A stretch of 64,000 nucleotides of DNA from Colwellia sp. MB02u-6 (lineage in GTDB: Bacteria; Pseudomonadota; Gammaproteobacteria; Enterobacterales; Alteromonadaceae): the NCBI RefSeq assembly GCF_014077095.1, contig NZ_JACGVG010000038.1, positions 1-64,000 on the forward strand, in the 5' to 3' direction. The notes under the pieces were generated by a model, which saw only the letters and a list, made by a program, of their open reading frames with translations, was not told the DNA's origin and ran no database searches. A program made the translations under genes and the position numbers. Position 1 is the stretch's first letter. Every line of letters begins with the position of its first letter. This document shows positions 1 through 64,000 of the stretch, in pieces.

Positions 1-96
1 CTTCAGCTTTTGGCGTAGCTTTAACTGCAGCTTTTGGCGTAGCTTTAACTTCAGCTTTTGGCGTAGCTTTAACTTCAGATTTTGGTGTGGTTTTTA
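1..96 (-). repeat. 24-bp in-frame tandem repeats in the phasin tail
   Basis: Three nearly identical 24-bp units (1-24, 25-48, 49-72) and a diverged fourth (73-96) encode successive KATPKAEV-like octapeptides. The array continues past the left edge. The period is a multiple of three, so gain or loss of units changes tail length without shifting frame. Confidence 0.9.
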
Positions 97-556
97 CTTT
101 AACCTTCTTTGGTTCGGCTTTAACTGTTGTTTGTGCTGATGTTTGTTCTGCAGCCGGTTTCGCTGGCTGAGTTTTATTTTTATTGAGTACTTCTGGAACA
201 ACGGCTATATTTTCAACTAAAGTGTCACTCACTTTAGTTGAAAATACGGCAAAAGAATCATTAAGAATTTCTTCTGCATCTTTTTGCGCATGGGTGAGTG
301 TTTCAGATGTTTGCTTTATAGCATCAGTTAATTCATTTTGTACATAGGTACTAAATTTTGCTTGTTCGGCAACAAAAATGTTTATGTCTGGTGTTGTCAT
401 CATCTTTTGACTAAATGACATACTGTCATTAAACAAACTGGTAATGAGCAATCCTTGCTGATGTGCAATAGCATTTGCTGTTGATATATTTAATTTGACC
501 AACTTATCAATTGGATCTGATGAGGTTTGAAATAAATCTGTAAATTGATTAAACAT
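1..556 (-). CDS. Phasin family protein, cut by the left edge
   Basis: Phasins coat intracellular PHA granules. The first ~100 residues form a phasin-like amphipathic helical domain beginning MFNQFTDLFQ. After residue ~135 the chain becomes an Ala/Lys/Pro/Glu-rich tail built from eight-residue repeats of the KATPKAEV type, comparable to the PAKTA-rich tails of other phasins. The ATG is preceded by a strong AAGGAG ribosome site (about 562-567) and by a sigma70-like promoter. The stop codon lies beyond the window, so full length is unknown. Its position beside phaR and phaC supports the call. Membership is inferred from composition and context. Confidence 0.85.
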   Translation of the reverse strand, partial: MFNQFTDLFQTSSDPIDKLVKLNISTANAIAHQQGLLITSLFNDSMSFSQKMMTTPDINIFVAEQAKFSTYVQNELTDAIKQTSETLTHAQKDAEEILNDSFAVFSTKVSDTLVENIAVVPEVLNKNKTQPAKPAAEQTSAQTTVKAEPKKVKVKTTPKSEVKATPKAEVKATPKAAVKATPKAE

Positions 557-574
557 AGACTTCTCCTTAATTTT

Positions 575-589
575 TGCTGATAGGCAGCA
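575..589. promoter_or_regulatory. Operator-like palindrome TGCTG-N5-CAGCA
   Basis: A perfect 5-bp inverted repeat with a 5-bp spacer lies between the -10 element and the start codon of the phasin gene. PhaR regulators are known to bind TGC-rich sites in phasin promoters. Assignment to PhaR is inference, strengthened by TGC-rich arms at the same relative position in the phaZ promoter. Confidence 0.55.
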
Positions 590-602
590 TTATTTGGTGA
601 GA

Positions 603-631
603 ATTTAACCAATTCTTAAGTTTTTAGTCAA
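603..631 (-). promoter_or_regulatory. Sigma70-like promoter of the phasin gene
   Basis: On the minus strand a TTGACT -35 element (626-631) is followed after exactly 17 bp by a TTAAAT -10 element (603-608). The predicted start of transcription is near 596, just upstream of the TGCTG-N5-CAGCA palindrome. A further TGCA-containing stretch (642-653, reading GTTGCAACGCAA on the minus strand) lies 10 bp upstream of the -35. Confidence 0.65.
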
Positions 632-660
632 TTGTTATTTTTTTGCGTTGCAACAAGTTG

Positions 661-1122
661 TTACTTTTTATCTGTTGGCTTCTGGAATTGAGTCCAAATA
701 TTCATATTCTGTTCGACAATACTGCTAAATAAACCAAAAGGAGAGTTTTTATTAATGTCATTGCTCAACTTTAAAATATCATCCTGATGTTCAATAAAAG
801 CAGCAAGACTTTGTTCAAGAAACTGTTGTAAATAATCTTGATTATCATTGCCATAAAAACATATTAAGCGCTTTAATAAGGTATTGGTTAACAAGGATTG
901 TCGCTCACTTGTTTCTTCTTCACTTATAATTTGAACTAAAATACTACGGGTTTTATCTTCACTTGTTTTTGAGTCAACTATTTTAAACTCTTGATTCGAA
1001 ATAACTAATTCTCTAATATAATCCAAATTTACATAATGACTCTTTGTAGTGTCATACAGACGCCTGTTTGGATATCTTTTAATTGTGATCAAGGGTAATC
1101 TCTGTTGGTTATTAATTTTCAC
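661..1122 (-). CDS. phaR: PHA synthesis repressor PhaR
   Basis: This 153-residue protein matches PhaR. The N-terminal PHB/PHA accumulation regulator DNA-binding domain (residues ~12-75) carries the family signature TIKRYPNRRLYDT (13-25) and a following YVNLDYI. A smaller PHB_acc domain of about 40 residues follows. PhaR binds both nascent PHA granules and phasin promoters, releasing repression when polymer appears. It lies between the phasin and phaC genes on the same strand. The intergenic gap to phaC contains a terminator, so it probably has its own promoter. The short C-terminus is ordinary for gammaproteobacterial PhaR. Confidence 0.93.
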   Translation of the reverse strand: MKINNQQRLPLITIKRYPNRRLYDTTKSHYVNLDYIRELVISNQEFKIVDSKTSEDKTRSILVQIISEEETSERQSLLTNTLLKRLICFYGNDNQDYLQQFLEQSLAAFIEHQDDILKLSNDINKNSPFGLFSSIVEQNMNIWTQFQKPTDKK

Positions 1123-1193
1123 TTACGATAAGTTACTAAAAATTTAGTGTAAGCATTATTGGTGTTCAGTATAACAGATATACTATCTAGAAA

Positions 1194-1218
1194 AAAAGCG
1201 GCCTTTCTGGTCGCTTTT
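1194..1218 (-). terminator. Rho-independent terminator after phaC
   Basis: Arms AAAAGCGGCC and GGTCGCTTTT pair with one mismatch around a 5-nt loop. The A-run on the plus strand (1191-1197) reads as a T-run on the minus strand, consistent with ending the phaC transcript. Confidence 0.75.
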
Positions 1219-1285
1219 CAATTTAACTTTCAACTAGCTATTAGGTTAACAAGATAATCCTGAAAAGAGGGGGATTATCATGATA

Positions 1286-3049
1286 TTAATTACGCTTTTT
1301 AACGTAACTGCCGGGCGCCGCTTCAATACTTGCATATTTTTTAGAGCCTTGTTTACGTGCAGTTACTTGCTGACCTGATTGAGGAGCAACCCAATTTTCC
1401 CAATCTGTCCACCAAGACCCTTCTTTTTTGGTTGCGCCTTCAAACCAATGTTCTGCAGAGTCAGAAAGTTCGTCATTAACCCAATGTGGATATTTGCCAT
1501 GATCTACAGAGTTAACCACACCGGCTAAGTGACCAGAGCCAGCTAAAACGAATCTTGTAGGTCCAGAAAGAACTTTAGCTCCTTTGTATGATGCCTGCCA
1601 CAAAACAATGTGATCGGCAATGGTGGCTAAGAAATAACTGGGTGTTTTAATTTTACTGAGTTCTATAGCAACACCCTCAATTTCAACTGCACCATCTTGT
1701 ATCAAGTTATTTTCTTGATAGGTATGCTTTATATAAAAATCAAAGGTTTCTGCTGGTAAGTTTGAAGAGTCGCTGTTCCAGTATAAAAGATCGAACGGCG
1801 CAGGGTCTTTGCCCTTTAAGTAGTTATTGACAAAATATGACCAAAACAGGCTGTTTTCACGTAACATGCTAAACGCTAAACCAAGCACGCGGCCATCTAA
1901 GATGCCTTTTTCTTTAATATTTTTTTTCAAGAAAGGTAATACTTCCTCAGACAGATAAACGCCTATTTCACCCGGTTCTTTAAAATCTAATAATGTGGTT
2001 AAAAAGGTTAACGAGTTTATTCGATTATCACCTTTTGACAATAAGTATGACTGGGTTGTTGCTAATAACGTGCCGCCAATACAATAACCTACAGTATTGA
2101 TTTTGTTTGACTTTGTTACTTTTTCAATCACATCGAGTGCGGCAATGGGTCCTTCTTTCATATAGTCATTAAAGCCTTTATGAGAAAGTTTCGCATCTGG
2201 ATTTACCCATGAAATGATAAATACCGTATGCCCCTGACTTACTGCCCATTTTATCAGTGATTTTTTTTCGTCCATGTCCAAGACATAATACTTATTAACA
2301 CAAGGTGGAATAAACAATAGTGGAACTTCATTAACTTTTTTAGTGCTGGCTTTGTACTGAATCAGTTGAATTAAGTCATTTTGGTAAATTACATCACCAG
2401 GAGTATAGGCTAGGTTTTCACCTAAAGTAAACGCATCAGGGTCTGTTTGGGTGATCTTAAGCGCATCGGTTGGACTTTGTTGTAAGTCTTGGATAAAGTT
2501 TTGTAACCCCTTGATTAGGTTCTCACCTTTAGACTCTAATATGTCTCGACAAACTTCTGGATTGGTTAATGCATTATTGGTTGGAGAAACCGAATTGATA
2601 TATTGTCGAGTATAAAATTTAACTTGCTCTTCGGCTTTAGCATCGTCGAAATGTAAACTGTTAACCATTTCTTGCATCATGTTAGAATTTAATAGATAAG
2701 ACTGTTTTAAATAGTTATAAACAGGGTTTTCAGACCATTCGCTGTCTTTAAACCTTCGATCATTATGCTTCTCAGACACCACAGGCTCAACTTTTGTGCC
2801 CATTAATGCTTTAGTCGCACTCTGCCAAAGTTCAGCCTGCTGATTCATAAAAGACATTTGTTTATTAAATAACATGGCGGTATCAACTTTTACCCCTTTA
2901 GATAAAAGTTGAGATAATTTTTCTGAATCTATCATTGAATTTAAACTTTTTTTATCAGGATCATGTAAAACTTGTTTGACCAGACTATTAAATACCTCTG
3001 AGTATTGCCCTAAAAAATCAATTACTTCCTTCTGTTGACTTGATTCCAT
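1286..3049 (-). CDS. phaC: Class I poly(3-hydroxyalkanoate) synthase PhaC
   Basis: PhaC polymerises (R)-3-hydroxyacyl-CoA into PHA at the granule surface. At 587 residues it has class I length. The PhaC N-terminal domain occupies roughly residues 75-250 and is followed by an alpha/beta hydrolase core. The lipase-like box GYCIGG places the catalytic cysteine at C323. The other triad members fit D479 (in ADHIVLW) and H507 (in GSGHLAG), close to C319/D480/H508 of the Ralstonia enzyme. A conserved Trp-rich segment near 545-555 (SWWTDWENW) is typical of PhaC. The gene is divergent from phaZ and has its own promoter just upstream. Confidence 0.96.
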   Translation of the reverse strand: MESSQQKEVIDFLGQYSEVFNSLVKQVLHDPDKKSLNSMIDSEKLSQLLSKGVKVDTAMLFNKQMSFMNQQAELWQSATKALMGTKVEPVVSEKHNDRRFKDSEWSENPVYNYLKQSYLLNSNMMQEMVNSLHFDDAKAEEQVKFYTRQYINSVSPTNNALTNPEVCRDILESKGENLIKGLQNFIQDLQQSPTDALKITQTDPDAFTLGENLAYTPGDVIYQNDLIQLIQYKASTKKVNEVPLLFIPPCVNKYYVLDMDEKKSLIKWAVSQGHTVFIISWVNPDAKLSHKGFNDYMKEGPIAALDVIEKVTKSNKINTVGYCIGGTLLATTQSYLLSKGDNRINSLTFLTTLLDFKEPGEIGVYLSEEVLPFLKKNIKEKGILDGRVLGLAFSMLRENSLFWSYFVNNYLKGKDPAPFDLLYWNSDSSNLPAETFDFYIKHTYQENNLIQDGAVEIEGVAIELSKIKTPSYFLATIADHIVLWQASYKGAKVLSGPTRFVLAGSGHLAGVVNSVDHGKYPHWVNDELSDSAEHWFEGATKKEGSWWTDWENWVAPQSGQQVTARKQGSKKYASIEAAPGSYVKKRN

Positions 3050-3064
3050 TATATATCCCTTTAA

Positions 3065-3094
3065 ATTATATGGTTACAATTTATCTGCCGTCAA
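3065..3094 (-). promoter_or_regulatory. Sigma70-like promoter of phaC
   Basis: Minus-strand TTGACG (3089-3094), an 18-bp spacer, and a perfect TATAAT (3065-3070). Only 15 bp separate the -10 from the phaC ATG, so a transcript from here would have a leader of about 8-9 nt and would lose part of the AAAGGG ribosome site. Either the leader is unusually short or another promoter further upstream is also used. Confidence 0.55.
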
Positions 3095-3255
3095 AAAACA
3101 CAAAATAAATTTTTTTTAACAAACTATCAACAAACAAGTTACAAACAATATTAATAAGATACAAACATATTTGATTATTATTTATTTTAACCCTATCTTC
3201 AAACTTAAATTTAAGCCATATAATGAGTGACAACTTAGAACATATTTATTTTTGA

Positions 3256-3331
3256 TGCGGTGCAGCAAAATTTTATTGACCAATACAAATTTGCTAGGTA
3301 AACTCATTTTATATATAAATGCTGCACCGCA
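3256..3331. promoter_or_regulatory. 12-bp inverted repeat bracketing the phaZ promoter
   Basis: The left arm TGCGGTGCAGCA (3256-3267) and right arm TGCTGCACCGCA (3320-3331) are perfect reverse complements, 52 bp apart. The left arm sits 8 bp upstream of the -35 and the right arm about 15 bp downstream of the -10. The TGC-rich sequence fits a PhaR-type repressor acting at paired operators; this is inference. Confidence 0.6.
3276..3304 (+). promoter_or_regulatory. Sigma70-like promoter of phaZ
   Basis: TTGACC (3276-3281), a 17-bp spacer and TAAACT (3299-3304) lie between the two operator-like arms. Transcription would begin near 3311, downstream of the first in-frame ATG at 3252, so that codon cannot be the start for transcripts from this promoter. 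Confidence 0.6.
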
Positions 3332-3344
3332 GGATAAACTACAG

Positions 3345-4562
3345 ATGATGTATCAAACTTACGATTTATATACTCGATCAGCCGAAATGATGAATGGTTT
3401 TATTGCCTTGAGTCAACAACTTATAGCTCACCCGTTTAACCCTTATGCAAAGACCTTATTAGGAAAAAGCATCAGTGCGGGACTTGATAGTGCCTATCAC
3501 TACACTAAAGTTTATGACAAACAAGCTTATGATATTAAAACAACCTTAATTGATGGTAAAACTGTTGGCGTTACCGAACAAGTTATTCTAGAAAAACCTT
3601 TTTGTAATTTAATTCATTTCGCACAGAATACCAATGTTAAGCAACCGAAACTATTTTTAGTGGCACCGCTTTCAGGTCATCATGGCACTTTATTAAAAGC
3701 CACAATAGAGCGTTTAGTTGCAGACCATGATGTTTACATTACTGATTGGCTAGATGCTAAACATGTGCCTTTATCTGAAGGAAGTTTTGGTTTTGATGAT
3801 TATGTAAGTTACCTAATTGATTTTATGCATGAGATCGGTGAAAACACTCACATATTAGCCGTTTGTCAACCTACGGTTCAGGCGTTAATAGCAACAGCTG
3901 TGATGGCTAAAGCGAAAGATCCTTGCATCCCTAAATCACTTACATTGATGGCGGGTCCTATTGATACTAGTATTAATCCTAACGAGCTTAATAGATATGC
4001 AAATAGTAAAGATTTAAGTTGGTTTGAAAATAACGTTATTATGACCGTGCCTAATCGCTTTCCTGGTGCTGGAAGAAAAGTATATCCTGGCTTTGTTCAA
4101 TTAGCCTCTTTTATGTCGATGAATATTGAAAGCCATATAAATAAACATACTGATTATCTTAGCCATGTTTTTCATGGCAAAGAAGAAAAGAGAGCAAGTC
4201 ACCGTGATTTTTATGATGAATACTTAGCGGTATTAGATCTTAATGGTGAGTTCTATTTAGAAACGATTGACCGAGTTTTTATTAATCAAGACCTAGCCAA
4301 TGGTAAAATGACTTACCGAGGTGAAATAGTTGATTTGTCGGCAATAATTCATACTCCTTTGCATACCATTGAAGGACGAAATGATGATATTTGTGCTTTA
4401 GGTCAAACTGAAGCAGCACAATCTTTATGTGCTAATATTTCAGCGCAAGATAAACTGCATGAAATTTTTGATGGTGTCGGTCATTTTGGCACGTTCAGTG
4501 GTTCAGCTTTTCGCAATAGGATCGCGCCTAGTATCACAAAATTTATTAAAAAATATAACTAA
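3345..4562 (+). CDS. phaZ: Intracellular PHA depolymerase PhaZ
   Basis: This enzyme mobilises native PHA granules to 3-hydroxybutyrate units. The start is placed at the ATG at 3345 (MMYQTYD), preceded by GCAGGA. The reading frame is open from 3252, but that stretch overlaps the promoter and operator arms. The resulting protein of 405 residues is normal for the family. The nucleophile box AVCQPTVQAL gives catalytic C174 in this numbering, the cysteine used by cytoplasmic PHB depolymerases of the PhaZa1 type. The GRNDD and GHFGTFSG segments near the C-terminus fit the Asp and His of the triad. It is divergent from phaC. Confidence 0.93.
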   Translation: MMYQTYDLYTRSAEMMNGFIALSQQLIAHPFNPYAKTLLGKSISAGLDSAYHYTKVYDKQAYDIKTTLIDGKTVGVTEQVILEKPFCNLIHFAQNTNVKQPKLFLVAPLSGHHGTLLKATIERLVADHDVYITDWLDAKHVPLSEGSFGFDDYVSYLIDFMHEIGENTHILAVCQPTVQALIATAVMAKAKDPCIPKSLTLMAGPIDTSINPNELNRYANSKDLSWFENNVIMTVPNRFPGAGRKVYPGFVQLASFMSMNIESHINKHTDYLSHVFHGKEEKRASHRDFYDEYLAVLDLNGEFYLETIDRVFINQDLANGKMTYRGEIVDLSAIIHTPLHTIEGRNDDICALGQTEAAQSLCANISAQDKLHEIFDGVGHFGTFSGSAFRNRIAPSITKFIKKYN

Positions 4563-4869
4563 CTGTTTTATTGAGGTAATAGTTTACTAACTAACCCAAC
4601 AGTAGGTTTGATCAAATCTACTTTCTCATTATTTGTACGTCCGTAGCCATTAAGTTGTATGTTTTAGTGCTTGAGTTAGTCTAATTTAAGGCGCTGTAAT
4701 GTAAAAAGGGTTATTTTGTTACAAGTCAGCGCAAGGATAAAATAATAGGGTGCAAATACAGCTTCGATGGGCTTAAAATTACTATGCTTGACTAAAGTCA
4801 GGTTAATCAGTACTAAAATTTTATATTTTTGATGGCAACGGATATGAGCAACCGACTTGGGTAACTCGA
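4563..4869. other. Intergenic region, nothing recognised
   Basis: The 307 bp between convergent phaZ and the 3-hydroxybutyrate dehydrogenase gene contain only short open frames without ribosome sites or family resemblance. No convincing terminator hairpin was seen. Confidence 0.5.
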
Positions 4870-5646
4870 TTATCTTGCTACCCAACCACCATCTAATACC
4901 ATAGTTTGTCCTGTCATATTTTTAGCTAGTTCACTGGCTAAATAAGTCACTGAAGCACATATTTCTTCTATATCAATAAATGCTTTTTTTGGCATGGGGG
5001 CCAACATAATATTGTTAACAACTTCTTCTTCACTAATGCCGTGTTCTTTTGCGGTATCAGCAATTTGTTTTTCAACTAGTGGCGTTTTTACATAGGCAGG
5101 ACAGATGGTATTAATAGTAATATCTTGATCGCCAGTTTCTAAGGCAATCACTTTAGAAAAACCAATAATGCCGTGCTTGGCAGCAACATAGGCACTTTTG
5201 TATGGAGACGCTACTAAACCATGTAAAGAGCCAATATTAATAATGCGGCCAAAATTATTGGCTCTCATCAAAGGTAATACCGCTTTGGTCATCATTGCGG
5301 GTCCGACTAATAATACATTAGTAATTAATTGCCATTTCTCAGTTGGAAAATCTTCTAATTTAGCAACATATTGAATACCGGCATTATTGACTAAAACATC
5401 TATACGGTTATTAAATTCATTTGCATGAGCAATAACATTATCAATATCAGCTTGAACCGTCACATCAAGCTTAAACGCTAAGGCATCTCCTCCTGACTGG
5501 TTAATACCTTGAGCAACTTCTTGTGCCACAACTAAATTAATATCGCTAACAAGAGTTTTATAACCTTGCCTAGCTAAATTCTTTGCTATTCCTAAACCAA
5601 TACCACTGACAGAACCCGTTACCAAAGCTGTTTTCTTTTGAGTCAT
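4870..5646 (-). CDS. bdhA: D-3-hydroxybutyrate dehydrogenase
   Basis: A 258-residue short-chain dehydrogenase that oxidises (R)-3-hydroxybutyrate to acetoacetate with NAD+, the step after PHA depolymerisation. The cofactor motif TGSVSGIG begins at residue 10. Catalytic S140, Y153 and K157 are present. Q92, H142 and K150 fit the 3-hydroxybutyrate-binding residues known from Pseudomonas fragi HBDH (Q94, H144, K152) with a constant offset of two. The C-terminal LDGGW is typical. AAAGGGAAG precedes the ATG. It is convergent with phaZ and divergent from phaB, completing the degradation arm of the locus. Confidence 0.92.
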   Translation of the reverse strand: MTQKKTALVTGSVSGIGLGIAKNLARQGYKTLVSDINLVVAQEVAQGINQSGGDALAFKLDVTVQADIDNVIAHANEFNNRIDVLVNNAGIQYVAKLEDFPTEKWQLITNVLLVGPAMMTKAVLPLMRANNFGRIINIGSLHGLVASPYKSAYVAAKHGIIGFSKVIALETGDQDITINTICPAYVKTPLVEKQIADTAKEHGISEEEVVNNIMLAPMPKKAFIDIEEICASVTYLASELAKNMTGQTMVLDGGWVAR

Positions 5647-5767
5647 GTTTTACTTCCCTTTATTTATTGTGTCAAATAACAACAGAATATAATGATACGC
5701 CCATAATGTTAACAAAACCATTTCATTTTTGAGTGATAATTGAACTAATTGTATTTTTATAAAGCAA

Positions 5768-5801
5768 TATTTACTTTAATGTGTAGACATTAAAGTAAAT
5801 A
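5768..5801. promoter_or_regulatory. 14-bp perfect inverted repeat upstream of phaB and bdhA
   Basis: Arms TATTTACTTTAATG and CATTAAAGTAAATA flank a 6-nt loop (5782-5787) in the 462-bp divergent region. The half-site TTAAAGTAAAT recurs in the phaB-phaA gap at 7041-7051. No T-run follows, so an operator or DNA-structure role is more likely than a terminator. Confidence 0.5.
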
Positions 5802-5820
5802 ACACTAATTATTTTAGAGC

Positions 5821-5881
5821 AATGAATAACCAGTAAAAAGTTGTTTTAGAACAATAAAGAACCACTAAAAAGTTGTTTTAA
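5821..5881. repeat. Two ~28-bp direct repeats with a 32-bp period
   Basis: Two copies of an element containing AACCASTAAAAAGTTGTTTT lie 32 bp apart (about three helical turns) in the bdhA-phaB divergent region. The spacing would suit a dimeric regulator binding one DNA face; function is unknown. Confidence 0.55.
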
Positions 5882-6108
5882 ATACAAACAGTGACTACAA
5901 TTATTTAACAACTTAGTAACATAGTGAAAAGTAAAAAATGTAAAATATGTAGCATTAAAAAAATTAACATCGATTTATTTCAAACTTTAGTATGCCAGTT
6001 GTACGATAGGTGTTGGTATATTGCTCATCATTGAAAATAAAAGCAGTGTTAGTAAATGGATTATAAATCTTTATAGAGTCATTATAAAATACAACAAGGA
6101 GTACAAAT

Positions 6109-6831
6109 ATGGGACGCATTGCATTAGTAACAGGTGGCACACGTGGGATAGGCGAGTCTATTAGCATAATGCTAAAAGAACATGGTTACACTGTTATCGC
6201 TAATTATGCTGGTAATGATCAAGCAGCTCAAGAGTTCACAGAGCGAACAGGTATTAAGTCGTTTAAATTTGACGTCAGCGATTTTGAAAGTGTAAGCAAA
6301 AGTATCCATGAGATAGAGTCTGAAATCGGGTCAATCGACATTCTTATCAATAACGCCGGTATTACTAGGGATGGCACTATGCACAGAATGGATTTTGAGC
6401 AATGGAATAAAGTTATTCAAACCAATTTATCTTCTTGTTTTAATACCTCTCGCGCTGTTATTGAAGGTATGAGAGCGCGTTCATTTGGACGTATTGTTAA
6501 TATAGGATCGGTTAATGGCCAGGCAGGTCAATATGGTCAAGTGAACTATGCAGCTGCTAAATCTGGTATCCATGGTTTTACCAAAGCATTAGCGCAAGAA
6601 GGCGCTGCAAAAGGCATTACTGTCAATGCGATTGCCCCAGGTTATGTTGAAACGGATATGGTTCGAGCAGTTCCCACTGATGTTTTAGAAAAAATTGTTA
6701 GAACAATACCGGTAGGGCGATTAGGTCAACCAGAAGATATCGCACGTTCTGTATTATTTTTAGTGGCTGATGAAGCTGGTTTTGTTACTGGCTCGACCTT
6801 ATCCATTAATGGTGGTCAGCACATGTACTAA
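6109..6831 (+). CDS. phaB: Acetoacetyl-CoA reductase PhaB
   Basis: A 240-residue short-chain dehydrogenase that reduces acetoacetyl-CoA to (R)-3-hydroxybutyryl-CoA with NADPH, the direct precursor of PHB. It shows TGGTRGIG (8-15), NNAGITRD (81-88) and the catalytic S134, Y147 and K151. The C-terminal NGGQHMY ending is characteristic of PhaB. The ATG follows a good AAGGAG. It is followed by phaA on the same strand after 386 bp, so each may have its own promoter. Confidence 0.94.
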   Translation: MGRIALVTGGTRGIGESISIMLKEHGYTVIANYAGNDQAAQEFTERTGIKSFKFDVSDFESVSKSIHEIESEIGSIDILINNAGITRDGTMHRMDFEQWNKVIQTNLSSCFNTSRAVIEGMRARSFGRIVNIGSVNGQAGQYGQVNYAAAKSGIHGFTKALAQEGAAKGITVNAIAPGYVETDMVRAVPTDVLEKIVRTIPVGRLGQPEDIARSVLFLVADEAGFVTGSTLSINGGQHMY

Positions 6832-7042
6832 TTATATGCCTGCTTAACTTTAAGATGAAGATTTCAGTAAGTTGAGAAGGGTTAGGTACACAGGTGTAGT
6901 CTAAAAAACTGTGTGATACTTGATAAGAGTGTAACCATTATCTTTATATCGTAACTTAATCCGACTTCCTAGCTTAACGCTAAAACTACATTTTAAAGTG
7001 GAAAGGATATAGAAAATATTATTTTATAACTTTTATATTATT

Positions 7043-7068
7043 AAAGTAAATAAATAATTATTTACTTT
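7043..7068. promoter_or_regulatory. 11-bp inverted repeat upstream of phaA
   Basis: Arms AAAGTAAATAA and TTATTTACTTT flank a 4-nt centre, 150 bp before the phaA start. The half-site is shared with the inverted repeat at 5768-5801 but the two arms are in the opposite order. The rest of the 386-bp phaB-phaA gap shows nothing recognisable. Confidence 0.4.
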
Positions 7069-7217
7069 TTATTTTGCATGTATAGCACTTTTGTCTAACT
7101 CTTTAGACTTTTTCATTGACTTATATTTTGTTGTTTGCAGAGAGTTATTTAAGTTTTACATTGAGTGCTGAAACCAATATACATATGAATCTGTTAAATT
7201 AGGTAGGAAAAATTATT

Positions 7218-8402
7218 ATGAGTGTAAATAGTGTTGTAGTGTTAAGTGCCGTGCGTTCTGCTGTTGGTACTTTTGCGGGTGGATTAAAAGATATAGAACC
7301 GGCTGAGTTGGCAGGACAAGTATTAGCCGAAAGTATCAAAAAATCAGGGATAGATGCGCAGCAATATGAATCAGTCATAGTGGGTAATACTATACCCACC
7401 GAATCCCGCTTTCCCTATATTGCGCGAGTAGCCTCTATTCAAGCTGGGATGTCTTTAAACTCTACTGCAATGGCGCTTAATCGCTTATGCAGTTCTGGCT
7501 TGCAAGCAGTGGTGAGTTCGGCCCAAGGTATTATGTTAGGTGATCATCAGCTGGCGATTGGTGGTGGTGTTGAAAATATGTCACGTGGCGGATATTTGTC
7601 ACCTGCTATGCGTGCCGGTGCACGTATGGGCGACAGTGCAATGATTGATATGATGGTGTCGACATTAACTGACCCGTTTGGCGTTGGTCACATGGGTATT
7701 ACGGCTGAAAACCTAGCGACTAAATGGCATTTAAGCCGTGAAGCACAAGATGCTTACGCTGCAGAGTCACACGCTCGTGCCGCTAAAGCCACAGAAGCGG
7801 GTTATTTTAAAAGTCAGATTGTGCCAATAGAGCTTAAGAGTCGCCGTGGTAGCACCTTTTTTGAAACTGATGAACATATAAAAGCAGGCACAACGGCAGA
7901 TTTTTTAGCTAAAATGCGTCCAGCATTTAAAAAAGACGGTAGCGTAACCGCAGGTAATGCCTCCGGTATAAACGATGCTGCATGCTTCTTAACGCTAGCG
8001 AGTGAAAACTATGCAAGCCATAATAATTTATCACCAATTGCACGCATGGTTTCTTATGCAGTTGCCGGTGTTCCTAACGATGTCATGGGCGAAGGTCCTA
8101 TTCCAGCCTCTAAAGCAGCATTAGCTAAAGCCGGCCTATCTATTACTGATATGGACGTTATTGAATCCAACGAAGCCTTTGCAGCACAAGCGTTAACCGT
8201 TGCTAAAGGACTAGATTTAGACCCACTAAAAACTAATCCAAATGGTGGCGCAATTGCTTTAGGTCACCCTATTGGTGCTTCAGGAGCAGTCATTGCCACT
8301 AAAGCTATTCACGAGCTACATCGTGTAGGTGGCAAGTATGCACTTGTGACTATGTGCATTGGTGGTGGACAAGGTATTGCCGTTATATTTGAACGTTTAT
8401 AA
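7218..8402 (+). CDS. phaA: Acetyl-CoA acetyltransferase (beta-ketothiolase) PhaA
   Basis: A 394-residue biosynthetic thiolase condensing two acetyl-CoA into acetoacetyl-CoA, the first step of PHB synthesis. The acyl-accepting cysteine is C91 in LNRLCSSGLQAV. H350 in GHPIGASG and the second catalytic cysteine C380 in CIGGGQG are all present. Length equals Ralstonia and Zoogloea PhaA. The ribosome site is weak (GTAGGAAAAATT). It is the last gene of the PHA locus and is followed by a strong terminator. Confidence 0.94.
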   Translation: MSVNSVVVLSAVRSAVGTFAGGLKDIEPAELAGQVLAESIKKSGIDAQQYESVIVGNTIPTESRFPYIARVASIQAGMSLNSTAMALNRLCSSGLQAVVSSAQGIMLGDHQLAIGGGVENMSRGGYLSPAMRAGARMGDSAMIDMMVSTLTDPFGVGHMGITAENLATKWHLSREAQDAYAAESHARAAKATEAGYFKSQIVPIELKSRRGSTFFETDEHIKAGTTADFLAKMRPAFKKDGSVTAGNASGINDAACFLTLASENYASHNNLSPIARMVSYAVAGVPNDVMGEGPIPASKAALAKAGLSITDMDVIESNEAFAAQALTVAKGLDLDPLKTNPNGGAIALGHPIGASGAVIATKAIHELHRVGGKYALVTMCIGGGQGIAVIFERL

Positions 8403-8429
8403 ATTTAAACTGATTGTTTAATCGTATTA

Positions 8430-8459
8430 ATGGGGCAACATTGCGTTGCCCCATTTTTA
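8430..8459 (+). terminator. Rho-independent terminator after phaA
   Basis: Perfect arms ATGGGGCAAC and GTTGCCCCAT with a 5-nt loop are followed by TTTTAT. Confidence 0.9.
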
Positions 8460-8502
8460 TATCAAGCGTTTATTGTATAGCGTGATGGTTTAGATACCGT
8501 GG

Positions 8503-8750
8503 TTGATTTTCAGCCATATGAGTTTTGTTGGTGGTTTGAAACAAGAACGAATTCAATGGAAAAATGACCAAACACACTTTGAAGCACAGCAAGACATATT
8601 GAATGACATAGTGAATTACATGGTGATGTTCTATAACCGTTGTCGCTTAGATTTTTATTTGGGTTACAAAAGCCTAAATCATAATGAAAGCGAAATGATG
8701 AAATTGAAAAAATTCGCTTAATTAGGGTGTCTGACATTAGTTGACCCAAT
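8503..8750 (+). pseudogene. C-terminal remnant of an IS3-family transposase (OrfB)
   Basis: The frame 8503-8721 encodes about 70 residues with the end of an IS3-type rve integrase domain: a FVGGLKQERIQW segment (the F-x-x-LKxER block) and then MVMFYNRCRLDFYLGYKS, matching the family's YIxxFYNxxRxHxxLGYxSP ending. The DDE Asp residues and the whole N-terminus are missing. Just after the stop, TGTCTGACATTAGTTGACCC resembles an IS3 terminal inverted repeat. It marks an old insertion at the 3' border of the PHA locus. Confidence 0.75.
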
Positions 8751-8763
8751 TACTTTGTTGAGT

Positions 8764-9555
8764 TTATTTAGGATGATTAAAAGGCATTTTTAATAAGGTA
8801 AATAAGTTCGCATTTTTTTTATTGGCGGGAAAACTTTTAAGACCTATAGCTAAGTCCTCATCATTTTTTTGTGCCTGTGACTTATAACTAGCAAATATTC
8901 TATCCCACCAACTAACACTAAACCCGTAATTGCTATTAGTTTCTTCTACTACTTGGCTATGATGAATACGGTGTAATTCTTGCGTAATAAGTATGGTTCG
9001 TAATGGTCTCTCTAACCAAGGGGGTAGTCGAATATTGGCATGATTGAATAGCGAAAAACCATTGAGCGCTACTTCAAAAATAATCACCGCAAGTGCAGGT
9101 ACGCCAAGTACAATAACCGCCAAGCCTTTCAGTAATATACTCAACACAATTTCAATGGGATGAAAGCGCAAACCTGTACTGGCATCGGTATGACTGTCGG
9201 CATGATGAACTTTATGAACACGCCAGAGTATGGGCACAAGATGAAAAAGTCGATGTTGCCAATAAATCATTAAATCTAATAATAATAAACTCAAAGCGAT
9301 AATTAGCCAATTTGGTAAGTTAATGACATTGAATAGGCCAATACCTTGTGCGGAGCTATACAAAGCAATACCAGTAACACCAATAGGTACTAATAGCCTA
9401 GCAACGACTGACGATAAAATTAACAAAGAAAAGTTACCTAACCAACGAACACCTTTAGTCAGTTTGCTTTTACGCGCAGGAAAGCAGCTTTCTAGCACTA
9501 ACATAGTGATAAAAATGGCAAAGAAAATACTTAATCGTAAACTGGTATCTGACAT
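8764..9555 (-). CDS. Sterol desaturase / fatty acid hydroxylase family membrane protein
   Basis: A 263-residue protein with about four or five hydrophobic segments and the histidine boxes of the di-iron fatty acid hydroxylase superfamily: HRLFH, HKVHHAD and HRIHH. These enzymes oxygenate or desaturate lipid chains in the membrane; the substrate here is unknown. Its ATG directly abuts the stop of the CDP-alcohol phosphotransferase gene (9556), so it is co-transcribed and probably translationally coupled as the last gene of the eight-gene operon. Pairing with a phospholipid-type head-group transferase hints at lipid modification. Confidence 0.82.
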   Translation of the reverse strand: MSDTSLRLSIFFAIFITMLVLESCFPARKSKLTKGVRWLGNFSLLILSSVVARLLVPIGVTGIALYSSAQGIGLFNVINLPNWLIIALSLLLLDLMIYWQHRLFHLVPILWRVHKVHHADSHTDASTGLRFHPIEIVLSILLKGLAVIVLGVPALAVIIFEVALNGFSLFNHANIRLPPWLERPLRTILITQELHRIHHSQVVEETNSNYGFSVSWWDRIFASYKSQAQKNDEDLAIGLKSFPANKKNANLFTLLKMPFNHPK

Positions 9556-10233
9556 TTATTGCCCCTCGGTTAACTTATCTTTATCATTGTTTTTCGCCGT
9601 CTTAGTTGGCTTTTTTAAGGTGTGTTCTTTCAACGTATGATAGCCGCCATAAACCCGTGTAACAATTGTTATTGTCGCTAATGAAGCAAAGCCATAGGCA
9701 AGTTCAGCAAAATATTGTGGCCATAAACAAAATGCGACAAAAATAAGAATGGTCTCGGTGCCTTCGGTTAAGCCATTTAAATAATAAAAACTTTTATAAG
9801 CAAATTGAGGTTTGTCCAAGTTGAGTTTTTCGGCCGGAATAGCAAAAGCTAAAAAACTCGATCCAGTACCGATAAATACTGCTAACAATACTGCGGCGGC
9901 TAAAGCATTTTGCTCGGGGTTAGCCAGGGCAAAACCTAAGGGTATGGCGGCATAAAACAAAAAGTCGAGGCAAATATCTAAAAAGCCACCTGAGCTGGTG
10001 CTGTTGTTTTGGTGCCGTGCTAGTGCGCCATCTAAACCATCCAATAGCCGGTTTAGTACAATGGCAGCTAAAGCTAAATTCCATAAGTTTAAGGCTAAAA
10101 AAGGCACGGCTAACAAACCTATTATAAAACCGACTAGGGTCAGTTGATCTGCGGTAACTTGGCGTTTATCTAACAAACTAACCACAGGCTGTAACAAAGG
10201 CTTTATCAAAGGAGTAATATATTTATCTAGCAT
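9556..10233 (-). CDS. CDP-alcohol phosphatidyltransferase family protein (YnjF-like)
   Basis: A 225-residue integral membrane protein with the complete family signature: D-x2-DG-x2-AR-x8-G-x3-D-x3-D, running from LLDGLDGALAR to GGFLDICLD. The family transfers a phosphoalcohol from CDP-linked donors in phospholipid synthesis. In E. coli the homologous ynjF closes the ynjABCDEF cluster, which matches its place next to ynjD here. The substrate cannot be read from sequence. It starts 11 bp after ynjD and is contiguous with the hydroxylase gene. Confidence 0.82.
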   Translation of the reverse strand: MLDKYITPLIKPLLQPVVSLLDKRQVTADQLTLVGFIIGLLAVPFLALNLWNLALAAIVLNRLLDGLDGALARHQNNSTSSGGFLDICLDFLFYAAIPLGFALANPEQNALAAAVLLAVFIGTGSSFLAFAIPAEKLNLDKPQFAYKSFYYLNGLTEGTETILIFVAFCLWPQYFAELAYGFASLATITIVTRVYGGYHTLKEHTLKKPTKTAKNNDKDKLTEGQ

Positions 10234-10244
10234 AAGTCTGTTTC

Positions 10245-10907
10245 TTAAATGTCTTGTTGTGGTGTTTTCAAGTGCAACACTTTGCCATTAGCCGCTATAG
10301 CGTCTGACTCGTCATGTGTCACCATAATAACAGGTAATTGGTGTTGTCTAATTTGTTCAAAGACTAACTGTCGAGTTTCTTGGCGTAACTGACTATCTAA
10401 TTTACTAAATGGTTCATCCAATAATATGGCTTTAGGTTGACTCAATAATACCCGTAACAAGGCCACGCGTGCTTGCTGTCCGCCAGATAAACTCTCAGGT
10501 TGGCGATTCTCTAAACCGGCTAAACCGACATCAGATAGTGCCTGATTAATTTTTATTGCGCGTGTTTTGCTATCGCCTTTAGGCATCGCAAAAGCAATAT
10601 TACCGGCAACAGATAAATGCGAAAATAACAAAGCGTCTTGAAACAATAATCCGATATTACGCCGATAACTGACGACTTGGGTAATATTTTCGCCGTTGAG
10701 ATAAAGCTGACCATCGGCTTGAAATTCTTTGGGTAACATACCGGTTAGCCAATTTAATAAGGTTGATTTTCCACTGCCTGATGGCCCCATTATGGTCAGT
10801 ACGTCACCACCTATTATCGTTTCGTTAAGTGATAGTAAAGGTGTTTGCTGGCGCATTATGGTTAAGCTTTTTATCTGTAAACTGTTGATCTCAAAAGAAC
10901 TGCTCAT
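10245..10907 (-). CDS. ynjD: ABC transporter ATP-binding protein, YnjD-like
   Basis: A 220-residue ABC ATPase with Walker A GPSGSGKST, Q-loop LLFQD, signature LSGGQQARVALLRVL and Walker B AILLDEPFSKLD, then the H-loop in VTHD. It belongs to the ThiQ/PotA-like group that energises importers. Its ATG overlaps the stop of the permease gene (ATGA arrangement at 10904-10907), so the two are coupled. The YnjD assignment rests on order: binding protein, fused permease, ATPase, then a CDP-alcohol phosphotransferase, as in E. coli ynjBCD-F. Confidence 0.82.
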   Translation of the reverse strand: MSSSFEINSLQIKSLTIMRQQTPLLSLNETIIGGDVLTIMGPSGSGKSTLLNWLTGMLPKEFQADGQLYLNGENITQVVSYRRNIGLLFQDALLFSHLSVAGNIAFAMPKGDSKTRAIKINQALSDVGLAGLENRQPESLSGGQQARVALLRVLLSQPKAILLDEPFSKLDSQLRQETRQLVFEQIRQHQLPVIMVTHDESDAIAANGKVLHLKTPQQDI

Positions 10908-12715
10908 CGGTTAACCTTAGTGATATAACGTGCTGTTTTGTTATTGTGCTTTACTTGAGCCTTTTGTCTGTTTTTTTGCATCGACATTAGCCAAATGAGT
11001 GAAAAAGCGATGGCGGGTAAAAGCATCTGTATTAGCGCATAGACCGCACTTGTGCGGCGACTAGCGCCGTTTGCTAAGCTTACCGCTTCGGTGGTCACGG
11101 TATTAAGTCGTCCACCACCGACTAATAACGTTGGTAAATATTGGCTAAAACTAATGGCAAGTCCTAATGCACTGGCCATCATTATAGGCATTAATAATTG
11201 TGGCAAACTCAGCTGTAAAAATATTTTAATCGGCGATGCACCTAAGCTTGCTGCCACTTGTGCATAACGTGAGTCAAGCAGGCGATAACTGGTGGCTAAA
11301 GATAAAAATACATAAGGTAAAACAAACAGTAAATGTGCCAAGGCAACATTGATAAAGGTTGCTTTGCTGTGAACCGCTTCTTGAAGCCAGACTAAGCCAA
11401 ATAAAAAAGCAATGCTGGGGATCATTAATGGCAAATAAATAATCACACTACTAAAGTGTGAGAGCTGAGCCCCGTTTTGTTTTTCAAACTCTAAGGTTAG
11501 CAAGGTTAAAATGAGGGCAATGCTAGTCGCGACCAAGCCAATGGCGAGTGAGTTTATTATCGGTGTTTGTACTTGTAGCAAAGCCGATTGCCAATGCACC
11601 ATTACCCATTGTTCAGGCACTGCTAACGGAAAATTCCAGAAGCCGGCAAACGACCAAAACACCATACCAAGCAACGCCAAGGCAATAAAACCGATTAACA
11701 ACAGGGTAAAAATATTGATGACTTTAGACCAGAAAACATCACCGTATGTGCGCTGACCATTACTTAAGCTTTTACTGCTTATAGCTTGGCTTAGTTTTTC
11801 TAATAGCCACCAAGTGAATAGCACCGAAAGCGTAATGAACAATTGTAATATTGCCCCAGCAGAGGCTTTTATTCGCAAGCTTAAATCGACATCATGAAAC
11901 CAGTTCATAATGGCCACTGCTAATGTCGGAGGTGTATTTGGCCCCAATATTAAAGGCATTTCTACACTGGCACTGGCGTATGCGAGTATGGCTAACATGG
12001 GTAAACGCATTAACGGATAAATGTTAGGTAGCACGGCCTTGAAAAACGCCGTTATCGGATAATAGCCTAAGCTAAGCGCAACACGATATTGCGCCCGCAA
12101 CTTGATACTAAGCTCAGGTTGGGCAATAGCGCTCAAGGTCATTAATAATAAAAAAGGCAGCTCTTTTAGCGTTAAACCCATGATAATGCTAATACCGTAA
12201 GGGTCATGGGGCAGTAACCAATCTGTTGGACTTTGCCAACCGGTTAACCAGGGTGACAGTAGGCGAGCAATCATGCCTGAAGGTGTGATCAAAAAGGCAA
12301 TAGCTATTGCGGCTGCGGCATGGGGTATCACTAAAATAGGTCCTAACAAACGTTGAATACGGGCTAACCACGGGCTATCAAAATAATTGGCTAACAGTAA
12401 AAGTGTAATAACAAAAGCCAATAAACCACTGACAATACTGCTGAAAAAACTCAAGCTGATCATTTGAGCTATGCCGGGTGTTTGTACTAGTTGCTGAAAG
12501 CCTTGTAAGCCAAACTGAGTTTTGTCTAAAGCCGGTAACCAACCAAATGCTGGTAAAAGCACACCTAATAAACCACCTAGCACAGGTAAAATTAATATCG
12601 CTATTAATAATTTAGGGCTGAACTTTACCACTGTACTAAAAAGTTTGTCGAGCAGTTTGGTCTCATCTTTTAGAGGACGGTTTTTTAAGGAATTACTTGT
12701 CAGGTTATGGCTCAT
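10904..12715 (-). CDS. ynjC: ABC transporter permease, fused double-domain (YnjC/ThiP-like)
   Basis: A 603-residue inner-membrane protein with two BPD_transp_1 halves and about twelve membrane segments. Each half carries an EAA-type coupling loop (around ALSLGYYPITAFFKAVLP and AASLGASPIKIFLQLSLP). This fused layout occurs in thiamine (ThiP) and YnjC permeases. It starts 3 bp after the upstream ynjB-like stop and overlaps ynjD by 4 bp. It is about 90 residues longer than E. coli YnjC, partly from a longer N-terminus. The transported ligand is unknown; no thiamine-related gene or riboswitch is nearby. Confidence 0.82.
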   Translation of the reverse strand: MSHNLTSNSLKNRPLKDETKLLDKLFSTVVKFSPKLLIAILILPVLGGLLGVLLPAFGWLPALDKTQFGLQGFQQLVQTPGIAQMISLSFFSSIVSGLLAFVITLLLLANYFDSPWLARIQRLLGPILVIPHAAAAIAIAFLITPSGMIARLLSPWLTGWQSPTDWLLPHDPYGISIIMGLTLKELPFLLLMTLSAIAQPELSIKLRAQYRVALSLGYYPITAFFKAVLPNIYPLMRLPMLAILAYASASVEMPLILGPNTPPTLAVAIMNWFHDVDLSLRIKASAGAILQLFITLSVLFTWWLLEKLSQAISSKSLSNGQRTYGDVFWSKVINIFTLLLIGFIALALLGMVFWSFAGFWNFPLAVPEQWVMVHWQSALLQVQTPIINSLAIGLVATSIALILTLLTLEFEKQNGAQLSHFSSVIIYLPLMIPSIAFLFGLVWLQEAVHSKATFINVALAHLLFVLPYVFLSLATSYRLLDSRYAQVAASLGASPIKIFLQLSLPQLLMPIMMASALGLAISFSQYLPTLLVGGGRLNTVTTEAVSLANGASRRTSAVYALIQMLLPAIAFSLIWLMSMQKNRQKAQVKHNNKTARYITKVNR

Positions 12716-12718
12716 TTG

Positions 12719-14104
12719 TTATCGCGCTCCATAACGTTTTAACCATTCACGGGTTAATAATATTGACCAACTGGGATGGGGCTCACTTAATGCTGTGATT
12801 TTACTGCTAACAGGTAAGGCGCTTGGGTGCTGCTGATCAATACTAAACAATAATTGCTCTTGCTGACTTAATTGCGACACATCGAGAACCGTGCTGTCAC
12901 CCCAGATTTTAGCTTGTTGTTTTTTAGCTTGTGCCTCAACGCTGAGCATAAAATTGGCTAACACTTTTGCGGCATCACTATTCGCGGCATTATAAGGAAT
13001 AGCGATAAAATGAATATTACTTAAACTACCATCTTGCATGACAAAACTACGGGTGTTTTTGGGTAAGTTATAGCGCTCAACCGCTGCCGGTACTTGTGCA
13101 GCAGAGAAAGTAAAGCCTAAGTTTATCTCACCGTCACCAACCAGTCTTTGTAATGCTGTACCATTAGCAACAAAATATCGCCCTTGATGCCACAAATACG
13201 GATGCAGTTTATCTAAAAATGCCCATAAAACGGGTAGCAATGTCGCTTGGCTTTGCGTTGTTACTGCTTGATATAGACCTGACTTTACTTGCGCTGGTTG
13301 ATGTTGATTAAGTGTGATTAAGGCATATTTTAAAAAGCTTAATGATAAAAAGTCAGGCGGTTTTGGGTAAGTAAAACGACCAGGGTTTTGCTCAGCCCAA
13401 GTTAATAACTGGCTAATGTTTTTTGGCGCATGGCGAATACTATATTGATATGCTTTTTTTTGCTTATTGACATTAATTGAAGGTGTGTAATAAAAGGTTA
13501 GTGAAGCTTGTCCCCAAGGCGCTTCCATGCCTTGCGTTGGCAAGCCAAAATCACGGGTCATTGCCTCATTCTCACTCGGATTTGTTAACGAAAAATTAGG
13601 TAGTTGTGAAACCCAACCTTGCGCTAAGAGCTGATACTTTGCCATTGATGCAAAATTTTCGCCATTGATCCAGACTAAATCAACTTGCCCTTGCTGATGA
13701 TTATTTGCTGACTTTTCTGCTAAAACACGACTAACAGCTTCGCTGGTATCGGTTAGTTTTACATGTTGTAAGTGAATGTTATATTCTTGCTTTACTCGCT
13801 TAGCAAGCCATTGAATATAGCTATTAATTTGCGGGTCACCACCCCAAGCATGAAAATAAACGGAGGGGTTTTTTCCTAATGTTTCTCCCGTACTCCACTG
13901 TGTTTTTATCGGTGAGTTGTTTGATATTAATACGCTGTTCACTTTAGCGACTGAGCTTGTTTCAGTAATTGGTATAGAGCCTGTTTCAGGGGGTGCTGCA
14001 AAGGCAGTGTTGGCATAACTTAATGAGTTTGTAGTAAATAGCATGGCAAACAGCAGGGTGAACCAAGCTAAAAACCTTAACCTAGATAACCAAACAGCTG
14101 GCAT
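12719..14104 (-). CDS. ynjB: ABC transporter substrate-binding protein, YnjB-like
   Basis: A periplasmic solute-binding protein of the COG4134 (YnjB) type, recognised by the early AWGGDPQINSYIQW motif and LVWINGENFASM. I place the start at the ATG at 14104 because TAAGG lies 5 bp upstream and it leads straight into a signal peptide (hydrophobic FLAWFTLLFAMLF, cleavage near NSLSYA-NTAFA). The frame stays open to 14272, overlapping the DUF547 gene, but no ribosome site supports earlier starts. The chosen form has 461 residues. It feeds the YnjC/YnjD pair downstream. The ligand is not predictable from sequence. Confidence 0.75.
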   Translation of the reverse strand: MPAVWLSRLRFLAWFTLLFAMLFTTNSLSYANTAFAAPPETGSIPITETSSVAKVNSVLISNNSPIKTQWSTGETLGKNPSVYFHAWGGDPQINSYIQWLAKRVKQEYNIHLQHVKLTDTSEAVSRVLAEKSANNHQQGQVDLVWINGENFASMAKYQLLAQGWVSQLPNFSLTNPSENEAMTRDFGLPTQGMEAPWGQASLTFYYTPSINVNKQKKAYQYSIRHAPKNISQLLTWAEQNPGRFTYPKPPDFLSLSFLKYALITLNQHQPAQVKSGLYQAVTTQSQATLLPVLWAFLDKLHPYLWHQGRYFVANGTALQRLVGDGEINLGFTFSAAQVPAAVERYNLPKNTRSFVMQDGSLSNIHFIAIPYNAANSDAAKVLANFMLSVEAQAKKQQAKIWGDSTVLDVSQLSQQEQLLFSIDQQHPSALPVSSKITALSEPHPSWSILLTREWLKRYGAR

Positions 14105-14243
14105 AACTGCCTTAACTCTTGATACTTGTGACATAAAGTCATTGGCTTGTTGATACGATAACGACATGAAGGCTTGATGCGGAAAATGAGTGGCAAAAAG
14201 AGTCGAGAAACGCCCCCTTTCACCATTCAAATAACACTTCGAT

Positions 14244-15077
14244 TTACCTAACGGCATTGAGTGCCCAATCATAGTTTAAAAAATTAGTCGCCATATCTTC
14301 CGACTTTAAACCTGCTTGTTGGGCTGGCGTTAAATTTAAGGCTTTATGATAGAGCAATACGAAAGCAGATAGAGAATTACTGCTACGAAAGCCTTGTGTG
14401 AAGTCATCGCCATACCATTTGAAAATAGCGGAAAGCTCCATTGCATCTTCAGTAAAACGATTACGGCTCTTATCAGTTAAAAAACGTATCGTTTGCTCAC
14501 TTAATTGTTGCTCTAGTTTGTTAGCACTATAAGCTTCTTCACGTAAAGCAGGGCAGCCAATGCTGGCACAGTTAACAGCAAAATGAATACGAGGATCAGC
14601 ATATTTATTATCACCACGAATTAACTCATGTTCAATATTGTCTAAGCTGCGCGTTTCACCAAGCAGAGGAATAAATTTCTTACTCCACGGTGAACTAAAA
14701 AAGCTCCCCAGATCTTTTATCGACTTTATATCAGGGTAAGCCGTTAGAATCAGTTCAACTGTCCAAGCATTGTAGGCATTAATCAAAAATGACAATTGCT
14801 TAGGTGCAGGCCATTGCTCAAATGTTTGTTTATCAATATTACCAAGGGCAGTTAAATAAGCCGTTAGCTTTACATGATCAGTTTTCATGCCGGCATAATT
14901 TACTTGGCTTGAATGACCATAATTAATTGGTGAAACGTGCTGAGTTAATAAGGCCTGCCATGGTTGATGCAAGGTCTCTTGCGCCGTACTGACAGCGCTA
15001 AAAACTGTGCTTAACAGTAACAATACAGCTAACGGCAAAGATTTAGCCCTTGAGAGGGCTTTGTTTAAGTTAGTCAT
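14244..15077 (-). CDS. DUF547 domain secreted protein
   Basis: A 277-residue protein with a signal peptide (hydrophobic LPLAVLLLLSTVFSAVSTA, cleavage near residue 32) and a DUF547 domain across most of the mature chain. Signature pieces include FLINAYNAWTVELIL, LDNIEHELIRG, RIHFAVNCASIGCP and KWYGDDF. The two cysteines in NCASIGCP are family-typical. DUF547 has no settled biochemical role; such genes often sit next to reductases and transport genes. It lies 5 bp after the VTT-reductase gene. Confidence 0.8.
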   Translation of the reverse strand: MTNLNKALSRAKSLPLAVLLLLSTVFSAVSTAQETLHQPWQALLTQHVSPINYGHSSQVNYAGMKTDHVKLTAYLTALGNIDKQTFEQWPAPKQLSFLINAYNAWTVELILTAYPDIKSIKDLGSFFSSPWSKKFIPLLGETRSLDNIEHELIRGDNKYADPRIHFAVNCASIGCPALREEAYSANKLEQQLSEQTIRFLTDKSRNRFTEDAMELSAIFKWYGDDFTQGFRSSNSLSAFVLLYHKALNLTPAQQAGLKSEDMATNFLNYDWALNAVR

Positions 15078-15082
15078 GGGTA

Positions 15083-17260
15083 TTAACCTCTTCTCCAGGT
15101 GTGGAATTTCTCTAACCAGCTTAAAACGGTTTCTGGTGCATGGTTACGTTTCCACTCACCTGCTGCGTATTTATTGCCTTCAGCCCACGTTGGGTAGCTG
15201 TGAATCGTGCCTAAAATTTTGTTTAAGCCTAAGCCATGCTTCATTGCTAATACGAACTCAGCGATTAAATCACCAGCATGTTCAGAGACAATAGTGACAC
15301 CCAGTATTTTATCTTTACCTTTTGGTGTGATCACTTTAATAAAACCATTGGCCGCACTGTCAGTAATCGCCCGGTCTAACTCTGCAAAGTCATATCGGGT
15401 AATTTCATAATCGATAGCCTGTTCAATAGCTTCTTGTTCATTAATACCGACACGTGCCACTTCTGGATCAATAAAGGTTGTCCATGGAATAACGCGGTAA
15501 TCGACTTTAAATTTCTTAAAGGTGCCAAATAAGGCATTAACTGCGGCATACCAACCTTGATGTGCGGCAACATGGGTAAATTGATAAGGACCAACAATAT
15601 CTCCTGCGGCAAATATATTAGGGTATAAAGTCTCTAAATATTCATTGGTTTGAATGGTGCGGTTAGTTTCTATACCTAATGTTTCAAGGCCATAACCTTC
15701 TAAGCGAGCAGCGCGGCCAACAGCACATAATAACTGGTCGTATTCAATGGCCATTTCTTCTTCTTGATCTGTACCTTGTTCGTGCTTAAGGTTTTTCACA
15801 ATGATGAATCTTTTACCGTCACGTTGTTCACAACGTAAAGCTTGGTGCGAAGTTAAAATATTCACACCACTTTTTTGTAATGACTGACTAGCAAATTCAG
15901 AGACTTCAAGGTCTTCTCTGATCATGATGCGTTCAGCCATTTCAATTTGTATCACTTGTGAGCCTAAACGAGCGAAACTTTGGGCAAGTTCACTGCCAAT
16001 AGGTCCGCCGCCTAACACCACTAATTTTTTTGGTGCGCTATCAAGTTTGGAAAATTCTGTCCATAAAGTATCACTAGTAACATAACCACTGGTTTCAATA
16101 CCCGGTAGTGGCGGTACAAATGGACGAGCACCCGTGGCAATAACAATACTGCGAGCGGTTAGTGTTTGCGTACTGCCATCGTTAAGTTTAATTTCTACAG
16201 TCCACGGGTTGGTTAGCTTACCGTAACCTTTAATGACTTCAACACCTAAGTCCGTGTAACGTTCAACACTGTCGTGTGGAGCAATATCGGCAATCACTTG
16301 ATGAACACGTGCCATTACTTTCTTAAAAGAAAACTCTGGGGTAGCGTTCTCTAGACCATAGTGTTCACCATGTTTAATTTGATCAACTATTTTTGCACTT
16401 TTAATGATTGCCTTACTTGGAACACAACCATAATTTAAACAGTCGCCGCCCATTTCACCCGCTTCAATTAACGTTACTTTTGCTTTTACAGCCGATGCGA
16501 TATAGCTTGTTACCAAACCACCAGCGCCGGCACCGATAACAATTAAGTTACGATCAAAGCTTTTAGGTTTTTGCCATTTTTTATAGACTTGACGTTGTTT
16601 TATTTTGTTAATGATAGCGTTAGCAATAAGGGGTAAAAGACCGAGTAACACAAAAGAGAAAATAAGCTTAGGTGATAATATACCTGACAAGCTCTCTATT
16701 TCAGCTAATTGCGTACCTGCGTTAACATAAACCATGGTGCCTAAAAACATGCCTATTTGGCTAACCCAATAAAACGTCCAGGCTTTAATACCGGTAACTG
16801 CGATTAATAAATTAACTAAAAAGAAAGGAAAAACAGGCACTAAACGTAAGGTGAACAGATAAAATGCCCCTTCTTTTTTTACACCAGCATCAATGGCTTT
16901 TAAGCGTTCAGGAAATTTAGCCTTAATGGTATCGCGCAGCAGATAACGTGAGACCAAGAAGGCTAATAGTGCACCAAGGCTAGAGGCAAATGAGGCAATA
17001 ACCAAGCCTTGGGCTAAGCCAAACAAAGCGCCTGAAGCCAAGGTTAAAATGGCAGCCCCAGGTAATGACAGCGCAGCGACCAAAACGTAAAGGGTAAAAA
17101 AGCCCCCAATAACCAATAATGGCGATTGTTCGCGCCACTGGCCAAATTGCGCCATTGAAGCTTTTAATCCCTCTAAAGTAAGTAACCTATTGAGATCAAA
17201 ATGAAAAAACAATGCCACCAGTGTAATGGCGATAACGAATAATAGTATCTTCTTAAACAT
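15083..17260 (-). CDS. VTT (TVP38/DedA-like) domain fused to MerA-like pyridine nucleotide-disulfide oxidoreductase
   Basis: A 725-residue two-part protein. Residues ~1-220 form a multi-pass membrane domain of the TVP38/TMEM64 (VTT) type, with the GAAILTLASGALFG and FTLRLVPVFPFFLVN stretches. Residues ~236-725 form a class I flavoprotein reductase: FAD motif GAGAGG (243-248), redox-active pair C274/C279 in GGDCLNYGCVPSK, NAD motif GGGPIGSE and a dimerisation domain with the HSYPTW active-site segment. It resembles mercuric reductase and dihydrolipoamide dehydrogenase but has no N-terminal HMA domain and no C-terminal cysteine pair, so mercury reduction is unlikely. It would reduce an unknown disulfide, quinone or metal complex at the membrane. 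Confidence 0.85.
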   Translation of the reverse strand: MFKKILLFVIAITLVALFFHFDLNRLLTLEGLKASMAQFGQWREQSPLLVIGGFFTLYVLVAALSLPGAAILTLASGALFGLAQGLVIASFASSLGALLAFLVSRYLLRDTIKAKFPERLKAIDAGVKKEGAFYLFTLRLVPVFPFFLVNLLIAVTGIKAWTFYWVSQIGMFLGTMVYVNAGTQLAEIESLSGILSPKLIFSFVLLGLLPLIANAIINKIKQRQVYKKWQKPKSFDRNLIVIGAGAGGLVTSYIASAVKAKVTLIEAGEMGGDCLNYGCVPSKAIIKSAKIVDQIKHGEHYGLENATPEFSFKKVMARVHQVIADIAPHDSVERYTDLGVEVIKGYGKLTNPWTVEIKLNDGSTQTLTARSIVIATGARPFVPPLPGIETSGYVTSDTLWTEFSKLDSAPKKLVVLGGGPIGSELAQSFARLGSQVIQIEMAERIMIREDLEVSEFASQSLQKSGVNILTSHQALRCEQRDGKRFIIVKNLKHEQGTDQEEEMAIEYDQLLCAVGRAARLEGYGLETLGIETNRTIQTNEYLETLYPNIFAAGDIVGPYQFTHVAAHQGWYAAVNALFGTFKKFKVDYRVIPWTTFIDPEVARVGINEQEAIEQAIDYEITRYDFAELDRAITDSAANGFIKVITPKGKDKILGVTIVSEHAGDLIAEFVLAMKHGLGLNKILGTIHSYPTWAEGNKYAAGEWKRNHAPETVLSWLEKFHTWRRG

Positions 17261-17271
17261 AAAAACTGTCC

Positions 17272-19617
17272 TTAAAAACTGTGCTGTATTGTGAACTTAG
17301 CATTAATAGGTAATTCAGGAAAAACCAAGGTTGAACCAAAATATCCGCCTTCAAAGACTGGCCGCCAATTCTTTTGATTCGTGACATTATTGATATCGAA
17401 ACGCAATTTAGTGTGCTCGCCAATTAGGTAACTGGTGTTAAGACCTAAGGTGTATTGATCGCGTATGTTTACGGTTGCTAAAAAATCTAGTGGGTAACTT
17501 GAGGTATATAATGCCGCAAAGCCTGCTTGCCAAGATTCTGTAATATAAAGGCCACCATTAATACTTAATGATTGCTCTGGTATGCCTTGTACACGCCTAT
17601 TAGAACGAGGAAAAGCGGTGAAGTTTGGTGCACCTACGCTAGTACCTTGAATAATGTCAGGACGAGAATTATCAAAGGCATCAGCAATTTGCGACGAACT
17701 TTGACTACTGGCAGAATTGTCATAACGAGCATCAAGATAACTGTAACCTATGTTAAACCAATAGGGCGCAGCATCATAAAACACCTGCAGTTCAACACCT
17801 TTGGTTTTTATGCCGGTGTTACTGCCATCGCGATTACGTAAGCTACGACTTTGATTAAACAATGCTCCGTCAATATACCAAGCGCTGTTGTCGGGTATAT
17901 ATTTAATGCCCACTTCATTTAGCGTGTTTTCAGTAGCAAAGTTCTGTGTATTAATTAAGTTATCAGCGCCTAATGAATTACCACCGGCCATGCTATTTGA
18001 AGTTGCTTCGTTATAACTCGTTGCAGCATAAACAGTTAAATCAGTATTAAGCTTGTAATTAACGCTGGCTTGACCTGAATGTAAGGTTTTATTAATACTA
18101 TCTTGTGCCGCTTTCTGCCCAGTAGGTGCAATAGGATCTCGTGCTTGTACATCATAAAAATCAATACGATAACCAAAGTTTGTTCTTAGACGATCGCTCC
18201 ATTGACTGTCTTGTTGAATAGCAAAGCCCGTTTGCCAGCTGGTAGAGTCGGTAGTATCTGATAACGAATAGTCACCAAGGTTGTCATTATTGACATCATA
18301 CTGACCACCGGGTGAAACAAATACACCGGGGCGCAGCTCTACAAGTCTAGCTTGTTGTTCTACTGTTAGGGGAATGCGGCGGCTCTCAACAGGACCCGTT
18401 AAATCAATAGGGTCGTCAGCTTCGGTGGTAAATTGGCTATAACCTCGCACTTTATTATAACGGACATCAAAGGCGAGAATAGTTTGTTGCTGATTGTTCC
18501 AATCATGACTTAGCTCAAGTCGGTTTTGCGCGGTATCGGCAGCATCTATGATTTCAACAAAGCTATTTTGAGCAATTTCATCACGGGTTAAATGTTGATA
18601 ATAAGTGCTATTTTTTAATTGTGTTTGGCTGCTTAGTTCGTGGGTGTAGATGCTGTGCAATAAAAAAGTGTTAGCTTCGTTTTCATTATCAGGATCGGTT
18701 AATACCGTACTACGGCTAATTTGTACTTGTCCGGTTGGCGAAATTATGGCTCCAGCGCCGGGTATAAGGCTACCATTAGGTTGTACGCCTTGGCCGGTAA
18801 TATATGCGCCGCTGTCGATTAGTGCTTGTGTTGGCCTATTAATGCCAGCATTGTCGGTAAATTCAACTTGGTATAATTCAAGATTAATATCCCACGTGCT
18901 TTGGCTATCAGGCAATAAACGAAAGGCGGCGTAAAAACTGTCACTTTTAAAGCTTGAGTAATCATAAAAACTACCATTATCAATATGCTCAGCGCTGATT
19001 CTAAAACCACTCTCACCTTTAACAATTGGCGCACCTATATCCAGTTGTGCACTGTATTGATCCCATCGCCCAGCAGTCAACTTTACTTTTGCAGCACTTT
19101 TTTCAGTCGATGCGCGTTTAGATTGTAAATTAACAAAACCACCGTTACGTTGGCTACTACCAAATAACACTGGTGGCGCACCTTTTATTACATCTAGCTG
19201 ATCGACAGAATTAAACGAAAGTGGTACACCAAAGCCATTATTTCCTGCTTGGCGACGCATACCATCTTGAAAAAGTTCACCTAATTGACCACGTAAAGTA
19301 GGTAAGCTTGGCGCACCAAAACCACTTGCTGAGTAGCTGTTAGGCGTTACGGCTAAAATATCTTGTAAGTCAGTTATGTTTAATTGTTCCATCATGGCGC
19401 TAGTAATAGGCGTCATAGATCGTGCAATGTCAGCCAAGCCTAAATCATCGCCAAATGGGCCACTGATTTTGGTGTTTTTGGGCGAAAAACCATGATTAAT
19501 AATGCGTTGACCTGCAACTTCAATAACTTCAACATCAGTTTCCTTAGCTTCTTCAGCACTGGCTATTTGAGCGTGAAAAATAAAGTGCATACTAAGGGCT
19601 ATTAAACTGTATTTCAT
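17272..19617 (-). CDS. TonB-dependent outer membrane receptor
   Basis: A 781-residue receptor with a signal peptide (cleavage near QIASA-EE) and a TonB-box-like DVEVIEVAGQR just after it. The plug domain spans about residues 50-170 (DLQDILAVTPN, TLRGQ, QLDVIKGAPPVLFGSSQRNGGFVNL) and is followed by a C-terminal beta-barrel ending in aromatic F. The plug resembles siderophore-type receptors; there is no N-terminal STN signalling domain. It is the first gene of the operon and is followed after 11 bp by the VTT-reductase gene. Together with YnjBCD it could form a full outer- and inner-membrane uptake route; the ligand is unknown. Confidence 0.88.
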   Translation of the reverse strand: MKYSLIALSMHFIFHAQIASAEEAKETDVEVIEVAGQRIINHGFSPKNTKISGPFGDDLGLADIARSMTPITSAMMEQLNITDLQDILAVTPNSYSASGFGAPSLPTLRGQLGELFQDGMRRQAGNNGFGVPLSFNSVDQLDVIKGAPPVLFGSSQRNGGFVNLQSKRASTEKSAAKVKLTAGRWDQYSAQLDIGAPIVKGESGFRISAEHIDNGSFYDYSSFKSDSFYAAFRLLPDSQSTWDINLELYQVEFTDNAGINRPTQALIDSGAYITGQGVQPNGSLIPGAGAIISPTGQVQISRSTVLTDPDNENEANTFLLHSIYTHELSSQTQLKNSTYYQHLTRDEIAQNSFVEIIDAADTAQNRLELSHDWNNQQQTILAFDVRYNKVRGYSQFTTEADDPIDLTGPVESRRIPLTVEQQARLVELRPGVFVSPGGQYDVNNDNLGDYSLSDTTDSTSWQTGFAIQQDSQWSDRLRTNFGYRIDFYDVQARDPIAPTGQKAAQDSINKTLHSGQASVNYKLNTDLTVYAATSYNEATSNSMAGGNSLGADNLINTQNFATENTLNEVGIKYIPDNSAWYIDGALFNQSRSLRNRDGSNTGIKTKGVELQVFYDAAPYWFNIGYSYLDARYDNSASSQSSSQIADAFDNSRPDIIQGTSVGAPNFTAFPRSNRRVQGIPEQSLSINGGLYITESWQAGFAALYTSSYPLDFLATVNIRDQYTLGLNTSYLIGEHTKLRFDINNVTNQKNWRPVFEGGYFGSTLVFPELPINAKFTIQHSF

Positions 19618-19642
19618 TTGAGAGTACCTAATTTTTTGTTAT

Positions 19643-19658
19643 TAATCATGCTTGATTA
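19643..19658. promoter_or_regulatory. Operator-like palindrome upstream of the TonB receptor
   Basis: TAATCA-TGCT-TGATTA, with perfect 6-bp arms, lies 26 bp before the receptor start codon. It could bind a repressor of the eight-gene operon. It is not a recognisable Fur box and no riboswitch fold is evident. Confidence 0.4.
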
Positions 19659-20280
19659 TGAACTTATTAAAAATGTTATGTCAGTCTAGACCGAGATTAA
19701 AAATAATAAATTTCAGGATTTTAATTTACATTGGTTTTTAATCTTAGTCATTAGTCAAAATAGCGTTTTAAAATTTCTTATGGATTGGTTAAAAAAACAT
19801 AAGCTATAAAACGAAGTTAATGTACTAATGAAGGCAATAACGATAGTGAAAATACTGGTAATATTACTCATATTTTTTTAGAGTATTGATGAGATAAATT
19901 GAAAGAGCTGTAGTTGATGTTAAAAATTTGCTGGTAGTTAACCAATTTATAGTTTTGAGGATTTGAATATAAACAAGACTTACTCGAGTAAAAACTAAAA
20001 ATATGCATTAATCTTTGTGTTCATCAGCAGTGTGAGCTTGATTGGTGTTAAAGTAGGAGGCAATATTATTTTTTCTTCTTATTATTATCTACGTAAGGGG
20101 TAATAAGATGATGAGTTAGCGTTAGTTTGAATATTTTTATTAATAAAGTCTGCGCTAGACTTATGCATCTCCTTCAATATATGCTTTTGATCTTAATAAA
20201 TATACAGCCAAACCATCAAAAGTAGCAAAATTATACTTATTGAAGTAGCTTGGCTATAGGCATACATTTCGTTGCTAATT
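19659..20280. other. Intergenic region, no gene recognised
   Basis: About 620 bp of AT-rich sequence between the receptor operon and the OmpA gene terminator. It must contain the operon promoter. I see no supported ORF, no cobalamin or thiamine riboswitch core and no repeats. Confidence 0.5.
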
Positions 20281-20314
20281 TGAGAACAAAGTGATTAAAA
20301 TAACTTTGTTCTCA
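20281..20314 (-). terminator. Hairpin after the OmpA-like gene
   Basis: Perfect 12-bp arms TGAGAACAAAGT and ACTTTGTTCTCA with a 10-nt loop lie 16 bp past the stop. The T-tract is poor, so termination strength is uncertain. Confidence 0.65.
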
Positions 20315-20329
20315 GTCATAAGCGAATAA

Positions 20330-21376
20330 CTAGTCTTTAGTGACGACTTCTTTTACGCTTGTGGCGACTTTTGCAACTACACGACGATTTAACTTATGGG
20401 CAGCAATGTTATTATCTGTTGATAATAATTGAGTTTGACCATAGCCTTTAGTCGTTAATCGACTAGCGTCAATATTGAATTTGTTTACCAGGATGCTTTT
20501 TACTGATTCTGCACGTTTTTTCGACATCATTAAGTTATAGTCGGTAGTACCGGTAATCGAAGTGTGTCCTTCAATCTCAACTGAAGTATTAGTATATTCT
20601 TTCATGAAATCAGCTAATCTTTGAATATCATCGACTAATGCAGGCTCAACAATAGAGCTGTTATGAGCAAAGGCAATATTAAGCTTAATTTCAACCGCCT
20701 GTTCTGAATATAAAGTACAGCCCATAGAATCGACTTTTACGGTCACAGGTGTGTCAGCACAGCGATCAATGTTGTCGCTAACACCATCGTTATCACTGTC
20801 TACAACTTTTGCTACAACAGCTGATACTGCTGCTAGTGTAGGTTTGATACTTACCGCTGCTTGCTTAACATCGCCAAAGGCATATTTAAGGCCTAATTTT
20901 AAACTTTGATCGATATAACCATAATCAACATCTTTATAAATAGCGGCTTCACTGTAAAAAGATAAACGGTCGTTAACCTCAAAGCTGTAACCGGCACCAA
21001 CATTTAATGCATTGTAGCTTTTCGCGTTACTAAAGCGTTTCACGCCAGCAAACATATACAAATCGCTATCTTCTAGTTTGTAAATAGCGTCAACGCCTCC
21101 ACGAATGCCATAATCTTTATCTGTACCGTTATCTATGTCATAGCGAGTTCCTGCAATTTCAAAGCGCACATTCCAGTAGTCATTAATAATTTTTTGTAAA
21201 TCGATACCGATAGATTTACCGGCCTCAATTTGGTACCAATCCATTATTGCTTCTTTGTTACTACTCGATTTTATATAATCGCCAAAGACGCCAAGTTCCC
21301 ATGTTTTATCAATAGTTTCAGCAGTTAGTGGTGAGCTGATAAGGGCTGCGAGTAGAGAGATTTTAAATGCTTTCAT
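20330..21376 (-). CDS. OmpA family outer membrane protein
   Basis: A 348-residue protein in three parts. After a signal peptide (cleavage near SSPLTA), an eight-stranded barrel-like domain runs to about residue 180. A short thrombospondin type 3-like calcium motif DSDNDGVSDNIDRCADTP follows. The C-terminal OmpA domain (~225-340) binds peptidoglycan, with the helix-strand pattern DIQRLADFMKE, EIEGHTSITG, NLMMSKKRAESVKSIL and LNRRVV. It anchors the outer membrane to the wall. It is monocistronic, ending in its own hairpin. Confidence 0.9.
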   Translation of the reverse strand: MKAFKISLLAALISSPLTAETIDKTWELGVFGDYIKSSSNKEAIMDWYQIEAGKSIGIDLQKIINDYWNVRFEIAGTRYDIDNGTDKDYGIRGGVDAIYKLEDSDLYMFAGVKRFSNAKSYNALNVGAGYSFEVNDRLSFYSEAAIYKDVDYGYIDQSLKLGLKYAFGDVKQAAVSIKPTLAAVSAVVAKVVDSDNDGVSDNIDRCADTPVTVKVDSMGCTLYSEQAVEIKLNIAFAHNSSIVEPALVDDIQRLADFMKEYTNTSVEIEGHTSITGTTDYNLMMSKKRAESVKSILVNKFNIDASRLTTKGYGQTQLLSTDNNIAAHKLNRRVVAKVATSVKEVVTKD

Positions 21377-21740
21377 TGGTAATTCCTTGTTTAGGTCTAA
21401 ATAATATTAATAAATTTTTTTGTATAACGAAGATAATTAAAGAAAGTCATAAATTAATTTATCAGCTAAGTTTCTAATATGCATTTTGACAATTATTTTT
21501 ATAAAACGCTACATATTACCTCTTTTATTTTGATTAAGACCAACTGAGAATATTGATATATTTTAGTCGTAAGGAATTAATTCTATTGAGAACTAGCAAA
21601 GAACTAGCTAGAGCTAAGTTGTAAATGATAATTGAAAATAGAAACAGGGTGTTTTTTGATGTTACAGGCGTCTGTTAGCTAGATTAAGCTAAAGTTGAGA
21701 GTGCTGAATGGAGTTTGATTTAGTTGAGCTGAGGTTAAAG
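21377..21740. other. Intergenic region upstream of the OmpA-like gene
   Basis: About 360 bp with no supported ORF. It presumably carries the promoter for the OmpA-like gene; no clear consensus elements or repeats were identified. Confidence 0.45.
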
Positions 21741-21765
21741 AAGAGGGACTTATTTTACCCCTCTT
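21741..21765 (-). terminator. Terminator-like hairpin after ydbL
   Basis: AAGAGGG and CCCTCTT pair around an 11-nt loop, 45 bp past the ydbL stop; the minus strand then reads TCTTTAA. Moderate support. Confidence 0.55.
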
Positions 21766-21809
21766 TATATTGCTATTGTTTTGACTTTGTGGACAATTTT
21801 GTTACAAGG

Positions 21810-22199
21810 TTATTTTTTTATCCACTGCCCAGCAGCATTTTGAATAAAATAGCCGGGCTGAGTTTTATTTAAGGCTTTTTCAGCGGCTAGTGCGGTGACT
21901 TGCGCCATGGTGATGTTATTTTTACGCGCTAGGTTAAGGTAAATGTTTTTACGCTTTTCGTTAACACTTGCAACTAAGCTTCGCGCTTCGGCGTTCTCTA
22001 CCACTAGGCCTAGGTAACCGTTTTGCATTTCTCCAATCAAACCTTGTTGCTTGGCGTCATCTAGTGAAATAGCCCATGCGGAAAATGTCAAAGTTACAGC
22101 TAGCAGCGCACACATTAATTTTTTAACTATGTTGTTGGTCATGTTATTAGATTGTTTACTAGTAAATTTACTCGTTAATCTATTAGATAAGTTATTCAT
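21810..22199 (-). CDS. ydbL: YdbL family (DUF1318) periplasmic protein
   Basis: A 129-residue protein whose mature part (from ISLDDAKQQGLIGEM) matches YdbL, ending QPGYFIQNAAGQWIKK. AAGGAG lies at the right distance before the first ATG, which supports this start and an N-terminal extension before the signal peptide (KKLMCALLAVTLTFSAWA). In E. coli, ydbH-ynbE-ydbL forms an operon for phospholipid transport to the outer membrane, with YdbL acting as an accessory to YdbH-YnbE. The same order is kept here. Confidence 0.88.
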   Translation of the reverse strand: MNNLSNRLTSKFTSKQSNNMTNNIVKKLMCALLAVTLTFSAWAISLDDAKQQGLIGEMQNGYLGLVVENAEARSLVASVNEKRKNIYLNLARKNNITMAQVTALAAEKALNKTQPGYFIQNAAGQWIKK

Positions 22200-22208
22200 A
22201 ATTGCTCC

Positions 22209-22397
22209 TTAAAATACGTCACTATCAGCACTAAAAATTTCATCAAGTTGTTTGTCGACTTTTACCCTGATTTCATGATCAATTTTTAAATTTAAATTAA
22301 TCGTGATCGGTTCTTTGGCGCTAACTTCTATTTTATGTGTACAGCCACTGATTATAAAAAGAGCTAACACCGTGGTTAGTATTTTATTCATACTCAC
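22209..22397 (-). CDS. ynbE: YnbE family lipoprotein
   Basis: A 62-residue lipoprotein with lipobox FIISGC, so acylation is expected at C19. The mature part (KEPITINLNLKIDHEIRVKVD) is typical of YnbE. YnbE forms beta-stacking multimers and contacts the C-terminus of YdbH at the outer membrane. Its start overlaps the ydbH stop by 4 bp (22394-22397). Confidence 0.9.
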   Translation of the reverse strand: MSMNKILTTVLALFIISGCTHKIEVSAKEPITINLNLKIDHEIRVKVDKQLDEIFSADSDVF

Positions 22398-25141
22398 TCC
22401 TTATTTTTTTGTAAATCTTTGATAATACGTTCTTCAAATTTTTTGGTAATTGACATTGATTCAAGCAAGCCTAATAAGTCATAGTTTAAGTTCAAGTTCA
22501 GATTCACATCGTTATCTATGTCTGGGTTTTGGCCTTTGATCACGGTTTTTAATAACATATAGCCGTCATCTGCCATTGAAATATCAGAAGACAACTGATG
22601 ATAGTGCAAGTTCTGTAAGGCATCAAACGCTAACTTTAACTGGCTGTTATTCGCTTTTAGCTCAGCTACCGCTGGATTATTTATCACCTGAATAAGGCCA
22701 TTAGTCACATTATGCAGTTCGCCTTTTCCCATAGTATACTTTTCGCCATCATAACTAATAGGCAACTGGCCTGATATGTTTCCGGTCACTACAATACCTT
22801 GCTTTTTGTCTAGCGCCAACACCTGCTCTAAGTCTATACTAGTTAACTGAACGTCAACTGAATGGCCATGCTTAAGTGGCCATTGAATTTTTGGAATGGC
22901 AAAGCTACCACCTAATATATCACCTTTGACTTTTGTCGCTGATATTGTAAAGTCTTTTTCATAACTCAAACGGGTATTAACGGAGAGTTTTGATATCGGT
23001 GTTGGGATATCTATCAATGCAATCGTTAGGTTTTCTTTTCGTTCTTTAGATACATCATCAGGCGTGGTTAACTTACCCGCTAAAAATTGAAAGTTTTGCT
23101 GCCAATTAAGCTCTTGTAACCAAATGCCATCTACTTCACCGCTGACTGATGTCATCGCTATTGATATGGCTAGTGGAGTTTTTTCAAAATATGTTAAATC
23201 AGTTACCTGACCTTCTACGCTGTAGCTCAGTTTTCCTTTAACTAAGGCTATTTTTGTTGGTAATTGAAGGTTTAGAGAAAGTAGGTCAGTTAACTGTAAC
23301 GCTTCAGCGGTTAAGGTGATGTAAGGTTTAGTTACTGCGCCCAAGATTGTTAAATTTCCTAGCGGTACATTATCGGCAGTGGCCGTAGCATTTATTTGAA
23401 TGTTATTTAAATTACCGGCAATAGTACTGCTTAGCGCTAATTTTTTGACTACAATCATTTCACCCACACGCAATTTTTCAGCCTGACTTTTCACTTTTAG
23501 ATTTAAGTTAATGACACGCTTCCCTTGAATGTGCGCCTTATTGTTAACTTGTACAGGGTTTTGACCTTGCATAGCGGTTTGTTGTTGAATCGGGTGGTGT
23601 ATTTTTACACTGCCTTGTATTTTCGTGGCTAATATCTTGATCGATAATAATTTTTTATCTGCTGTTTTTTTATTTGTCGACATGGCGATGTTGTTGCTAG
23701 TAAACGATGAGTTTTCATCAAGGTTTATTATTGTTTGCGCGTGGTTTTGGCTAATAGAACCTTGCAGCTTGACTATAACCGGTGCATCAGTGAAATTATT
23801 AATGCTTGAGAGTAACAATGGGCTAGCAAGTTTAAAATTTAGTTGTGCCAATAGTGGACTTTGTTTTGCTGGGTCTTCTGTTACTGGATTATTGTGGCGA
23901 CTTAGGTCACCGTTGAGATAATGCTTTAGGTTAAAGGCCAGGTTATCTAAGTTCAGTTGATGCACTTGCTGAGCCCTTTCTGCCTTTATGGCTATAGCTG
24001 ATAACGACAGCTGCTGATCGTTTAGGTTAAAAGCTAATTTTCCTTTTGGCTGAAAATTTAATTGCTCAACTGGGTTGTCTTTTAGTAGGCTGATGAGTAA
24101 AGGTGATAGTGCATTGTTGTTTAAGTAATCAATCAGGTGTGGGTGACTATATTGCAACTGCAAGCTGTTGTTATGTTGAAACTCAACTGTAAGTTCAGCA
24201 TGTCTGTTAAGCGCTTTATCTTCCCTGCTTAAGTTAGCCGTGTTTAAGTTAACTTTGCTGTGCAGATTAAGCGCGCCGGAGAGTTCAAGAGGTCCACTCG
24301 CTTTAATACCTTGAGCAGCAACAAGTGAAAAGTTTTTCAATTGCCAGTTTAAGATTAATTGTCCTGCTTGATAATTTAATAAGCTATAAAACTCACCGCT
24401 AGTATTAAGCGAGCCTAAAAATTTTATTATTGCAGGCGCTAGCGGTAGTTTATGTGCAAGTAAAAACTGTTTTAATGGGGTTAACTGACCAGATACTTTT
24501 AAGTCCAAGAGAGCTTTTTTATGCTGGTTAGTATTTGATAAATCAACAGATAATAAAACGTTATGCTGAAGATTTTTTAATGAAAACGCTAAGGTATCTT
24601 CTATAAAGGAAAATTGGCCTGTATAAGGTGCTTTTTGTTCGCCATTATTGCTATTTATTGTGCCGCTATTTTCCTTTGAGAAAGGCGAATAACTTAACGC
24701 TGCCACCTGAATATTAAAAGGTAACTTAAGCTGTTCAAGTTGCGTTAAATAAGTCTTTAGCTGTGCTGTTAACCTTGCCGGGTTATTTTTTTTCGGACTA
24801 CTTTTGAATAGTGTAAGCAAGTCTGCTCTGCCTTTGACCGTTATTGATGCAACATCGATACGTTTAATTTTTTGCTCAGCAGCTAATGCCAAGGTTATTG
24901 TTATATCTTCAATATTGATATCTGCTTGCGGTATTTGCAGGCATAAGTGACTTATCGCCAGCTTTAAATCTGTGGTGAAGTGAAAGTCTAGACAGGTGAT
25001 TTTTGCGTCATATAACGCCAATTCATCGTGACTAAAGTTTTGTACAATAGCAACGCGGGCAAAATAGAGTAAAAAGAGGCTAGTCATAATAGTGCTTAGT
25101 ACAAGGGCAAGTGTAATTAAGCTTTTTTTTGGGAGCATCAT
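22394..25141 (-). CDS. ydbH: YdbH, AsmA-like intermembrane phospholipid transport protein
   Basis: A 915-residue protein with one N-terminal membrane anchor (LITLALVLSTIMTSLFLLYF) and a long periplasmic beta-rich chain of the AsmA-like/YdbH (dicarboxylate-transport-named) family. These proteins form a hydrophobic groove bridging the inner and outer membranes; E. coli YdbH is partly redundant with TamB and YhdP. The C-terminal region (HNVTNGLIQVINNP, AFDALQNLHYHQLSSDI) is the most family-like. It is the first gene of the ydbH-ynbE-ydbL operon. Confidence 0.88.
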   Translation of the reverse strand: MMLPKKSLITLALVLSTIMTSLFLLYFARVAIVQNFSHDELALYDAKITCLDFHFTTDLKLAISHLCLQIPQADINIEDITITLALAAEQKIKRIDVASITVKGRADLLTLFKSSPKKNNPARLTAQLKTYLTQLEQLKLPFNIQVAALSYSPFSKENSGTINSNNGEQKAPYTGQFSFIEDTLAFSLKNLQHNVLLSVDLSNTNQHKKALLDLKVSGQLTPLKQFLLAHKLPLAPAIIKFLGSLNTSGEFYSLLNYQAGQLILNWQLKNFSLVAAQGIKASGPLELSGALNLHSKVNLNTANLSREDKALNRHAELTVEFQHNNSLQLQYSHPHLIDYLNNNALSPLLISLLKDNPVEQLNFQPKGKLAFNLNDQQLSLSAIAIKAERAQQVHQLNLDNLAFNLKHYLNGDLSRHNNPVTEDPAKQSPLLAQLNFKLASPLLLSSINNFTDAPVIVKLQGSISQNHAQTIINLDENSSFTSNNIAMSTNKKTADKKLLSIKILATKIQGSVKIHHPIQQQTAMQGQNPVQVNNKAHIQGKRVINLNLKVKSQAEKLRVGEMIVVKKLALSSTIAGNLNNIQINATATADNVPLGNLTILGAVTKPYITLTAEALQLTDLLSLNLQLPTKIALVKGKLSYSVEGQVTDLTYFEKTPLAISIAMTSVSGEVDGIWLQELNWQQNFQFLAGKLTTPDDVSKERKENLTIALIDIPTPISKLSVNTRLSYEKDFTISATKVKGDILGGSFAIPKIQWPLKHGHSVDVQLTSIDLEQVLALDKKQGIVVTGNISGQLPISYDGEKYTMGKGELHNVTNGLIQVINNPAVAELKANNSQLKLAFDALQNLHYHQLSSDISMADDGYMLLKTVIKGQNPDIDNDVNLNLNLNYDLLGLLESMSITKKFEERIIKDLQKNKE

Positions 25142-25331
25142 CTTTGCGTATTTATTCCTTCGTCCAAGCGCTTTTGGCTTTGCTTAATCCATTTTGTACC
25201 GCTACTTTATGGCTGTTGAGTAATAGGATCAATCAAAATCATGACTTTCTCATTCATGAGCATATTTTAATTACGCTATAGAAGCGCTATGATATTGGCA
25301 TTTTTCACGCAAAGACTATAAAGAGAGACGC

Positions 25332-26009
25332 ATGTCAGCTGTTCCATTAGAACGTATTACCATAGAACCTACTTCACCCGCCACAGCCTGTGTTATCTGG
25401 TTACATGGATTAGGAGACTCAGGTGCAGGATTTTCGCCTATTGTGCCAGAACTAGGTTTGCCTAAAAACCACGCGGTACGTTTTGTGTTTCCACATGCGC
25501 CAGAGCAAGCCGTGACTATTAACCAAGGCCATGTCATGCGTTCATGGTATGACATAAAAAGTATGGATTTACATAATCGTGCTGATATGGACGGTGTGCT
25601 TAAATCTGAAGTCAAAATTCGAGCATTAATTGCAGAGCAAGTTACAGCGGGTATACCTGCAAAGAATATTATTTTAGCGGGCTTTAGCCAAGGCGGTGTG
25701 ATGAGCCTGTTTACTGGTTTGCGTTACCCTGAAAAGCTTGCAGGTATTATGGCGTTATCATGTTATTTACCTAATGCTGATGCATTACCCGAGCAACTAA
25801 GTGCGGCAAATAGTGATACAGCAATTTTGCAACAACACGGCGACAATGACGATGTTGTGCCTTTAAGTGCGGGTAAAATGGCTAATACCTTACTTAATGC
25901 GAAAAACTACCCAGTAACATGGCAAACTTATCCGATGACGCATAGTGTTCATCCAACACAAATCCGTGATATTGCCACCTGGTTAGTGGCACGTTTAAAC
26001 TTAGTGTAA
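25332..26009 (+). CDS. Carboxylesterase of the EstB / acyl-protein thioesterase family
   Basis: A 225-residue alpha/beta hydrolase. The nucleophile is S119 in GFSQGG, with D173 (HGDNDDVVP) and H204 (MTHSVHP). These keep the same spacing (54 and 85 residues) as the triad S114/D168/H199 of Pseudomonas fluorescens esterase II. WLHGLGDSG near the N-terminus forms the oxyanion region. It is a cytoplasmic esterase of broad specificity. The following 56-residue gene begins 26 bp later on the same strand and is probably co-transcribed. Confidence 0.92.
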   Translation: MSAVPLERITIEPTSPATACVIWLHGLGDSGAGFSPIVPELGLPKNHAVRFVFPHAPEQAVTINQGHVMRSWYDIKSMDLHNRADMDGVLKSEVKIRALIAEQVTAGIPAKNIILAGFSQGGVMSLFTGLRYPEKLAGIMALSCYLPNADALPEQLSAANSDTAILQQHGDNDDVVPLSAGKMANTLLNAKNYPVTWQTYPMTHSVHPTQIRDIATWLVARLNLV

Positions 26010-26035
26010 AGCTAAATCATCAAAGGGGAGATAAA

Positions 26036-26206
26036 ATGCCAGAAGTTAAGGTTAAGCTTGTTTTTGAGAAAGAAAACAAAAATAGCATACGTTTTAAAGA
26101 AGTAGCTGAGCCAGGTAAGGCTGAAGCTATGGGTAGTATCTATTTACAAAAGTGGCTTGTGGGTGATGCTAAAGCAATTGAAATTTTGGTGAAAGTTCCA
26201 GACTAG
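26036..26206 (+). CDS. Small conserved-looking protein, 56 residues, unknown
   Basis: An ATG preceded by AAAGGGGAG opens a 56-residue frame starting MPEVKVKLVFEKENKN and ending EILVKVPD. The composition is that of a small soluble beta-alpha protein: lysine- and glutamate-rich, with alternating hydrophobics at both ends. I do not recognise a family. Its ribosome site and placement after the esterase gene make a real gene likely. Confidence 0.7.
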   Translation: MPEVKVKLVFEKENKNSIRFKEVAEPGKAEAMGSIYLQKWLVGDAKAIEILVKVPD

Positions 26207-26610
26207 TGGTTTTTAATTGTTTTTTAGTTGGCGATTGCTCAGTTATTTCGACGAAACACCAAGTTTTGTAGTTAAAAGGTAGCCTTTATGAAAAAGAATG
26301 AAGACTAAGAGTACCCTGCGTTTAGGCGAAAACGAGAAGCACATTTAAGGCTCTATGCACCTAAGTCTATAAATTACAGGTGCAGCTGAAAAAGAGTTTT
26401 TAAGTAAAGCCGAAGGAAATTTAGGACCTGCCCCCCCCTTTTACTGAATGTGAAGAATAGTTCATGCCTAGTCATGGGGGGAATAAATAAAACGTTGTGT
26501 GCAGGCGATTATGCAGAATATAGAGACAAGTTCGAAAGCTAAGACGCTTGTGTTTACAACTCGCAAAGCTGCTGCGACTGAACAGCCACTAATATGGACA
26601 ATTTTTAAGT
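26207..26610. other. Degenerate intergenic region with a short open frame
   Basis: No complete gene is seen. A frame from 26511 encodes a 35-residue stub (MQNIETSSKAKTLVFTT...) that runs out of frame into the DUF2384 ORF at 26611. It may be the N-terminal stub of the same antitoxin gene after loss of its middle. A poly-C run of eight lies near 26431. Confidence 0.4.
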
Positions 26611-26820
26611 ATGATTTATGAACCTAAAGAGAGGCTTACAGCCATTACCAATAAGGCATTAGAGTTTTTCAATAATGATAATGAAGCCACCCAACGCTGG
26701 TTAAATCACTCAGTTCACGGTCTTAAAAACCAGCGGCCTGTTGATATGGCTGACACGGTTGAAGATACACAAACGGTATTAAACCTAATAGGTTGCTTAG
26801 AACAGGGGATGTTTGTCTAA
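26611..26820 (+). pseudogene. MbcA/ParS/Xre-type antitoxin toxin-binding domain, stranded remnant
   Basis: The 69 residues match the DUF2384 C-terminal domain of Xre/MbcA/ParS antitoxins: ALEFFNNDNEATQRWL, then GLKNQRPVDMADTVED and LIGCLEQGMFV. The usual N-terminal Xre-like helix-turn-helix is missing and no RES-domain toxin follows. Downstream sequence turns into an IS-end-like stretch after about 50 bp. I treat it as a truncated TA locus; it might still be translated as a free domain. Confidence 0.65.
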
Positions 26821-26871
26821 GCAGAATATACCAGAGCCTTTCGCGTCGACAACAACTTCATCTCATTTGTA

Positions 26872-27000
26872 GTGGCCAACTGTAGTGGTCAAGTAAAACT
26901 GGATACTGATTTATATTCTAATCAGTATCTTTTCTCTGACTCATTTTGTATTCTTCTACTGTTTTGAGCTCCAAACCCATAGGTAAAAGTCTTGCAGCTC
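26872..27000. mobile_element. Possible insertion sequence end
   Basis: TGTAGTGGCCAAC and TGTAGTGGTCAAG occur in tandem (about 26870-26895), followed by TAAAACTGGATACTGAT, resembling an IS terminal inverted repeat. On the minus strand a short frame ending LELKTVEEYKMSQRKDTD stops just inside it, as transposase genes often do. No transposase domain can be assigned, so this is tentative. Confidence 0.4.
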
Positions 27001-27139
27001 AAGCGCTGTAGTTTTTTGTTGCGCTTGGCCTAGTTATGGTTAGTTTGTCCATAACTAGCTCAACGTAGTGCATTTTTCACCATAACAGGTTTAATAACAA
27101 TAACGGTTTCAATACTAATCCCCTTAGCAGATAAATGAA

Positions 27140-27733
27140 TTAACCCAGCTTTTGAAAGACTAATAAGCGATTGTTTGCTGGCATAGCATGATCATTTTCT
27201 AGCGATAAACCTACACTCTCCGCTAAGGCTATTATTGCCTCCATATCGCGAATAGCACTTTGGCTATCACGCTCTTTGAGCCAGATATCAAAACTGGCAT
27301 TACTCTCGCTTGTGTACTGGCCTTGATAATTAAATGGCCCATAAATACAACATTTACCCTGTTGATTTAAATGTTGTGATGCCCCACTAAAAAATGCTTG
27401 CACTAATGGCCAGCTAATAATATGCAAGGTATTTGCTGTGTATATGGCGTCAATTTTTTCAATTGGCCAAGGATGGTTTAGATCAAGTGCAATAGGGTGA
27501 AGTAAGTTACCTGCAGGATATTCTCTTAACCATTGGCTAATGCCTTGATGATTTACCAATATATCGCTAGTCTGCCAACTTAACCACGGCATGTTGGGCG
27601 CAAAAAACACTGCATGTTGGCCAGATCCTGAACCGACTTCTAACACAGTTTTACTGGCACTAAAGCTATCAGCTAGCGCAGATAAAATAGCAACTTTATT
27701 GTTCTCACAGGCTTGGGAGAAGGGTTTGTTCAT
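27140..27733 (-). CDS. DUF938 SAM-dependent methyltransferase family protein
   Basis: A 197-residue protein of the DUF938 family. The SAM-binding glycine motif VLEVGSGSGQHAVFFA is at residues ~36-51. It continues with WQTSDI, LDLNHPWP and DAIYTANTLHIISW, then YGPFNYQGQYTSESN, a hallmark of the family. Its substrate is unknown. It is followed on the same strand after a 54-bp gap by genes reading away from it; the upstream FemAB-like gene may be in the same transcript. Confidence 0.88.
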   Translation of the reverse strand: MNKPFSQACENNKVAILSALADSFSASKTVLEVGSGSGQHAVFFAPNMPWLSWQTSDILVNHQGISQWLREYPAGNLLHPIALDLNHPWPIEKIDAIYTANTLHIISWPLVQAFFSGASQHLNQQGKCCIYGPFNYQGQYTSESNASFDIWLKERDSQSAIRDMEAIIALAESVGLSLENDHAMPANNRLLVFQKLG

Positions 27734-27787
27734 GGCTGTTTACTCAATTTTTCACTCAGTTCTTTACTCATATGATTACTAGTGTGA

Positions 27788-28915
27788 CTAACAGTTTTCA
27801 TCGTTTAACTTATAAGGTAGTAGTGCTTGGCACTGGGCTTGATAAGTACGCATTTGTTGCTGTTCTTGCAAACAAAAATCTTTGATAGCAGGTTTAAAAC
27901 CCGCATGTTTGATCCAATGATATGACGTGGTTAGCTTAGGTTCAAAACCTCGGGCTATTTTATGTTCACCTTGGGTACCCGGGTGAAATAAGCTCAGTTT
28001 ATTTTCAATACAAAACTCTATGCCTTGGTAGTAACACAATTCAAAATGTAAATTGTTATAGCTCTTCGTGCAACCCCAATAGCGACCATATAAATGCTTG
28101 TCGTCAAAAAAGAACCAAGCACAAGCGATGTCTTCACCGTTACAGTTAGCGATGATCAGCAAGATATGCTCAGGTAACTTTTCTACTACTGACTTAAAAA
28201 AATCAAACGATAAATGTGGCGTATGTCCACGTTTTAAATAAGTTAGCTGATAAGTTAAATAGAAAAACTCAAGTTCTTTTTCACTAATATCTTTACCCAT
28301 AATGCGTCTAATCTCAATATTTTGTTGCGCAATTGAAAAACGTTCTTTGCGAGTGTTTTTTCTTTTTCTGGCGGTAAAGCGTGAGAGGAAATCGTCAAAG
28401 TCACGGTAGTTATAGTTTAGCCAATGAAATTGCACCGTGTTACGTTGGTAAACATCATCAGACTTTTGCTGTGTTGGTAAGCAATATAATAAGTGCCAGC
28501 TATTTAAGTTTTTATGTTGGCAATGGTGTGTTAATACCTCGAAGACATCAGCAAGGACAACATGGTTGGATAACAATTTATGGCTAGTTACCGGTGTAAA
28601 AGGTGTGGTAGCGACTAATTTAGGGTAGTAGGGCATATTATGTTTTTCATAGGCTTCGGCCCATGCCCAATCAAAAACATATTCTCCCCACGAATGGGAT
28701 TTAACATACATGGGCAGAATAGCGTTAATTTCACTTTTATCATTATCACGCAATTGTAAATGATGAGGTTGCCAACCTTGAGCACTACTAACCGATCCAC
28801 TAGTTTCTAAACACTGGAGGAATTGATAATTTGAAAACACCGACGGCTGTCGATTTAGCCGTTGCCAGTCTTGTTCAGCTATAGCTGAAATATTATTTAT
28901 GATTTCAATTTTCAA
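27788..28915 (-). CDS. GNAT / FemAB-like acyltransferase (DUF482, peptidogalycan family)
   Basis: A 375-residue protein of the DUF482 family of the GNAT superfamily. Recognisable segments are DWQRLNRQPSVFSNYQFL at the N-terminus, PMYVKSHSWGEYVFDWAWAEAY, RKRKNTRKER and CYYQGIEFCIENKLSLFHPGTQGEHKIARGF. It probably acylates an amine substrate; the physiological target is not established. The frame opens with TTG at 28915, since no in-frame ATG sits near the conserved start. It lies 54 bp upstream of the DUF938 gene. Confidence 0.85.
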   Translation of the reverse strand: MKIEIINNISAIAEQDWQRLNRQPSVFSNYQFLQCLETSGSVSSAQGWQPHHLQLRDNDKSEINAILPMYVKSHSWGEYVFDWAWAEAYEKHNMPYYPKLVATTPFTPVTSHKLLSNHVVLADVFEVLTHHCQHKNLNSWHLLYCLPTQQKSDDVYQRNTVQFHWLNYNYRDFDDFLSRFTARKRKNTRKERFSIAQQNIEIRRIMGKDISEKELEFFYLTYQLTYLKRGHTPHLSFDFFKSVVEKLPEHILLIIANCNGEDIACAWFFFDDKHLYGRYWGCTKSYNNLHFELCYYQGIEFCIENKLSLFHPGTQGEHKIARGFEPKLTTSYHWIKHAGFKPAIKDFCLQEQQQMRTYQAQCQALLPYKLNDENC

Positions 28916-29095
28916 TGATTATTCTGTTACTTAAGTTACTAATCTCTGCAGCTTAACAGATGGTTAATTTAATAGGTATAAAGCTTTTTAAGTAACTAAT
29001 GTCTGGCAATTTATGAGCAATATTTACCCGTAACAACAAATTCATATCTTTAGATTTAATTCACTTGGTATAATGTTAAAAACGTAATTAGGGTA

Positions 29096-29461
29096 ATGAA
29101 ACCAATGAGCATTGAAAAAACACTGAAGTCATTTTTAAATCAAGTTAAAGAAACACAAATAATTTGGGCGTTACAAGATAAAAACAGCGAAGATTGGGTG
29201 GTACTTGATTCAATTAACTTTGAAAACACTGAAGTTATGCCACTTTGGTCAACACAAGCACTGGCCAAAAGTCATTGTATTGAAGAGTGGGCTGATTATA
29301 TACCTGCGGCTATAACGTTAGCTGATTGGATGGAATTCTGGATTGAAGACTTACTCGAAGATGGCGTTATTATCGGTATCAATTGGCAAGAAAATGATGA
29401 GTGTTTGGAGTTAGAACTGCCTGAGTTTACTCAAGCATTGGCAGCAGTTGAAACGTTATAA
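29096..29461 (+). CDS. DUF2750 domain protein
   Basis: A 121-residue acidic cytoplasmic protein with the DUF2750 pattern: residues matching IWALQDKNSEDWVVLDS, then PLWSTQALAKSHCIEEWADY and LADWMEFWIEDLLEDG. Function is unknown. It is rich in Trp and acidic residues. It is divergent from the FemAB-like gene and followed by a large perfect hairpin. Confidence 0.82.
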   Translation: MKPMSIEKTLKSFLNQVKETQIIWALQDKNSEDWVVLDSINFENTEVMPLWSTQALAKSHCIEEWADYIPAAITLADWMEFWIEDLLEDGVIIGINWQENDECLELELPEFTQALAAVETL

Positions 29462-29517
29462 CTAGCCAAGCCAAACGGTTACGATGTTAAGCTTATAAGC
29501 GCCTACTATCGCATTAG

Positions 29518-29569
29518 TGAACACACATATTGCAATACCAATGAATTACTCTTGCAATATGTGTGTTCA
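29518..29569. repeat. 18-bp perfect inverted repeat
   Basis: Arms TGAACACACATATTGCAA and TTGCAATATGTGTGTTCA pair around a 16-nt loop. It lies 57 bp after the DUF2750 stop. No T-run follows, so it may be a non-canonical terminator, a mobile-element remnant or a protein site. Confidence 0.7.
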
Positions 29570-30061
29570 TAGCTCCCTCTAGGCAAATATTCAGTGGTTA
29601 TTATTGCCCGTTATTTATTTTTAAGCCCCAAATCCTCCTAAAGTGGCTACTTGTTTTCTCAATTCAGGTGTCATTTACTCATTTTCAGAGATTAGCTAAA
29701 CCACCTACACATAAACCACCCACACATAAAGTAACAGACTGTTTTTTAAATTTAATTCCAGTCTGTTACATTAAGTTATTAATGGTTTATATCGCTCTTT
29801 AAAATAGTCATTAAAGCCTTTGCGGTATGTTGAAGCAATAAACTTCATTTATATTTCAAAAAATCATTAGTTATATTTTAACCCTACCTTCACTAAAATA
29901 ATGAAATAGCTTTACAACTTATCGGGTCAAATTATGCAGTTACCTTTGATGCAGAGATAAAACTGTCGAACTAAAGCTGTAGAACCAAATTTATTATTTT
30001 GGCAATGAACGGGTCATACAAAATAAAGTTAAAAATTACACTTAAAAAATAGGAATAAAGC
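29570..30061. other. Intergenic region with a short direct repeat
   Basis: An open frame (29563-29802) has no ribosome site or family resemblance and is not credited. CCACCTACACATAAA and CCACCCACACATAAA repeat in tandem near 29702-29731. The region upstream of 30062 must hold the HvfX-like gene promoter. Confidence 0.45.
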
Positions 30062-30664
30062 ATGATTAAAGCAATATTGGAAAAAAGTTATAGCATATTA
30101 AATTCAACGAAAAAATTGGATTTTCTTGCGCCATTATTATTACGTTTGTATCTGGTGCCTATTTTTTGGATGGCGGGTACCACTAAAATAGAGGGTTTTG
30201 ATAATATTGTGCAATGGTTTGGTAATGACGATTGGGGCTTAGGTTTACCCTTTCCTTATATTATGGCCATTTTAGCTGTAGGTGCTGAAGTTATTGGTGC
30301 TATTGCCTTATTACTTGGCTTAGGTGTGCGCCTCATGGCTGTGCCTTTGATGTTTACTATGTTTATAGCGATGACATCTGTGCACGGACAATATGGCTGG
30401 CAAGCGATTGCAGATGCTAATGCACCATTTGCTAACGAGCGAGTAGAGGCAAGCGTTGAGAAAAAAGAAATGATTGTTTCTATTTTGCAAGAACACGGTA
30501 ACTACGAGTGGCTTACCAGTAGCGGTAATATTACTATTTTAAATAACGGCATTGAGTTCGCAGCAACTTATTTCATTATGTTATTGGCACTGTTTTTTAT
30601 TGGAAGTGGGCGCTATGTCAGCCTTGATTACTGGTTCAAACGAAAAGTATTACCAAATGCATAA
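30062..30664 (+). CDS. DoxX family membrane protein, HvfX-like
   Basis: A 200-residue protein with four hydrophobic helices and the DoxX pattern LRLYLVPIFWMAGTTKI, GAEVIGAIALLLGLGVR and FTMFIAMTSVHGQYGW. The inserted periplasmic-side segment and C-terminal NGIEFAATYFIMLLALFFIGSGRYVSLDYW match the HvfX branch, linked to copper-binding RiPP clusters (hvfABCX). No precursor peptide or HvfB/HvfC gene is present nearby, so here it stands alone. AGGAAT precedes the ATG. Being a DoxX member is secure; the HvfX subtype is likely. Confidence 0.8.
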   Translation: MIKAILEKSYSILNSTKKLDFLAPLLLRLYLVPIFWMAGTTKIEGFDNIVQWFGNDDWGLGLPFPYIMAILAVGAEVIGAIALLLGLGVRLMAVPLMFTMFIAMTSVHGQYGWQAIADANAPFANERVEASVEKKEMIVSILQEHGNYEWLTSSGNITILNNGIEFAATYFIMLLALFFIGSGRYVSLDYWFKRKVLPNA

Positions 30665-30987
30665 ATAACTTACAAAGATAAAAATACAACAATAATCGTA
30701 GAATATAATGAATTAACATAGCAAAAACTAAATTTTAAGGTGCAGCAGTTGCACTAGCTGTTGCAGGTTAACAATAATGCGACGCTTAGGATGCAGTGCT
30801 TTTAGAGTGTTGATATAAATTGCTTACCTCTTTTTACAATTTAACAACAAAGTAAGTATTGCTACCATGCTCAAATAAGACTACTTTTATTTGCAAGTAA
30901 TAGAGTTAATAACCTTCATAAACTCGTTCATATATAATGAGACAAATACCGGTAGTAAGTAAATGTTATGGAAATAAATTAACTCTT
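30665..30987. other. Intergenic region
   Basis: No gene seen. AGGTGCAGCAGTTGCA at about 30738 shares GGTGCAGCA with the operator-like arm in front of phaZ; with a single copy and no promoter geometry this may be chance. Confidence 0.4.
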
Positions 30988-32421
30988 ATGATCAACTTCC
31001 TCCCTAAGCGCCCTGTTGTCAGTTTTGTTGTCAGCATTATTATCACAACTTTATCTGGCTGTGCATCATTTGAGCTCACTGATCTTTTTCAGGGCTATAA
31101 CAGCCAAATGAAGCCTGTTAAAGCAGCCCAACGCCAAGGTGAATTTGTTAAAGCGCAAAACCTACTAGGTGAACGTGCTCAAGGTAATAACAGTTACGTC
31201 TTAAATTTACTTGAAAGAGGGCGCTTAGAGTTTTTAGCCGCCGATTGGCAAGCTAGCCAAAAAAGCTTTGCTCAAGCCTATGTTGAGATTGAAGAACAAG
31301 GTAATAAGGCAAAAATTCAAATCAGTAAAGGTTTTGAAAATTTAAGCGCAGTCGTCAGTAACGACAATGTGACTTCTTATCAAGTGCCTTATTATGAACA
31401 AAGTATGTTGCATAGTTATCAGGCGCTAAATTACTTATTTCAACATGATTTAGTTGGCGCGTTAGTTGAAGTACGTCGGGCAAATTTAGTGCAAGAGAAG
31501 GCACTGAAAGCTTATAAAAACGAAGTTTATCAAGCGCAAAAGGAGCTTAATAACTCAGGCATGACCACAGATAGCCTATATAGTGGTTATCCAAGTATGG
31601 CAAGTGCGATTGGTAAAGTGAAAAATGGTTTTCAAAATGCCTTTACTTTTTATCTTTCTGGCATCTTGTATGAAGCCAGTGGCGAGCTAAATGACGCTTA
31701 TATAGATTATAAGCGCGCCATAGAAATATACCCAGAGAACCATTATTTACAACAAGATGTTTTACGCTTAGCCGCTAAGTTAGGTATGCAAGACGACTTA
31801 GCGAGCTTGCAGCAACGTTTTGGAAAATATCAAGCACAAACGTCAAAAGAGCAAGGGCAAGTAGTTGTGCTTATTGAGCAAGATATTGTCAATAGTAAGC
31901 AAGATATTGGCTTAAATCTGCCAGTAGGTCGAAGCAACAGCGGCTTAAAGTTTTTCAGTTTTTCTTTACCTGTGTATCAAGAGACTTTACCAAAGCACAG
32001 TAAACTTACCTTTAAAAATCAAGACCAAAGTTATTTTTCGAATGAAATTGTGGGTATTCAATCGTTAGCCGCGAAAGACTTACAAGAACAATTACCCGCA
32101 CTGCTGACCCGACAAGTCGTTCGCGTTGTTGCTAAAGAAAAAATGCGACAAAAATTGAGTCGAGAGGCGGGCGATGTCGGTAATATTTTAGCCAGTATTT
32201 ACAATATTGCCTCCGAAAGAGCAGATACTCGAAGTTGGTCAACCTTGCCCGATCAAGTGGATATTGTGCGGATGAATTTACCCGCTGGTAAGCAAGTATT
32301 ACAAGTGCAGCTAAATGGACAACAAAAAAATATTGAAGTTGACGTGCAGCCAAATAGAATCACCTTAATTAATTTTTCTGCTATCGGTAGCTATACTGGT
32401 TATCAAACAATAAATTTATAA
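30988..32421 (+). CDS. COG3014 family lipoprotein with TPR-like repeats
   Basis: The start is placed at the ATG at 30988 because it gives a short signal peptide ending in lipobox LSGC (C25). The frame is open from 30937, but the extra 17 residues would precede a lipoprotein signal and have no ribosome site. The mature protein has helical TPR-like repeats (AKAQNLLGERAQG, SGILYEASGELNDAYIDYKRAIEIYPEN) and then a beta-rich tail. COG3014 genes commonly precede ycfL and lpoB in this order of bacteria, suggesting a link to LpoB and peptidoglycan synthesis. Its biochemical role is unknown. Confidence 0.82.
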   Translation: MINFLPKRPVVSFVVSIIITTLSGCASFELTDLFQGYNSQMKPVKAAQRQGEFVKAQNLLGERAQGNNSYVLNLLERGRLEFLAADWQASQKSFAQAYVEIEEQGNKAKIQISKGFENLSAVVSNDNVTSYQVPYYEQSMLHSYQALNYLFQHDLVGALVEVRRANLVQEKALKAYKNEVYQAQKELNNSGMTTDSLYSGYPSMASAIGKVKNGFQNAFTFYLSGILYEASGELNDAYIDYKRAIEIYPENHYLQQDVLRLAAKLGMQDDLASLQQRFGKYQAQTSKEQGQVVVLIEQDIVNSKQDIGLNLPVGRSNSGLKFFSFSLPVYQETLPKHSKLTFKNQDQSYFSNEIVGIQSLAAKDLQEQLPALLTRQVVRVVAKEKMRQKLSREAGDVGNILASIYNIASERADTRSWSTLPDQVDIVRMNLPAGKQVLQVQLNGQQKNIEVDVQPNRITLINFSAIGSYTGYQTINL

Positions 32422-32445
32422 ATAATGGATGCCTTAGGAGGGAGT

Positions 32446-32922
32446 ATGTTCAATAGCATAAATATAACTAGCATGGGCCAAAATATCAGTAGATGTTTAG
32501 CTGTGATATTAGTGAGCGTTTTTATTACCCCCGGCTGTGCGAATAATAAGCCTCCTGTGACCTCTGGTACAGGCACCAGTGCCATCACCCAAGGTGATGA
32601 CTTTAGTAAACACCTTGAAGTACAAAACGATGATTTAGCGAAAAAACTCGTGATTAGCGACGTTAAATCACGCAAAAATAATGGCTTGTTACAAGTCAAC
32701 TTAACCTTGACCAGCCGTTATGAAAAATCACAAAAATTACAATATCATTTCAATTGGTTTGACGAAGCAGGCTTTGTTATTGAAGCCGGAAAAACACCCT
32801 GGATACCATTGGAATTACACGGAAAACAATCCACCACTTTACCCGGATTAGCGCCGAATATTAATGTCAGTACATTTAATGTTTATGTTCGTGCAATCCC
32901 TGAAAAAGCATATAAATATTAA
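32446..32922 (+). CDS. ycfL: YcfL family (DUF1425) lipoprotein
   Basis: The start at 32446 is chosen because AGGAGGG lies just upstream, rather than the frame opening at 32425. Lipobox ITPGC marks a lipoprotein of 158 residues. The DUF1425 domain shows LVISDVKSRKNNGLLQVNLTL and YHFNWFDEAGFVI, with LPGLAPN near the end. It lies between the COG3014 gene and lpoB, the standard neighbourhood of ycfL. Its exact role is unknown. Confidence 0.88.
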   Translation: MFNSINITSMGQNISRCLAVILVSVFITPGCANNKPPVTSGTGTSAITQGDDFSKHLEVQNDDLAKKLVISDVKSRKNNGLLQVNLTLTSRYEKSQKLQYHFNWFDEAGFVIEAGKTPWIPLELHGKQSTTLPGLAPNINVSTFNVYVRAIPEKAYKY

Positions 32923-32940
32923 TCGTTAAGGAATAGCATT

Positions 32941-33543
32941 ATGAATAAATTAGCACTGGTAACAACACTCGGCTTAACCCTAGTATTCGCCACGGGTTGT
33001 GCTAATAAAGCCGTGGTTCGCTATGGCGATGCCACCGCAGTAGAAACTACCGATATTAACTTTGGTTCAACCGACTTACAAAAAGTTGCTGCCCAAATGA
33101 CCGACTCGTTATTATTGTCACCAGTAGTGGGCACATTAACGCAAAATGCCCGCCCAGTAATGTTTGTTGAACGCTTAAAAAATAAAACCAGTGAGCATAT
33201 TGATACCGAGTCAATCACCGACTCTATTTCTACTAAGCTTTTACGCTCTGGCAAATTCCGTTTTGTAGATATGGGTCGAGTAGAAGCGGCACGTGAGCAA
33301 TTAAACTTTCAACATGACGGCGGCATGGTTGACCCAAACACAGCATCACAGTTTGGCCGTCAAATTGGCGCGCAATACATGTTATACGGTAACTTATCGA
33401 GTATCGTTAAAAGCAACCAAGATAAGTCTGATGTTTACTATAAATTCACTTTACGTTTAATGGATCTTGAAAGTGGTTTAGTTGAATGGGCCGATGAAAC
33501 CGAAATTCGTAAAACGAAAGCCAAAGAATCAGTGGGTTGGTAA
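32941..33543 (+). CDS. lpoB: LpoB, outer-membrane lipoprotein activator of PBP1b
   Basis: A 200-residue lipoprotein with lipobox FATGC (C20). The globular LpoB domain carries FVERLKNKTSEHIDT, DSISTKLLRSGKFRFVD and GRQIGAQYMLYGNLSSI, ending with the MDLESGLVEWADETEIRK strand. LpoB reaches from the outer membrane to stimulate the bifunctional synthase PBP1b. It starts 18 bp after ycfL and is the last gene of the operon, closed by a hairpin. The linker between lipid anchor and domain is short compared with the E. coli protein. Confidence 0.92.
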   Translation: MNKLALVTTLGLTLVFATGCANKAVVRYGDATAVETTDINFGSTDLQKVAAQMTDSLLLSPVVGTLTQNARPVMFVERLKNKTSEHIDTESITDSISTKLLRSGKFRFVDMGRVEAAREQLNFQHDGGMVDPNTASQFGRQIGAQYMLYGNLSSIVKSNQDKSDVYYKFTLRLMDLESGLVEWADETEIRKTKAKESVGW

Positions 33544-33572
33544 GAGCTAAAGTGAGATAGTTTTAGAGACCT

Positions 33573-33622
33573 TGAGCGTGCTGCTTAAAAAACAGATAGT
33601 GTGGTAAACAGCAGCACGCTCA
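33573..33622 (+). terminator. Hairpin after lpoB
   Basis: Perfect 13-bp arms TGAGCGTGCTGCT and AGCAGCACGCTCA with a 24-nt loop follow lpoB by 29 bp. The T-run is absent, so this is a terminator-like structure rather than a textbook one. Confidence 0.6.
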
Positions 33623-33696
33623 TAGACGTTATACTTCAAGTGCTATTTATTACACTCTATTTATTACTTTATATTTAATAAATAAAGGAGAGAAAA

Positions 33697-34176
33697 ATGA
33701 AAACAATCACTCTAGCGTTAATTTTCTGGTTGGCATTGATCCCTTTCGCTAATGCTGATTATGAGCGCAATAAAGCTGTGCCGGTTGAAAAAGTTTTATT
33801 TGGTCAGGTATTATCAGTACGAAATATTACCGAACAGGAGTTGATTCAAGATAAAAACCAAGGCTGGAAAACCTTTGGTGGTGCGTTAATTGGTGGTGCA
33901 ATAGGCAATCAATTTGGTAGCGGTAGCGGTAGCGGTAGTGGCCGCGGCGTAGCAACCATATTAGGCGCTATTATTGGTGGTTCAATCAGCCATGATAGAA
34001 ACCCCAAATATCAAGAAAAAACCCTACTGTTAGTTGAGTTAATGATCAAAGTTAATAACGGTGATGAATACATGGTGATACAAGACCTAGACCATCGTAT
34101 GTTATTTCAGCCAAAAGACGCGGTTCGCATGATTTATCTTGCCAATGGCACAGTACGTATTGATAAACAAATGTAA
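33697..34176 (+). CDS. Glycine zipper 2TM domain protein (SlyB/YmgG-like)
   Basis: A 159-residue exported protein. The signal peptide ends at PFANA, with cleavage near residue 20. The glycine-zipper segment at ~67-105 (GGALIGGAIGNQFGSG, a GSGSGSG linker, then ATILGAIIGGSISH) forms the double membrane-inserting hairpin. A small beta domain follows. SlyB-like proteins reside in the outer membrane and respond to envelope stress, but this one lacks a lipobox. AAAGGAGAG precedes the ATG. It is probably monocistronic. Confidence 0.85.
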   Translation: MKTITLALIFWLALIPFANADYERNKAVPVEKVLFGQVLSVRNITEQELIQDKNQGWKTFGGALIGGAIGNQFGSGSGSGSGRGVATILGAIIGGSISHDRNPKYQEKTLLLVELMIKVNNGDEYMVIQDLDHRMLFQPKDAVRMIYLANGTVRIDKQM

Positions 34177-34383
34177 GCTGGCTGGTTAAGCGGGTAAAAA
34201 AGTTCTAAAATCAAGACCTAGATGTAATGTTAAGCTTCGGCTTATAGTGCGAATGTGAGGTAAATACTCGTGATAATACTTACTTGTATCCATAAAAACA
34301 CCTATATCACAATAAGAGGCTAAAATTAGTGAGGAATGAGTATTGGCCAGTAGCATTAATCTTATAACTCATTTAGCTGCGCT

Positions 34384-34749
34384 TCAAACCCAGAGATCAT
34401 TTTTAGCCGTAAGGTTACCAGCCGTATCGCCAGTATTAACAATACCCTTGGGTTCCACAATCATAATTTTACACTCCCTGCTTGCAGAGGGTTTATGCTC
34501 TACACCTTTTGGAATAACAAACATTTCACCTGACTCTAGTGAAACTATACCATCACGAAATTCAATAGTAAGGCAGCCTTCAATAACAATAAACACCTCG
34601 TCAGTTTCCGGGTGATCGTGCCAAATAAACTCAGCTGCTACTTTAACTAATTTAAATTGGTATTCATTCATTTCAGCAATGACACGAGGTGACCAATGTT
34701 CAGAGAATTTTGTGAATTTTTCGTTGAAATTAATAGGTGAAAATTTCAT
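34384..34749 (-). CDS. Cupin domain protein
   Basis: The start at 34749 ([12 protein letters not shown]) is taken because GGAG lies 6 bp upstream; the frame is open to 34782. The 121-residue single-domain cupin has metal-site motif 1 [19 protein letters not shown] (His, His, Glu) and motif 2 [10 protein letters not shown]. The fold commonly binds a metal, but the reaction cannot be told from the sequence. It stands alone on the minus strand. Confidence 0.85.
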
Positions 34750-34934
34750 ATTGACTCCATGGTTGCTCGTGCAGCTAACCATATATTATGTTGTAAACGT
34801 TTAACTAACTTTTATTTATTTGAATAGTTAACAACTGACCTGAAATTTATTTTATGTTACATCTTGGGTGTTTATATTTTATATTTACCGTGACAACATT
34901 ATTTCGACCTTATTAGAACTGTCTCCTTGGATAA

Positions 34935-34956
34935 AGTGCACACTGCTAGTGCACAC
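34935..34956. repeat. Tandem direct repeat AGTGCACAC
   Basis: Two copies of AGTGCACAC separated by TGCT, each containing the palindrome GTGCAC, directly abut repeat copy A. Confidence 0.5.
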
Positions 34957-34958
34957 TT

Positions 34959-35029
34959 ATGCCACATTCCAGATATTAACTTTTAAATAAACTGAACACT
35001 TTGAATTATATTATTGTACCAATAATGCC
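34959..35029. repeat. 71-bp dispersed repeat, copy A
   Basis: Begins ATGCCACATTC and ends GATAATGCC-like (AATAATGCC). By hand alignment it is about 79 percent identical to copy B at 35645-35715. It lies after the stop of the minus-strand gene 35117-35497. Confidence 0.6.
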
Positions 35030-35116
35030 TTATTAAGAGATGAATAATTGTCGGTTATAAGCGACAAAGAAGCAAAAATAACTGTTATTTGTCCTTTTGA
35101 ATGGCTTATATGCGAC

Positions 35117-35497
35117 TTACTTAACTCGCTTATTTTGCTGATACTCATAAGCCTCTTCTGATATAAAACTGCTCGTTTGACCCGATTTTATTTTAGCCAT
35201 TTCAAAATCTTGAACAGCTTTAATCTCAAGCCTACGAGACCACCATTTTATTTCACTAAGCATTCGTTTTGCATTAGCTCTTAAATTTACAGCATTAGAA
35301 GATTTTGCAGTTAACGAGCATTGAGGAGGATCTATTTTGTGATTTTGACAATACTCTAGAGCATCAGCTAATCCTTGCTCTGTAATTAACTCCTCACATT
35401 TACTGGCGTGTACTTCTGCATTTGAAACGTACTCAGCAATTATTAATTCTAATTTTGACATATTACTTTGAATTCCCTCTCTAAACTTTTGGAGCAT
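35117..35497 (-). CDS. Hypothetical protein, unrecognised
   Basis: A 126-residue frame with no family I recognise. It is largely helical and charged, with four cysteines in the first two-thirds (HASKCEELITEQG, LEYCQNHKIDPPQC). A second ATG at 35461 (MSKLELIIAEYVSNAE) has a better ribosome site (GAGAGGGAATT) and may be the true start, giving 114 residues. It lies alone between the two 71-bp repeat copies in a gene-poor stretch. Accessory origin is inference. Confidence 0.6.
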   Translation of the reverse strand: MLQKFREGIQSNMSKLELIIAEYVSNAEVHASKCEELITEQGLADALEYCQNHKIDPPQCSLTAKSSNAVNLRANAKRMLSEIKWWSRRLEIKAVQDFEMAKIKSGQTSSFISEEAYEYQQNKRVK

Positions 35498-35644
35498 ATA
35501 ACGCCCTGTTAATTACTTGTACTTAATGATTAAATACAACGAGTAGCAATAAAATCAACAACAAGTAGACTGCTTTTTTAGCATATGTGTAACAATTTAA
35601 TTTAAGCATTAATTGCCCAAAAAACATTACTAAAACATCGATTA

Positions 35645-35715
35645 ATGCCACATTCGAGTGATTAGATTTTAAAGACACTTAATCACTTTGGATTAGGTTT
35701 TGTATCGATAATGCC
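35645..35715. repeat. 71-bp dispersed repeat, copy B
   Basis: Begins ATGCCACATTCGAG and ends CGATAATGCC, with ATGCCACA repeated at its right border. An internal 8-bp inverted repeat (AGTGATTA/TAATCACT) can form a stem on the minus strand. It lies just after the stop of the gene at 35739-36122. Confidence 0.6.
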
Positions 35716-35738
35716 ACAACATTGCTTTTTAAGTAATT

Positions 35739-36122
35739 TCAGTGCCCTGAACCTTCTGTAGTGATGCTGACGTAAATATATCCATCATTTGGTGACTCTG
35801 CATTCCCTACAATTGTCGTTGCTCGCCATTGTGTAATCAGGAATATAAATACTGCTAAAGGCTTAAGGGATGGCAGAGGATTAATGTTTTCCTTAATCCA
35901 CTCTCTCTGGTCAATATTAGATTCTTGACCCGTATATTTCTCAAACTGACCTACAGCGTGAACAAGCTCTCTATTTTCCTCAATGTTTAACTCAAACAAA
36001 ATATTCCCGTGCTTGAGAAATAAGCTTTCATAATCTGCATTAGCTACTTTGATGTCAGAGTGCTTTATTATGAGTGGATCAGCCATATTATTTTTTCCAT
36101 TTGAAGCTCTTGTTATATTCAT
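35739..36122 (-). CDS. Hypothetical protein with one hydrophobic segment
   Basis: A 127-residue protein of no recognised family. A hydrophobic stretch near residue 87 (PLAVFIFLITQW) could be membrane-associated, and the C-terminus is beta-like (GYIYVSITTEGSGH). The first ATG overlaps the stop of the upstream lipoprotein gene by 4 bp, suggesting coupling; an alternative start is at 36086. With its upstream neighbour it could be a small two-gene unit. Confidence 0.55.
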   Translation of the reverse strand: MNITRASNGKNNMADPLIIKHSDIKVANADYESLFLKHGNILFELNIEENRELVHAVGQFEKYTGQESNIDQREWIKENINPLPSLKPLAVFIFLITQWRATTIVGNAESPNDGYIYVSITTEGSGH

Positions 36123-36352
36123 TTATTACTGTTTTTCTTTAAAGACTTATCAATTGCATCTACTTGTGTCTGTTTTCTTTTAAGGCAATTCACCCTATCT
36201 TGTGCATGACCTTGTTCGCATTTTGACGAAGCGCCTTTACTGTCTATTACAGCAGAGGTTCCTGAATATATGGCATCAAAAACATTATTTCCTGTTTGAA
36301 TAGCTGAACAAGCAGATAGAAAAAAGGGCAAAAGTATAATTAAAGATTTCAT
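36119..36352 (-). CDS. Small lipoprotein, unknown function
   Basis: A 77-residue protein with a signal peptide and lipobox FLSAC (C15). The mature part has two further cysteines (SKCEQGHAQDRVNCLKRK) and a lysine-rich end. AAAGGAAT precedes the ATG. It overlaps the next gene by 4 bp. The family is unknown. Confidence 0.65.
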   Translation of the reverse strand: MKSLIILLPFFLSACSAIQTGNNVFDAIYSGTSAVIDSKGASSKCEQGHAQDRVNCLKRKQTQVDAIDKSLKKNSNK

Positions 36353-37113
36353 GCTTACTCAATTCCTTTGATAAATATAATAGCTCATTATGTATACGAC
36401 TCAGTATCACATACACCATAAACAACATTAAATTAACATTAATGTTTCATACTTTCAAAGCATTAGAAACTAATAATGCTAAATCACATGTATATTAGGG
36501 TGCGTTACTAAGGTCTATCAGCAATACAGCCTTAATAAATAAAACATTTTAAATTCATGCGGTTAATTGAATTTGTTTAGTGTGTATTATAATAAATGGT
36601 GTGTTACTAATACGTCTTAGTAACACACCTAGAAAAATCATACTGACTTCCATATAAAAAGGCATGACATCATTTACGCTAGTAGTTAATTCATTAGAAA
36701 ATATATGCAATATTTTTAGCTAGAATGTCAGGGATGTGCACAAAGTGATCTTATTTAATCGTGATAAACTTAATGTTATTCAGTGGTCACAGTAGATGTC
36801 ATTAGGATGCAGTGTTGGATGATAATGACGGGCAGTTTTGATGTAATTGGGTGGCACAACTGATGTGAATTTCCAATAAGGGTTCATAGCTTGCTCTTTA
36901 GAATAAGTAGCTATTTTTGAATGCATCTTTAGAGCGCTTGCAATGGTCTTTAGCTTTATCCATTTCCTTCATGAAAAAGTAGATCACTTACTTAGTCAAA
37001 TGGGTATAAAAATAACTTTTGATATGTTTTTTATTAAAAAAGTGTAATTAATAAAAACTTAAATGGGTTTTCAAACGTATGATGACTATCACCTCATTAA
37101 ATAATAAGTTTTT
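36353..37113. other. Gene-free region with a hairpin and repeats
   Basis: No supported gene in 760 bp. It contains three copies of GTGYGTTACTAA (one at about 36500, and two inverted at 36598-36629, listed separately). The remainder is AT-rich with nothing recognised. Confidence 0.5.
36598..36629. repeat. 13-bp perfect inverted repeat, third copy nearby
   Basis: GGTGTGTTACTAA and TTAGTAACACACC flank a 6-nt loop TACGTC. A direct copy GGTGCGTTACTAA lies at about 36499-36511. The stem has no T-run, so it may be a recombination or protein site. Confidence 0.6.
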
Positions 37114-37293
37114 ATGTTTTCAATATTTAAGTCAAACCCATTAAAAAAGTTAAATAAACGTTACGAAGCTAAACTTGAAGAAGCTATGCATTTACAAAGA
37201 AAAGGTGATATCAAAGGCTACTCAATGGTTACTGCTGAAGCTGAAAAAATAGCAGTTGAAATAAAAGCGTTAGAAAGTGCCACAAAATCCTAA
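37114..37293 (+). CDS. DUF6435 (Lacal_2735-like) small protein
   Basis: A 59-residue protein starting MFSIFKSNPLKKLNKRYEAK with a helical LEEAMHLQRKGDIKGYSMVT middle. The pattern F-x-F-K-x-P-x-K-K-L-x-K-x-Y then GD-I matches this small family of unknown function. A paralog lies at 41109-41288 on the other strand. The ribosome site is weak. Confidence 0.75.
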   Translation: MFSIFKSNPLKKLNKRYEAKLEEAMHLQRKGDIKGYSMVTAEAEKIAVEIKALESATKS

Positions 37294-38201
37294 CTAGATG
37301 GCAACATATTTATTGTTTAAAATTTGTAGCATGTTTGTAATATTTGCTAAGAATTAATAGCCAGTGTCTTAAATTCTTGGGTTTGTTGTGAGCCAAAATA
37401 TGCATTAAGACCTATTATTGCCTTTTTTAGGTTTTCTTTTTATAGCTACGTTGCTTTATATTATAGGCAACGCTGCTTTCAGTATCTGACCTCAGCTTTA
37501 TAACTGGCATTGATTGGTTAGTTTACTTCTTTTGCAATAACATCCCAATTACTCCCTCTATAATAATGCCTGTTTTTAAGGATGTATCTGACAAAAAGTT
37601 ATACTTTATACTGCCATCATCTTCAAAGAGTTTTAGAGAGTAACAGCTGAGAAGATAAATTACCCATAACCGGTAACATATGTCTGGGATGATAGGTTAT
37701 TTTACAGATACTGCTGTATATTTTGAAAGCAACAAGCATTTTAATAGCAAGATCACTCATGAAGTGATCTGCTTTTCTACGAGGAAAAATGGATAAATAC
37801 CAACCATAAAATTTTACCAGTAGTTAAGCTACTCATAAATTCTATCCTGTGGGTGGCATTGCCGATTTGAAATAAACACTTTAATTTATATAAGTAACGC
37901 TCAATTGACCTATTACCGGCTAATTTATGGTTGTTTATTACATAATGGTTATAAGATTTGTCATTTACTGTACAGGTATTATTTGTGTCAACAGCGGTTC
38001 TTTTCTTCTCTTGGTCGTGAAAAACCTTTGTTATTTGTGAGTCCAAATTTGTATTCATTACATCACCTAGCATTAGATGATGTAAACCAAGCTACAATCC
38101 CCCTACATTTATTAGCTAAAATGCAAAAAATGGCGATTTGTTAGCTACATAAATACTTCATAAATAAAGCTGACTTTTAGTCTTGTTAAGGTTAAGAAGT
38201 A
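37294..38201. other. Gene-poor region, nothing firmly supported
   Basis: About 900 bp between the DUF6435 gene and ferredoxin-NADP reductase. Short frames on both strands (37777-38073, 37905-38144) overlap each other and resemble nothing. A hairpin AGATCACT-N5-AGTGATCT (37750-37770) followed by GCTTTTC could be a weak terminator. Confidence 0.45.
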
Positions 38202-38984
38202 CTATTTTTCAACAAAAGCTCTTTCAACAACGTAGTCGCCTTGCACGCCTTTTTTACGACTTTCCTGAAAACCTCTTTCATCTAACATGGCACAGGTGTC
38301 TTTTAGCATAGCAGGGCTGCCACATAACATCACGCGGTCAAACTCGGGATCAATTTCAGGTATGTCAATATCAAGACAGAGCTTACCTGTTTTTATTAAA
38401 TCAGTAATGCGTCCTTCATTTTTATAGCTCTCACGAGTCACACTGGGATAGTAGATTAGCTGTTCAGCAATCATGTCACCAAGATATTCATGATGAGGCA
38501 GATCTGTGGTTATTATTTTGTGGTAAGCCAGTTCATTCACGTACCTTACGCCATGAAATAAAATTACTTTGTCAAAACGCTGATAAGTTTCTGGATCTTT
38601 GATAATACTTAAAAAGGGCGCCAAGCCTGTTCCTGTGCCGATCAAGAATAGGTTTCGACCATCTCGTAAGTCATCTATAACCAAAGTTCCGGTTGGTTTA
38701 CTGCCGATAATAACTTCATCACCAATAGCTAAATGTTGTAATTTGGAGGTAAAAGCCCCTCCTTCAACTTTAATGCTGAAAAACTCCAAATAATCTTCAT
38801 GGTTTGCACTGGCGAGACTGTAGGCGCGTAGAATGGGCCGAGTATTTTCTTGTGCTAAGCCAATGATGATATATTCACCATTCCTAAAGCGGAGACCTTG
38901 ACTACGGGTAGTCTTAAAAGAAAAAAGACTATCGTTCCAATGAACAACATCGATGACTTTTTCGGGATTAAATTTTTTTTGCAT
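38202..38984 (-). CDS. fpr: Ferredoxin--NADP+ reductase
   Basis: The start at 38984 is selected because AGGA lies 6-7 bp upstream and the protein (260 residues) then begins MQKKFNPEKVIDVVHWNDSL, as in other bacterial Fpr; the frame is open to 39080. The FAD motif is RAYSLASA, the NADP-binding segment FLIGTGTGLAPFLSI and a later CGSPAML. The C-terminus VVERAFVEK is the subclass I ending. It transfers electrons between NADPH and ferredoxin or flavodoxin and is linked to oxidative stress defence. Confidence 0.92.
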   Translation of the reverse strand: MQKKFNPEKVIDVVHWNDSLFSFKTTRSQGLRFRNGEYIIIGLAQENTRPILRAYSLASANHEDYLEFFSIKVEGGAFTSKLQHLAIGDEVIIGSKPTGTLVIDDLRDGRNLFLIGTGTGLAPFLSIIKDPETYQRFDKVILFHGVRYVNELAYHKIITTDLPHHEYLGDMIAEQLIYYPSVTRESYKNEGRITDLIKTGKLCLDIDIPEIDPEFDRVMLCGSPAMLKDTCAMLDERGFQESRKKGVQGDYVVERAFVEK

Positions 38985-39464
38985 GGTTTGTCCTGTAAGC
39001 AACTTTTGACTAAATAAAAAATAAGCTTTATTGACTCGGTATGAAAACAGATGATTGATGACAGTGTCATCTATGCTCAAATCAATTAAAGACTAGCTAA
39101 ATTTCCTGATAAAATTTAGCAGCTCTTTGGTAAAATCGTAGGCTTAACTTAAGGTTACATAAGCATAAAGTCTGTGATTTTTTTTAAGGAAAAAATGATT
39201 AAAAGAGCGATAGGTTTGAACAATAAACCGACTTAGCATACCAAAAAGTAATTTTTTTAGTTTGACTAGTTAACACCTTATACGATATTTAAACCGTTAC
39301 AGATCATTTGTGGCCACCAACTTCTTTGCCGTAAACCAGTCAGCTATAATACTGAGTTAGGTGGAATATATTTAACTCTTAGTAAGCACAAGTAAACACA
39401 AGTACGCACCAGTAACCATTAGCAAGCATAAGGTAATAACCAACAACTAATAATTACTTCAATA
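38985..39464. other. Intergenic region with 10-bp repeats
   Basis: No gene seen. The fpr promoter should lie within the first 150 bp. Five degenerate 10-bp units occupy 39381-39430, listed separately. Confidence 0.5.
39381..39430. repeat. Five 10-bp tandem units (AGTAAGCACA-like)
   Basis: AGTAAGCACA, AGTAAACACA, AGTACGCACC, AGTAACCATT and AGCAAGCATA follow one another in phase, about one helical turn each. They sit 35 bp past the tetR stop. Confidence 0.65.
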
Positions 39465-40040
39465 TCAGTAATCTTCATTAATTATTCTGAGTACGGTAGG
39501 TAAGCACTTTAGCGCTGCATCGATATTACCTTCGACTGAAGCTGAAACGATTGCACCTTCTTTAAGTAGAGAAATGGTGTTTGCAACAACTTCACATTCA
39601 TCTGTTTTATTGATGAACATACTCACTTTTTCCTTTATTAGCAGGCTAATTTTATGCTTGTGTTCTTTACAAGAACGTCGTGCAAGAGAGTTAGGGTCAC
39701 CATATTCAGCCGCAGTATTTATAAAATAACAGCCTTTAAATTCATCAAGTCCAGCCACTCTGTTATTAAACCAATTATCTAGACCGTAAAATAGCGCAAG
39801 AATTGACTCTTTACCTGTTTTCTTGCTATTTAATATTGATTCAAACCACTGACAAAAAAGATGATCTCGATATTTAAGAGTTGCTAATACTAGTTGCTCT
39901 TTACTTGAGAAATGGTGATATAAAGTTTTTTTTGCAACACCTGACTCTTTTACTATTTCATTTATGCCAACTGAATTAATGCCATTGGAGTAGAAAAGTT
40001 GTAATGCTGTTTTGATTAAAAGCAATTTTTTTACATTCAT
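39465..40040 (-). CDS. TetR family transcriptional regulator
   Basis: A 191-residue regulator. The N-terminal helix-turn-helix (residues ~8-52) reads ALQLFYSNGINSVGINEIVKESG, then KKTLYHHFSSKEQLVLATL, typical of TetR. The C-terminal ligand domain has GCYFINTAAEYGDP, found in the YcdC/AefR-like branch. It is divergent from the HPP gene and the gap holds two tandem palindromes, so autoregulation and control of the HPP gene are likely. The ligand is unknown. Confidence 0.9.
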   Translation of the reverse strand: MNVKKLLLIKTALQLFYSNGINSVGINEIVKESGVAKKTLYHHFSSKEQLVLATLKYRDHLFCQWFESILNSKKTGKESILALFYGLDNWFNNRVAGLDEFKGCYFINTAAEYGDPNSLARRSCKEHKHKISLLIKEKVSMFINKTDECEVVANTISLLKEGAIVSASVEGNIDAALKCLPTVLRIINEDY

Positions 40041-40076
40041 ATATGTGACTCCTAATTAAAATGAATCTTGACCCAA

Positions 40077-40094
40077 GTAGAACAAGCAGTCTAC
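40077..40094. promoter_or_regulatory. TetR-type operator-like palindrome 1
   Basis: GTAGAACAAGCAGTCTAC, with 5-bp arms GTAGA/TCTAC and an 8-bp centre, lies in the tetR-HPP intergenic gap. A second copy of the same arms follows 27 bp downstream. Confidence 0.6.
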
Positions 40095-40104
40095 CATGGC
40101 AGAG

Positions 40105-40121
40105 GTAGATATTCCTTCTAC
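40105..40121. promoter_or_regulatory. TetR-type operator-like palindrome 2
   Basis: GTAGATATTCCTTCTAC, with the same GTAGA/TCTAC arms and a 7-bp centre, lies just before the HPP ribosome site. Binding here could block transcription or translation start of the HPP gene. Confidence 0.6.
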
Positions 40122-40136
40122 TAAAAAGGAGATTTT

Positions 40137-40595
40137 ATGAGTAAAACTATTTTTTCTTTCGTTGCGGGAATTGCTGCTACTTTGGCTATTGGCGTTCTAG
40201 CTTACCTTGATAGCTTGTCAATAAGCCCTGGCGTTTGGTTAATGGCACCATTTGGAGCTTCGGTTGTATTAGTTTTCGGTGTGCCGGCAAGTCCACTTGC
40301 CCAACCTAAGAATGTTATCTTAGGTCATTTTTTTACTGCGCTAATTGGCGTTATTTTTATTACTTATGTTGGTGTGCAGCCATGGTCGTTGGCCTTAGCG
40401 ACCGGATTAGGTGTTACGACTATGCTGCTTACAAAAACCACTCACCCACCGGCTGGAGCAAATCCTATATTAATTATGCTGACAGGGCAAAGCTGGTCAT
40501 TTTTACTTACTCCAGTCTTACTTGGATCATGTGTCATCGTGGTTTTAGGCTTAGTGTTTAATAAACTGCGTGTATTATATCTTGAAAAGCCATAG
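40137..40595 (+). CDS. HPP family integral membrane protein
   Basis: A 152-residue protein with about four membrane helices and the HPP signature TKTTHPPAGANPILIM. Proteins of this family include plastid nitrite transporters; bacterial roles are poorly defined. The N-terminal GVWLMAPFGASVVLVFG and PLAQPKN are also characteristic. AAAAGGAG precedes the ATG. It is divergently paired with the TetR gene, which probably represses it. Confidence 0.9.
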   Translation: MSKTIFSFVAGIAATLAIGVLAYLDSLSISPGVWLMAPFGASVVLVFGVPASPLAQPKNVILGHFFTALIGVIFITYVGVQPWSLALATGLGVTTMLLTKTTHPPAGANPILIMLTGQSWSFLLTPVLLGSCVIVVLGLVFNKLRVLYLEKP

Positions 40596-40615
40596 TGCTA
40601 TAAATTAATGAATAA

Positions 40616-40654
40616 TGGCTAAAACAGCGGGCTATTGCCTCTATATTTTAGCCA
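40616..40654 (+). terminator. Terminator-like hairpin after the HPP gene
   Basis: TGGCTAAAA and TTTTAGCCA pair around a 21-nt loop, 20 bp past the stop, with ATTATTTTG following. Moderate support. Confidence 0.5.
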
Positions 40655-41108
40655 ATTATTTTGACATTGCGGATAAAAAGTCTGCTCGACATCAACAATA
40701 TCTCAATTCTTTAACCTCTGAGTTTCAGCATAGTGCCGACTCTTTCTTAAACCCAAAATGTCAGCTTCATAGTTAAGTGTGCGTTTAACTGGTTGATTTT
40801 ACGTAGCGTCAACCAAACGTTTGATAGGTGTTAGTTATAGTGAGCATGTTAGTGGTCAATCTCAAGTATTATACTTACTCAAACTCAAACTCAAACTCAA
40901 ACTTACATTTGCGTAAGCTATTTTATCGAATAACGGCTTTAGTTTAATAGCACTATTTTACGCTATAAAATACCGTCAAGCGTTTTAATTATTAGGTTCA
41001 AATTTTTGTTTACGTAGATGAGAATTACCTATTATTTAAAGAAAATATTAACTAAGAATAGTATGCCAGAAGGTGATCTCGAGTGAGAGGTACTGAAATT
41101 CTTAAGCT
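40655..41108. other. Intergenic region with a short microsatellite
   Basis: No gene recognised. ACTCAA is repeated four times at 40877-40900. Confidence 0.5.
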
Positions 41109-41288
41109 TTAAGCTTTGTTGATATTTTCTAATGCTTGTATTTTTTTTCTAATCTTTATCGCTTCTTCAGTAAACATCGAAAAATCATTAATGTTGCCAT
41201 TTTTTTGCGCACAAATAGCGCTTTCAAGTTTGTCTTCATAACTTTTGTTTAACTTTTTAGTTGGGTCTTGCTTAAACAATAAAAACAT
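41109..41288 (-). CDS. DUF6435-like small protein, paralog
   Basis: Starting at the ATG at 41288, a 59-residue protein MFLLFKQDPTKKLNKSYEDK... is a clear paralog of the one at 37114-37293, sharing the same length, the KKLNK-x-YE block, QKNGNI and TEEAIKIRKKIQALE. Function is unknown. The frame extends three codons upstream to a TTG. Confidence 0.75.
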   Translation of the reverse strand: MFLLFKQDPTKKLNKSYEDKLESAICAQKNGNINDFSMFTEEAIKIRKKIQALENINKA

Positions 41289-41297
41289 AAAGTTCAA

Positions 41298-41653
41298 TCT
41301 TTGTTCAATTAGTTGTTTTTATATACGGCTGTAAAAGGTTTTTAGTTTTATATGTTCGAAATTAAAAGTTAAAAACTATAGTTGGCGCAAGTGACACGCT
41401 ATTTTAAACGTCACTTTTCACCATGAAACCCTTTATTTTCATTGCGTTATATAATTGTAATTTAGAAAAATAAAAATTAAATTTGTTGATATTATTAGAT
41501 TTTTTACTTTACCGCTTGTATTTAAATATAATGCATCCTTGTCTTGTGTGACTGATGTTTAGCGCAATAAATTATGAGATAATTTCGTTAACGTCATAGT
41601 ATTAAATCAATTTAGGTTAATCCTATGGGTATTAACCGACAAAGGAAGCGTTT
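41298..41653. other. Intergenic region, nothing recognised
   Basis: About 355 bp of AT-rich sequence between divergent genes. It should hold promoters for the DUF6435 paralog and the exonuclease. Confidence 0.45.
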
Positions 41654-42286
41654 GTGTTAGCTAACTCAATAGTTGTGCTCGATTTTGAAACCACGGGTTT
41701 ATCGCCAGCTCAAGGAGAACGTGCCATTGAAATTGGCGCCGTTAAAATTGAAAACGGCATAGTTACCGACCGGTTTCAAGCTTTGATGAATCCAGGTCGA
41801 CGCATCAATAGTTTTATTGAAAACTATACCGGTATTAGTAATAGAATGCTGGCGGTTGCATCGCCTTGTAAAAAAGTGATGACTGATTTTGCTAGCTTTA
41901 TCGGTGAGAGTAATTTACTAGCGCACAACGCCTCTTTTGATGCCCGCTTCCTCGAGGCCGAATTTGCTCGTTTGGGTCGTCAGGTTTTAGGCGAGTTTAC
42001 TTGTTCGTTATTAATATCACGCCGTATTTATCAAGATGCGCCAAATCATAAATTAGGCACGTTAATTGATTATAAAAATATTGCCGCCGATGGTAGTTTT
42101 CACCGGGCGTTATTTGACGCAGAAATGACCGCAGAACTCTGGTTGATTATGTTAAATGATATTAGCGAACGCTACGGATTAGAAGATATTCCCTTTAGTT
42201 TGATTCAGCGATTAGCTAAAACGCCTAAAGCGCAAATCAACAAGTTATTGACTACTTACGCCAGTAAAATAACTAAAGCCGTTTAG
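41654..42286 (+). CDS. 3'-5' exonuclease, DEDDh (DnaQ-like) family
   Basis: A 210-residue protein starting at GTG, preceded by AAAGGAAG. The DEDDh motifs are Exo I VLDFETTGL (D and E), Exo II LLAHNASFDARFLE (D), and Exo III FHRALFDAEMTAELW (H and D). It resembles the epsilon/PolC proofreading domain and single-domain exonucleases. It lacks the C-terminal polymerase-binding region, so it is probably not the replicative epsilon subunit. It stands alone. Confidence 0.88.
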   Translation: MLANSIVVLDFETTGLSPAQGERAIEIGAVKIENGIVTDRFQALMNPGRRINSFIENYTGISNRMLAVASPCKKVMTDFASFIGESNLLAHNASFDARFLEAEFARLGRQVLGEFTCSLLISRRIYQDAPNHKLGTLIDYKNIAADGSFHRALFDAEMTAELWLIMLNDISERYGLEDIPFSLIQRLAKTPKAQINKLLTTYASKITKAV

Positions 42287-42355
42287 GCTTAATATACCTA
42301 GCTATATCAACGGCTAAAGATTCTAATATTAATCGGTTTGGCCAAAATAACGGTT

Positions 42356-42378
42356 TTAATCTCTATTACAGAGATTAA
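42356..42378 (+). terminator. Hairpin after the exonuclease gene
   Basis: TTAATCTCT and AGAGATTAA, perfect 9-bp arms with a 5-nt loop, without a T-run. Weak terminator evidence. Confidence 0.4.
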
Positions 42379-42533
42379 TGTTTGCTGTTTATGTTGGATA
42401 AATATTGAAAATCATCCCGCTTAACGCGAACGCTAAAGTATAAATTAAGCTTATTTAGTATTAACTTATTCTAAGGTATGCTGTTTATATATTGAAATCA
42501 TAATGTAACCATACAAAAAATTAGGGATTTACT

Positions 42534-43577
42534 TTGGCTGAAAAGATAATAAAAGCGGTAAAAGGTTTTGCTTTAGTACTGAGTGAAGATGCAAAATTAA
42601 CCCCCTCACAAAGAATAACAGGCATTGAAAAAATACTACCAGCACTCAAACCTGGGCAAGTATTAGTTAAAATGCTGGCTACACCGGTTAATCCCTCTGA
42701 TTTAATGTACTTATTGGGTAAATACGGTTTAACCGCGCAAGAGGGTGACTTTGTTGGCTTTGAAGGTTGTGGCATTGTAGAAGCGGCCAATGCCGGACTT
42801 TACGGTAAGTGGTTAACAGGCAAGCGCGTTGCTTTATCAGCACAACCCGGTATTGACGGCGTGTGGGCTGAATATGCCATTACACAAGCAAATTTATGTT
42901 TGCCAGTTCGAAAAGCATTAAGTGACGAGCAAGCGGCAACGATTATAGTTAATCCTTGTACGTCTGTTTGCCTAGTAGAGCGAGCTATAGCACTGGGCAG
43001 TAAAGCTATTGTGATTAATGCCGGGGCAAGCCAAGTGGGTAAGGGCGCTATTCGTTATGCAAAACTTAAAGGAATTAAGACCATAGCGACAGTGCGCAGT
43101 GCAGCGAATGTTAAGGTCTTGCAAGCGTTAGGGGCCGATTGCGTATTGTTAACGTCAGACGATAATTTTGCTCAATCACTAAAGCATTGGGCGAAAAAAC
43201 TCAAGGCAAAAGTATTGTTGGATTCGGTTGCAGCTGATGATACCCCTAGAGTTTTAAACGCCATGCCTAATAGTTCTACGGCCTTGGTTTATGGTCGACT
43301 AACCGAAACTCAAGATGTACTTGGTGGCTTGTTTAGTGTGGCTGATGTGATCTTTCGCGATATGCGAATAGAGGGTTTTTGGTTGGCAAAATACATTGGT
43401 GACGCTTCACCGTTACAGGTATTAGCCTTGAGTTTGAAAGTACAAAAATTGTTTGCTCAAGGGATTTTTAAGACCGATATTTATGCCCGAGTTGGTTTTG
43501 ATGATTTTGCCCAAGCATTAGACCATTACGCACAACATAAAAGTGATGGCAAGGTGATATTATTACCTAATAATTAG
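42534..43577 (+). CDS. Zinc-type MDR family oxidoreductase (quinone reductase-like)
   Basis: A 347-residue medium-chain dehydrogenase/reductase. It shows the GroES-like N-terminal domain (LKPGQVLVKMLATPVNPSDLMYLLGKYG, GFEGCGIV) and a Rossmann domain with AIVINAGASQVGKGAIRYAKLKG. No structural zinc lobe or zinc ligands are apparent, as in NADPH:quinone reductases and enoyl reductases. The frame opens with TTG at 42534; no better ATG start exists near the conserved N-terminus. The substrate is unknown. Confidence 0.85.
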   Translation: MAEKIIKAVKGFALVLSEDAKLTPSQRITGIEKILPALKPGQVLVKMLATPVNPSDLMYLLGKYGLTAQEGDFVGFEGCGIVEAANAGLYGKWLTGKRVALSAQPGIDGVWAEYAITQANLCLPVRKALSDEQAATIIVNPCTSVCLVERAIALGSKAIVINAGASQVGKGAIRYAKLKGIKTIATVRSAANVKVLQALGADCVLLTSDDNFAQSLKHWAKKLKAKVLLDSVAADDTPRVLNAMPNSSTALVYGRLTETQDVLGGLFSVADVIFRDMRIEGFWLAKYIGDASPLQVLALSLKVQKLFAQGIFKTDIYARVGFDDFAQALDHYAQHKSDGKVILLPNN

Positions 43578-43614
43578 AAATTATATTTTTCTATAAGTTT
43601 TTGAGAATCAGCAG

Positions 43615-44177
43615 TCATTTTATATTGAGTTTATTTAAGTAATATAAAAATATTTTCATATCCATTACGACTATATCTACACGGCCTAAAAATAGTAACT
43701 CTAGCTGTTTTTCTTGATCGGCCACTTGAAGGTAAATTGGACTATTAGTAACCGCTTCAGCAAATTTTATTCTAATATTGTGTGTGCTATTTGAAATGAC
43801 GCAATCGAGTAATGGCCTATATCTGCAATGCTATTAAGTGACACAGCATGCTCTTTTAACAAAATGGCCACGTTTTGATAATTGATGTAATTTTTACTTA
43901 GGGTATTTATATTAGTGAATCTGTGTTTATTCGCCGTCATTACCGCATCAATATCGGGTAACGCGAGCATTTTTCTGAACGGCCATAGGGCATGAAAATA
44001 AACTCTGGTGCTTTACCTATCATGGTTAATATTTGCTGAATTAACGCTAACTCGAAATCTGAATGGTTTTCTTCAATAATACCAGGTGGCTTAGAAAGTC
44101 CAAGCACCACTTTAAATGGTTTATTTTCCAAACAGTTAATGAAAATCAGGCTGAAAAAGATAATTTTTTTTTGACAT
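43615..44177 (-). pseudogene. Decayed periplasmic solute-binding protein (SBP family 3-like)
   Basis: The pieces read in order as a signal peptide (KKIIFFSLIFINCLENKP), PPGIIEENHSDFELALIQQ, MPYGRSEK, then LALPDIDAVM, SIASFQIAH and SPIYLQVADQEKQLELLF. This is the layout of a family 3 extracellular solute-binding protein of the type common in Colwellia. Three breaks are visible: a 9-A run after the ATG at 44177 (8 A would be in frame), loss of one A at about 43972, and a frameshift with stop at about 43768. The gene is inactive as written. Confidence 0.8.
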
Positions 44178-44212
44178 ATAAATTTCTACCAAGGTTTTTT
44201 TAATCTTAGGCT

Positions 44213-44686
44213 TTATATTTCGCTAGTAATATCAGCGTAACTAGCTTGCAACGAGAGGATAATATTTTTTGGTGATAATTCTATTTCTAAACCACGTTTA
44301 CCACCACTAATAAAAATAGTGTTTAACATTTCAGCGCTTTGGTCAAGCACGGTTACTAATCTTTTTTTTTGACCTAATGGACTAACGCCTCCAAGGACAT
44401 AGCCGGTAGAGTTTTGTACTTTATTGGCATCAGCCATTTTAATTTTTTTAGCATTAAGGGTTTTTGCTAGCTTTTTTAAACTGAGTTGATTAACCACCGG
44501 AATAATAGCAACGGCTAAATAAGCATTATCTACATCAACCACTAGCGTTTTAAAAACCACTTCAGCGCTAAGCTTGAGCTTATCAAGCGCTTCAAGGCCG
44601 AATGATTTACAATTAGCATCATGCTGATAGTGATGTAATTGATAAGCGAGTGTTAATTTATTCAGTTGCTTAACTGCAGGTGTCAT
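44213..44686 (-). CDS. ybaK: Cys-tRNA(Pro)/Cys-tRNA(Cys) deacylase YbaK
   Basis: A 157-residue YbaK/EbsC protein. Conserved elements are VFKTLVVDVDNAYLAVAIIP, KKIKMADANKVQNSTGYVLGGVSPLG and TIFISGGKRGLEIELSP. It hydrolyses Cys mischarged on tRNA-Pro in trans. It starts 75 bp after pqiC and could be transcribed separately or with the pqi operon. Confidence 0.92.
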   Translation of the reverse strand: MTPAVKQLNKLTLAYQLHHYQHDANCKSFGLEALDKLKLSAEVVFKTLVVDVDNAYLAVAIIPVVNQLSLKKLAKTLNAKKIKMADANKVQNSTGYVLGGVSPLGQKKRLVTVLDQSAEMLNTIFISGGKRGLEIELSPKNIILSLQASYADITSEI

Positions 44687-44761
44687 ATTAGTTCACTTTC
44701 CTTTAATATTTTGAATCTAATCTAAGCAATTCAACCCCTAACTTATTTCACATAAGGCGCT

Positions 44762-45361
44762 CTATTCAGCCTTTAAGCTATAGGTTATTTTTTGCGCCAA
44801 TGAGGTGATCACTTTACGCATTTGTTCGACAGCGTGCTCATAGCCATCTTTATTAAGCGCTACGGTTAGGGTAAAGTTATGCTCTTTTTCTAGATTTTTC
44901 ACACCTTTACCTTGTAGCCAATAAGTGCCTGTAAGTAGGGCTTGTGATTGATAAGTGGAATGAAATGCTGTGATGTTAATAACAACGGTTGTTGCCGCTG
45001 TAGCTTGGTTTTTTGCTGGTGTGACAATATAATGAAAACGACTAGCAAGATTATTTAAGTCTTGTGCTAAGGCTTGTGTAAAGCTGTTTTGTAATGGCTC
45101 TGCCCACATATGAAAGTGCGAGTAGTGCAACTGGTGATTGGAAATTTGTAAAACCAAACTGGGTTGTCTTAAATAATCAGGTAATGCTAACAAGGTAATA
45201 CCAAGCTGCTGACGATTGTTATTATGCATGTTATCAGTGTTAACTAAGCCGGTGGTCGTTGGGCTATTAAGTAAATAATATTGTGTTTTGTTAGCGGGAG
45301 CCGAGCTACAAGATCCAAGCAGAATAATGGACACAAGAGTGACGATTAAAGTCTTTTTCAT
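44762..45361 (-). CDS. pqiC: PqiC-like lipoprotein, ABC-type transport auxiliary
   Basis: A 199-residue lipoprotein with lipobox LGSCS (C18). The mature protein has the ABC transport auxiliary fold (YYLLNSP, GITLLALPDYLRQPSLVLQ, WAEPLQNSFTQALAQDL). PqiC forms an outer-membrane ring that docks the PqiB tube. It overlaps the pqiB stop by 4 bp. Note that the motif LRQPSLV is the usual PqiC signature. Confidence 0.9.
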   Translation of the reverse strand: MKKTLIVTLVSIILLGSCSSAPANKTQYYLLNSPTTTGLVNTDNMHNNNRQQLGITLLALPDYLRQPSLVLQISNHQLHYSHFHMWAEPLQNSFTQALAQDLNNLASRFHYIVTPAKNQATAATTVVINITAFHSTYQSQALLTGTYWLQGKGVKNLEKEHNFTLTVALNKDGYEHAVEQMRKVITSLAQKITYSLKAE

Positions 45362-47019
45362 TGTTGTGCTCCATTAAGTTTTGTCGGTATTGGCTCAGCG
45401 ACTTCACCATTATTAAAGAGTAAGCTATTAGGTTTATGCTTGAGTTGATTCAGCAAAGGCTTTAATTCGTTCATTGTTGCAGTGAGTGTATGTAGTGTGG
45501 TGCGCAGTTCTTCGTAGCCCTGAGAGCCAGATGACAAGTCTTTGGTTAAGGTATTGATACCTTGTAAGGCTTTACTGAGTTCACTACTAATTTGTTGCTG
45601 CTCAACTTTACTCAATAAGCTATCAAGGCTATGACTTACCCCTTGAAACTCTTGCGCGGTTTGCGTCATTTCTAACATCAGTTTATCGGCATTTTCACTC
45701 ATACTATTGAGCGGGATATTATTTAAGTTATCCATAAACTGTTCCGCTTTTGCGGTAATTTGCGAAAAGTCATCACTACTGGTTGGAATAATTAGGAAGT
45801 CATCATATTTTGCTATTTCGCTGATGGGTTGATCTTTATTGTGTTGTAAATCAACGTATAAGCTGCCAGTTAAAATATTTCCTGTGCGCAGAACGGCTTT
45901 TAAACCATGCTCAATCCAGTAAATATTTTGTTTGCTCATAAGCGCTTTACCTTCATCATTATCGGGCAGGCCTATTCGACCTGGCTGTAAACTGATCAGC
46001 ACGGGAATTTTAAAGTCAGCCTTGGTAAATTTGTTCTCACTTCGAGTTAAGGCCATGTTGACTGATTGCACTTTACCTATTTGTATTCCTCGATACTCAA
46101 CGGGTGCGCCAACAGATAGGCCTCTAATAGAGTCGCTGACCAGTACTACAAATTCGATAGATCGGCGGTATCTCTCGTCGTCAGCAGCTTCATAGCTCTC
46201 GTAGATGTCAAAATATGAGCGCTCACCAATTTTTTCGCCAATGCTCATGCCTTTAGGAATACCAAAGGTGGCACCGTTGGTTAACATAGTTTCAAAATTT
46301 CCAGTTTTAACTGATATGCCATCGGCATTTAAATCAAGTTGTAGACCACTAACATCCCAAAACTTAGTATTACTGGTGATAAGTTGATGATAAGGCGCTT
46401 TGATAAAAGCATTGTAATAAACAACACGTTCTTCAAAATTAAAATAGATATCCTCAAATTGGCCAACGGTTAAGCCTTTATAAATAATGGGATCACCTTT
46501 TTTGTAAGCAAACTGGTCGTTGCTATTAAGGGTTATATGCAAGCCTGGAGTGCCTGAAGGCGTCAAGGGGGGCGAGTTTAAGGCATCAAAAATATAGCGC
46601 TCTTCATTGCTTTTTCCTGGCGATATTTCAATATACACACCGGATATTAAGGTGCTGAGACCCGATACGCCGGTATGCGATATTTGTGGCGAAACCACCC
46701 AAAACTTACTGTCAGCCAGTAAAAATTGCTCTGCTGATTTTTTTATCTTTGCAGTAACAATTACGCCATTACCGTTTTGATTAAGCTCAATGGAGCTTAC
46801 TTCTCCAATATCAACATTGCGAGATTTTATTTTGGTTTTTTCAGCTTCCATGCCTTCAGCGGTAAGGAAATGTATGGTGACTTCTGTGCCTTCATTACTC
46901 CATTGATAATAAATCATCCAACAGCCAATAAAGATTGCAATGGCAGGAATAAACCAGATAGTTGATACGGTTTTAATTGGCTTTATTGTCGCGTCTGGTA
47001 TTTGAGCATCATTCATCAT
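45358..47019 (-). CDS. pqiB: PqiB, MCE-domain intermembrane transport protein
   Basis: A 553-residue protein with one N-terminal membrane anchor (TIWFIPAIAIFIGCWMIYY) and three MCE domains (about residues 40-130, 155-220 and 285-395), each opening with a VTIHFLTAEG-, HITLNSNDQF- or FVVLVSDSIRGL-like strand. A C-terminal helical region (VEQQQISSELSKALQGINTL) builds the needle. PqiB hexamers bridge the periplasm to move phospholipids or other lipids. It overlaps pqiA by 11 bp. Confidence 0.93.
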   Translation of the reverse strand: MMNDAQIPDATIKPIKTVSTIWFIPAIAIFIGCWMIYYQWSNEGTEVTIHFLTAEGMEAEKTKIKSRNVDIGEVSSIELNQNGNGVIVTAKIKKSAEQFLLADSKFWVVSPQISHTGVSGLSTLISGVYIEISPGKSNEERYIFDALNSPPLTPSGTPGLHITLNSNDQFAYKKGDPIIYKGLTVGQFEDIYFNFEERVVYYNAFIKAPYHQLITSNTKFWDVSGLQLDLNADGISVKTGNFETMLTNGATFGIPKGMSIGEKIGERSYFDIYESYEAADDERYRRSIEFVVLVSDSIRGLSVGAPVEYRGIQIGKVQSVNMALTRSENKFTKADFKIPVLISLQPGRIGLPDNDEGKALMSKQNIYWIEHGLKAVLRTGNILTGSLYVDLQHNKDQPISEIAKYDDFLIIPTSSDDFSQITAKAEQFMDNLNNIPLNSMSENADKLMLEMTQTAQEFQGVSHSLDSLLSKVEQQQISSELSKALQGINTLTKDLSSGSQGYEELRTTLHTLTATMNELKPLLNQLKHKPNSLLFNNGEVAEPIPTKLNGAQQ

Positions 47020-48223
47020 TTTTTATATTTTTCCAGATTAATTGTGGTTCAAAACTCATTGCGGCTAGCATAGTGACAATCACTAAACCGGAAAATGCTA
47101 AGGTAGCAGCTCCAGGTGCTATACTCATGACCGGGCCAAGCTGAATTAAGCTAGCCAGAATAATAACGACAAAAACATCTACCATTGACCAACGACCGAC
47201 AAATTCAGCCATACGATACCATTTTATTCTTTCTAAGCTTAATCTATCACTTTGTTTTTGAACACTATAATTTAACCAAGCCAGCACTAATATTTTAGCA
47301 ACAGGTATAACAACACTCGCAATAAAAATAATGGCAGCGATAGGGTAGGAGCCTAAGTTCCACAGTAAAATAACCCCACCAATAATTGTACTGGGCTCAT
47401 CTTGGCCCCAAAAGTGTGTAGTCATGATCGGGAGTGTATTGGCTGGGATGTACAATACCACTGCGGTGAGCAGTAGCGCCCAAGTTTTTTGCACACTTAG
47501 TGCCTGTTTTATTGGGTCTTCTTGGGCTGCTTTTGTGTGACTTTGGTGTCTTTCGATATTATGCGCTTTTTCAACTTTAGCCAGTAATTGGTACAACTCG
47601 CGCTTATCGATATGTAAAATTACCAGTGTCATCGACAATGTAAAGAAAATAAAAGCATAAAAAGATAAGCCTAATTCAATATCAGCCATAGAAATAATTT
47701 TGATTAAACTAACCAAAGTACCAATCAGGAATATTTCCACCATGCTCCAAGGTAATAACTTAAAAACTAAGGCCAATACTTGACCGCCATACTTAGGATA
47801 TAAGCCTTTATTTAGTGGAATAAGCAAGTAAATAAGCGACAACAAAATGACAGTTGGAATGGCAAATATAGTGAGAAACTCAATGAGTGCTAAAAGTTGA
47901 TAATTATTATCGATTAAGACTATAAAACTTGTCATGGCGTTAAAGTGGTTTTCTAAGCCTTTGGCACTAAAAGACAAGAAGGTAAAAGGTAATGAAGCTA
48001 ATAAAAATATTAATGCGGTAATAGCGAAAGCAATAATTCTTTCATTAGCATTGCGATGAATTGCGCTTAATTTATAGCCACAACGCGGGCATTGTGCTTT
48101 TTGATTTTCTTTTAATACAGGTAATTTGATGGTCAGCGCACACTCATAGCACTGAATTTCAACTGGATGTATTTCGTTGTTTTGCAGCGTTTTTGGCATG
48201 GTAAATGCCGTCCTCAAGATCAA
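47009..48223 (-). CDS. pqiA: PqiA, inner membrane partner of PqiB
   Basis: A 404-residue protein with two four-helix PqiA domains. A zinc-ribbon-like N-terminal motif CYECALTIKLP...CPRCGY (C-x2-C pairs) precedes the first. PqiA is an inner membrane component required for PqiB function; homologs often show two zinc ribbons, but only one is visible here. It is the first gene of pqiABC. Confidence 0.9.
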   Translation of the reverse strand: MILRTAFTMPKTLQNNEIHPVEIQCYECALTIKLPVLKENQKAQCPRCGYKLSAIHRNANERIIAFAITALIFLLASLPFTFLSFSAKGLENHFNAMTSFIVLIDNNYQLLALIEFLTIFAIPTVILLSLIYLLIPLNKGLYPKYGGQVLALVFKLLPWSMVEIFLIGTLVSLIKIISMADIELGLSFYAFIFFTLSMTLVILHIDKRELYQLLAKVEKAHNIERHQSHTKAAQEDPIKQALSVQKTWALLLTAVVLYIPANTLPIMTTHFWGQDEPSTIIGGVILLWNLGSYPIAAIIFIASVVIPVAKILVLAWLNYSVQKQSDRLSLERIKWYRMAEFVGRWSMVDVFVVIILASLIQLGPVMSIAPGAATLAFSGLVIVTMLAAMSFEPQLIWKNIKNDE

Positions 48224-48763
48224 TTTTTTACAATAGCTTAAATTAGCATATATTATAGCAATCGAACTAAATAATTTTGATGAATATTATTGATATACGA
48301 TTAATATTCTTACGCCCTTAATCTGCTATTTTAACCAGATTGGTTTTAGCAATAAAAATAAATAAGGCTTGTACTTATAGATACTATTTTTATTGGCCTA
48401 GTAAGTTATCAATTAGTGCCGACTTTAAACTAATATATATTTGCTGCAATGGCGACCGCTTCAGCGTAGAGCTAATAGTAAGAATAGAATATGAAGAGTG
48501 ATAATATTTTTATGTAAGGTGTGTAACTATTAATCTATACCTGCCTTGGTTTATTTCTATCATTGCTATGATGAAAAAATGATACAGTTGTATTTTCATT
48601 AAACGCGCAGAGTCTGCTATTGAAAGATTGATTTCAAGTGGCAATAATACCGAATATATTAGCCTTACGAGGATAAGACAATTAAATTTTTAACTATATT
48701 TAGTTGTTAACATACCAAGGGTTAATACGATTTATAACTGTGAAAAACTTATTAGGTAACAAT
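48224..48763. other. Intergenic region, nothing recognised
   Basis: 540 bp between divergent pqiA and the M14 peptidase gene. I see no gene, repeat or riboswitch; promoters for both sides should lie here. Confidence 0.45.
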
Positions 48764-49681
48764 ATGAATATAGAAGCAGCATACCCTATTGGTGAGCTTG
48801 GCAAAAAGTGGACCGATGGCGATAAGGAAATATGGTTTCAACAACAGCAGAAAAAGCGCAGCTACTTTGAAGAGGTTGTTACTAAATTAGAGGGTTTAAG
48901 CGAGTGTTATATTATCGAGCAGTATGGAAACTTACTCTATGATGAAGAGATTTATCCATTATATGCTTTAAAATCGTCAAATTGGTTAGCAGATAAACCG
49001 GCTATTTTAATCACAGGTGGTGTACATGGTTATGAAACCAGTGGTGTTCAGGGTGCCATTCGTTTTCTACAAACCGCTGCACAGCCATTTCAAGACGCGT
49101 TTAACTTTGTGGTTTTACCTTGTATTAGTCCTTGGGGTTATGAAACTATTAATCGTTGGAACCCTTTGACAGTTGACCCTAATCGCTCATTTTATGAGAA
49201 TAGCCCGGCACAAGAGTCATCAGCAGTTATGCAGTATATGAAAACCCTAGGTATTGATTTTTTGGCGCATATAGATCTACATGAAACCACAGATACTGAT
49301 AACAGTGAATTTAGGCCAGCACTTTCTGCAAGAGATGCTATTGAACAGAAAAATTGGAATATACCAGACGGCTTTTATTTAGTTGGCGATAGCACTAAAC
49401 CCCAAGCGAGTTTTCAACAAGCTATTATTGCGTCAGTAGAGAAAGTGACGCATATTGCGCCCGCGGATAGTGAAGATAAATTAATCGGTGTACCTTTAGC
49501 GCAAGCTGGCGTGATTAACTATGCTGCTCGTGACTTAGGTTTATGTATGGGCTTAACTGACGCGCCCTACGTTACCACCACGGAAGCTTATCCTGATAGT
49601 CCGCTAGTTGATGATGAAAATTGCACTGTTGCTCAAGTGGCGGTAATCAGTGGTGCATTAAATTATTTAATGACGCTATAA
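48764..49681 (+). CDS. M14 family metallopeptidase (aspartoacylase-like)
   Basis: The start at 48764 (MNIEAAYPIGELG) has an AGGTAAC ribosome site; the frame is open from 48704. The 305-residue protein carries the zinc-binding HxxE in GGVHGYETSG and the third ligand region DLHETTDTD. NRWNPLTVDPNRSF is typical of the succinylglutamate desuccinylase/aspartoacylase branch, possibly the REP34-like group. No signal peptide is present, so it acts in the cytoplasm. The natural substrate is unknown. Confidence 0.82.
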   Translation: MNIEAAYPIGELGKKWTDGDKEIWFQQQQKKRSYFEEVVTKLEGLSECYIIEQYGNLLYDEEIYPLYALKSSNWLADKPAILITGGVHGYETSGVQGAIRFLQTAAQPFQDAFNFVVLPCISPWGYETINRWNPLTVDPNRSFYENSPAQESSAVMQYMKTLGIDFLAHIDLHETTDTDNSEFRPALSARDAIEQKNWNIPDGFYLVGDSTKPQASFQQAIIASVEKVTHIAPADSEDKLIGVPLAQAGVINYAARDLGLCMGLTDAPYVTTTEAYPDSPLVDDENCTVAQVAVISGALNYLMTL

Positions 49682-49833
49682 AGCTGTTCATGCTCGTTAA
49701 GTTCTCTATTCATTAGAACAATGGCTATTGTTGATGGTTTAACATATATATGACTAGCAATTAACCAATATTTTCTTGCATAATTAGCTATTCATGCTAT
49801 TTTCTTGCATAAATTTAATTAGGATGGTTTTTC

Positions 49834-50406
49834 ATGCCAAAAGCTAGTGATATAAAAAAGAATGCCGCGATAGAATATAACGGTAAAGTAATGATTGTAA
49901 GAGATATTGAACGTTCAGTACCTCAAGGCCGTGCCGGTGGTAGTTTATACAGAATGCGGATGTACGATGTGGTAACAGGCAGTAAAGTTGATGAAACCTT
50001 TAAAGCTGAAGACACACTTAACTTTGCTGATTTAACGCGTCGTCCAGCGATATTCTCTTATATCGATGGTGAAGAATATGTCTTTATGGATAACGAAGAC
50101 TACACCCCTTATAACTTAAGCAAAGCATCAATCGCAGATGAAGCTTTATTCATTAATGAAGATACGCAAGGTTTATTAGTGATTATTGTTGATGGTGTAC
50201 CTGTTGCTATTGATTTACCAGCAAGTGTTGAATTAGTGATTACAGAAACTGATCCGTCAATTAAAGGTGGTTCTGCCACGGCTCGTACTAAGCCGGCAAT
50301 TTTATCAACGGGCTTAACGGTGCAAGTGCCAGAGCATGTGTCAACGGGTGATAAAATTAAAATTAATACCGAAGATCGTAAGTTTATGGGCCGAGCTGAT
50401 AAATAA
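49834..50406 (+). CDS. efpL: EF-P-like protein EfpL (YeiP)
   Basis: A 190-residue, three-domain EF-P paralog. The domain I loop reads [18 protein letters not shown] with R33 at the tip, matching the arginine of EfpL rather than the modified lysine of EF-P. EfpL relieves ribosome stalling at polyproline and other motifs. The C-terminal domain ([23 protein letters not shown]) is complete. It is monocistronic with a strong terminator. Confidence 0.93.
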
Positions 50407-50419
50407 TACCTTCACATTT

Positions 50420-50449
50420 AAGCCAACGATTAAGTTCGTTGGCTTTTTA
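50420..50449 (+). terminator. Rho-independent terminator after efpL
   Basis: AAGCCAACGA and TCGTTGGCTT, perfect 10-bp arms with a 6-nt loop, followed by a T-run, 14 bp past the stop. Confidence 0.9.
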
Positions 50450-50511
50450 TTTTCTAGTATTTATTGATAGCTTTTATTTATGATTTTTACTTATGATAAT
50501 GAAACCATTTT

Positions 50512-51220
50512 TTAAATAAAAAAATCTTGTACGTAATCAGCATTTGTTTTTCGCGCAAAAATGATATCACTTCCAGTTTCTATTCCTTCAAGTATGATTC
50601 CCCCCCCCCCGCACTATGGGCATAGCTAATTAGCGCTTTAACTAACAACAGAAAGTGCTTATTGTGCTTTCTGCGACCACATGTTTATCAAGCTTAATAT
50701 AGTCGACCATTTGAATTACAGATGTTGATACCATAGAAAGTGGGTTACAAACATCGTTAATCGCCGTATTTATACTGTTATTTGTTAAGATATCTATCAT
50801 GGATAAACGTTTAATGCTGTCGTTAACTTCTGAACTCTCTATTAATTCAACCAGGATATTAGCATGATTAAAGCTTTTAAATAATTTCAAAAAAAGGTTG
50901 TTTTCGTTACCTTCACCAATAGAAAAATAAGAGTCTTGATCTAAATTAACAAATATATCGCTGTTCATTGGAGCGCGGTTTAATTGCAGAAGTTTTTGTT
51001 GGTACTCCACTTGGAAGAGAGATAATGAACTGTCATGTAATGCCGCATAAATAATGTCTGGTGGGATATTATTATTGTCTATATCGGTAAACCTAGCTAA
51101 ACACTCATAGGCCATAATTTCTTTAGATTTTAAATCAACAATAGGTTGATATTCTGCGCTGTAGCCCTAGGATTCAATTAGTTCTATTAAACTCAGAGGA
51201 GATATTCGTCCATTATTCAT
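50512..51220 (-). pseudogene. Decayed EAL-domain gene (c-di-GMP phosphodiesterase-like)
   Basis: Read across breaks, the minus strand gives one EAL-type domain of about 235 residues: EYQPIVDLKSKEIMAYECLAR, FVNLDQDS, VDYIKLDKHVV, LVKALISYAHSAG, then ILEGIETGSD and ADYVQDFF. There are three lesions. Codon 18 after the ATG at 51220 is TAG. The frame shifts near 50645. The G-run on the coding strand (11 G, 50600-50610) leaves the C-terminus out of frame; 9 or 12 G would restore it. The family glutamate of EAL is read as YECLAR (ECL). It is inactive as written. Confidence 0.8.
50600..50610. repeat. Poly-C tract of 11 (poly-G on the coding strand)
   Basis: A homopolymer inside the EAL pseudogene, in otherwise AT-rich sequence. 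Length changes would toggle the reading frame. Sequencing error in the run length is possible. Confidence 0.8.
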
Positions 51221-51636
51221 TCAGTATCTCAAACAAATTACTTACTTGCGTATACCCTAACTTGATACAGGCACTTATTTTAAATGAGAATTATTTACAT
51301 GTAAATGGTGATTGTTAAGGAGTGATTTATATTCAGTACTAATCTAGAACGAATATTGGTTGCCATGTAAAGTATGTTAAAAAGCTTAAAGCTGTTGTTG
51401 GTTTTACTTATGGTGAAATGCTAAGCCATTAGTACCTTGCTATCTCAATCAAGTTGACTTAATGAGACACAAATTTTTAGTCAGTGCTTATTGATAGTGT
51501 TGTAATCAGTCATCACGCGACTTTGCATTAATACCCAGTCATAAAAATACTGACATAACAGGGTATTAATATAACACTAAGCGGTTATATTTTTGAGCCG
51601 CGAAGCGCTTACCTTTATATTTTTTAAATTTTGCTG
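51221..51636. other. Intergenic region, nothing firm
   Basis: About 415 bp between the EAL pseudogene and the end of the gamma-glutamyltransferase gene. Only short inverted segments near 51577-51612 (AGCGG/CCGCG) were seen. Confidence 0.4.
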
Positions 51637-53304
51637 TTATTGCTCGATAACAATTGATTTACCTCGACCACCAGACTCTGCTGTCGCATCTAATTGTTGC
51701 TCGCTGGCAATGATCAGCTGTACCGCACCAAATCGACGTTCGTTCAGGGTATAGCCCATCTTTTTTAGTGCTGATTTTTCTTGTTCAGCAATACCAGGGT
51801 AATGTTGAATAACATCTTTTGGTAATAATTGATGGTGGAATCTTGGGGCATTTGCCGCTTGTTCAGCGTTCATGCCAAATTCAACCACATTAAGAATAGA
51901 CTGATAAACCGAACTAATGATGGTGGTACCGCCGGGAGAGCCTGTCACTAATTTAACTTTACTGTCTTTTAACAAGATAGTGGGGGTCATAGAGGACAGC
52001 ATACGCTTATTAGCTTGAATTTCATTTGCTTCACCTCCGACTGCGCCATAAATATTTGCCACACCGGCTTTAACGCTAAAGTCATCCATTTCATCATTTA
52101 AAATAAAACCAGCGCCTTCAACAATAACACCACTACCAAAGGTATAATTAATGGTTGTTGTATTTGATACGGCATTACCCCATTTATCGATAATGGAAAA
52201 ATGTGTGGTGTCTGGGCTCTCTTTTAAGCCAGGTTTAATCGTGTTAGTAACAGAAATAGTATCAGCTGAAATACCCGCAATACGTGTTTTTAAGTAACTA
52301 TCAGCCAGTAACTTCTCTTGAGGGACATCAAAAAAATCAGGATCGCCTAAGTATTCTGCACGGTCAGCAAAAACACGCTTACCGATTTCTGCTAAGCGAT
52401 GCATATAAGGTGCTGAATTATGTGCTAATGGCGCTTTATTATCTGATAGTAAATCATACATATTTAGCCACTGTAAAATAGCTATACCGCCAGAACTTGG
52501 TGGTGGTGCCGTTAGCACTTGGTGACCACGCCAAGTTTTTTCTAGTGGTTTACGCCATGTCGCACGATAATTATCTAAATCGTCATAACCAATGATGCCA
52601 CCGTTTTTTGTCATAAAATCAGTAATTATTTTTGCGGTTTCACCTTGATAAAAACCATTGCGGCCATCATCTGCAATGCGCTCTAGTGTTTTTGCTAAAT
52701 TAGCTTGTTTAAACAAAGTACCGGTTTTAGCACTGGCAAAGTGTCCAGCGAAATTAACCTTTATACCTTCTTGTTTGAAGCTATCAATGCGCCATGCAAT
52801 GTTTTCTGCCAGGTTTTCATGAACAATAAAACCTTGTTCAGCTAAAGCTACCGCGGGCATGACTAATGACTTCCAAGGGAGTGAGCCATGTTTTTTATGG
52901 GCTTGCCACATACCATCTACCGTGCCAGGTACACCAGAAGATAAAACACCGTATAAAGACTGATAAGGAATAACATCGCCATGCTCATCTAAATACATAT
53001 CACGATGGGCTTTTAATGGTGCAACTTCACGATAATCTAAAAATTCTGCTTTATTGTCCTTATAAATCACCATAAAACCACCACCACCGACATTACCGGC
53101 TTCGGGCAGGGTTACCGCCAAAACAAATTGTGCAGCAATAGCCGCGTCAATGGCATTACCTCCTTGTGAAAGTATTTTTGCTGAAACCTCGGCACTAAAA
53201 CTATCAGGCATTGCCACTGCAGCTTGTGATGTTGTTTGGAGCTCAAAGGCTGAGGAAGGTAATGAATAAATTAATAAGGCTATTGAGAGAGTTAATGGTT
53301 TAAT
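51637..53304 (-). CDS. ggt: Gamma-glutamyltransferase
   Basis: A periplasmic, self-cleaving N-terminal nucleophile hydrolase that transfers or hydrolyses gamma-glutamyl groups of glutathione. The ATG at 53304 starts a signal peptide (LTLSIALLIYSLPSSA); a GTG at 53319 is an alternative. The conserved GGNAIDAAIAAQ and NVGGGGFMVIY mark the large subunit. The autocatalytic threonine is T366 in SPDTTHFS. The small subunit has PGGTTIISSV and ends GKSIVIEQ. No ribosome site is obvious. It stands alone. Confidence 0.93.
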   Translation of the reverse strand: MKPLTLSIALLIYSLPSSAFELQTTSQAAVAMPDSFSAEVSAKILSQGGNAIDAAIAAQFVLAVTLPEAGNVGGGGFMVIYKDNKAEFLDYREVAPLKAHRDMYLDEHGDVIPYQSLYGVLSSGVPGTVDGMWQAHKKHGSLPWKSLVMPAVALAEQGFIVHENLAENIAWRIDSFKQEGIKVNFAGHFASAKTGTLFKQANLAKTLERIADDGRNGFYQGETAKIITDFMTKNGGIIGYDDLDNYRATWRKPLEKTWRGHQVLTAPPPSSGGIAILQWLNMYDLLSDNKAPLAHNSAPYMHRLAEIGKRVFADRAEYLGDPDFFDVPQEKLLADSYLKTRIAGISADTISVTNTIKPGLKESPDTTHFSIIDKWGNAVSNTTTINYTFGSGVIVEGAGFILNDEMDDFSVKAGVANIYGAVGGEANEIQANKRMLSSMTPTILLKDSKVKLVTGSPGGTTIISSVYQSILNVVEFGMNAEQAANAPRFHHQLLPKDVIQHYPGIAEQEKSALKKMGYTLNERRFGAVQLIIASEQQLDATAESGGRGKSIVIEQ

Positions 53305-53714
53305 CATGTAAATTAGCACTGTTGCATTTATATTTGCTGATAGATTAACGCGTTAACAAAAAATGTACAGTGGCAAGTATCACTTAATCGATTATCAGCT
53401 AAAATTTCATTTTTATCTAAGGCTAAGTTAAGGGAGAATAACAACTACTTTTGTTATTATTAAAAAACCAAGATGTTGTTAATAAAGGAGTATTTTAGTA
53501 TTAATTATCTGCTATTCCTAAGCAGATACTGAGTTCAACTTTGCAACATAAGCCAAGCAACGAAAACTAAGAAAAAGTCTTAGTTTTAGGTAAATAGTAG
53601 TTAAAGTTTAATTATGTCGCTTGAAAAAACAGCAAGCAATAAACCGTATGGTCACCGCAGCGCTCAAAAAATATCAGCCTTACTATGGCTAAGTAAAATA
53701 GCCCCCCTAAGGTG
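53305..53714. other. Intergenic region, nothing recognised
   Basis: About 410 bp without a supported gene, upstream of ggt and downstream of the Nudix gene. Confidence 0.45.
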
Positions 53715-54230
53715 CTAAAGTAACTCAGCAACAATACGTTTTAATAAAAAGGTTTCTCGTTCGATGGATAAGCCTTTTTTTTCACTATTTTTTATCACCA
53801 TTTCATTGTGTATAATAGCGGCGTGGATGTTCATCCAAAGGGGCTGCATACCATTTTGCAATTCATGGGGCTCAAATTCTGGCGCTAGTAGCTCTTGATC
53901 TATTTCGCAGCTATAGCAATAAGACAGCATATGAATCACATCATAATCATTTTTATGCCAATTACGATACTCTTCATAATACCCAAATTCTTGAATGTTA
54001 TTGACATTTTGTGCCCCTGTTTCTTCACGTAATTCACGAATAAGGCCAGAAATATTATCTTCCCCTTCATCAATTCCGCCTCCGGGTAAGGTGTAATCGT
54101 GATAACGCTTGGTATATAGCAGTAAAATATTCTCACCGTTCAAGACAATGGCACGAGTCGCTTTACGGGTAAAACGATGTGAAATATTTGAATGTAAATC
54201 TGATACTTGAGTGGATTTTAATAAGCGCAT
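53715..54230 (-). CDS. Nudix hydrolase
   Basis: A 171-residue protein with the Nudix box GGGIDEGEDNISGLIRELREETG (GX5EX7REUXEEXGU) at about residues 50-72, preceded by a beta-rich start (RAIVLNGENILLLYTKRYHDYTLPGGG). It hydrolyses a nucleoside diphosphate linked to an unknown moiety. No ribosome site is evident. It is monocistronic. Confidence 0.9.
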   Translation of the reverse strand: MRLLKSTQVSDLHSNISHRFTRKATRAIVLNGENILLLYTKRYHDYTLPGGGIDEGEDNISGLIRELREETGAQNVNNIQEFGYYEEYRNWHKNDYDVIHMLSYCYSCEIDQELLAPEFEPHELQNGMQPLWMNIHAAIIHNEMVIKNSEKKGLSIERETFLLKRIVAELL

Positions 54231-54565
54231 GATAAATATTTTTGTTAAATGTTTATCATTTATGGGGATAGATAGCGTTTAAATCAATAGTGAGTTGTAT
54301 ACAGCTTACAGAATCTTTATGTAAGCTTGAGTGAAAGGTTAGATAAAAGCTTTCTAAATGAGGTTATTTAACACTTCAGGAGGTTTTTATATTTACTCAG
54401 GCTTTTTTATGCTTAATTAGGTTTCGTTTTTATATTTTTTGTTTCGTTTTGATTGATAGAATCATAATTAACTTTCGGTTTGAAATTTAATTTACGTTTA
54501 ATACGGGAAAAGTGAAACTTGTTGTGTAATAATACAATCGTGGTAACGTTAATTAGGAGAGCCTC
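54231..54565. other. Intergenic region, nothing recognised
   Basis: 335 bp of AT-rich sequence between divergent genes, with no repeats noted. Confidence 0.4.
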
Positions 54566-54715
54566 ATGGTTCATGAAGAAGCAGTCAATGTAATAGAGCT
54601 TAGCGTCAACGCTATGGTAATGCCAAAAACTATTGAGCAGCAGTTAACTGACGCCAATGATGAAATTGCAGATCTAAAAATGAAAATTGTTTGGTTAAAG
54701 CGCTCTTACGAATAA
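54566..54715 (+). CDS. Small coiled-coil protein, 49 residues, unknown
   Basis: An ATG preceded by TTAGGAGAGCCTC opens a 49-residue protein (MVHEEAVNVIELSVNAMVMP...) whose second half, EQQLTDANDEIADLKMKIVW, has a heptad pattern. A strong terminator follows 19 bp after the stop. A good ribosome site and terminator support a real single-gene transcript. The family is unknown. Confidence 0.72.
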   Translation: MVHEEAVNVIELSVNAMVMPKTIEQQLTDANDEIADLKMKIVWLKRSYE

Positions 54716-54733
54716 AACAGTCATTATTTTATC

Positions 54734-54767
54734 AAGGCCAGTGTGATATTTCACACTGGCCTTTTTT
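54734..54767 (+). terminator. Strong Rho-independent terminator
   Basis: Perfect 13-bp arms AAGGCCAGTGTGA and TCACACTGGCCTT with a 4-nt loop, followed by TTTT. Confidence 0.93.
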
Positions 54768-55074
54768 ATATGCTAGCGTAATGCTCAAATATGCTGTTTG
54801 AACGGTATTAAGCTGTTTTTGGACGTTCAGTTATAAGAAAAACTATGGGTTAAAGTTGAAAAAAAACGCTCAGTGACTTATTGGCAATTGAGCTATCGCT
54901 GGCCATATAAATGCTGTAAATGCCGCTTTACTGATAATATAACTGATCCAAATACATAGTGACGAAAGTATAATAACTAATCGCCTCTATTCCGTGTTTT
55001 ATAGCAAGTAATAGTGGGGAAATCCTGACAAATGGCTTAGCATTTATTTGTTACAAGCAACGGCGTTAAAAGGA
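54768..55074. other. Promoter region of the AttEFGH-like operon
   Basis: About 300 bp upstream of the ABC exporter genes with no supported ORF or repeat. Confidence 0.4.
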
Positions 55075-55749
55075 ATGAGTTTGTCTTTAAAAATAACAGC
55101 ACTAAGTCATGAAGTTACCGATGGTGATAATCATCGTTATTTGTTTACTGATTTATCATTATCTGTTGCTCCCGGTGAATGTGTAGCATTAATGGGTGAG
55201 AGTGGCAGTGGTAAAACCACTTTACTAAATTTAATTGCAGGATTAGAGCCTATTCAGCAAGGGAAAATTGCGATTGCCAATTTATCCTTATCTAACGCCT
55301 CAGATAAACAGTTAAGTCGCTTAAGAAAACAGTACATAGGTATTATTTTTCAGCAGTTTAATTTATTAAGCAGTTTGTCAGTACAAGACAATATTGAATT
55401 TAGCGCCAAGTTATCAGGTCGTTTTGATGAAAATCATGGCTTAACTTTGGCTAAAGAACTCGGCATATCGTCACTTCTTACTAAATTTCCTGCGACACTT
55501 TCCGGTGGCGAAATGCAACGCGTTGCGATTGCGCGGGCATTAAATGCAAAGCCTCAGCTGTTATTAGCAGATGAGCCAACAGGTAATCTTGACAAAACCA
55601 ACAGTGAACATGTCGTTGAGCAATTAGTTAATTTAGCGAAATCTAAAAATACAGCCTTACTGATGGTAACCCATAGCCTTGATGTAGCCCGCAGTATGGA
55701 TAAAATTTATCGTCTTGTTGACGGCACCTTAACCTTGTTTGAAGGCTAA
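55075..55749 (+). CDS. ABC transporter ATPase, LolD/MacB-like (AttE-like)
   Basis: An ATPase of about 224 residues from the ATG at 55075 (MSLSLKITALSHEV); a TTG at 55048 is an alternative. It has Walker A GESGSGKTT, signature LSGGEMQRVAIARAL and Walker B LLLADEPTGNLD. The LolD/MacB/FtsE group works with FtsX-type permeases as mechanotransmitting exporters. The permease gene starts 4 bp after its stop. The ribosome site AAAAGGA is very close to the 55075 ATG, so the start is uncertain. Confidence 0.82.
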   Translation: MSLSLKITALSHEVTDGDNHRYLFTDLSLSVAPGECVALMGESGSGKTTLLNLIAGLEPIQQGKIAIANLSLSNASDKQLSRLRKQYIGIIFQQFNLLSSLSVQDNIEFSAKLSGRFDENHGLTLAKELGISSLLTKFPATLSGGEMQRVAIARALNAKPQLLLADEPTGNLDKTNSEHVVEQLVNLAKSKNTALLMVTHSLDVARSMDKIYRLVDGTLTLFEG

Positions 55750-55753
55750 GGTG

Positions 55754-58168
55754 ATGGTTAGTTTTAACGTAAAAAAAGTACACTCTGAATTTTTCTTAGT
55801 GCTAAAAGCCCACATGGGCGAATACATTAATAAGCCTTTACTCAACCTTGGCTTTATTTTTAGTTTAGCAATAGCAACCAGCACCTTATTGAGTATTTTG
55901 GTGCTAAATGATGCAAGTGAGCAGCAGTATCAATCTGCCAATAGTCGTTTAGAGTCGCCTGTTGCTTTTCATATTGTCCCGGCGTCGGGGGAAACTATTT
56001 CAATAAGTGATTATGCTCAGTTAAGATCACAAGGCTTTTATCAACTCAATCCAACACATGTTTTCAATAAAATTTTAGCTAATGGCGAGAAAGTAGCTTT
56101 TCGAGCGATAGATATTTTGCCGTTAGTGCTTACCATGCCAGCAAGCTACACCAGTAAAGCTGTTAATATTAAAAAAGGCTATGCAGATTCGCTCGGTTTG
56201 ACTATTAAAAATAGTGTGCCAGTGTCGTTAACGGTCAGCAACCATGACGCGATAGCAGTAAATATTAATAATGTTGCCGATTGGGGCAATGTTGCTTTGC
56301 TTGATATTGCACTGGCGTGGCAGCTATTCCCAGACATTAAAGGCTTTAGCCATTTGATGGTCAGCGAGATGTCAGTCAGCGAAATCTCACGACTTAAAGC
56401 GGCGTTACCTCCTTACCTGTCTATTCAAGAAACCTGGTCCATTACAGAACGTGAAGGTTTTGCTGACGCCTTACATCTTAATTTATCGGCATTAGCCATT
56501 TTGGGCTTTATTGTTAGCCTTTTTATTGCTTTTCAGGCAGCGAATCAAGCTTGGACTAAAAGGCGTGAGCTTGCCACACAATTGCGTTTGCTTGGTATTG
56601 AATTAAACACCATTATGAAAGTTATGCTGTGTGAGGCCTTATCGTTAACATTATTGGCGAGTGTGCTCGGTATGGCTATTGCTTTTGTTTTAGTGTCTTT
56701 TATATTGCCATTATTGGGTTTGACGCTAGAGCAACTTTATCAATTACAAGTCAGTGGGCAATTTCAATGGCAGTGGCAATATAGTTTATGGGCCTTTGCG
56801 ATATCGTCAATTGCTGTTATGGCGGCGTTACTGAAACAATTTAGACTTATTGGCTCAGCAAAAATTGCCTTCTCTGCACGGCTATCCCAACAATATTTTA
56901 GTTTTAAAACCACAGCCATCGTCGCTGCTATTTTCTTGGTTTTATTTGTTTTGTGGCCCGATAATAACTGGCATCATTTGATGTTTAAATACGGTTTGCT
57001 ATTACTCGCCAGTGTTGCAATATTGCCTAATTTATTGAGATTTTTTCTGCAAACATTAGCATTAATTAGCCGGCCTTTTCGCTTAAGGTTTATTTTTCAA
57101 GATGCCAGTCAGCAAGTGGGGAGACGTTATCTGCCCATTGCCGCTTTTTATTTAGCCTTAACCGCCAGTATTGCCGCCGCTTTAATGGTGAATAGTTTTC
57201 AAAGTGCCTTTGTGTCTTATTTAAATCAGTTACTTAATGCCGACTTGTTTGTGCGTTACAACGCAGAGCAAAAGCAGCCATTAAGCCAATGGTTGCAGCA
57301 ACAAAACGGTGTTGAAGAATATGTTTTATTTGCCAGTACGGTGGCAAAGTACCAAGAAGATACTGTTGAGGTCCATCGTCTGAGCTCGAAAAAGCAGCAA
57401 CAAAGCTTGTCACTGAAATTAGGTGGCCTGGTTGCCCTTAACAGTACAGAAAGAAGCTGTTATATCAATGAACAACTAGCCTACAAACGTTTGATTACAG
57501 TACAAGAGATCATTGAAATAAAACAAGGTCAACAAAGTCTATCTTGTCGTGTTCAAGCTATTTATTACGATTATGGCAATCAAGCTTTTGCCATTAAAAT
57601 ACCATCAAAACTCAACATTGATGAACTATCAGCGTGGCAAGAAACAGGCTTTGGACTGTTTTTAACCTTAGATGCCAATGTTATTAAACAAGCGCTTATT
57701 GATGATGTCGGCATAGACAGCAGCCAAATGTACCAACCTGAGCAAATCAAAAAACTGGCGTTAGCTGTATTTGAGCAAAGCTTTGCTTTAACACAAGCTA
57801 TTGCTTTTGTATTACTTTCTATTGCTTGTTTAGGTTTGTTTTTATCAGCGAATAGTCTGGAGTTAGCCCGCAAACCCGACTTACATATTTTAAGCAGTTT
57901 AGGTTACAGCCAGTTTGAGCTTTTTAGCCATATGCTATGGCAATGGTTGCTGTTAGCTTTTGGTGCTATTTTGTTAAGTTGGCCTGTTGCTAGCGCCTTG
58001 GCAAATGCGCTGGTGAGCTTGATTTTACCAGCCTCTTTTGGTTGGTCAATGCCCTTGGTTTTTGAAATAGGGCCATTTGTGGTTAGTAGTGTACTCGGTA
58101 TGTTGATGTTGATCCCCGCATTAGCCCTGCCATTATATAAACTTAACGTTAGAGCTAGTTTGTCATGA
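55754..58168 (+). CDS. FtsX-like ABC permease (AttF/AttG-like fusion)
   Basis: A protein of 804 residues with two FtsX modules. A first anchor (FIFSLAIATSTLLSILVL), a periplasmic domain, and three helices form each half; the helices ALAILGFIVSLFIAFQAANQAW and ending ALALPLYKLNVRASLS are clear. It is equivalent to a fusion of AttF and AttG or to YbbP. The ATG at 55754 follows AAGGCTAAGG; a TTG at 55739 overlaps the ATPase. Its stop overlaps the next gene by 4 bp. Confidence 0.85.
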   Translation: MVSFNVKKVHSEFFLVLKAHMGEYINKPLLNLGFIFSLAIATSTLLSILVLNDASEQQYQSANSRLESPVAFHIVPASGETISISDYAQLRSQGFYQLNPTHVFNKILANGEKVAFRAIDILPLVLTMPASYTSKAVNIKKGYADSLGLTIKNSVPVSLTVSNHDAIAVNINNVADWGNVALLDIALAWQLFPDIKGFSHLMVSEMSVSEISRLKAALPPYLSIQETWSITEREGFADALHLNLSALAILGFIVSLFIAFQAANQAWTKRRELATQLRLLGIELNTIMKVMLCEALSLTLLASVLGMAIAFVLVSFILPLLGLTLEQLYQLQVSGQFQWQWQYSLWAFAISSIAVMAALLKQFRLIGSAKIAFSARLSQQYFSFKTTAIVAAIFLVLFVLWPDNNWHHLMFKYGLLLLASVAILPNLLRFFLQTLALISRPFRLRFIFQDASQQVGRRYLPIAAFYLALTASIAAALMVNSFQSAFVSYLNQLLNADLFVRYNAEQKQPLSQWLQQQNGVEEYVLFASTVAKYQEDTVEVHRLSSKKQQQSLSLKLGGLVALNSTERSCYINEQLAYKRLITVQEIIEIKQGQQSLSCRVQAIYYDYGNQAFAIKIPSKLNIDELSAWQETGFGLFLTLDANVIKQALIDDVGIDSSQMYQPEQIKKLALAVFEQSFALTQAIAFVLLSIACLGLFLSANSLELARKPDLHILSSLGYSQFELFSHMLWQWLLLAFGAILLSWPVASALANALVSLILPASFGWSMPLVFEIGPFVVSSVLGMLMLIPALALPLYKLNVRASLS

Positions 58169-59403
58169 TAAACCATCCGGTATTGGGTAAGATTTTTCTG
58201 CTAACACTGCTTAGTTTTTTTCTACTTGCGGCCTGTAGTGATGAAAAGCCAGCAAAGCGCTCAGCTTTGAAAGGGCTTAGTGATACGCTTGGCGATTTTG
58301 AGCAACCGAGTAAAGACCATGTTATTACATTTGAGCAAGCACAAGCTCCACATAAAAAATTCCAACAAGAATGGTGGTATTTAACTGCTAATTTAACCAC
58401 AGAAAGTGGAGAGGAATTGGCCGCGCAGTGGACTTTATTTCGTCGAGGAGTAGAAGATAAACATTGGTACTTTGCTCATGCTGCATTAGCGGATGCAAAC
58501 CAGCATCAATCAGCTTTTCGCAGCGGGCGCGAAGAGTTAGGTAACGTGGAAATTACAACACAACCTTTTAAGGCGGTAATTGATAATTGGCAGTGGCAAT
58601 CAACGCAAGAGTTATTACCAGCTAAATTACGCTATGGTAATGTTATTATTGCTAATACTGAGCAACCGTTAGCGAGTTCATCAAAGCAACAGCCACTTGC
58701 GAATCAATTGACGGTTCAGCAGCCAATGAGTGATAAGGTAATTGTTGTAGAACCAACCGTTACAGGCTTAGCTGAGCAAACACAACGCTGGCAGGTAAAT
58801 TTGAATTTAAGCCTTGATGAAGCGCTGATAGGACAAACACCGTATTTTCTACAAGGCGAAAACGGCTTTAGCCAAAAACATCATAGCTTAGCGATCGCCA
58901 GTTATTATTATTCACAACCTTTTATTAACGTGATTGGCGAAGTGTTTTGGCAAAATAAATGGCAAAAAGTAACGGGTAATGCCTGGTTTGATCGTGAGTG
59001 GGGTTCACAAATGTTGGCAGAAGATCAACAAGGTTGGGACTGGTTTTCACTGCGCTTAAATGAAAATACGGCGCTAATGGTTTATCGAATTCGTTCAGAC
59101 ATTAAAGATTACCTTTATGGCAGTATTATGCGGCGCGATGGCACAATTAAAACATTATCATCAAGCGATATCAGCTTGACTAGGATCAAAGCGTATACCA
59201 AGTCGCAATCATCAAATGACAGTTCACGTTATCCAGAACAGTTTTCAATTGTCATTACCCAGGACGATATCGATATTGAGGTTAGCGTAATTAACAATAA
59301 GCAAATTATGCGCTTTGGTATTGAGTATTTTGAAGGTATGGTGAAATTTTCTGGCAGTCATCAAGGCAGTGGCTTTTTAGAAATGACCGGCTATGTGAAT
59401 TAA
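58165..59403 (+). CDS. Lipocalin-like lipoprotein (AttH / CrtC family)
   Basis: A 412-residue lipoprotein with lipobox LLAAC (C24). The mature chain shows the AttH/CrtC double-lipocalin pattern QEWWYLTANL, WTLFRRGVED, WFDREWGSQM and GWDWFSLRLNENTALMVYRIR. It overlaps the permease stop (ATGA) and so shares the exporter operon. In Agrobacterium, AttEFGH is the equivalent set. It could carry a hydrophobic ligand extracted by the transporter; this is inference. Confidence 0.85.
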   Translation: MINHPVLGKIFLLTLLSFFLLAACSDEKPAKRSALKGLSDTLGDFEQPSKDHVITFEQAQAPHKKFQQEWWYLTANLTTESGEELAAQWTLFRRGVEDKHWYFAHAALADANQHQSAFRSGREELGNVEITTQPFKAVIDNWQWQSTQELLPAKLRYGNVIIANTEQPLASSSKQQPLANQLTVQQPMSDKVIVVEPTVTGLAEQTQRWQVNLNLSLDEALIGQTPYFLQGENGFSQKHHSLAIASYYYSQPFINVIGEVFWQNKWQKVTGNAWFDREWGSQMLAEDQQGWDWFSLRLNENTALMVYRIRSDIKDYLYGSIMRRDGTIKTLSSSDISLTRIKAYTKSQSSNDSSRYPEQFSIVITQDDIDIEVSVINNKQIMRFGIEYFEGMVKFSGSHQGSGFLEMTGYVN

Positions 59404-59951
59404 GTTGGTTTTTAAGTTAATGATAAATGTGTACCTTATTGTGTAAGTGTGTGGCTGGTTATGTAAATATGTTATTTATTGAGTGAGAATGTTATTTATT
59501 GTGTGAAAATGTTATTTATTGTGTAAAAATAGAAACGATTCAAAGTAATAGTGATAATTTTTAATTTTACTTATCGAGTATTTATAATGTTGAATATTAT
59601 AAATTAGCGGATGACGTTGAGTTCCAAAATAGCATGGCTAATGCAACAGAATGTCCTGTTTTATGAAACAAAATAACTCCACCTATATTTTTGTTAATTA
59701 TATCTATTACATTGAAAATATTTCAGTTTTTAAACGTTTAGGTGTTTTTTTTACTCGGTTTACAGTCATATTTTTGTAAAATACAGTATAAATGAGCACC
59801 TATGCGAAAAATTTCAGCCTAATATTTATGACTAAGGTCGTTGGTTTGCTCAAATTTAACTTTAGAGCGGCTGATGAGTAGTTTGAAAAATCGCTCTATA
59901 TAGCAATTACACTTTTAATTTATATATTAAGCATTAAAGGAATAACGGATT
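59404..59951. other. Intergenic region with a 20-bp triple repeat
   Basis: About 550 bp between the AttH-like gene and the GGDEF gene. Beyond the tandem repeat listed separately, nothing is recognised. Confidence 0.5.
59469..59528. repeat. Three 20-bp tandem units
   Basis: ATGTTATTTATTGAGTGAGA, ATGTTATTTATTGTGTGAAA and ATGTTATTTATTGTGTAAAA follow in register, 66 bp past the AttH-like stop. Confidence 0.85.
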
Positions 59952-61775
59952 TTGAATATCTTTAAGATAGTGGCTAATAAATTTTTTATATTTCCTGTGA
60001 TATATTTTTGTTTCTTATCTGTAATTAATTCGGCATTCGCCAATGACCTGAATCTTACTTTGAATAGTATTCAACCATCACATAATTATACTTGTCCAGT
60101 GGACAAGGTGTTAAGTGATCAAGTTGAATGGTTTTTAACCAACTCGCCTAATCTATCGACTCAAGCACGCTCAAAATTACTCTGGCAAAAATCGACTGTT
60201 ATTTTCTGTAAGTATGGGGTCAGTGACGATTATTTAAGATATTCAAAAGAAATAACACTTTTGCCCACTAGTGAAGTAAATAAGAATATTTTATCTTTCG
60301 CTATTTATGATTTAGCAAACTTTTATTATCGATATTCACCAACAAAAGCCTGCGATTTTTTGCATAAGAATCGGCCGTTGGTGACCAGTGCGTCACCAAC
60401 GTTTTTAAAGTACTTAGATATGGCTGAGCTTGAGTATTGTGCTGAAATGACCGCAGTTGAGAAAATTAAAGCCTTTGTTAGGCTGCGGGAGTTAAATAAA
60501 GGCGATAACCCTTTTATAGCTAATATATACCTGAGCATAGCTCAAATATATTCATCTCTGGGGCAGTTTACGCTTGCCGCGAACGCATTTAAAAAACAGT
60601 TGTCTTATATCGAGGATGATTTCGATATACATTGGACTTATTATTCTATTGCGACTGAATTATTAGATGCAGGTGAAATTGAAGAAGGTAAGCGTTATTT
60701 TAGAAAATTTGAATCAGGAGCAGAGCTTTTCACAGAGACTGAAGATTACAAAGTTTTATTATTGATTTTGAAAATAAAAATTGCCTACATGGAAAAAAAG
60801 TTTGCTCTAATGTTAGTGCTTATTGATGAATTTGAGCCCTATCAAAGTAGGATTGAAAAGTCGCAATCAAATAATAAAATGCTGTTGTATAAAGCGATAG
60901 CCTGTGTAGAAAATAATCGAACTCAATGCGTTAATAGCTTTATCGCAAAGAAAGCAGCATTAATTAAGCAAACAAACCCATCAAGCCTAAGCTATCTGTA
61001 TGAGTTTTTGACCAAATATTATATTACTCAAAATCAGGCTGAAGCATCACAAAAACACTTTGAAAGTTACATTAATATTAATCAGCAGTCTTTGATTGAT
61101 CAACAAAGCTCGGCTTTTACTCTGGACATTGCCGAATTGCAACAAGATATAGTGACACTGGAACTTAGTTTAGTTTCAGCAAAATTAGAGCAATCAAAAA
61201 TCACTTTAGCTCTATCCAGTTTATTAATATTTGTTTTACTCGCTATCGGCTTATTTATATGGCGTGAAAAAAACAAACAAAAAATATTGTTAGAAACTGA
61301 TGAATTAACCCGTATTTACAATAGACGCGCTATTTTTGAACAAATAGCGAACCTAAAAAACACCAATAATAATGATATACACGCTATTATCCTTTTCGAC
61401 CTAGATAACTTTAAAGCCATTAATGATAAATATTCACATGTTATTGGTGATAAAGCACTGAGACATATTGTCAAATTAACTAAAGGTAATATTCGACAGC
61501 AAGATTTATTTGGCAGAATTAGTGCTGAGGAATTTGTCGTTTGTTTAAAGGATTTAGAAAAAGTATCAGCGCAAATTATTGTTGAACGTATCCTCAGTAG
61601 TTTTGAAAACAATCCTATGTTATTAAATGACGCAAAAGAGATAAGGGTTACAGCAAGTTTTTCCATTACCTACATTAAAAAATCTATTACTGATTTTGAA
61701 TCAATTTATCATAGCTTAGATAGTGCGCTTTCTAAAACAAAAGACCTAGGTCGAAATAGAGTTGTTGAAGTTTAA
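59952..61775 (+). CDS. Membrane sensor with TPR-like periplasmic region and altered GGDEF domain
   Basis: A 607-residue protein. TTG start with AAAGGAAT upstream. A signal peptide (cleavage near NSAFA-ND) leads a periplasmic helical, TPR-like region (FIANIYLSIAQIYSSLGQF, FTLAANAFKKQLSYIED) up to ~400. One membrane helix (~416-437) is followed by a GGDEF domain (~449-607). The active-site motif is SAEEF (524-528) in place of GGDEF/GGEEF; the metal-binding DLDNFKAIND is kept. Diguanylate cyclase activity is doubtful; a GTP- or partner-binding role is possible. Confidence 0.85.
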   Translation: MNIFKIVANKFFIFPVIYFCFLSVINSAFANDLNLTLNSIQPSHNYTCPVDKVLSDQVEWFLTNSPNLSTQARSKLLWQKSTVIFCKYGVSDDYLRYSKEITLLPTSEVNKNILSFAIYDLANFYYRYSPTKACDFLHKNRPLVTSASPTFLKYLDMAELEYCAEMTAVEKIKAFVRLRELNKGDNPFIANIYLSIAQIYSSLGQFTLAANAFKKQLSYIEDDFDIHWTYYSIATELLDAGEIEEGKRYFRKFESGAELFTETEDYKVLLLILKIKIAYMEKKFALMLVLIDEFEPYQSRIEKSQSNNKMLLYKAIACVENNRTQCVNSFIAKKAALIKQTNPSSLSYLYEFLTKYYITQNQAEASQKHFESYININQQSLIDQQSSAFTLDIAELQQDIVTLELSLVSAKLEQSKITLALSSLLIFVLLAIGLFIWREKNKQKILLETDELTRIYNRRAIFEQIANLKNTNNNDIHAIILFDLDNFKAINDKYSHVIGDKALRHIVKLTKGNIRQQDLFGRISAEEFVVCLKDLEKVSAQIIVERILSSFENNPMLLNDAKEIRVTASFSITYIKKSITDFESIYHSLDSALSKTKDLGRNRVVEV

Positions 61776-61795
61776 TTGCTTAAGTACTTAAATAC

Positions 61796-61848
61796 AGCCA
61801 ACTAAAGGGCCTAATAATCGGCTCTAATAATTTACAGTTGGCTTTTTA
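61796..61848 (+). terminator. Terminator after the GGDEF gene
   Basis: AGCCAACT and AGTTGGCT pair across a 32-nt interior and are followed by TTTTTA, 20 bp past the stop. The long loop makes it moderate. Confidence 0.6.
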
Positions 61849-61935
61849 CGGTTAAAGCTTGCCAGCAATTAACTTAGACTGTCAATATGTTTTAAGATGG
61901 ATTTTTTCAATCGATTGTTAATTATATTTTTTTTA

Positions 61936-64000
61936 TTATGTTTGCCAACTCGCATCAGGCTGCCAGTTATTAATCCAGTTAGGAATGTCGCTAGCTGGCA
62001 TCGGTTTGGCAATGCCATAACCTTGTGCTAAGTCGCAACCTAGTTGCAGTAGCGCAGTGCCATGTTCAATCGTTTCAACACCCTCGGCAATGACCGGACG
62101 TTTGAATGAGTTAGCTAACGCTATTACGCCTTCAACAATGGCAAAATCATCAAGATCAATTAACATGTCTTGGACAAAACTCTTATCTATCTTGATCAAG
62201 TCTGCGGGCAATCGTCTCAGGTAAGTTAAAGACGAGTAGCCGGTGCCAAAATCATCTAAGGCAAAGCTTACACCTAACGCGATACATTTATTCATGGTGG
62301 CTGAAACGTGATGTACGTCATCTAGAGCAATTGTTTCCAGCACTTCTAGCTCTAAATAACGTGGCGCTATATTGGGGTGGGCGGCCAGTAGTTTTGTTAA
62401 TCTATGGCTGAAATCAGGCTGCTGCAATTGTAATGCAGCAATATTTACGCTTGTTTTTAGTGGGTGATTAAGGCCCATTTTTAGCCATGTGCTGATTTGT
62501 TTCAGCGCGGTATCTATAACCCATTCACCCATCTCAATACTCATGGGGTTATTCTCAATAAACGGCAAAAACTCAATAGGATTTAATAAGCCTAGTGTTG
62601 GGTGTTGCCAGCGAATAAGTGCTTCAACACCGGTCACTAAGCCTGTTCTCATATTAACTTTAGGCTGATAATGGAGCACAAATTGATGGTGGTCTAATGC
62701 GCGGCGAATGGCTTCAAGATTGTCTTGCTGTAATTTAATGGCGTCATCTTGAGCGGTATCAAATAAGTGATAACGATTCTTACCTGATTTTTTAGCGACA
62801 TACATGGCTTGGTCGGCATGGCGAATTAGTTGGTCGGTATCAGCACTGTCTTGCGGGTAGATGGTAACGCCAATACTGGCTGAGACTTTTAATAAAATGT
62901 TATTAATGGTAATCGGCTTAGACGCAGCCAATAACAGCCGTTGTAATACCGGATCACAGTCTGCAACTTTGGATAAATCAGCTAATACCGCAATAAACTC
63001 ATCACCGCCAAACCGAGCTAAAGTATCACCTTCACGTAACGCCTCTTTCATACGAAGTGAGAGGGCAATCAGTAGTTCATCACCCACTTTATGACCATGG
63101 GCATCATTGACATTCTTAAAGCTATCTAAATCTATAAATACCACCGCGAGTGACTGTTGATGACGGCTGCACTGTAGCATGGCTTGAGATAATCGGTCGG
63201 CAAGTAAAACACGATTGGGTAAATTAGTCAGTATGTCGTAATGAGCAATATGTTCTAGTTGATTTTGGTGTTCTTTTATTGGGGTAATATCAGAGAACAA
63301 CGCCACGTAGTTACTTGTTTGGCCAGTAATATTTTTGACTGAACTCATGTTCAGCATTTCGCTGTACACTTGACCATTTTTACGTCGGCTCAATACTTCA
63401 CCAGACCAAAAACCTTTTTCCAATAACAATCGCCAAATATTGTCATAAAACTCAGGTGCTTGTTGATCCGACTGAAGCATGCGTAGGTGCTGTCCAATAA
63501 CGTCGTCACGACTATAGCCGGTTATCGTCGTAAAGGTATTATTAACGTCAATAATTGATCCCGTAGCATTGGTAATGAAAATACCTTCACAGGCGTTGGT
63601 AAAAACACTAGCGGCTAATTGCAGGCAAGCTTCAGCCTCTCTCTTACGTGCGGTATTATCGCTAGCAATTAATAGGTAGCCTATAATAATGTTTTGGGCA
63701 TCACGCAATACCGTTACTGACACTTCTGCTGGAAACTGGCTGCCATCTTTGCGGATATAGGTCAGTTCATAAATATCTTCAATGCCATGATTCGCTTTGT
63801 AAACCAAAGCTTCAAAGCCAGCACTAATGTTAGTATTAAATTCAGTACTTAGGCCTTCAGCCCGTTCAATCAGCTCTTGTTGAACCGAAATATCGGCTGG
63901 TGTGATTTTATTCATCACCTCCGCAGCACTATAACCCAGCATATGCTCTGCACCGGCATTAAATAGCTGAATAACTCCTTTGGCATCGGTGGCGATACTG
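61936..64000 (-). CDS. PAS-GGDEF-EAL protein, cut by the right edge
   Basis: The frame is open to the right edge, so the N-terminus lies outside. From the visible start it has a PAS domain (FNAGAEHMLGYSAAEVMNK), a second PAS (AASVFTNACEGIFITNATGSIIDVNNTFTTITGYS), a GGDEF domain with intact RFGGDEF and DLDSFKNVNDAHGHKVGD, and an EAL domain with EALIRWQHP, DDFGTGYSSL and EGVETIEHG. Both c-di-GMP synthesis and hydrolysis motifs are intact. Many such proteins are dominated by one activity; which one cannot be told here. Confidence 0.92.
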   Translation of the reverse strand, partial: SIATDAKGVIQLFNAGAEHMLGYSAAEVMNKITPADISVQQELIERAEGLSTEFNTNISAGFEALVYKANHGIEDIYELTYIRKDGSQFPAEVSVTVLRDAQNIIIGYLLIASDNTARKREAEACLQLAASVFTNACEGIFITNATGSIIDVNNTFTTITGYSRDDVIGQHLRMLQSDQQAPEFYDNIWRLLLEKGFWSGEVLSRRKNGQVYSEMLNMSSVKNITGQTSNYVALFSDITPIKEHQNQLEHIAHYDILTNLPNRVLLADRLSQAMLQCSRHQQSLAVVFIDLDSFKNVNDAHGHKVGDELLIALSLRMKEALREGDTLARFGGDEFIAVLADLSKVADCDPVLQRLLLAASKPITINNILLKVSASIGVTIYPQDSADTDQLIRHADQAMYVAKKSGKNRYHLFDTAQDDAIKLQQDNLEAIRRALDHHQFVLHYQPKVNMRTGLVTGVEALIRWQHPTLGLLNPIEFLPFIENNPMSIEMGEWVIDTALKQISTWLKMGLNHPLKTSVNIAALQLQQPDFSHRLTKLLAAHPNIAPRYLELEVLETIALDDVHHVSATMNKCIALGVSFALDDFGTGYSSLTYLRRLPADLIKIDKSFVQDMLIDLDDFAIVEGVIALANSFKRPVIAEGVETIEHGTALLQLGCDLAQGYGIAKPMPASDIPNWINNWQPDASWQT

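Follow-up and report, generated by a model that had tools for sequence, protein, structure and literature searches.

The question raised by this locus is what task could hold together an outer-membrane receptor, a YnjBCD-type importer, a membrane-linked flavin reductase and two lipid-type enzymes. The window, a 64,000-nucleotide stretch of DNA from Colwellia sp. MB02u-6, carries eight co-directional open reading frames at positions 8764-19617 of the minus strand, as established by an ORF check. The earlier note had described tight packing on one strand, and this was borne out by junction gaps which, from the TonB-dependent receptor (TBDR) gene down, are 11, 5, -29, 3, -4, 11 and 0 bp. Its doubt about the start of ynjB was also well placed: the longest reading frame (start 14272) gives the gap of -29, and moving the start in frame to 14167 or 14134 would turn this into 76 or 109 bp. 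The eight products scored over the Pfam cut-offs for TonB receptor plug and barrel, VTT plus Pyr_redox_2 plus dimerisation domain, DUF547, SBP_bac_8, BPD_transp_1, ABC_tran, CDP-OH_P_transf and FA_hydroxylase, and inspection of the sequences found their catalytic motifs intact.

The TBDR (17272..19617, minus strand like all that follow) has 781 residues, no cysteine, plug and barrel scores of 36.4 and 50.0 bits, and an N-terminus that looks signal-like, signal peptides having been assessed by eye throughout. The next gene (15083..17260) encodes a 725-residue fusion of a VTT domain to an FAD pyridine-nucleotide disulfide reductase with the redox motif CLNYGC (274-279). A C-terminal vicinal cysteine pair is a feature of the mercuric reductase MerA; the fusion has no such CC and reached 369 of the 454 bits required, so this assignment was rejected. 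The 277-residue DUF547 protein (14244..15077) was recognised by Pfam, has a signal-like N-terminus by eye, and carries C170 and C175, which are invariant across 14 aligned sequences; its structure model (pLDDT 82.5) gave no fold match in the PDB below E 1.4. A riboswitch was rejected, since the one match falls within this gene and under the gathering score. YnjBCD family membership of the next three products follows from profile, identity and motif checks. The YnjB-like binding protein (12719..14167 with the middle of the three starts) scored 455.6 bits against NCBIfam PRK11622 (cut-off 203) and is 38% identical to E. coli YnjB; the long YnjC-like permease (10904..12715, 603 residues) matches BPD_transp_1 at 37.9 bits over residues 416-574 and a ThiP-type profile weakly over residues 82-574; the YnjD-like ATPase (10245..10907) has Walker A, signature and Walker B motifs. 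A CDP-alcohol phosphotransferase with its motif (9556..10233) is the YnjF homologue, and the fatty-acid-hydroxylase family protein (8764..9555; Pfam 104.3 bits) has three His boxes. The latter is not assigned as the ornithine lipid hydroxylase OlsE, for which it scored 87.8 of 475 bits.

Among 16 other genus members, one of them merely 66% complete, 11 are YnjB-positive, all 11 have the eight genes in identical order, and the reductase occurs in exactly these 11. The receptor, importer and flavin reductase proposed in the earlier note to form one unit are thus conserved together, and confinement of the grouping to a single genome, which that note had named as grounds for abandoning the idea, was not what we found. 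Whole or in shortened form, the operon is also found in Pseudoalteromonas, Shewanella, Psychromonas, Alteromonas, Psychrobacter and Halomonas. Across 92 YnjB loci, which count one contig twice (L027 = L048), the suggested pairing with a VTT protein was seen at 54, whereas the suggested receptor was not seen in 30 of these 54; another 10 of the 102 loci surveyed had no YnjB, probably through ORF-caller misses in GC-rich loci. The reductase is present in 12 of 13 strong-YnjB genomes versus 112 of 356 others, counting genomes as independent despite shared ancestry. These 124 strong-reductase genomes remain after 21 weak ones were set aside from 145 positives, and 19 of them, including one YnjB-positive genome (G106), match in the reductase part only. 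On a reductase tree from which 26 of 130 VTT proteins had been removed beforehand as near-copies, the link with YnjB requires at least three changes of state by a quick method with midpoint rooting. The operon appears to be an uptake-plus-reduction system that marine bacteria have kept together.

A promoter-like element, TGAAATT-N16-GGTCTA (19687..19715, minus strand), lies 69 bp before the TBDR start. Its consensus, TGAAA[TG]T-N16-GGTCT[AT], precedes the operon with at most two mismatches at 27 of the 29 distinct Alteromonadales loci that have YnjB and VTT. The match is exact at 17, has one mismatch at 6 and two at 3, and at L070 an exact copy sits within a receptor ORF that was called too long; the element is missing at L042 and L046. 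The scan took in 51 of the 54 YnjB+VTT loci after an identity filter, with shuffles that preserve base composition only, and L042, L044 and L046 were added afterwards. The element was absent before all 12 Psychrobacter VTT genes (best at 4-5 mismatches) and the nine Psychrobacter DoxX-like genes tested (3-5 mismatches), and two Halomonadaceae genomes had no site. Exact sites outnumber those of a reversed-pattern control by 64 to 36 in 36 genomes and by 47 to 24 in 25 genomes. Roughly one exact site in two looks like a chance occurrence, and within the host genome by itself the element and its control are equally common (2 versus 2).

The sole other exact copy of the element in the host precedes a gene for an HvfA-family copper-metallophore peptide, and in relatives copies stand ahead of bufferins, DoxX-like proteins, periplasmic MsrP/MsrA and glutathione reductase. 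Of the 47 exact sites in 25 genomes, 9 belong to the operon and 12 precede genes for HvfA (3), MsrP (3), DoxX-like (2), MsrA, BufA2, DUF2282 or glutathione reductase; the remaining 26 are close to the control number. HvfA-type peptide genes lie downstream of 14 distinct sites overall. DoxX-like genes were found near 18 of the 54 YnjB loci with VTT versus none of the 38 without it, and MsrB-MsrA genes stand ahead of VTT-DUF547 at L170 and L184. By the shared element, the operon, with the exceptions of L042, L046 and Psychrobacter, groups with a putative ECF-controlled envelope metal/oxidant regulon. RpoE may be the factor that reads the element; the ECF family TIGR02943, which occurs close to VTT genes elsewhere, scored below cut-off in the host, several other sigma genes gave weak matches, and the Neisseria sigma-E promoter consensus was not found in the available text of PMC3240639.

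We consider that there is an even chance that this is an envelope soft-metal/oxidant stress operon, which imports a small ligand and reduces either that ligand or a partner. The argument is that the genes sharing the element match the content of ECF-sigma regulons that deal with heavy-metal or hypochlorite stress, as reported in the accessible portions of the papers on Caulobacter sigmaF (PMC3511200) and RpoE2 (PMC7907618). The observed basis of the scheme consists of the protein families, their intact motifs, their co-conservation and the shared element. A single ECF-type promoter most likely drives the whole operon, and we infer that stress would induce it within a small regulon of copper-binding HvfA/bufferin peptides, DoxX-like proteins and periplasmic methionine sulfoxide reductases. 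On this view the TonB receptor and YnjBCD would carry a small ligand inward across both membranes, and the membrane-anchored VTT-FAD disulfide reductase could reduce it with NAD(P)H or, alternatively, act on a thiol/metal partner that soft metals or hypochlorite have oxidised. DUF547 may work in the periplasm through its cysteine pair, and YnjF and the hydroxylase would modify a membrane lipid. One point against this reading is that a response to stress alone would not usually be expected to include a TonB receptor together with an importer.

The earlier note had favoured nutritional uptake of a siderophore-like metal chelate with reductive release. The receptor's weak PDB match to the pyochelin receptor 1xkw is in keeping with this, as is the YnjB fold, which is near ferric binding proteins but equally near phosphonate, hexose-phosphate and polyamine binders, so that no ligand can be assigned from the model. 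A link to metal does survive, in that genes for HvfA/bufferin peptides and methionine sulfoxide reductases carry the element too, but that same sharing with copper buffering and methionine sulfoxide repair, together with the many loci where no receptor was seen, speaks against nutrition, and no metal-acquisition signature was found. Over 25 upstream regions the best matches per region covered 10-13 of 19 Fur positions and at most 14 of 18 Zur positions, by a plain count against the consensuses with no null computed; Fur, Zur and ArgR sites were rejected, as was membership in Fur-regulated siderophore/iron uptake. FNR-like matches upstream of the operon loci were inconsistent (5-9 of 10 positions). 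Because no Fur-like site stood out, the operon does not look like nutrient-metal uptake, and we judge that explanation very unlikely. We regard as remote a role in membrane-lipid remodelling, in which YnjBCD would import a head-group precursor, YnjF would couple it, and the hydroxylase and VTT domain would modify or flip the lipid. Host and E. coli YnjF share 63% identity over 203 residues, 41 of the 54 YnjB+VTT loci have YnjF and 33 have the hydroxylase, and VTT is a DedA-type domain (Pfam; PMC10127716, as far as its available text goes). However, the Halomonas neighbourhoods listed showed neither of the two lipid-type enzymes, and such a role leaves the disulfide reductase, DUF547 and the receptor unexplained.

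A further, rather unlikely, explanation is organoarsenical handling, in which an organoarsenic compound made elsewhere by ArsM/ArsS would be imported here by YnjBCD and processed by the VTT reductase with its partners, YnjF attaching it to lipid. ArsS, whose role in oxo-arsenosugar formation is described in the part available to us of a review (PMC12159101), is matched in 16 of 80 class-level reductase loci, 14 at 53% identity or more and 2 at 25-28%; the 80 regions, mostly full-length matches, were retrieved from among the 145 positive genomes. An ArsM-like methyltransferase occurs in 13, four of which match at 27-33%, and TIGR04282/TIGR04283 glycosyltransferases are also present; a Halomonas operon (L080) reads APH kinase-ynjBCD-TIGR04283-TIGR04282-VTT-SelD-like. 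The 20-row Ynj-linked reductase clade joins a group of six, five of them Ars-linked (SH-aLRT 88). Among the 124 strong-reductase genomes, ArsS is found in 94, strong YnjB in 12, both in none and neither in 18. Yet this exclusion may track lineage, YnjB being spread over 8 families, and G144, a genome not among the 124, combines a divergent YnjB and a weak reductase match with ArsS. The ArsM-like representative fell under every NCBIfam cut-off among the matches listed (168 of 263 bits), and at the cut-offs used the host has no ArsS, ArsM-like protein or TIGR04283, so that an arsenosugar biosynthesis locus was rejected. Since the reductase elsewhere partners arsenosugar genes and no strong-reductase genome has both ArsS and strong YnjB, an organoarsenical or organochalcogen ligand is possible. 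Given the lack of overlap, importing the compound and making it may be two routes into one common downstream step. Speculatively, and with a quite low probability in our estimation, YnjBCD, that of E. coli included, imports a scarce redox-active organochalcogen/organoarsenic protectant (thiol, selenol or arsenosugar type) that VTT-linked reductases keep reduced and that ArsM/ArsS bacteria make for themselves. If this were true, cells would scavenge an external metal buffer or antioxidant and deploy it alongside copper-binding peptides in one regulon.

Many genomes encode YnjBCD or COG0398 VTT-reductase fusions, and both are orphans. What is new here is that the two are tied to one promoter element that also precedes genes for copper-binding RiPP precursors and for periplasmic repair of methionine sulfoxide, which makes orphan YnjBCD, in E. 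coli K-12 as well, testable through Cu/HOCl induction and tolerance and gives a lead on the purpose of the transporter.

In comparison with known systems, the Alteromonadales genes behind the element resemble the Caulobacter sigmaF regulon and bufferin/HvfA clusters, as far as the available accounts go, in their DUF2282/BufA2/HvfA peptides, DoxX-like proteins and MsrP/YedY. They differ in the promoter, which the available text of PMC3511200 gives as GTAACC-N16-CGAA, and the TBDR-VTT-YnjBCD operon was not found in those accounts. The eight genes include no peptide precursor, MNIO or DUF2063, so the operon would share a regulon with bufferin/HvfA clusters and not be one of them. With ArsM/ArsS arsenosugar loci it shares a related VTT reductase, and some of those loci also have DUF547 and TIGR04282/4283; the host operon has YnjBCD where ArsS and the ArsM-like protein stand there. 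In the accessible part of PMC10127716, which leaves function open, a pyridine-nucleotide disulfide oxidoreductase is the commonest COG0398 DedA fusion; operon partners and a promoter were not found there. The VTT-reductase belongs to that class. The earlier note held that the E. coli ynj genes have neither receptor nor reductase; the E. coli stretch compared does have no receptor and no FAD reductase, but the VTT genes ydjX and ydjZ precede ynjABCD. Literature matches listed name no substrate for YnjBCD or YdjXYZ, and in their available text report, for the ydj-ynj genes, regulation by FNR with a listed site (PMC3688515) and a weak induction by BaeR that may be indirect (PMC2731931). The E. 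coli K-12 ydjXYZ-ynjABCD(E) and ynjF stretch, which has no DUF547 or hydroxylase and has YdjY, AhpD-like YnjA and rhodanese YnjE instead, keeps its VTT proteins apart from any FAD reductase and ynjF on the opposite strand; like the operon described here, it groups VTT proteins with YnjB, YnjC, YnjD and YnjF.

The operon is real and conserved. By open-reading-frame reading it comprises eight genes on the minus strand at 8764-19617, encoding in order a TonB-dependent receptor, a VTT domain fused to an FAD pyridine-nucleotide disulfide reductase (the VTT reductase), a DUF547 protein, YnjB, YnjC, YnjD, YnjF and a fatty-acid-hydroxylase family member. Family profile matches confirmed the families that an earlier note had named for all eight genes, and its claim of tight spacing held (intergenic gaps of 11, 5, 3, -4, 11 and 0 bp), except at the YnjB start, which was as uncertain on open-reading-frame inspection as that note had said. 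Motif checks found the CLNYGC disulfide and HxxPT base of the reductase, and the CDP-alcohol motif, three His boxes and ABC motifs in their respective products; C-terminal vicinal cysteines were absent from the window's reductase. Directly past the operon, at 8521-8721 on the plus strand, lies what reads as the tail of a transposase-like open reading frame (...MVMFYNRCRLDFYLGYKSLNHN...), apparently an insertion-sequence remnant. Upstream of the operon, past an OmpA-family gene, 21810-25141 (minus strand, same direction) encodes a DUF1318 protein and a YdbH-like intermembrane phospholipid transport protein.

Among 60 relatives, the host genome counted, 22 had YnjB and 25 had the VTT reductase. 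With both surveys combined, 21 of the 22 YnjB genomes also carried the reductase, which lay away from the YnjB locus in four of the 21 (G036, G043, G046 and G057, the match in G057 covering the reductase part only). Within the genus, YnjB and the reductase were found in an identical set of 11 out of 16 other genomes; each of these congeners keeps the order of all eight genes. Among 92 loci with a detected YnjB (one contig entered twice), VTT was found within 8 kb of YnjB in 54, and these contained the TonB-dependent receptor (24), DUF547 (26), YnjF (41), the hydroxylase (33) and a DoxX-like gene (18), whereas the 38 loci without VTT contained YnjF in four cases and none of the others. On these counts the core is VTT-YnjBCD-YnjF, to which the marine version adds the receptor, DUF547, the hydroxylase and the DoxX-like gene. 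In the reductase tree, Psychrobacter sequences are nested within the Pseudoalteromonas/Colwellia group, a pattern that suggests transfer. YnjB is split across two reading frames in genome G036 (L022/L025), and a second YnjB-like match in G044 (L024) runs through three stops.

A promoter-like element, TGAAA[TG]T-N16-GGTCT[AT], is common to the operon upstream regions, and the window has one exact match, at 19687-19715. This single site has no significance on its own, because the element was matched in 35 of 100 shuffles when one mismatch was permitted; the host genome as a whole has two exact sites versus two of the reversed control pattern. The weight of the element comes from its conservation across loci: it was present in 27 of 29 distinct Alteromonadales loci at up to two mismatches (in L070 as an exact match at a different spot), was not found upstream of the operon in L042 and L046, and occurred in none of 12 Psychrobacter loci.

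The host's second exact site lies 59 bp upstream of an EGKCG-repeat peptide gene (L264:1589-1966 and L286:7921-8298, host contig C27), whose product scores over the HvfA-family domain cut-off (65.5 vs 19.5 bits) and under the HvfA equivalog cut-off (48.8 vs 95 bits). Inspection by eye of the open reading frames in 16 kb around this gene picked out nothing MNIO- or DUF2063-like, and it is probably an orphan precursor gene. Congeners, four of which lack the operon (G011, G013, G015 and G016), have matching sites upstream of the same peptide. In other Alteromonadales genomes, exact sites lie upstream of BufA2 (126 bits, cut-off 60), a DUF2282 bufferin (77, cut-off 22), HvfA-type peptides, MsrP (488 and 471 bits, cut-off 207; a third, L270, assigned by resemblance), MsrA, glutathione reductase, a DsbH-like thioredoxin, DoxX-like proteins (L318, 22.4 of 23.6 bits; L329 assigned by resemblance), a CopL-like protein scoring under its cut-off and a metallo-beta-lactamase-fold protein. 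The 47 exact sites of one survey comprised nine at the operon, 12 upstream of genes for the peptides, methionine sulfoxide reductases, DoxX-like proteins or glutathione reductase, and a remainder of 26, about the control count of 24. In one Psychromonas genome, the element also precedes a small Cys-rich protein with NPCAA repeats (L305:1149-1421), without a Pfam or NCBIfam match, which could be an undescribed metal-binding peptide; in two Psychromonas genomes (L317 and L330) it is followed by a conserved protein of 327 aa and unassigned kind.

Caulobacter sigmaF is described in PMC3511200 as controlling DUF2282, DUF692, DUF2063, DoxX and YedY genes in response to heavy-metal stress, and the RpoE2 regulon under hypochlorite, as given in PMC7907618, includes msrAB, mtsZ and the doxX cluster; PMC12452194 and PMC12668002 link copper to EGKCG peptides and bufferins. 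By analogy with these regulon contents and this copper link, the element most likely marks a regulon of the heavy-metal/hypochlorite-stress, copper-peptide type, and the operon is most likely a member of it in Alteromonadales.

The partners of the reductase elsewhere bear on the ligand. A genome scan found the reductase in 145 of 369 genomes of the class. In 80 regions drawn from these, with matches counted anywhere in a stretch of about 18 kb, its neighbours were ArsS (16, two weak), an ArsM-like protein (13, four weak), DUF547 (9), an ECF sigma factor (8), a SelD-like oxidoreductase (5), YnjC (5), a DoxX-like protein (4) and also the glycosyltransferases TIGR04282/4283. Representatives of ArsS, TIGR04282, TIGR04283 and TIGR03169 passed their family cut-offs; the ArsM-like representative was over none of those listed for it. 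In two regions (L170 and L184) MsrB-MsrA lies upstream of VTT-DUF547. The 124 of 369 genomes with a strong reductase match had ArsS in 94, strong YnjB in 12, both in none and neither in 18. The 13 strong-YnjB genomes had the reductase in 12 and ArsS in none (one of 14 once the divergent YnjB of G144 is counted). On the reductase tree the YnjB label requires six changes, gains or losses, at least three of them forced by well-supported branches, and a mostly Ars-linked group is joined to the main YnjB-linked clade. ArsS was over its cut-off in one (G059) of the 60 relatives, host included, and the ArsM-like protein occurred in one (G057) of the 22 YnjB relatives; searches of the host genome found neither an ArsM-like protein nor TIGR04283. 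Because of this swap of ArsM/ArsS with YnjBCD, an organoarsenical or other soft-element compound is in play as a candidate ligand. A variant at L080:8885-18199 and similar Halomonas loci, APH kinase-ynjBCD-TIGR04283-TIGR04282-VTT-SelD-like oxidoreductase, unites the "arsenosugar" glycosyltransferases with YnjBCD; a search of G422, a genome of this type, gave no ArsS match.

The most economical mechanism is that the operon would be switched on by stress, a small ligand would then be imported, and reduction would take place at the membrane. What is new is the regulatory context of the operon; the combination of YnjBCD with VTT was already known but unsolved. In E. coli, the ydjX and ydjZ products are VTT proteins, with 29-30% identity to the VTT domain of the window; PMC8921622 describes ydjX to ynjE as an eight-gene operon, and an FNR site is listed upstream of ydjXYZ-ynjABCD in PMC3688515.
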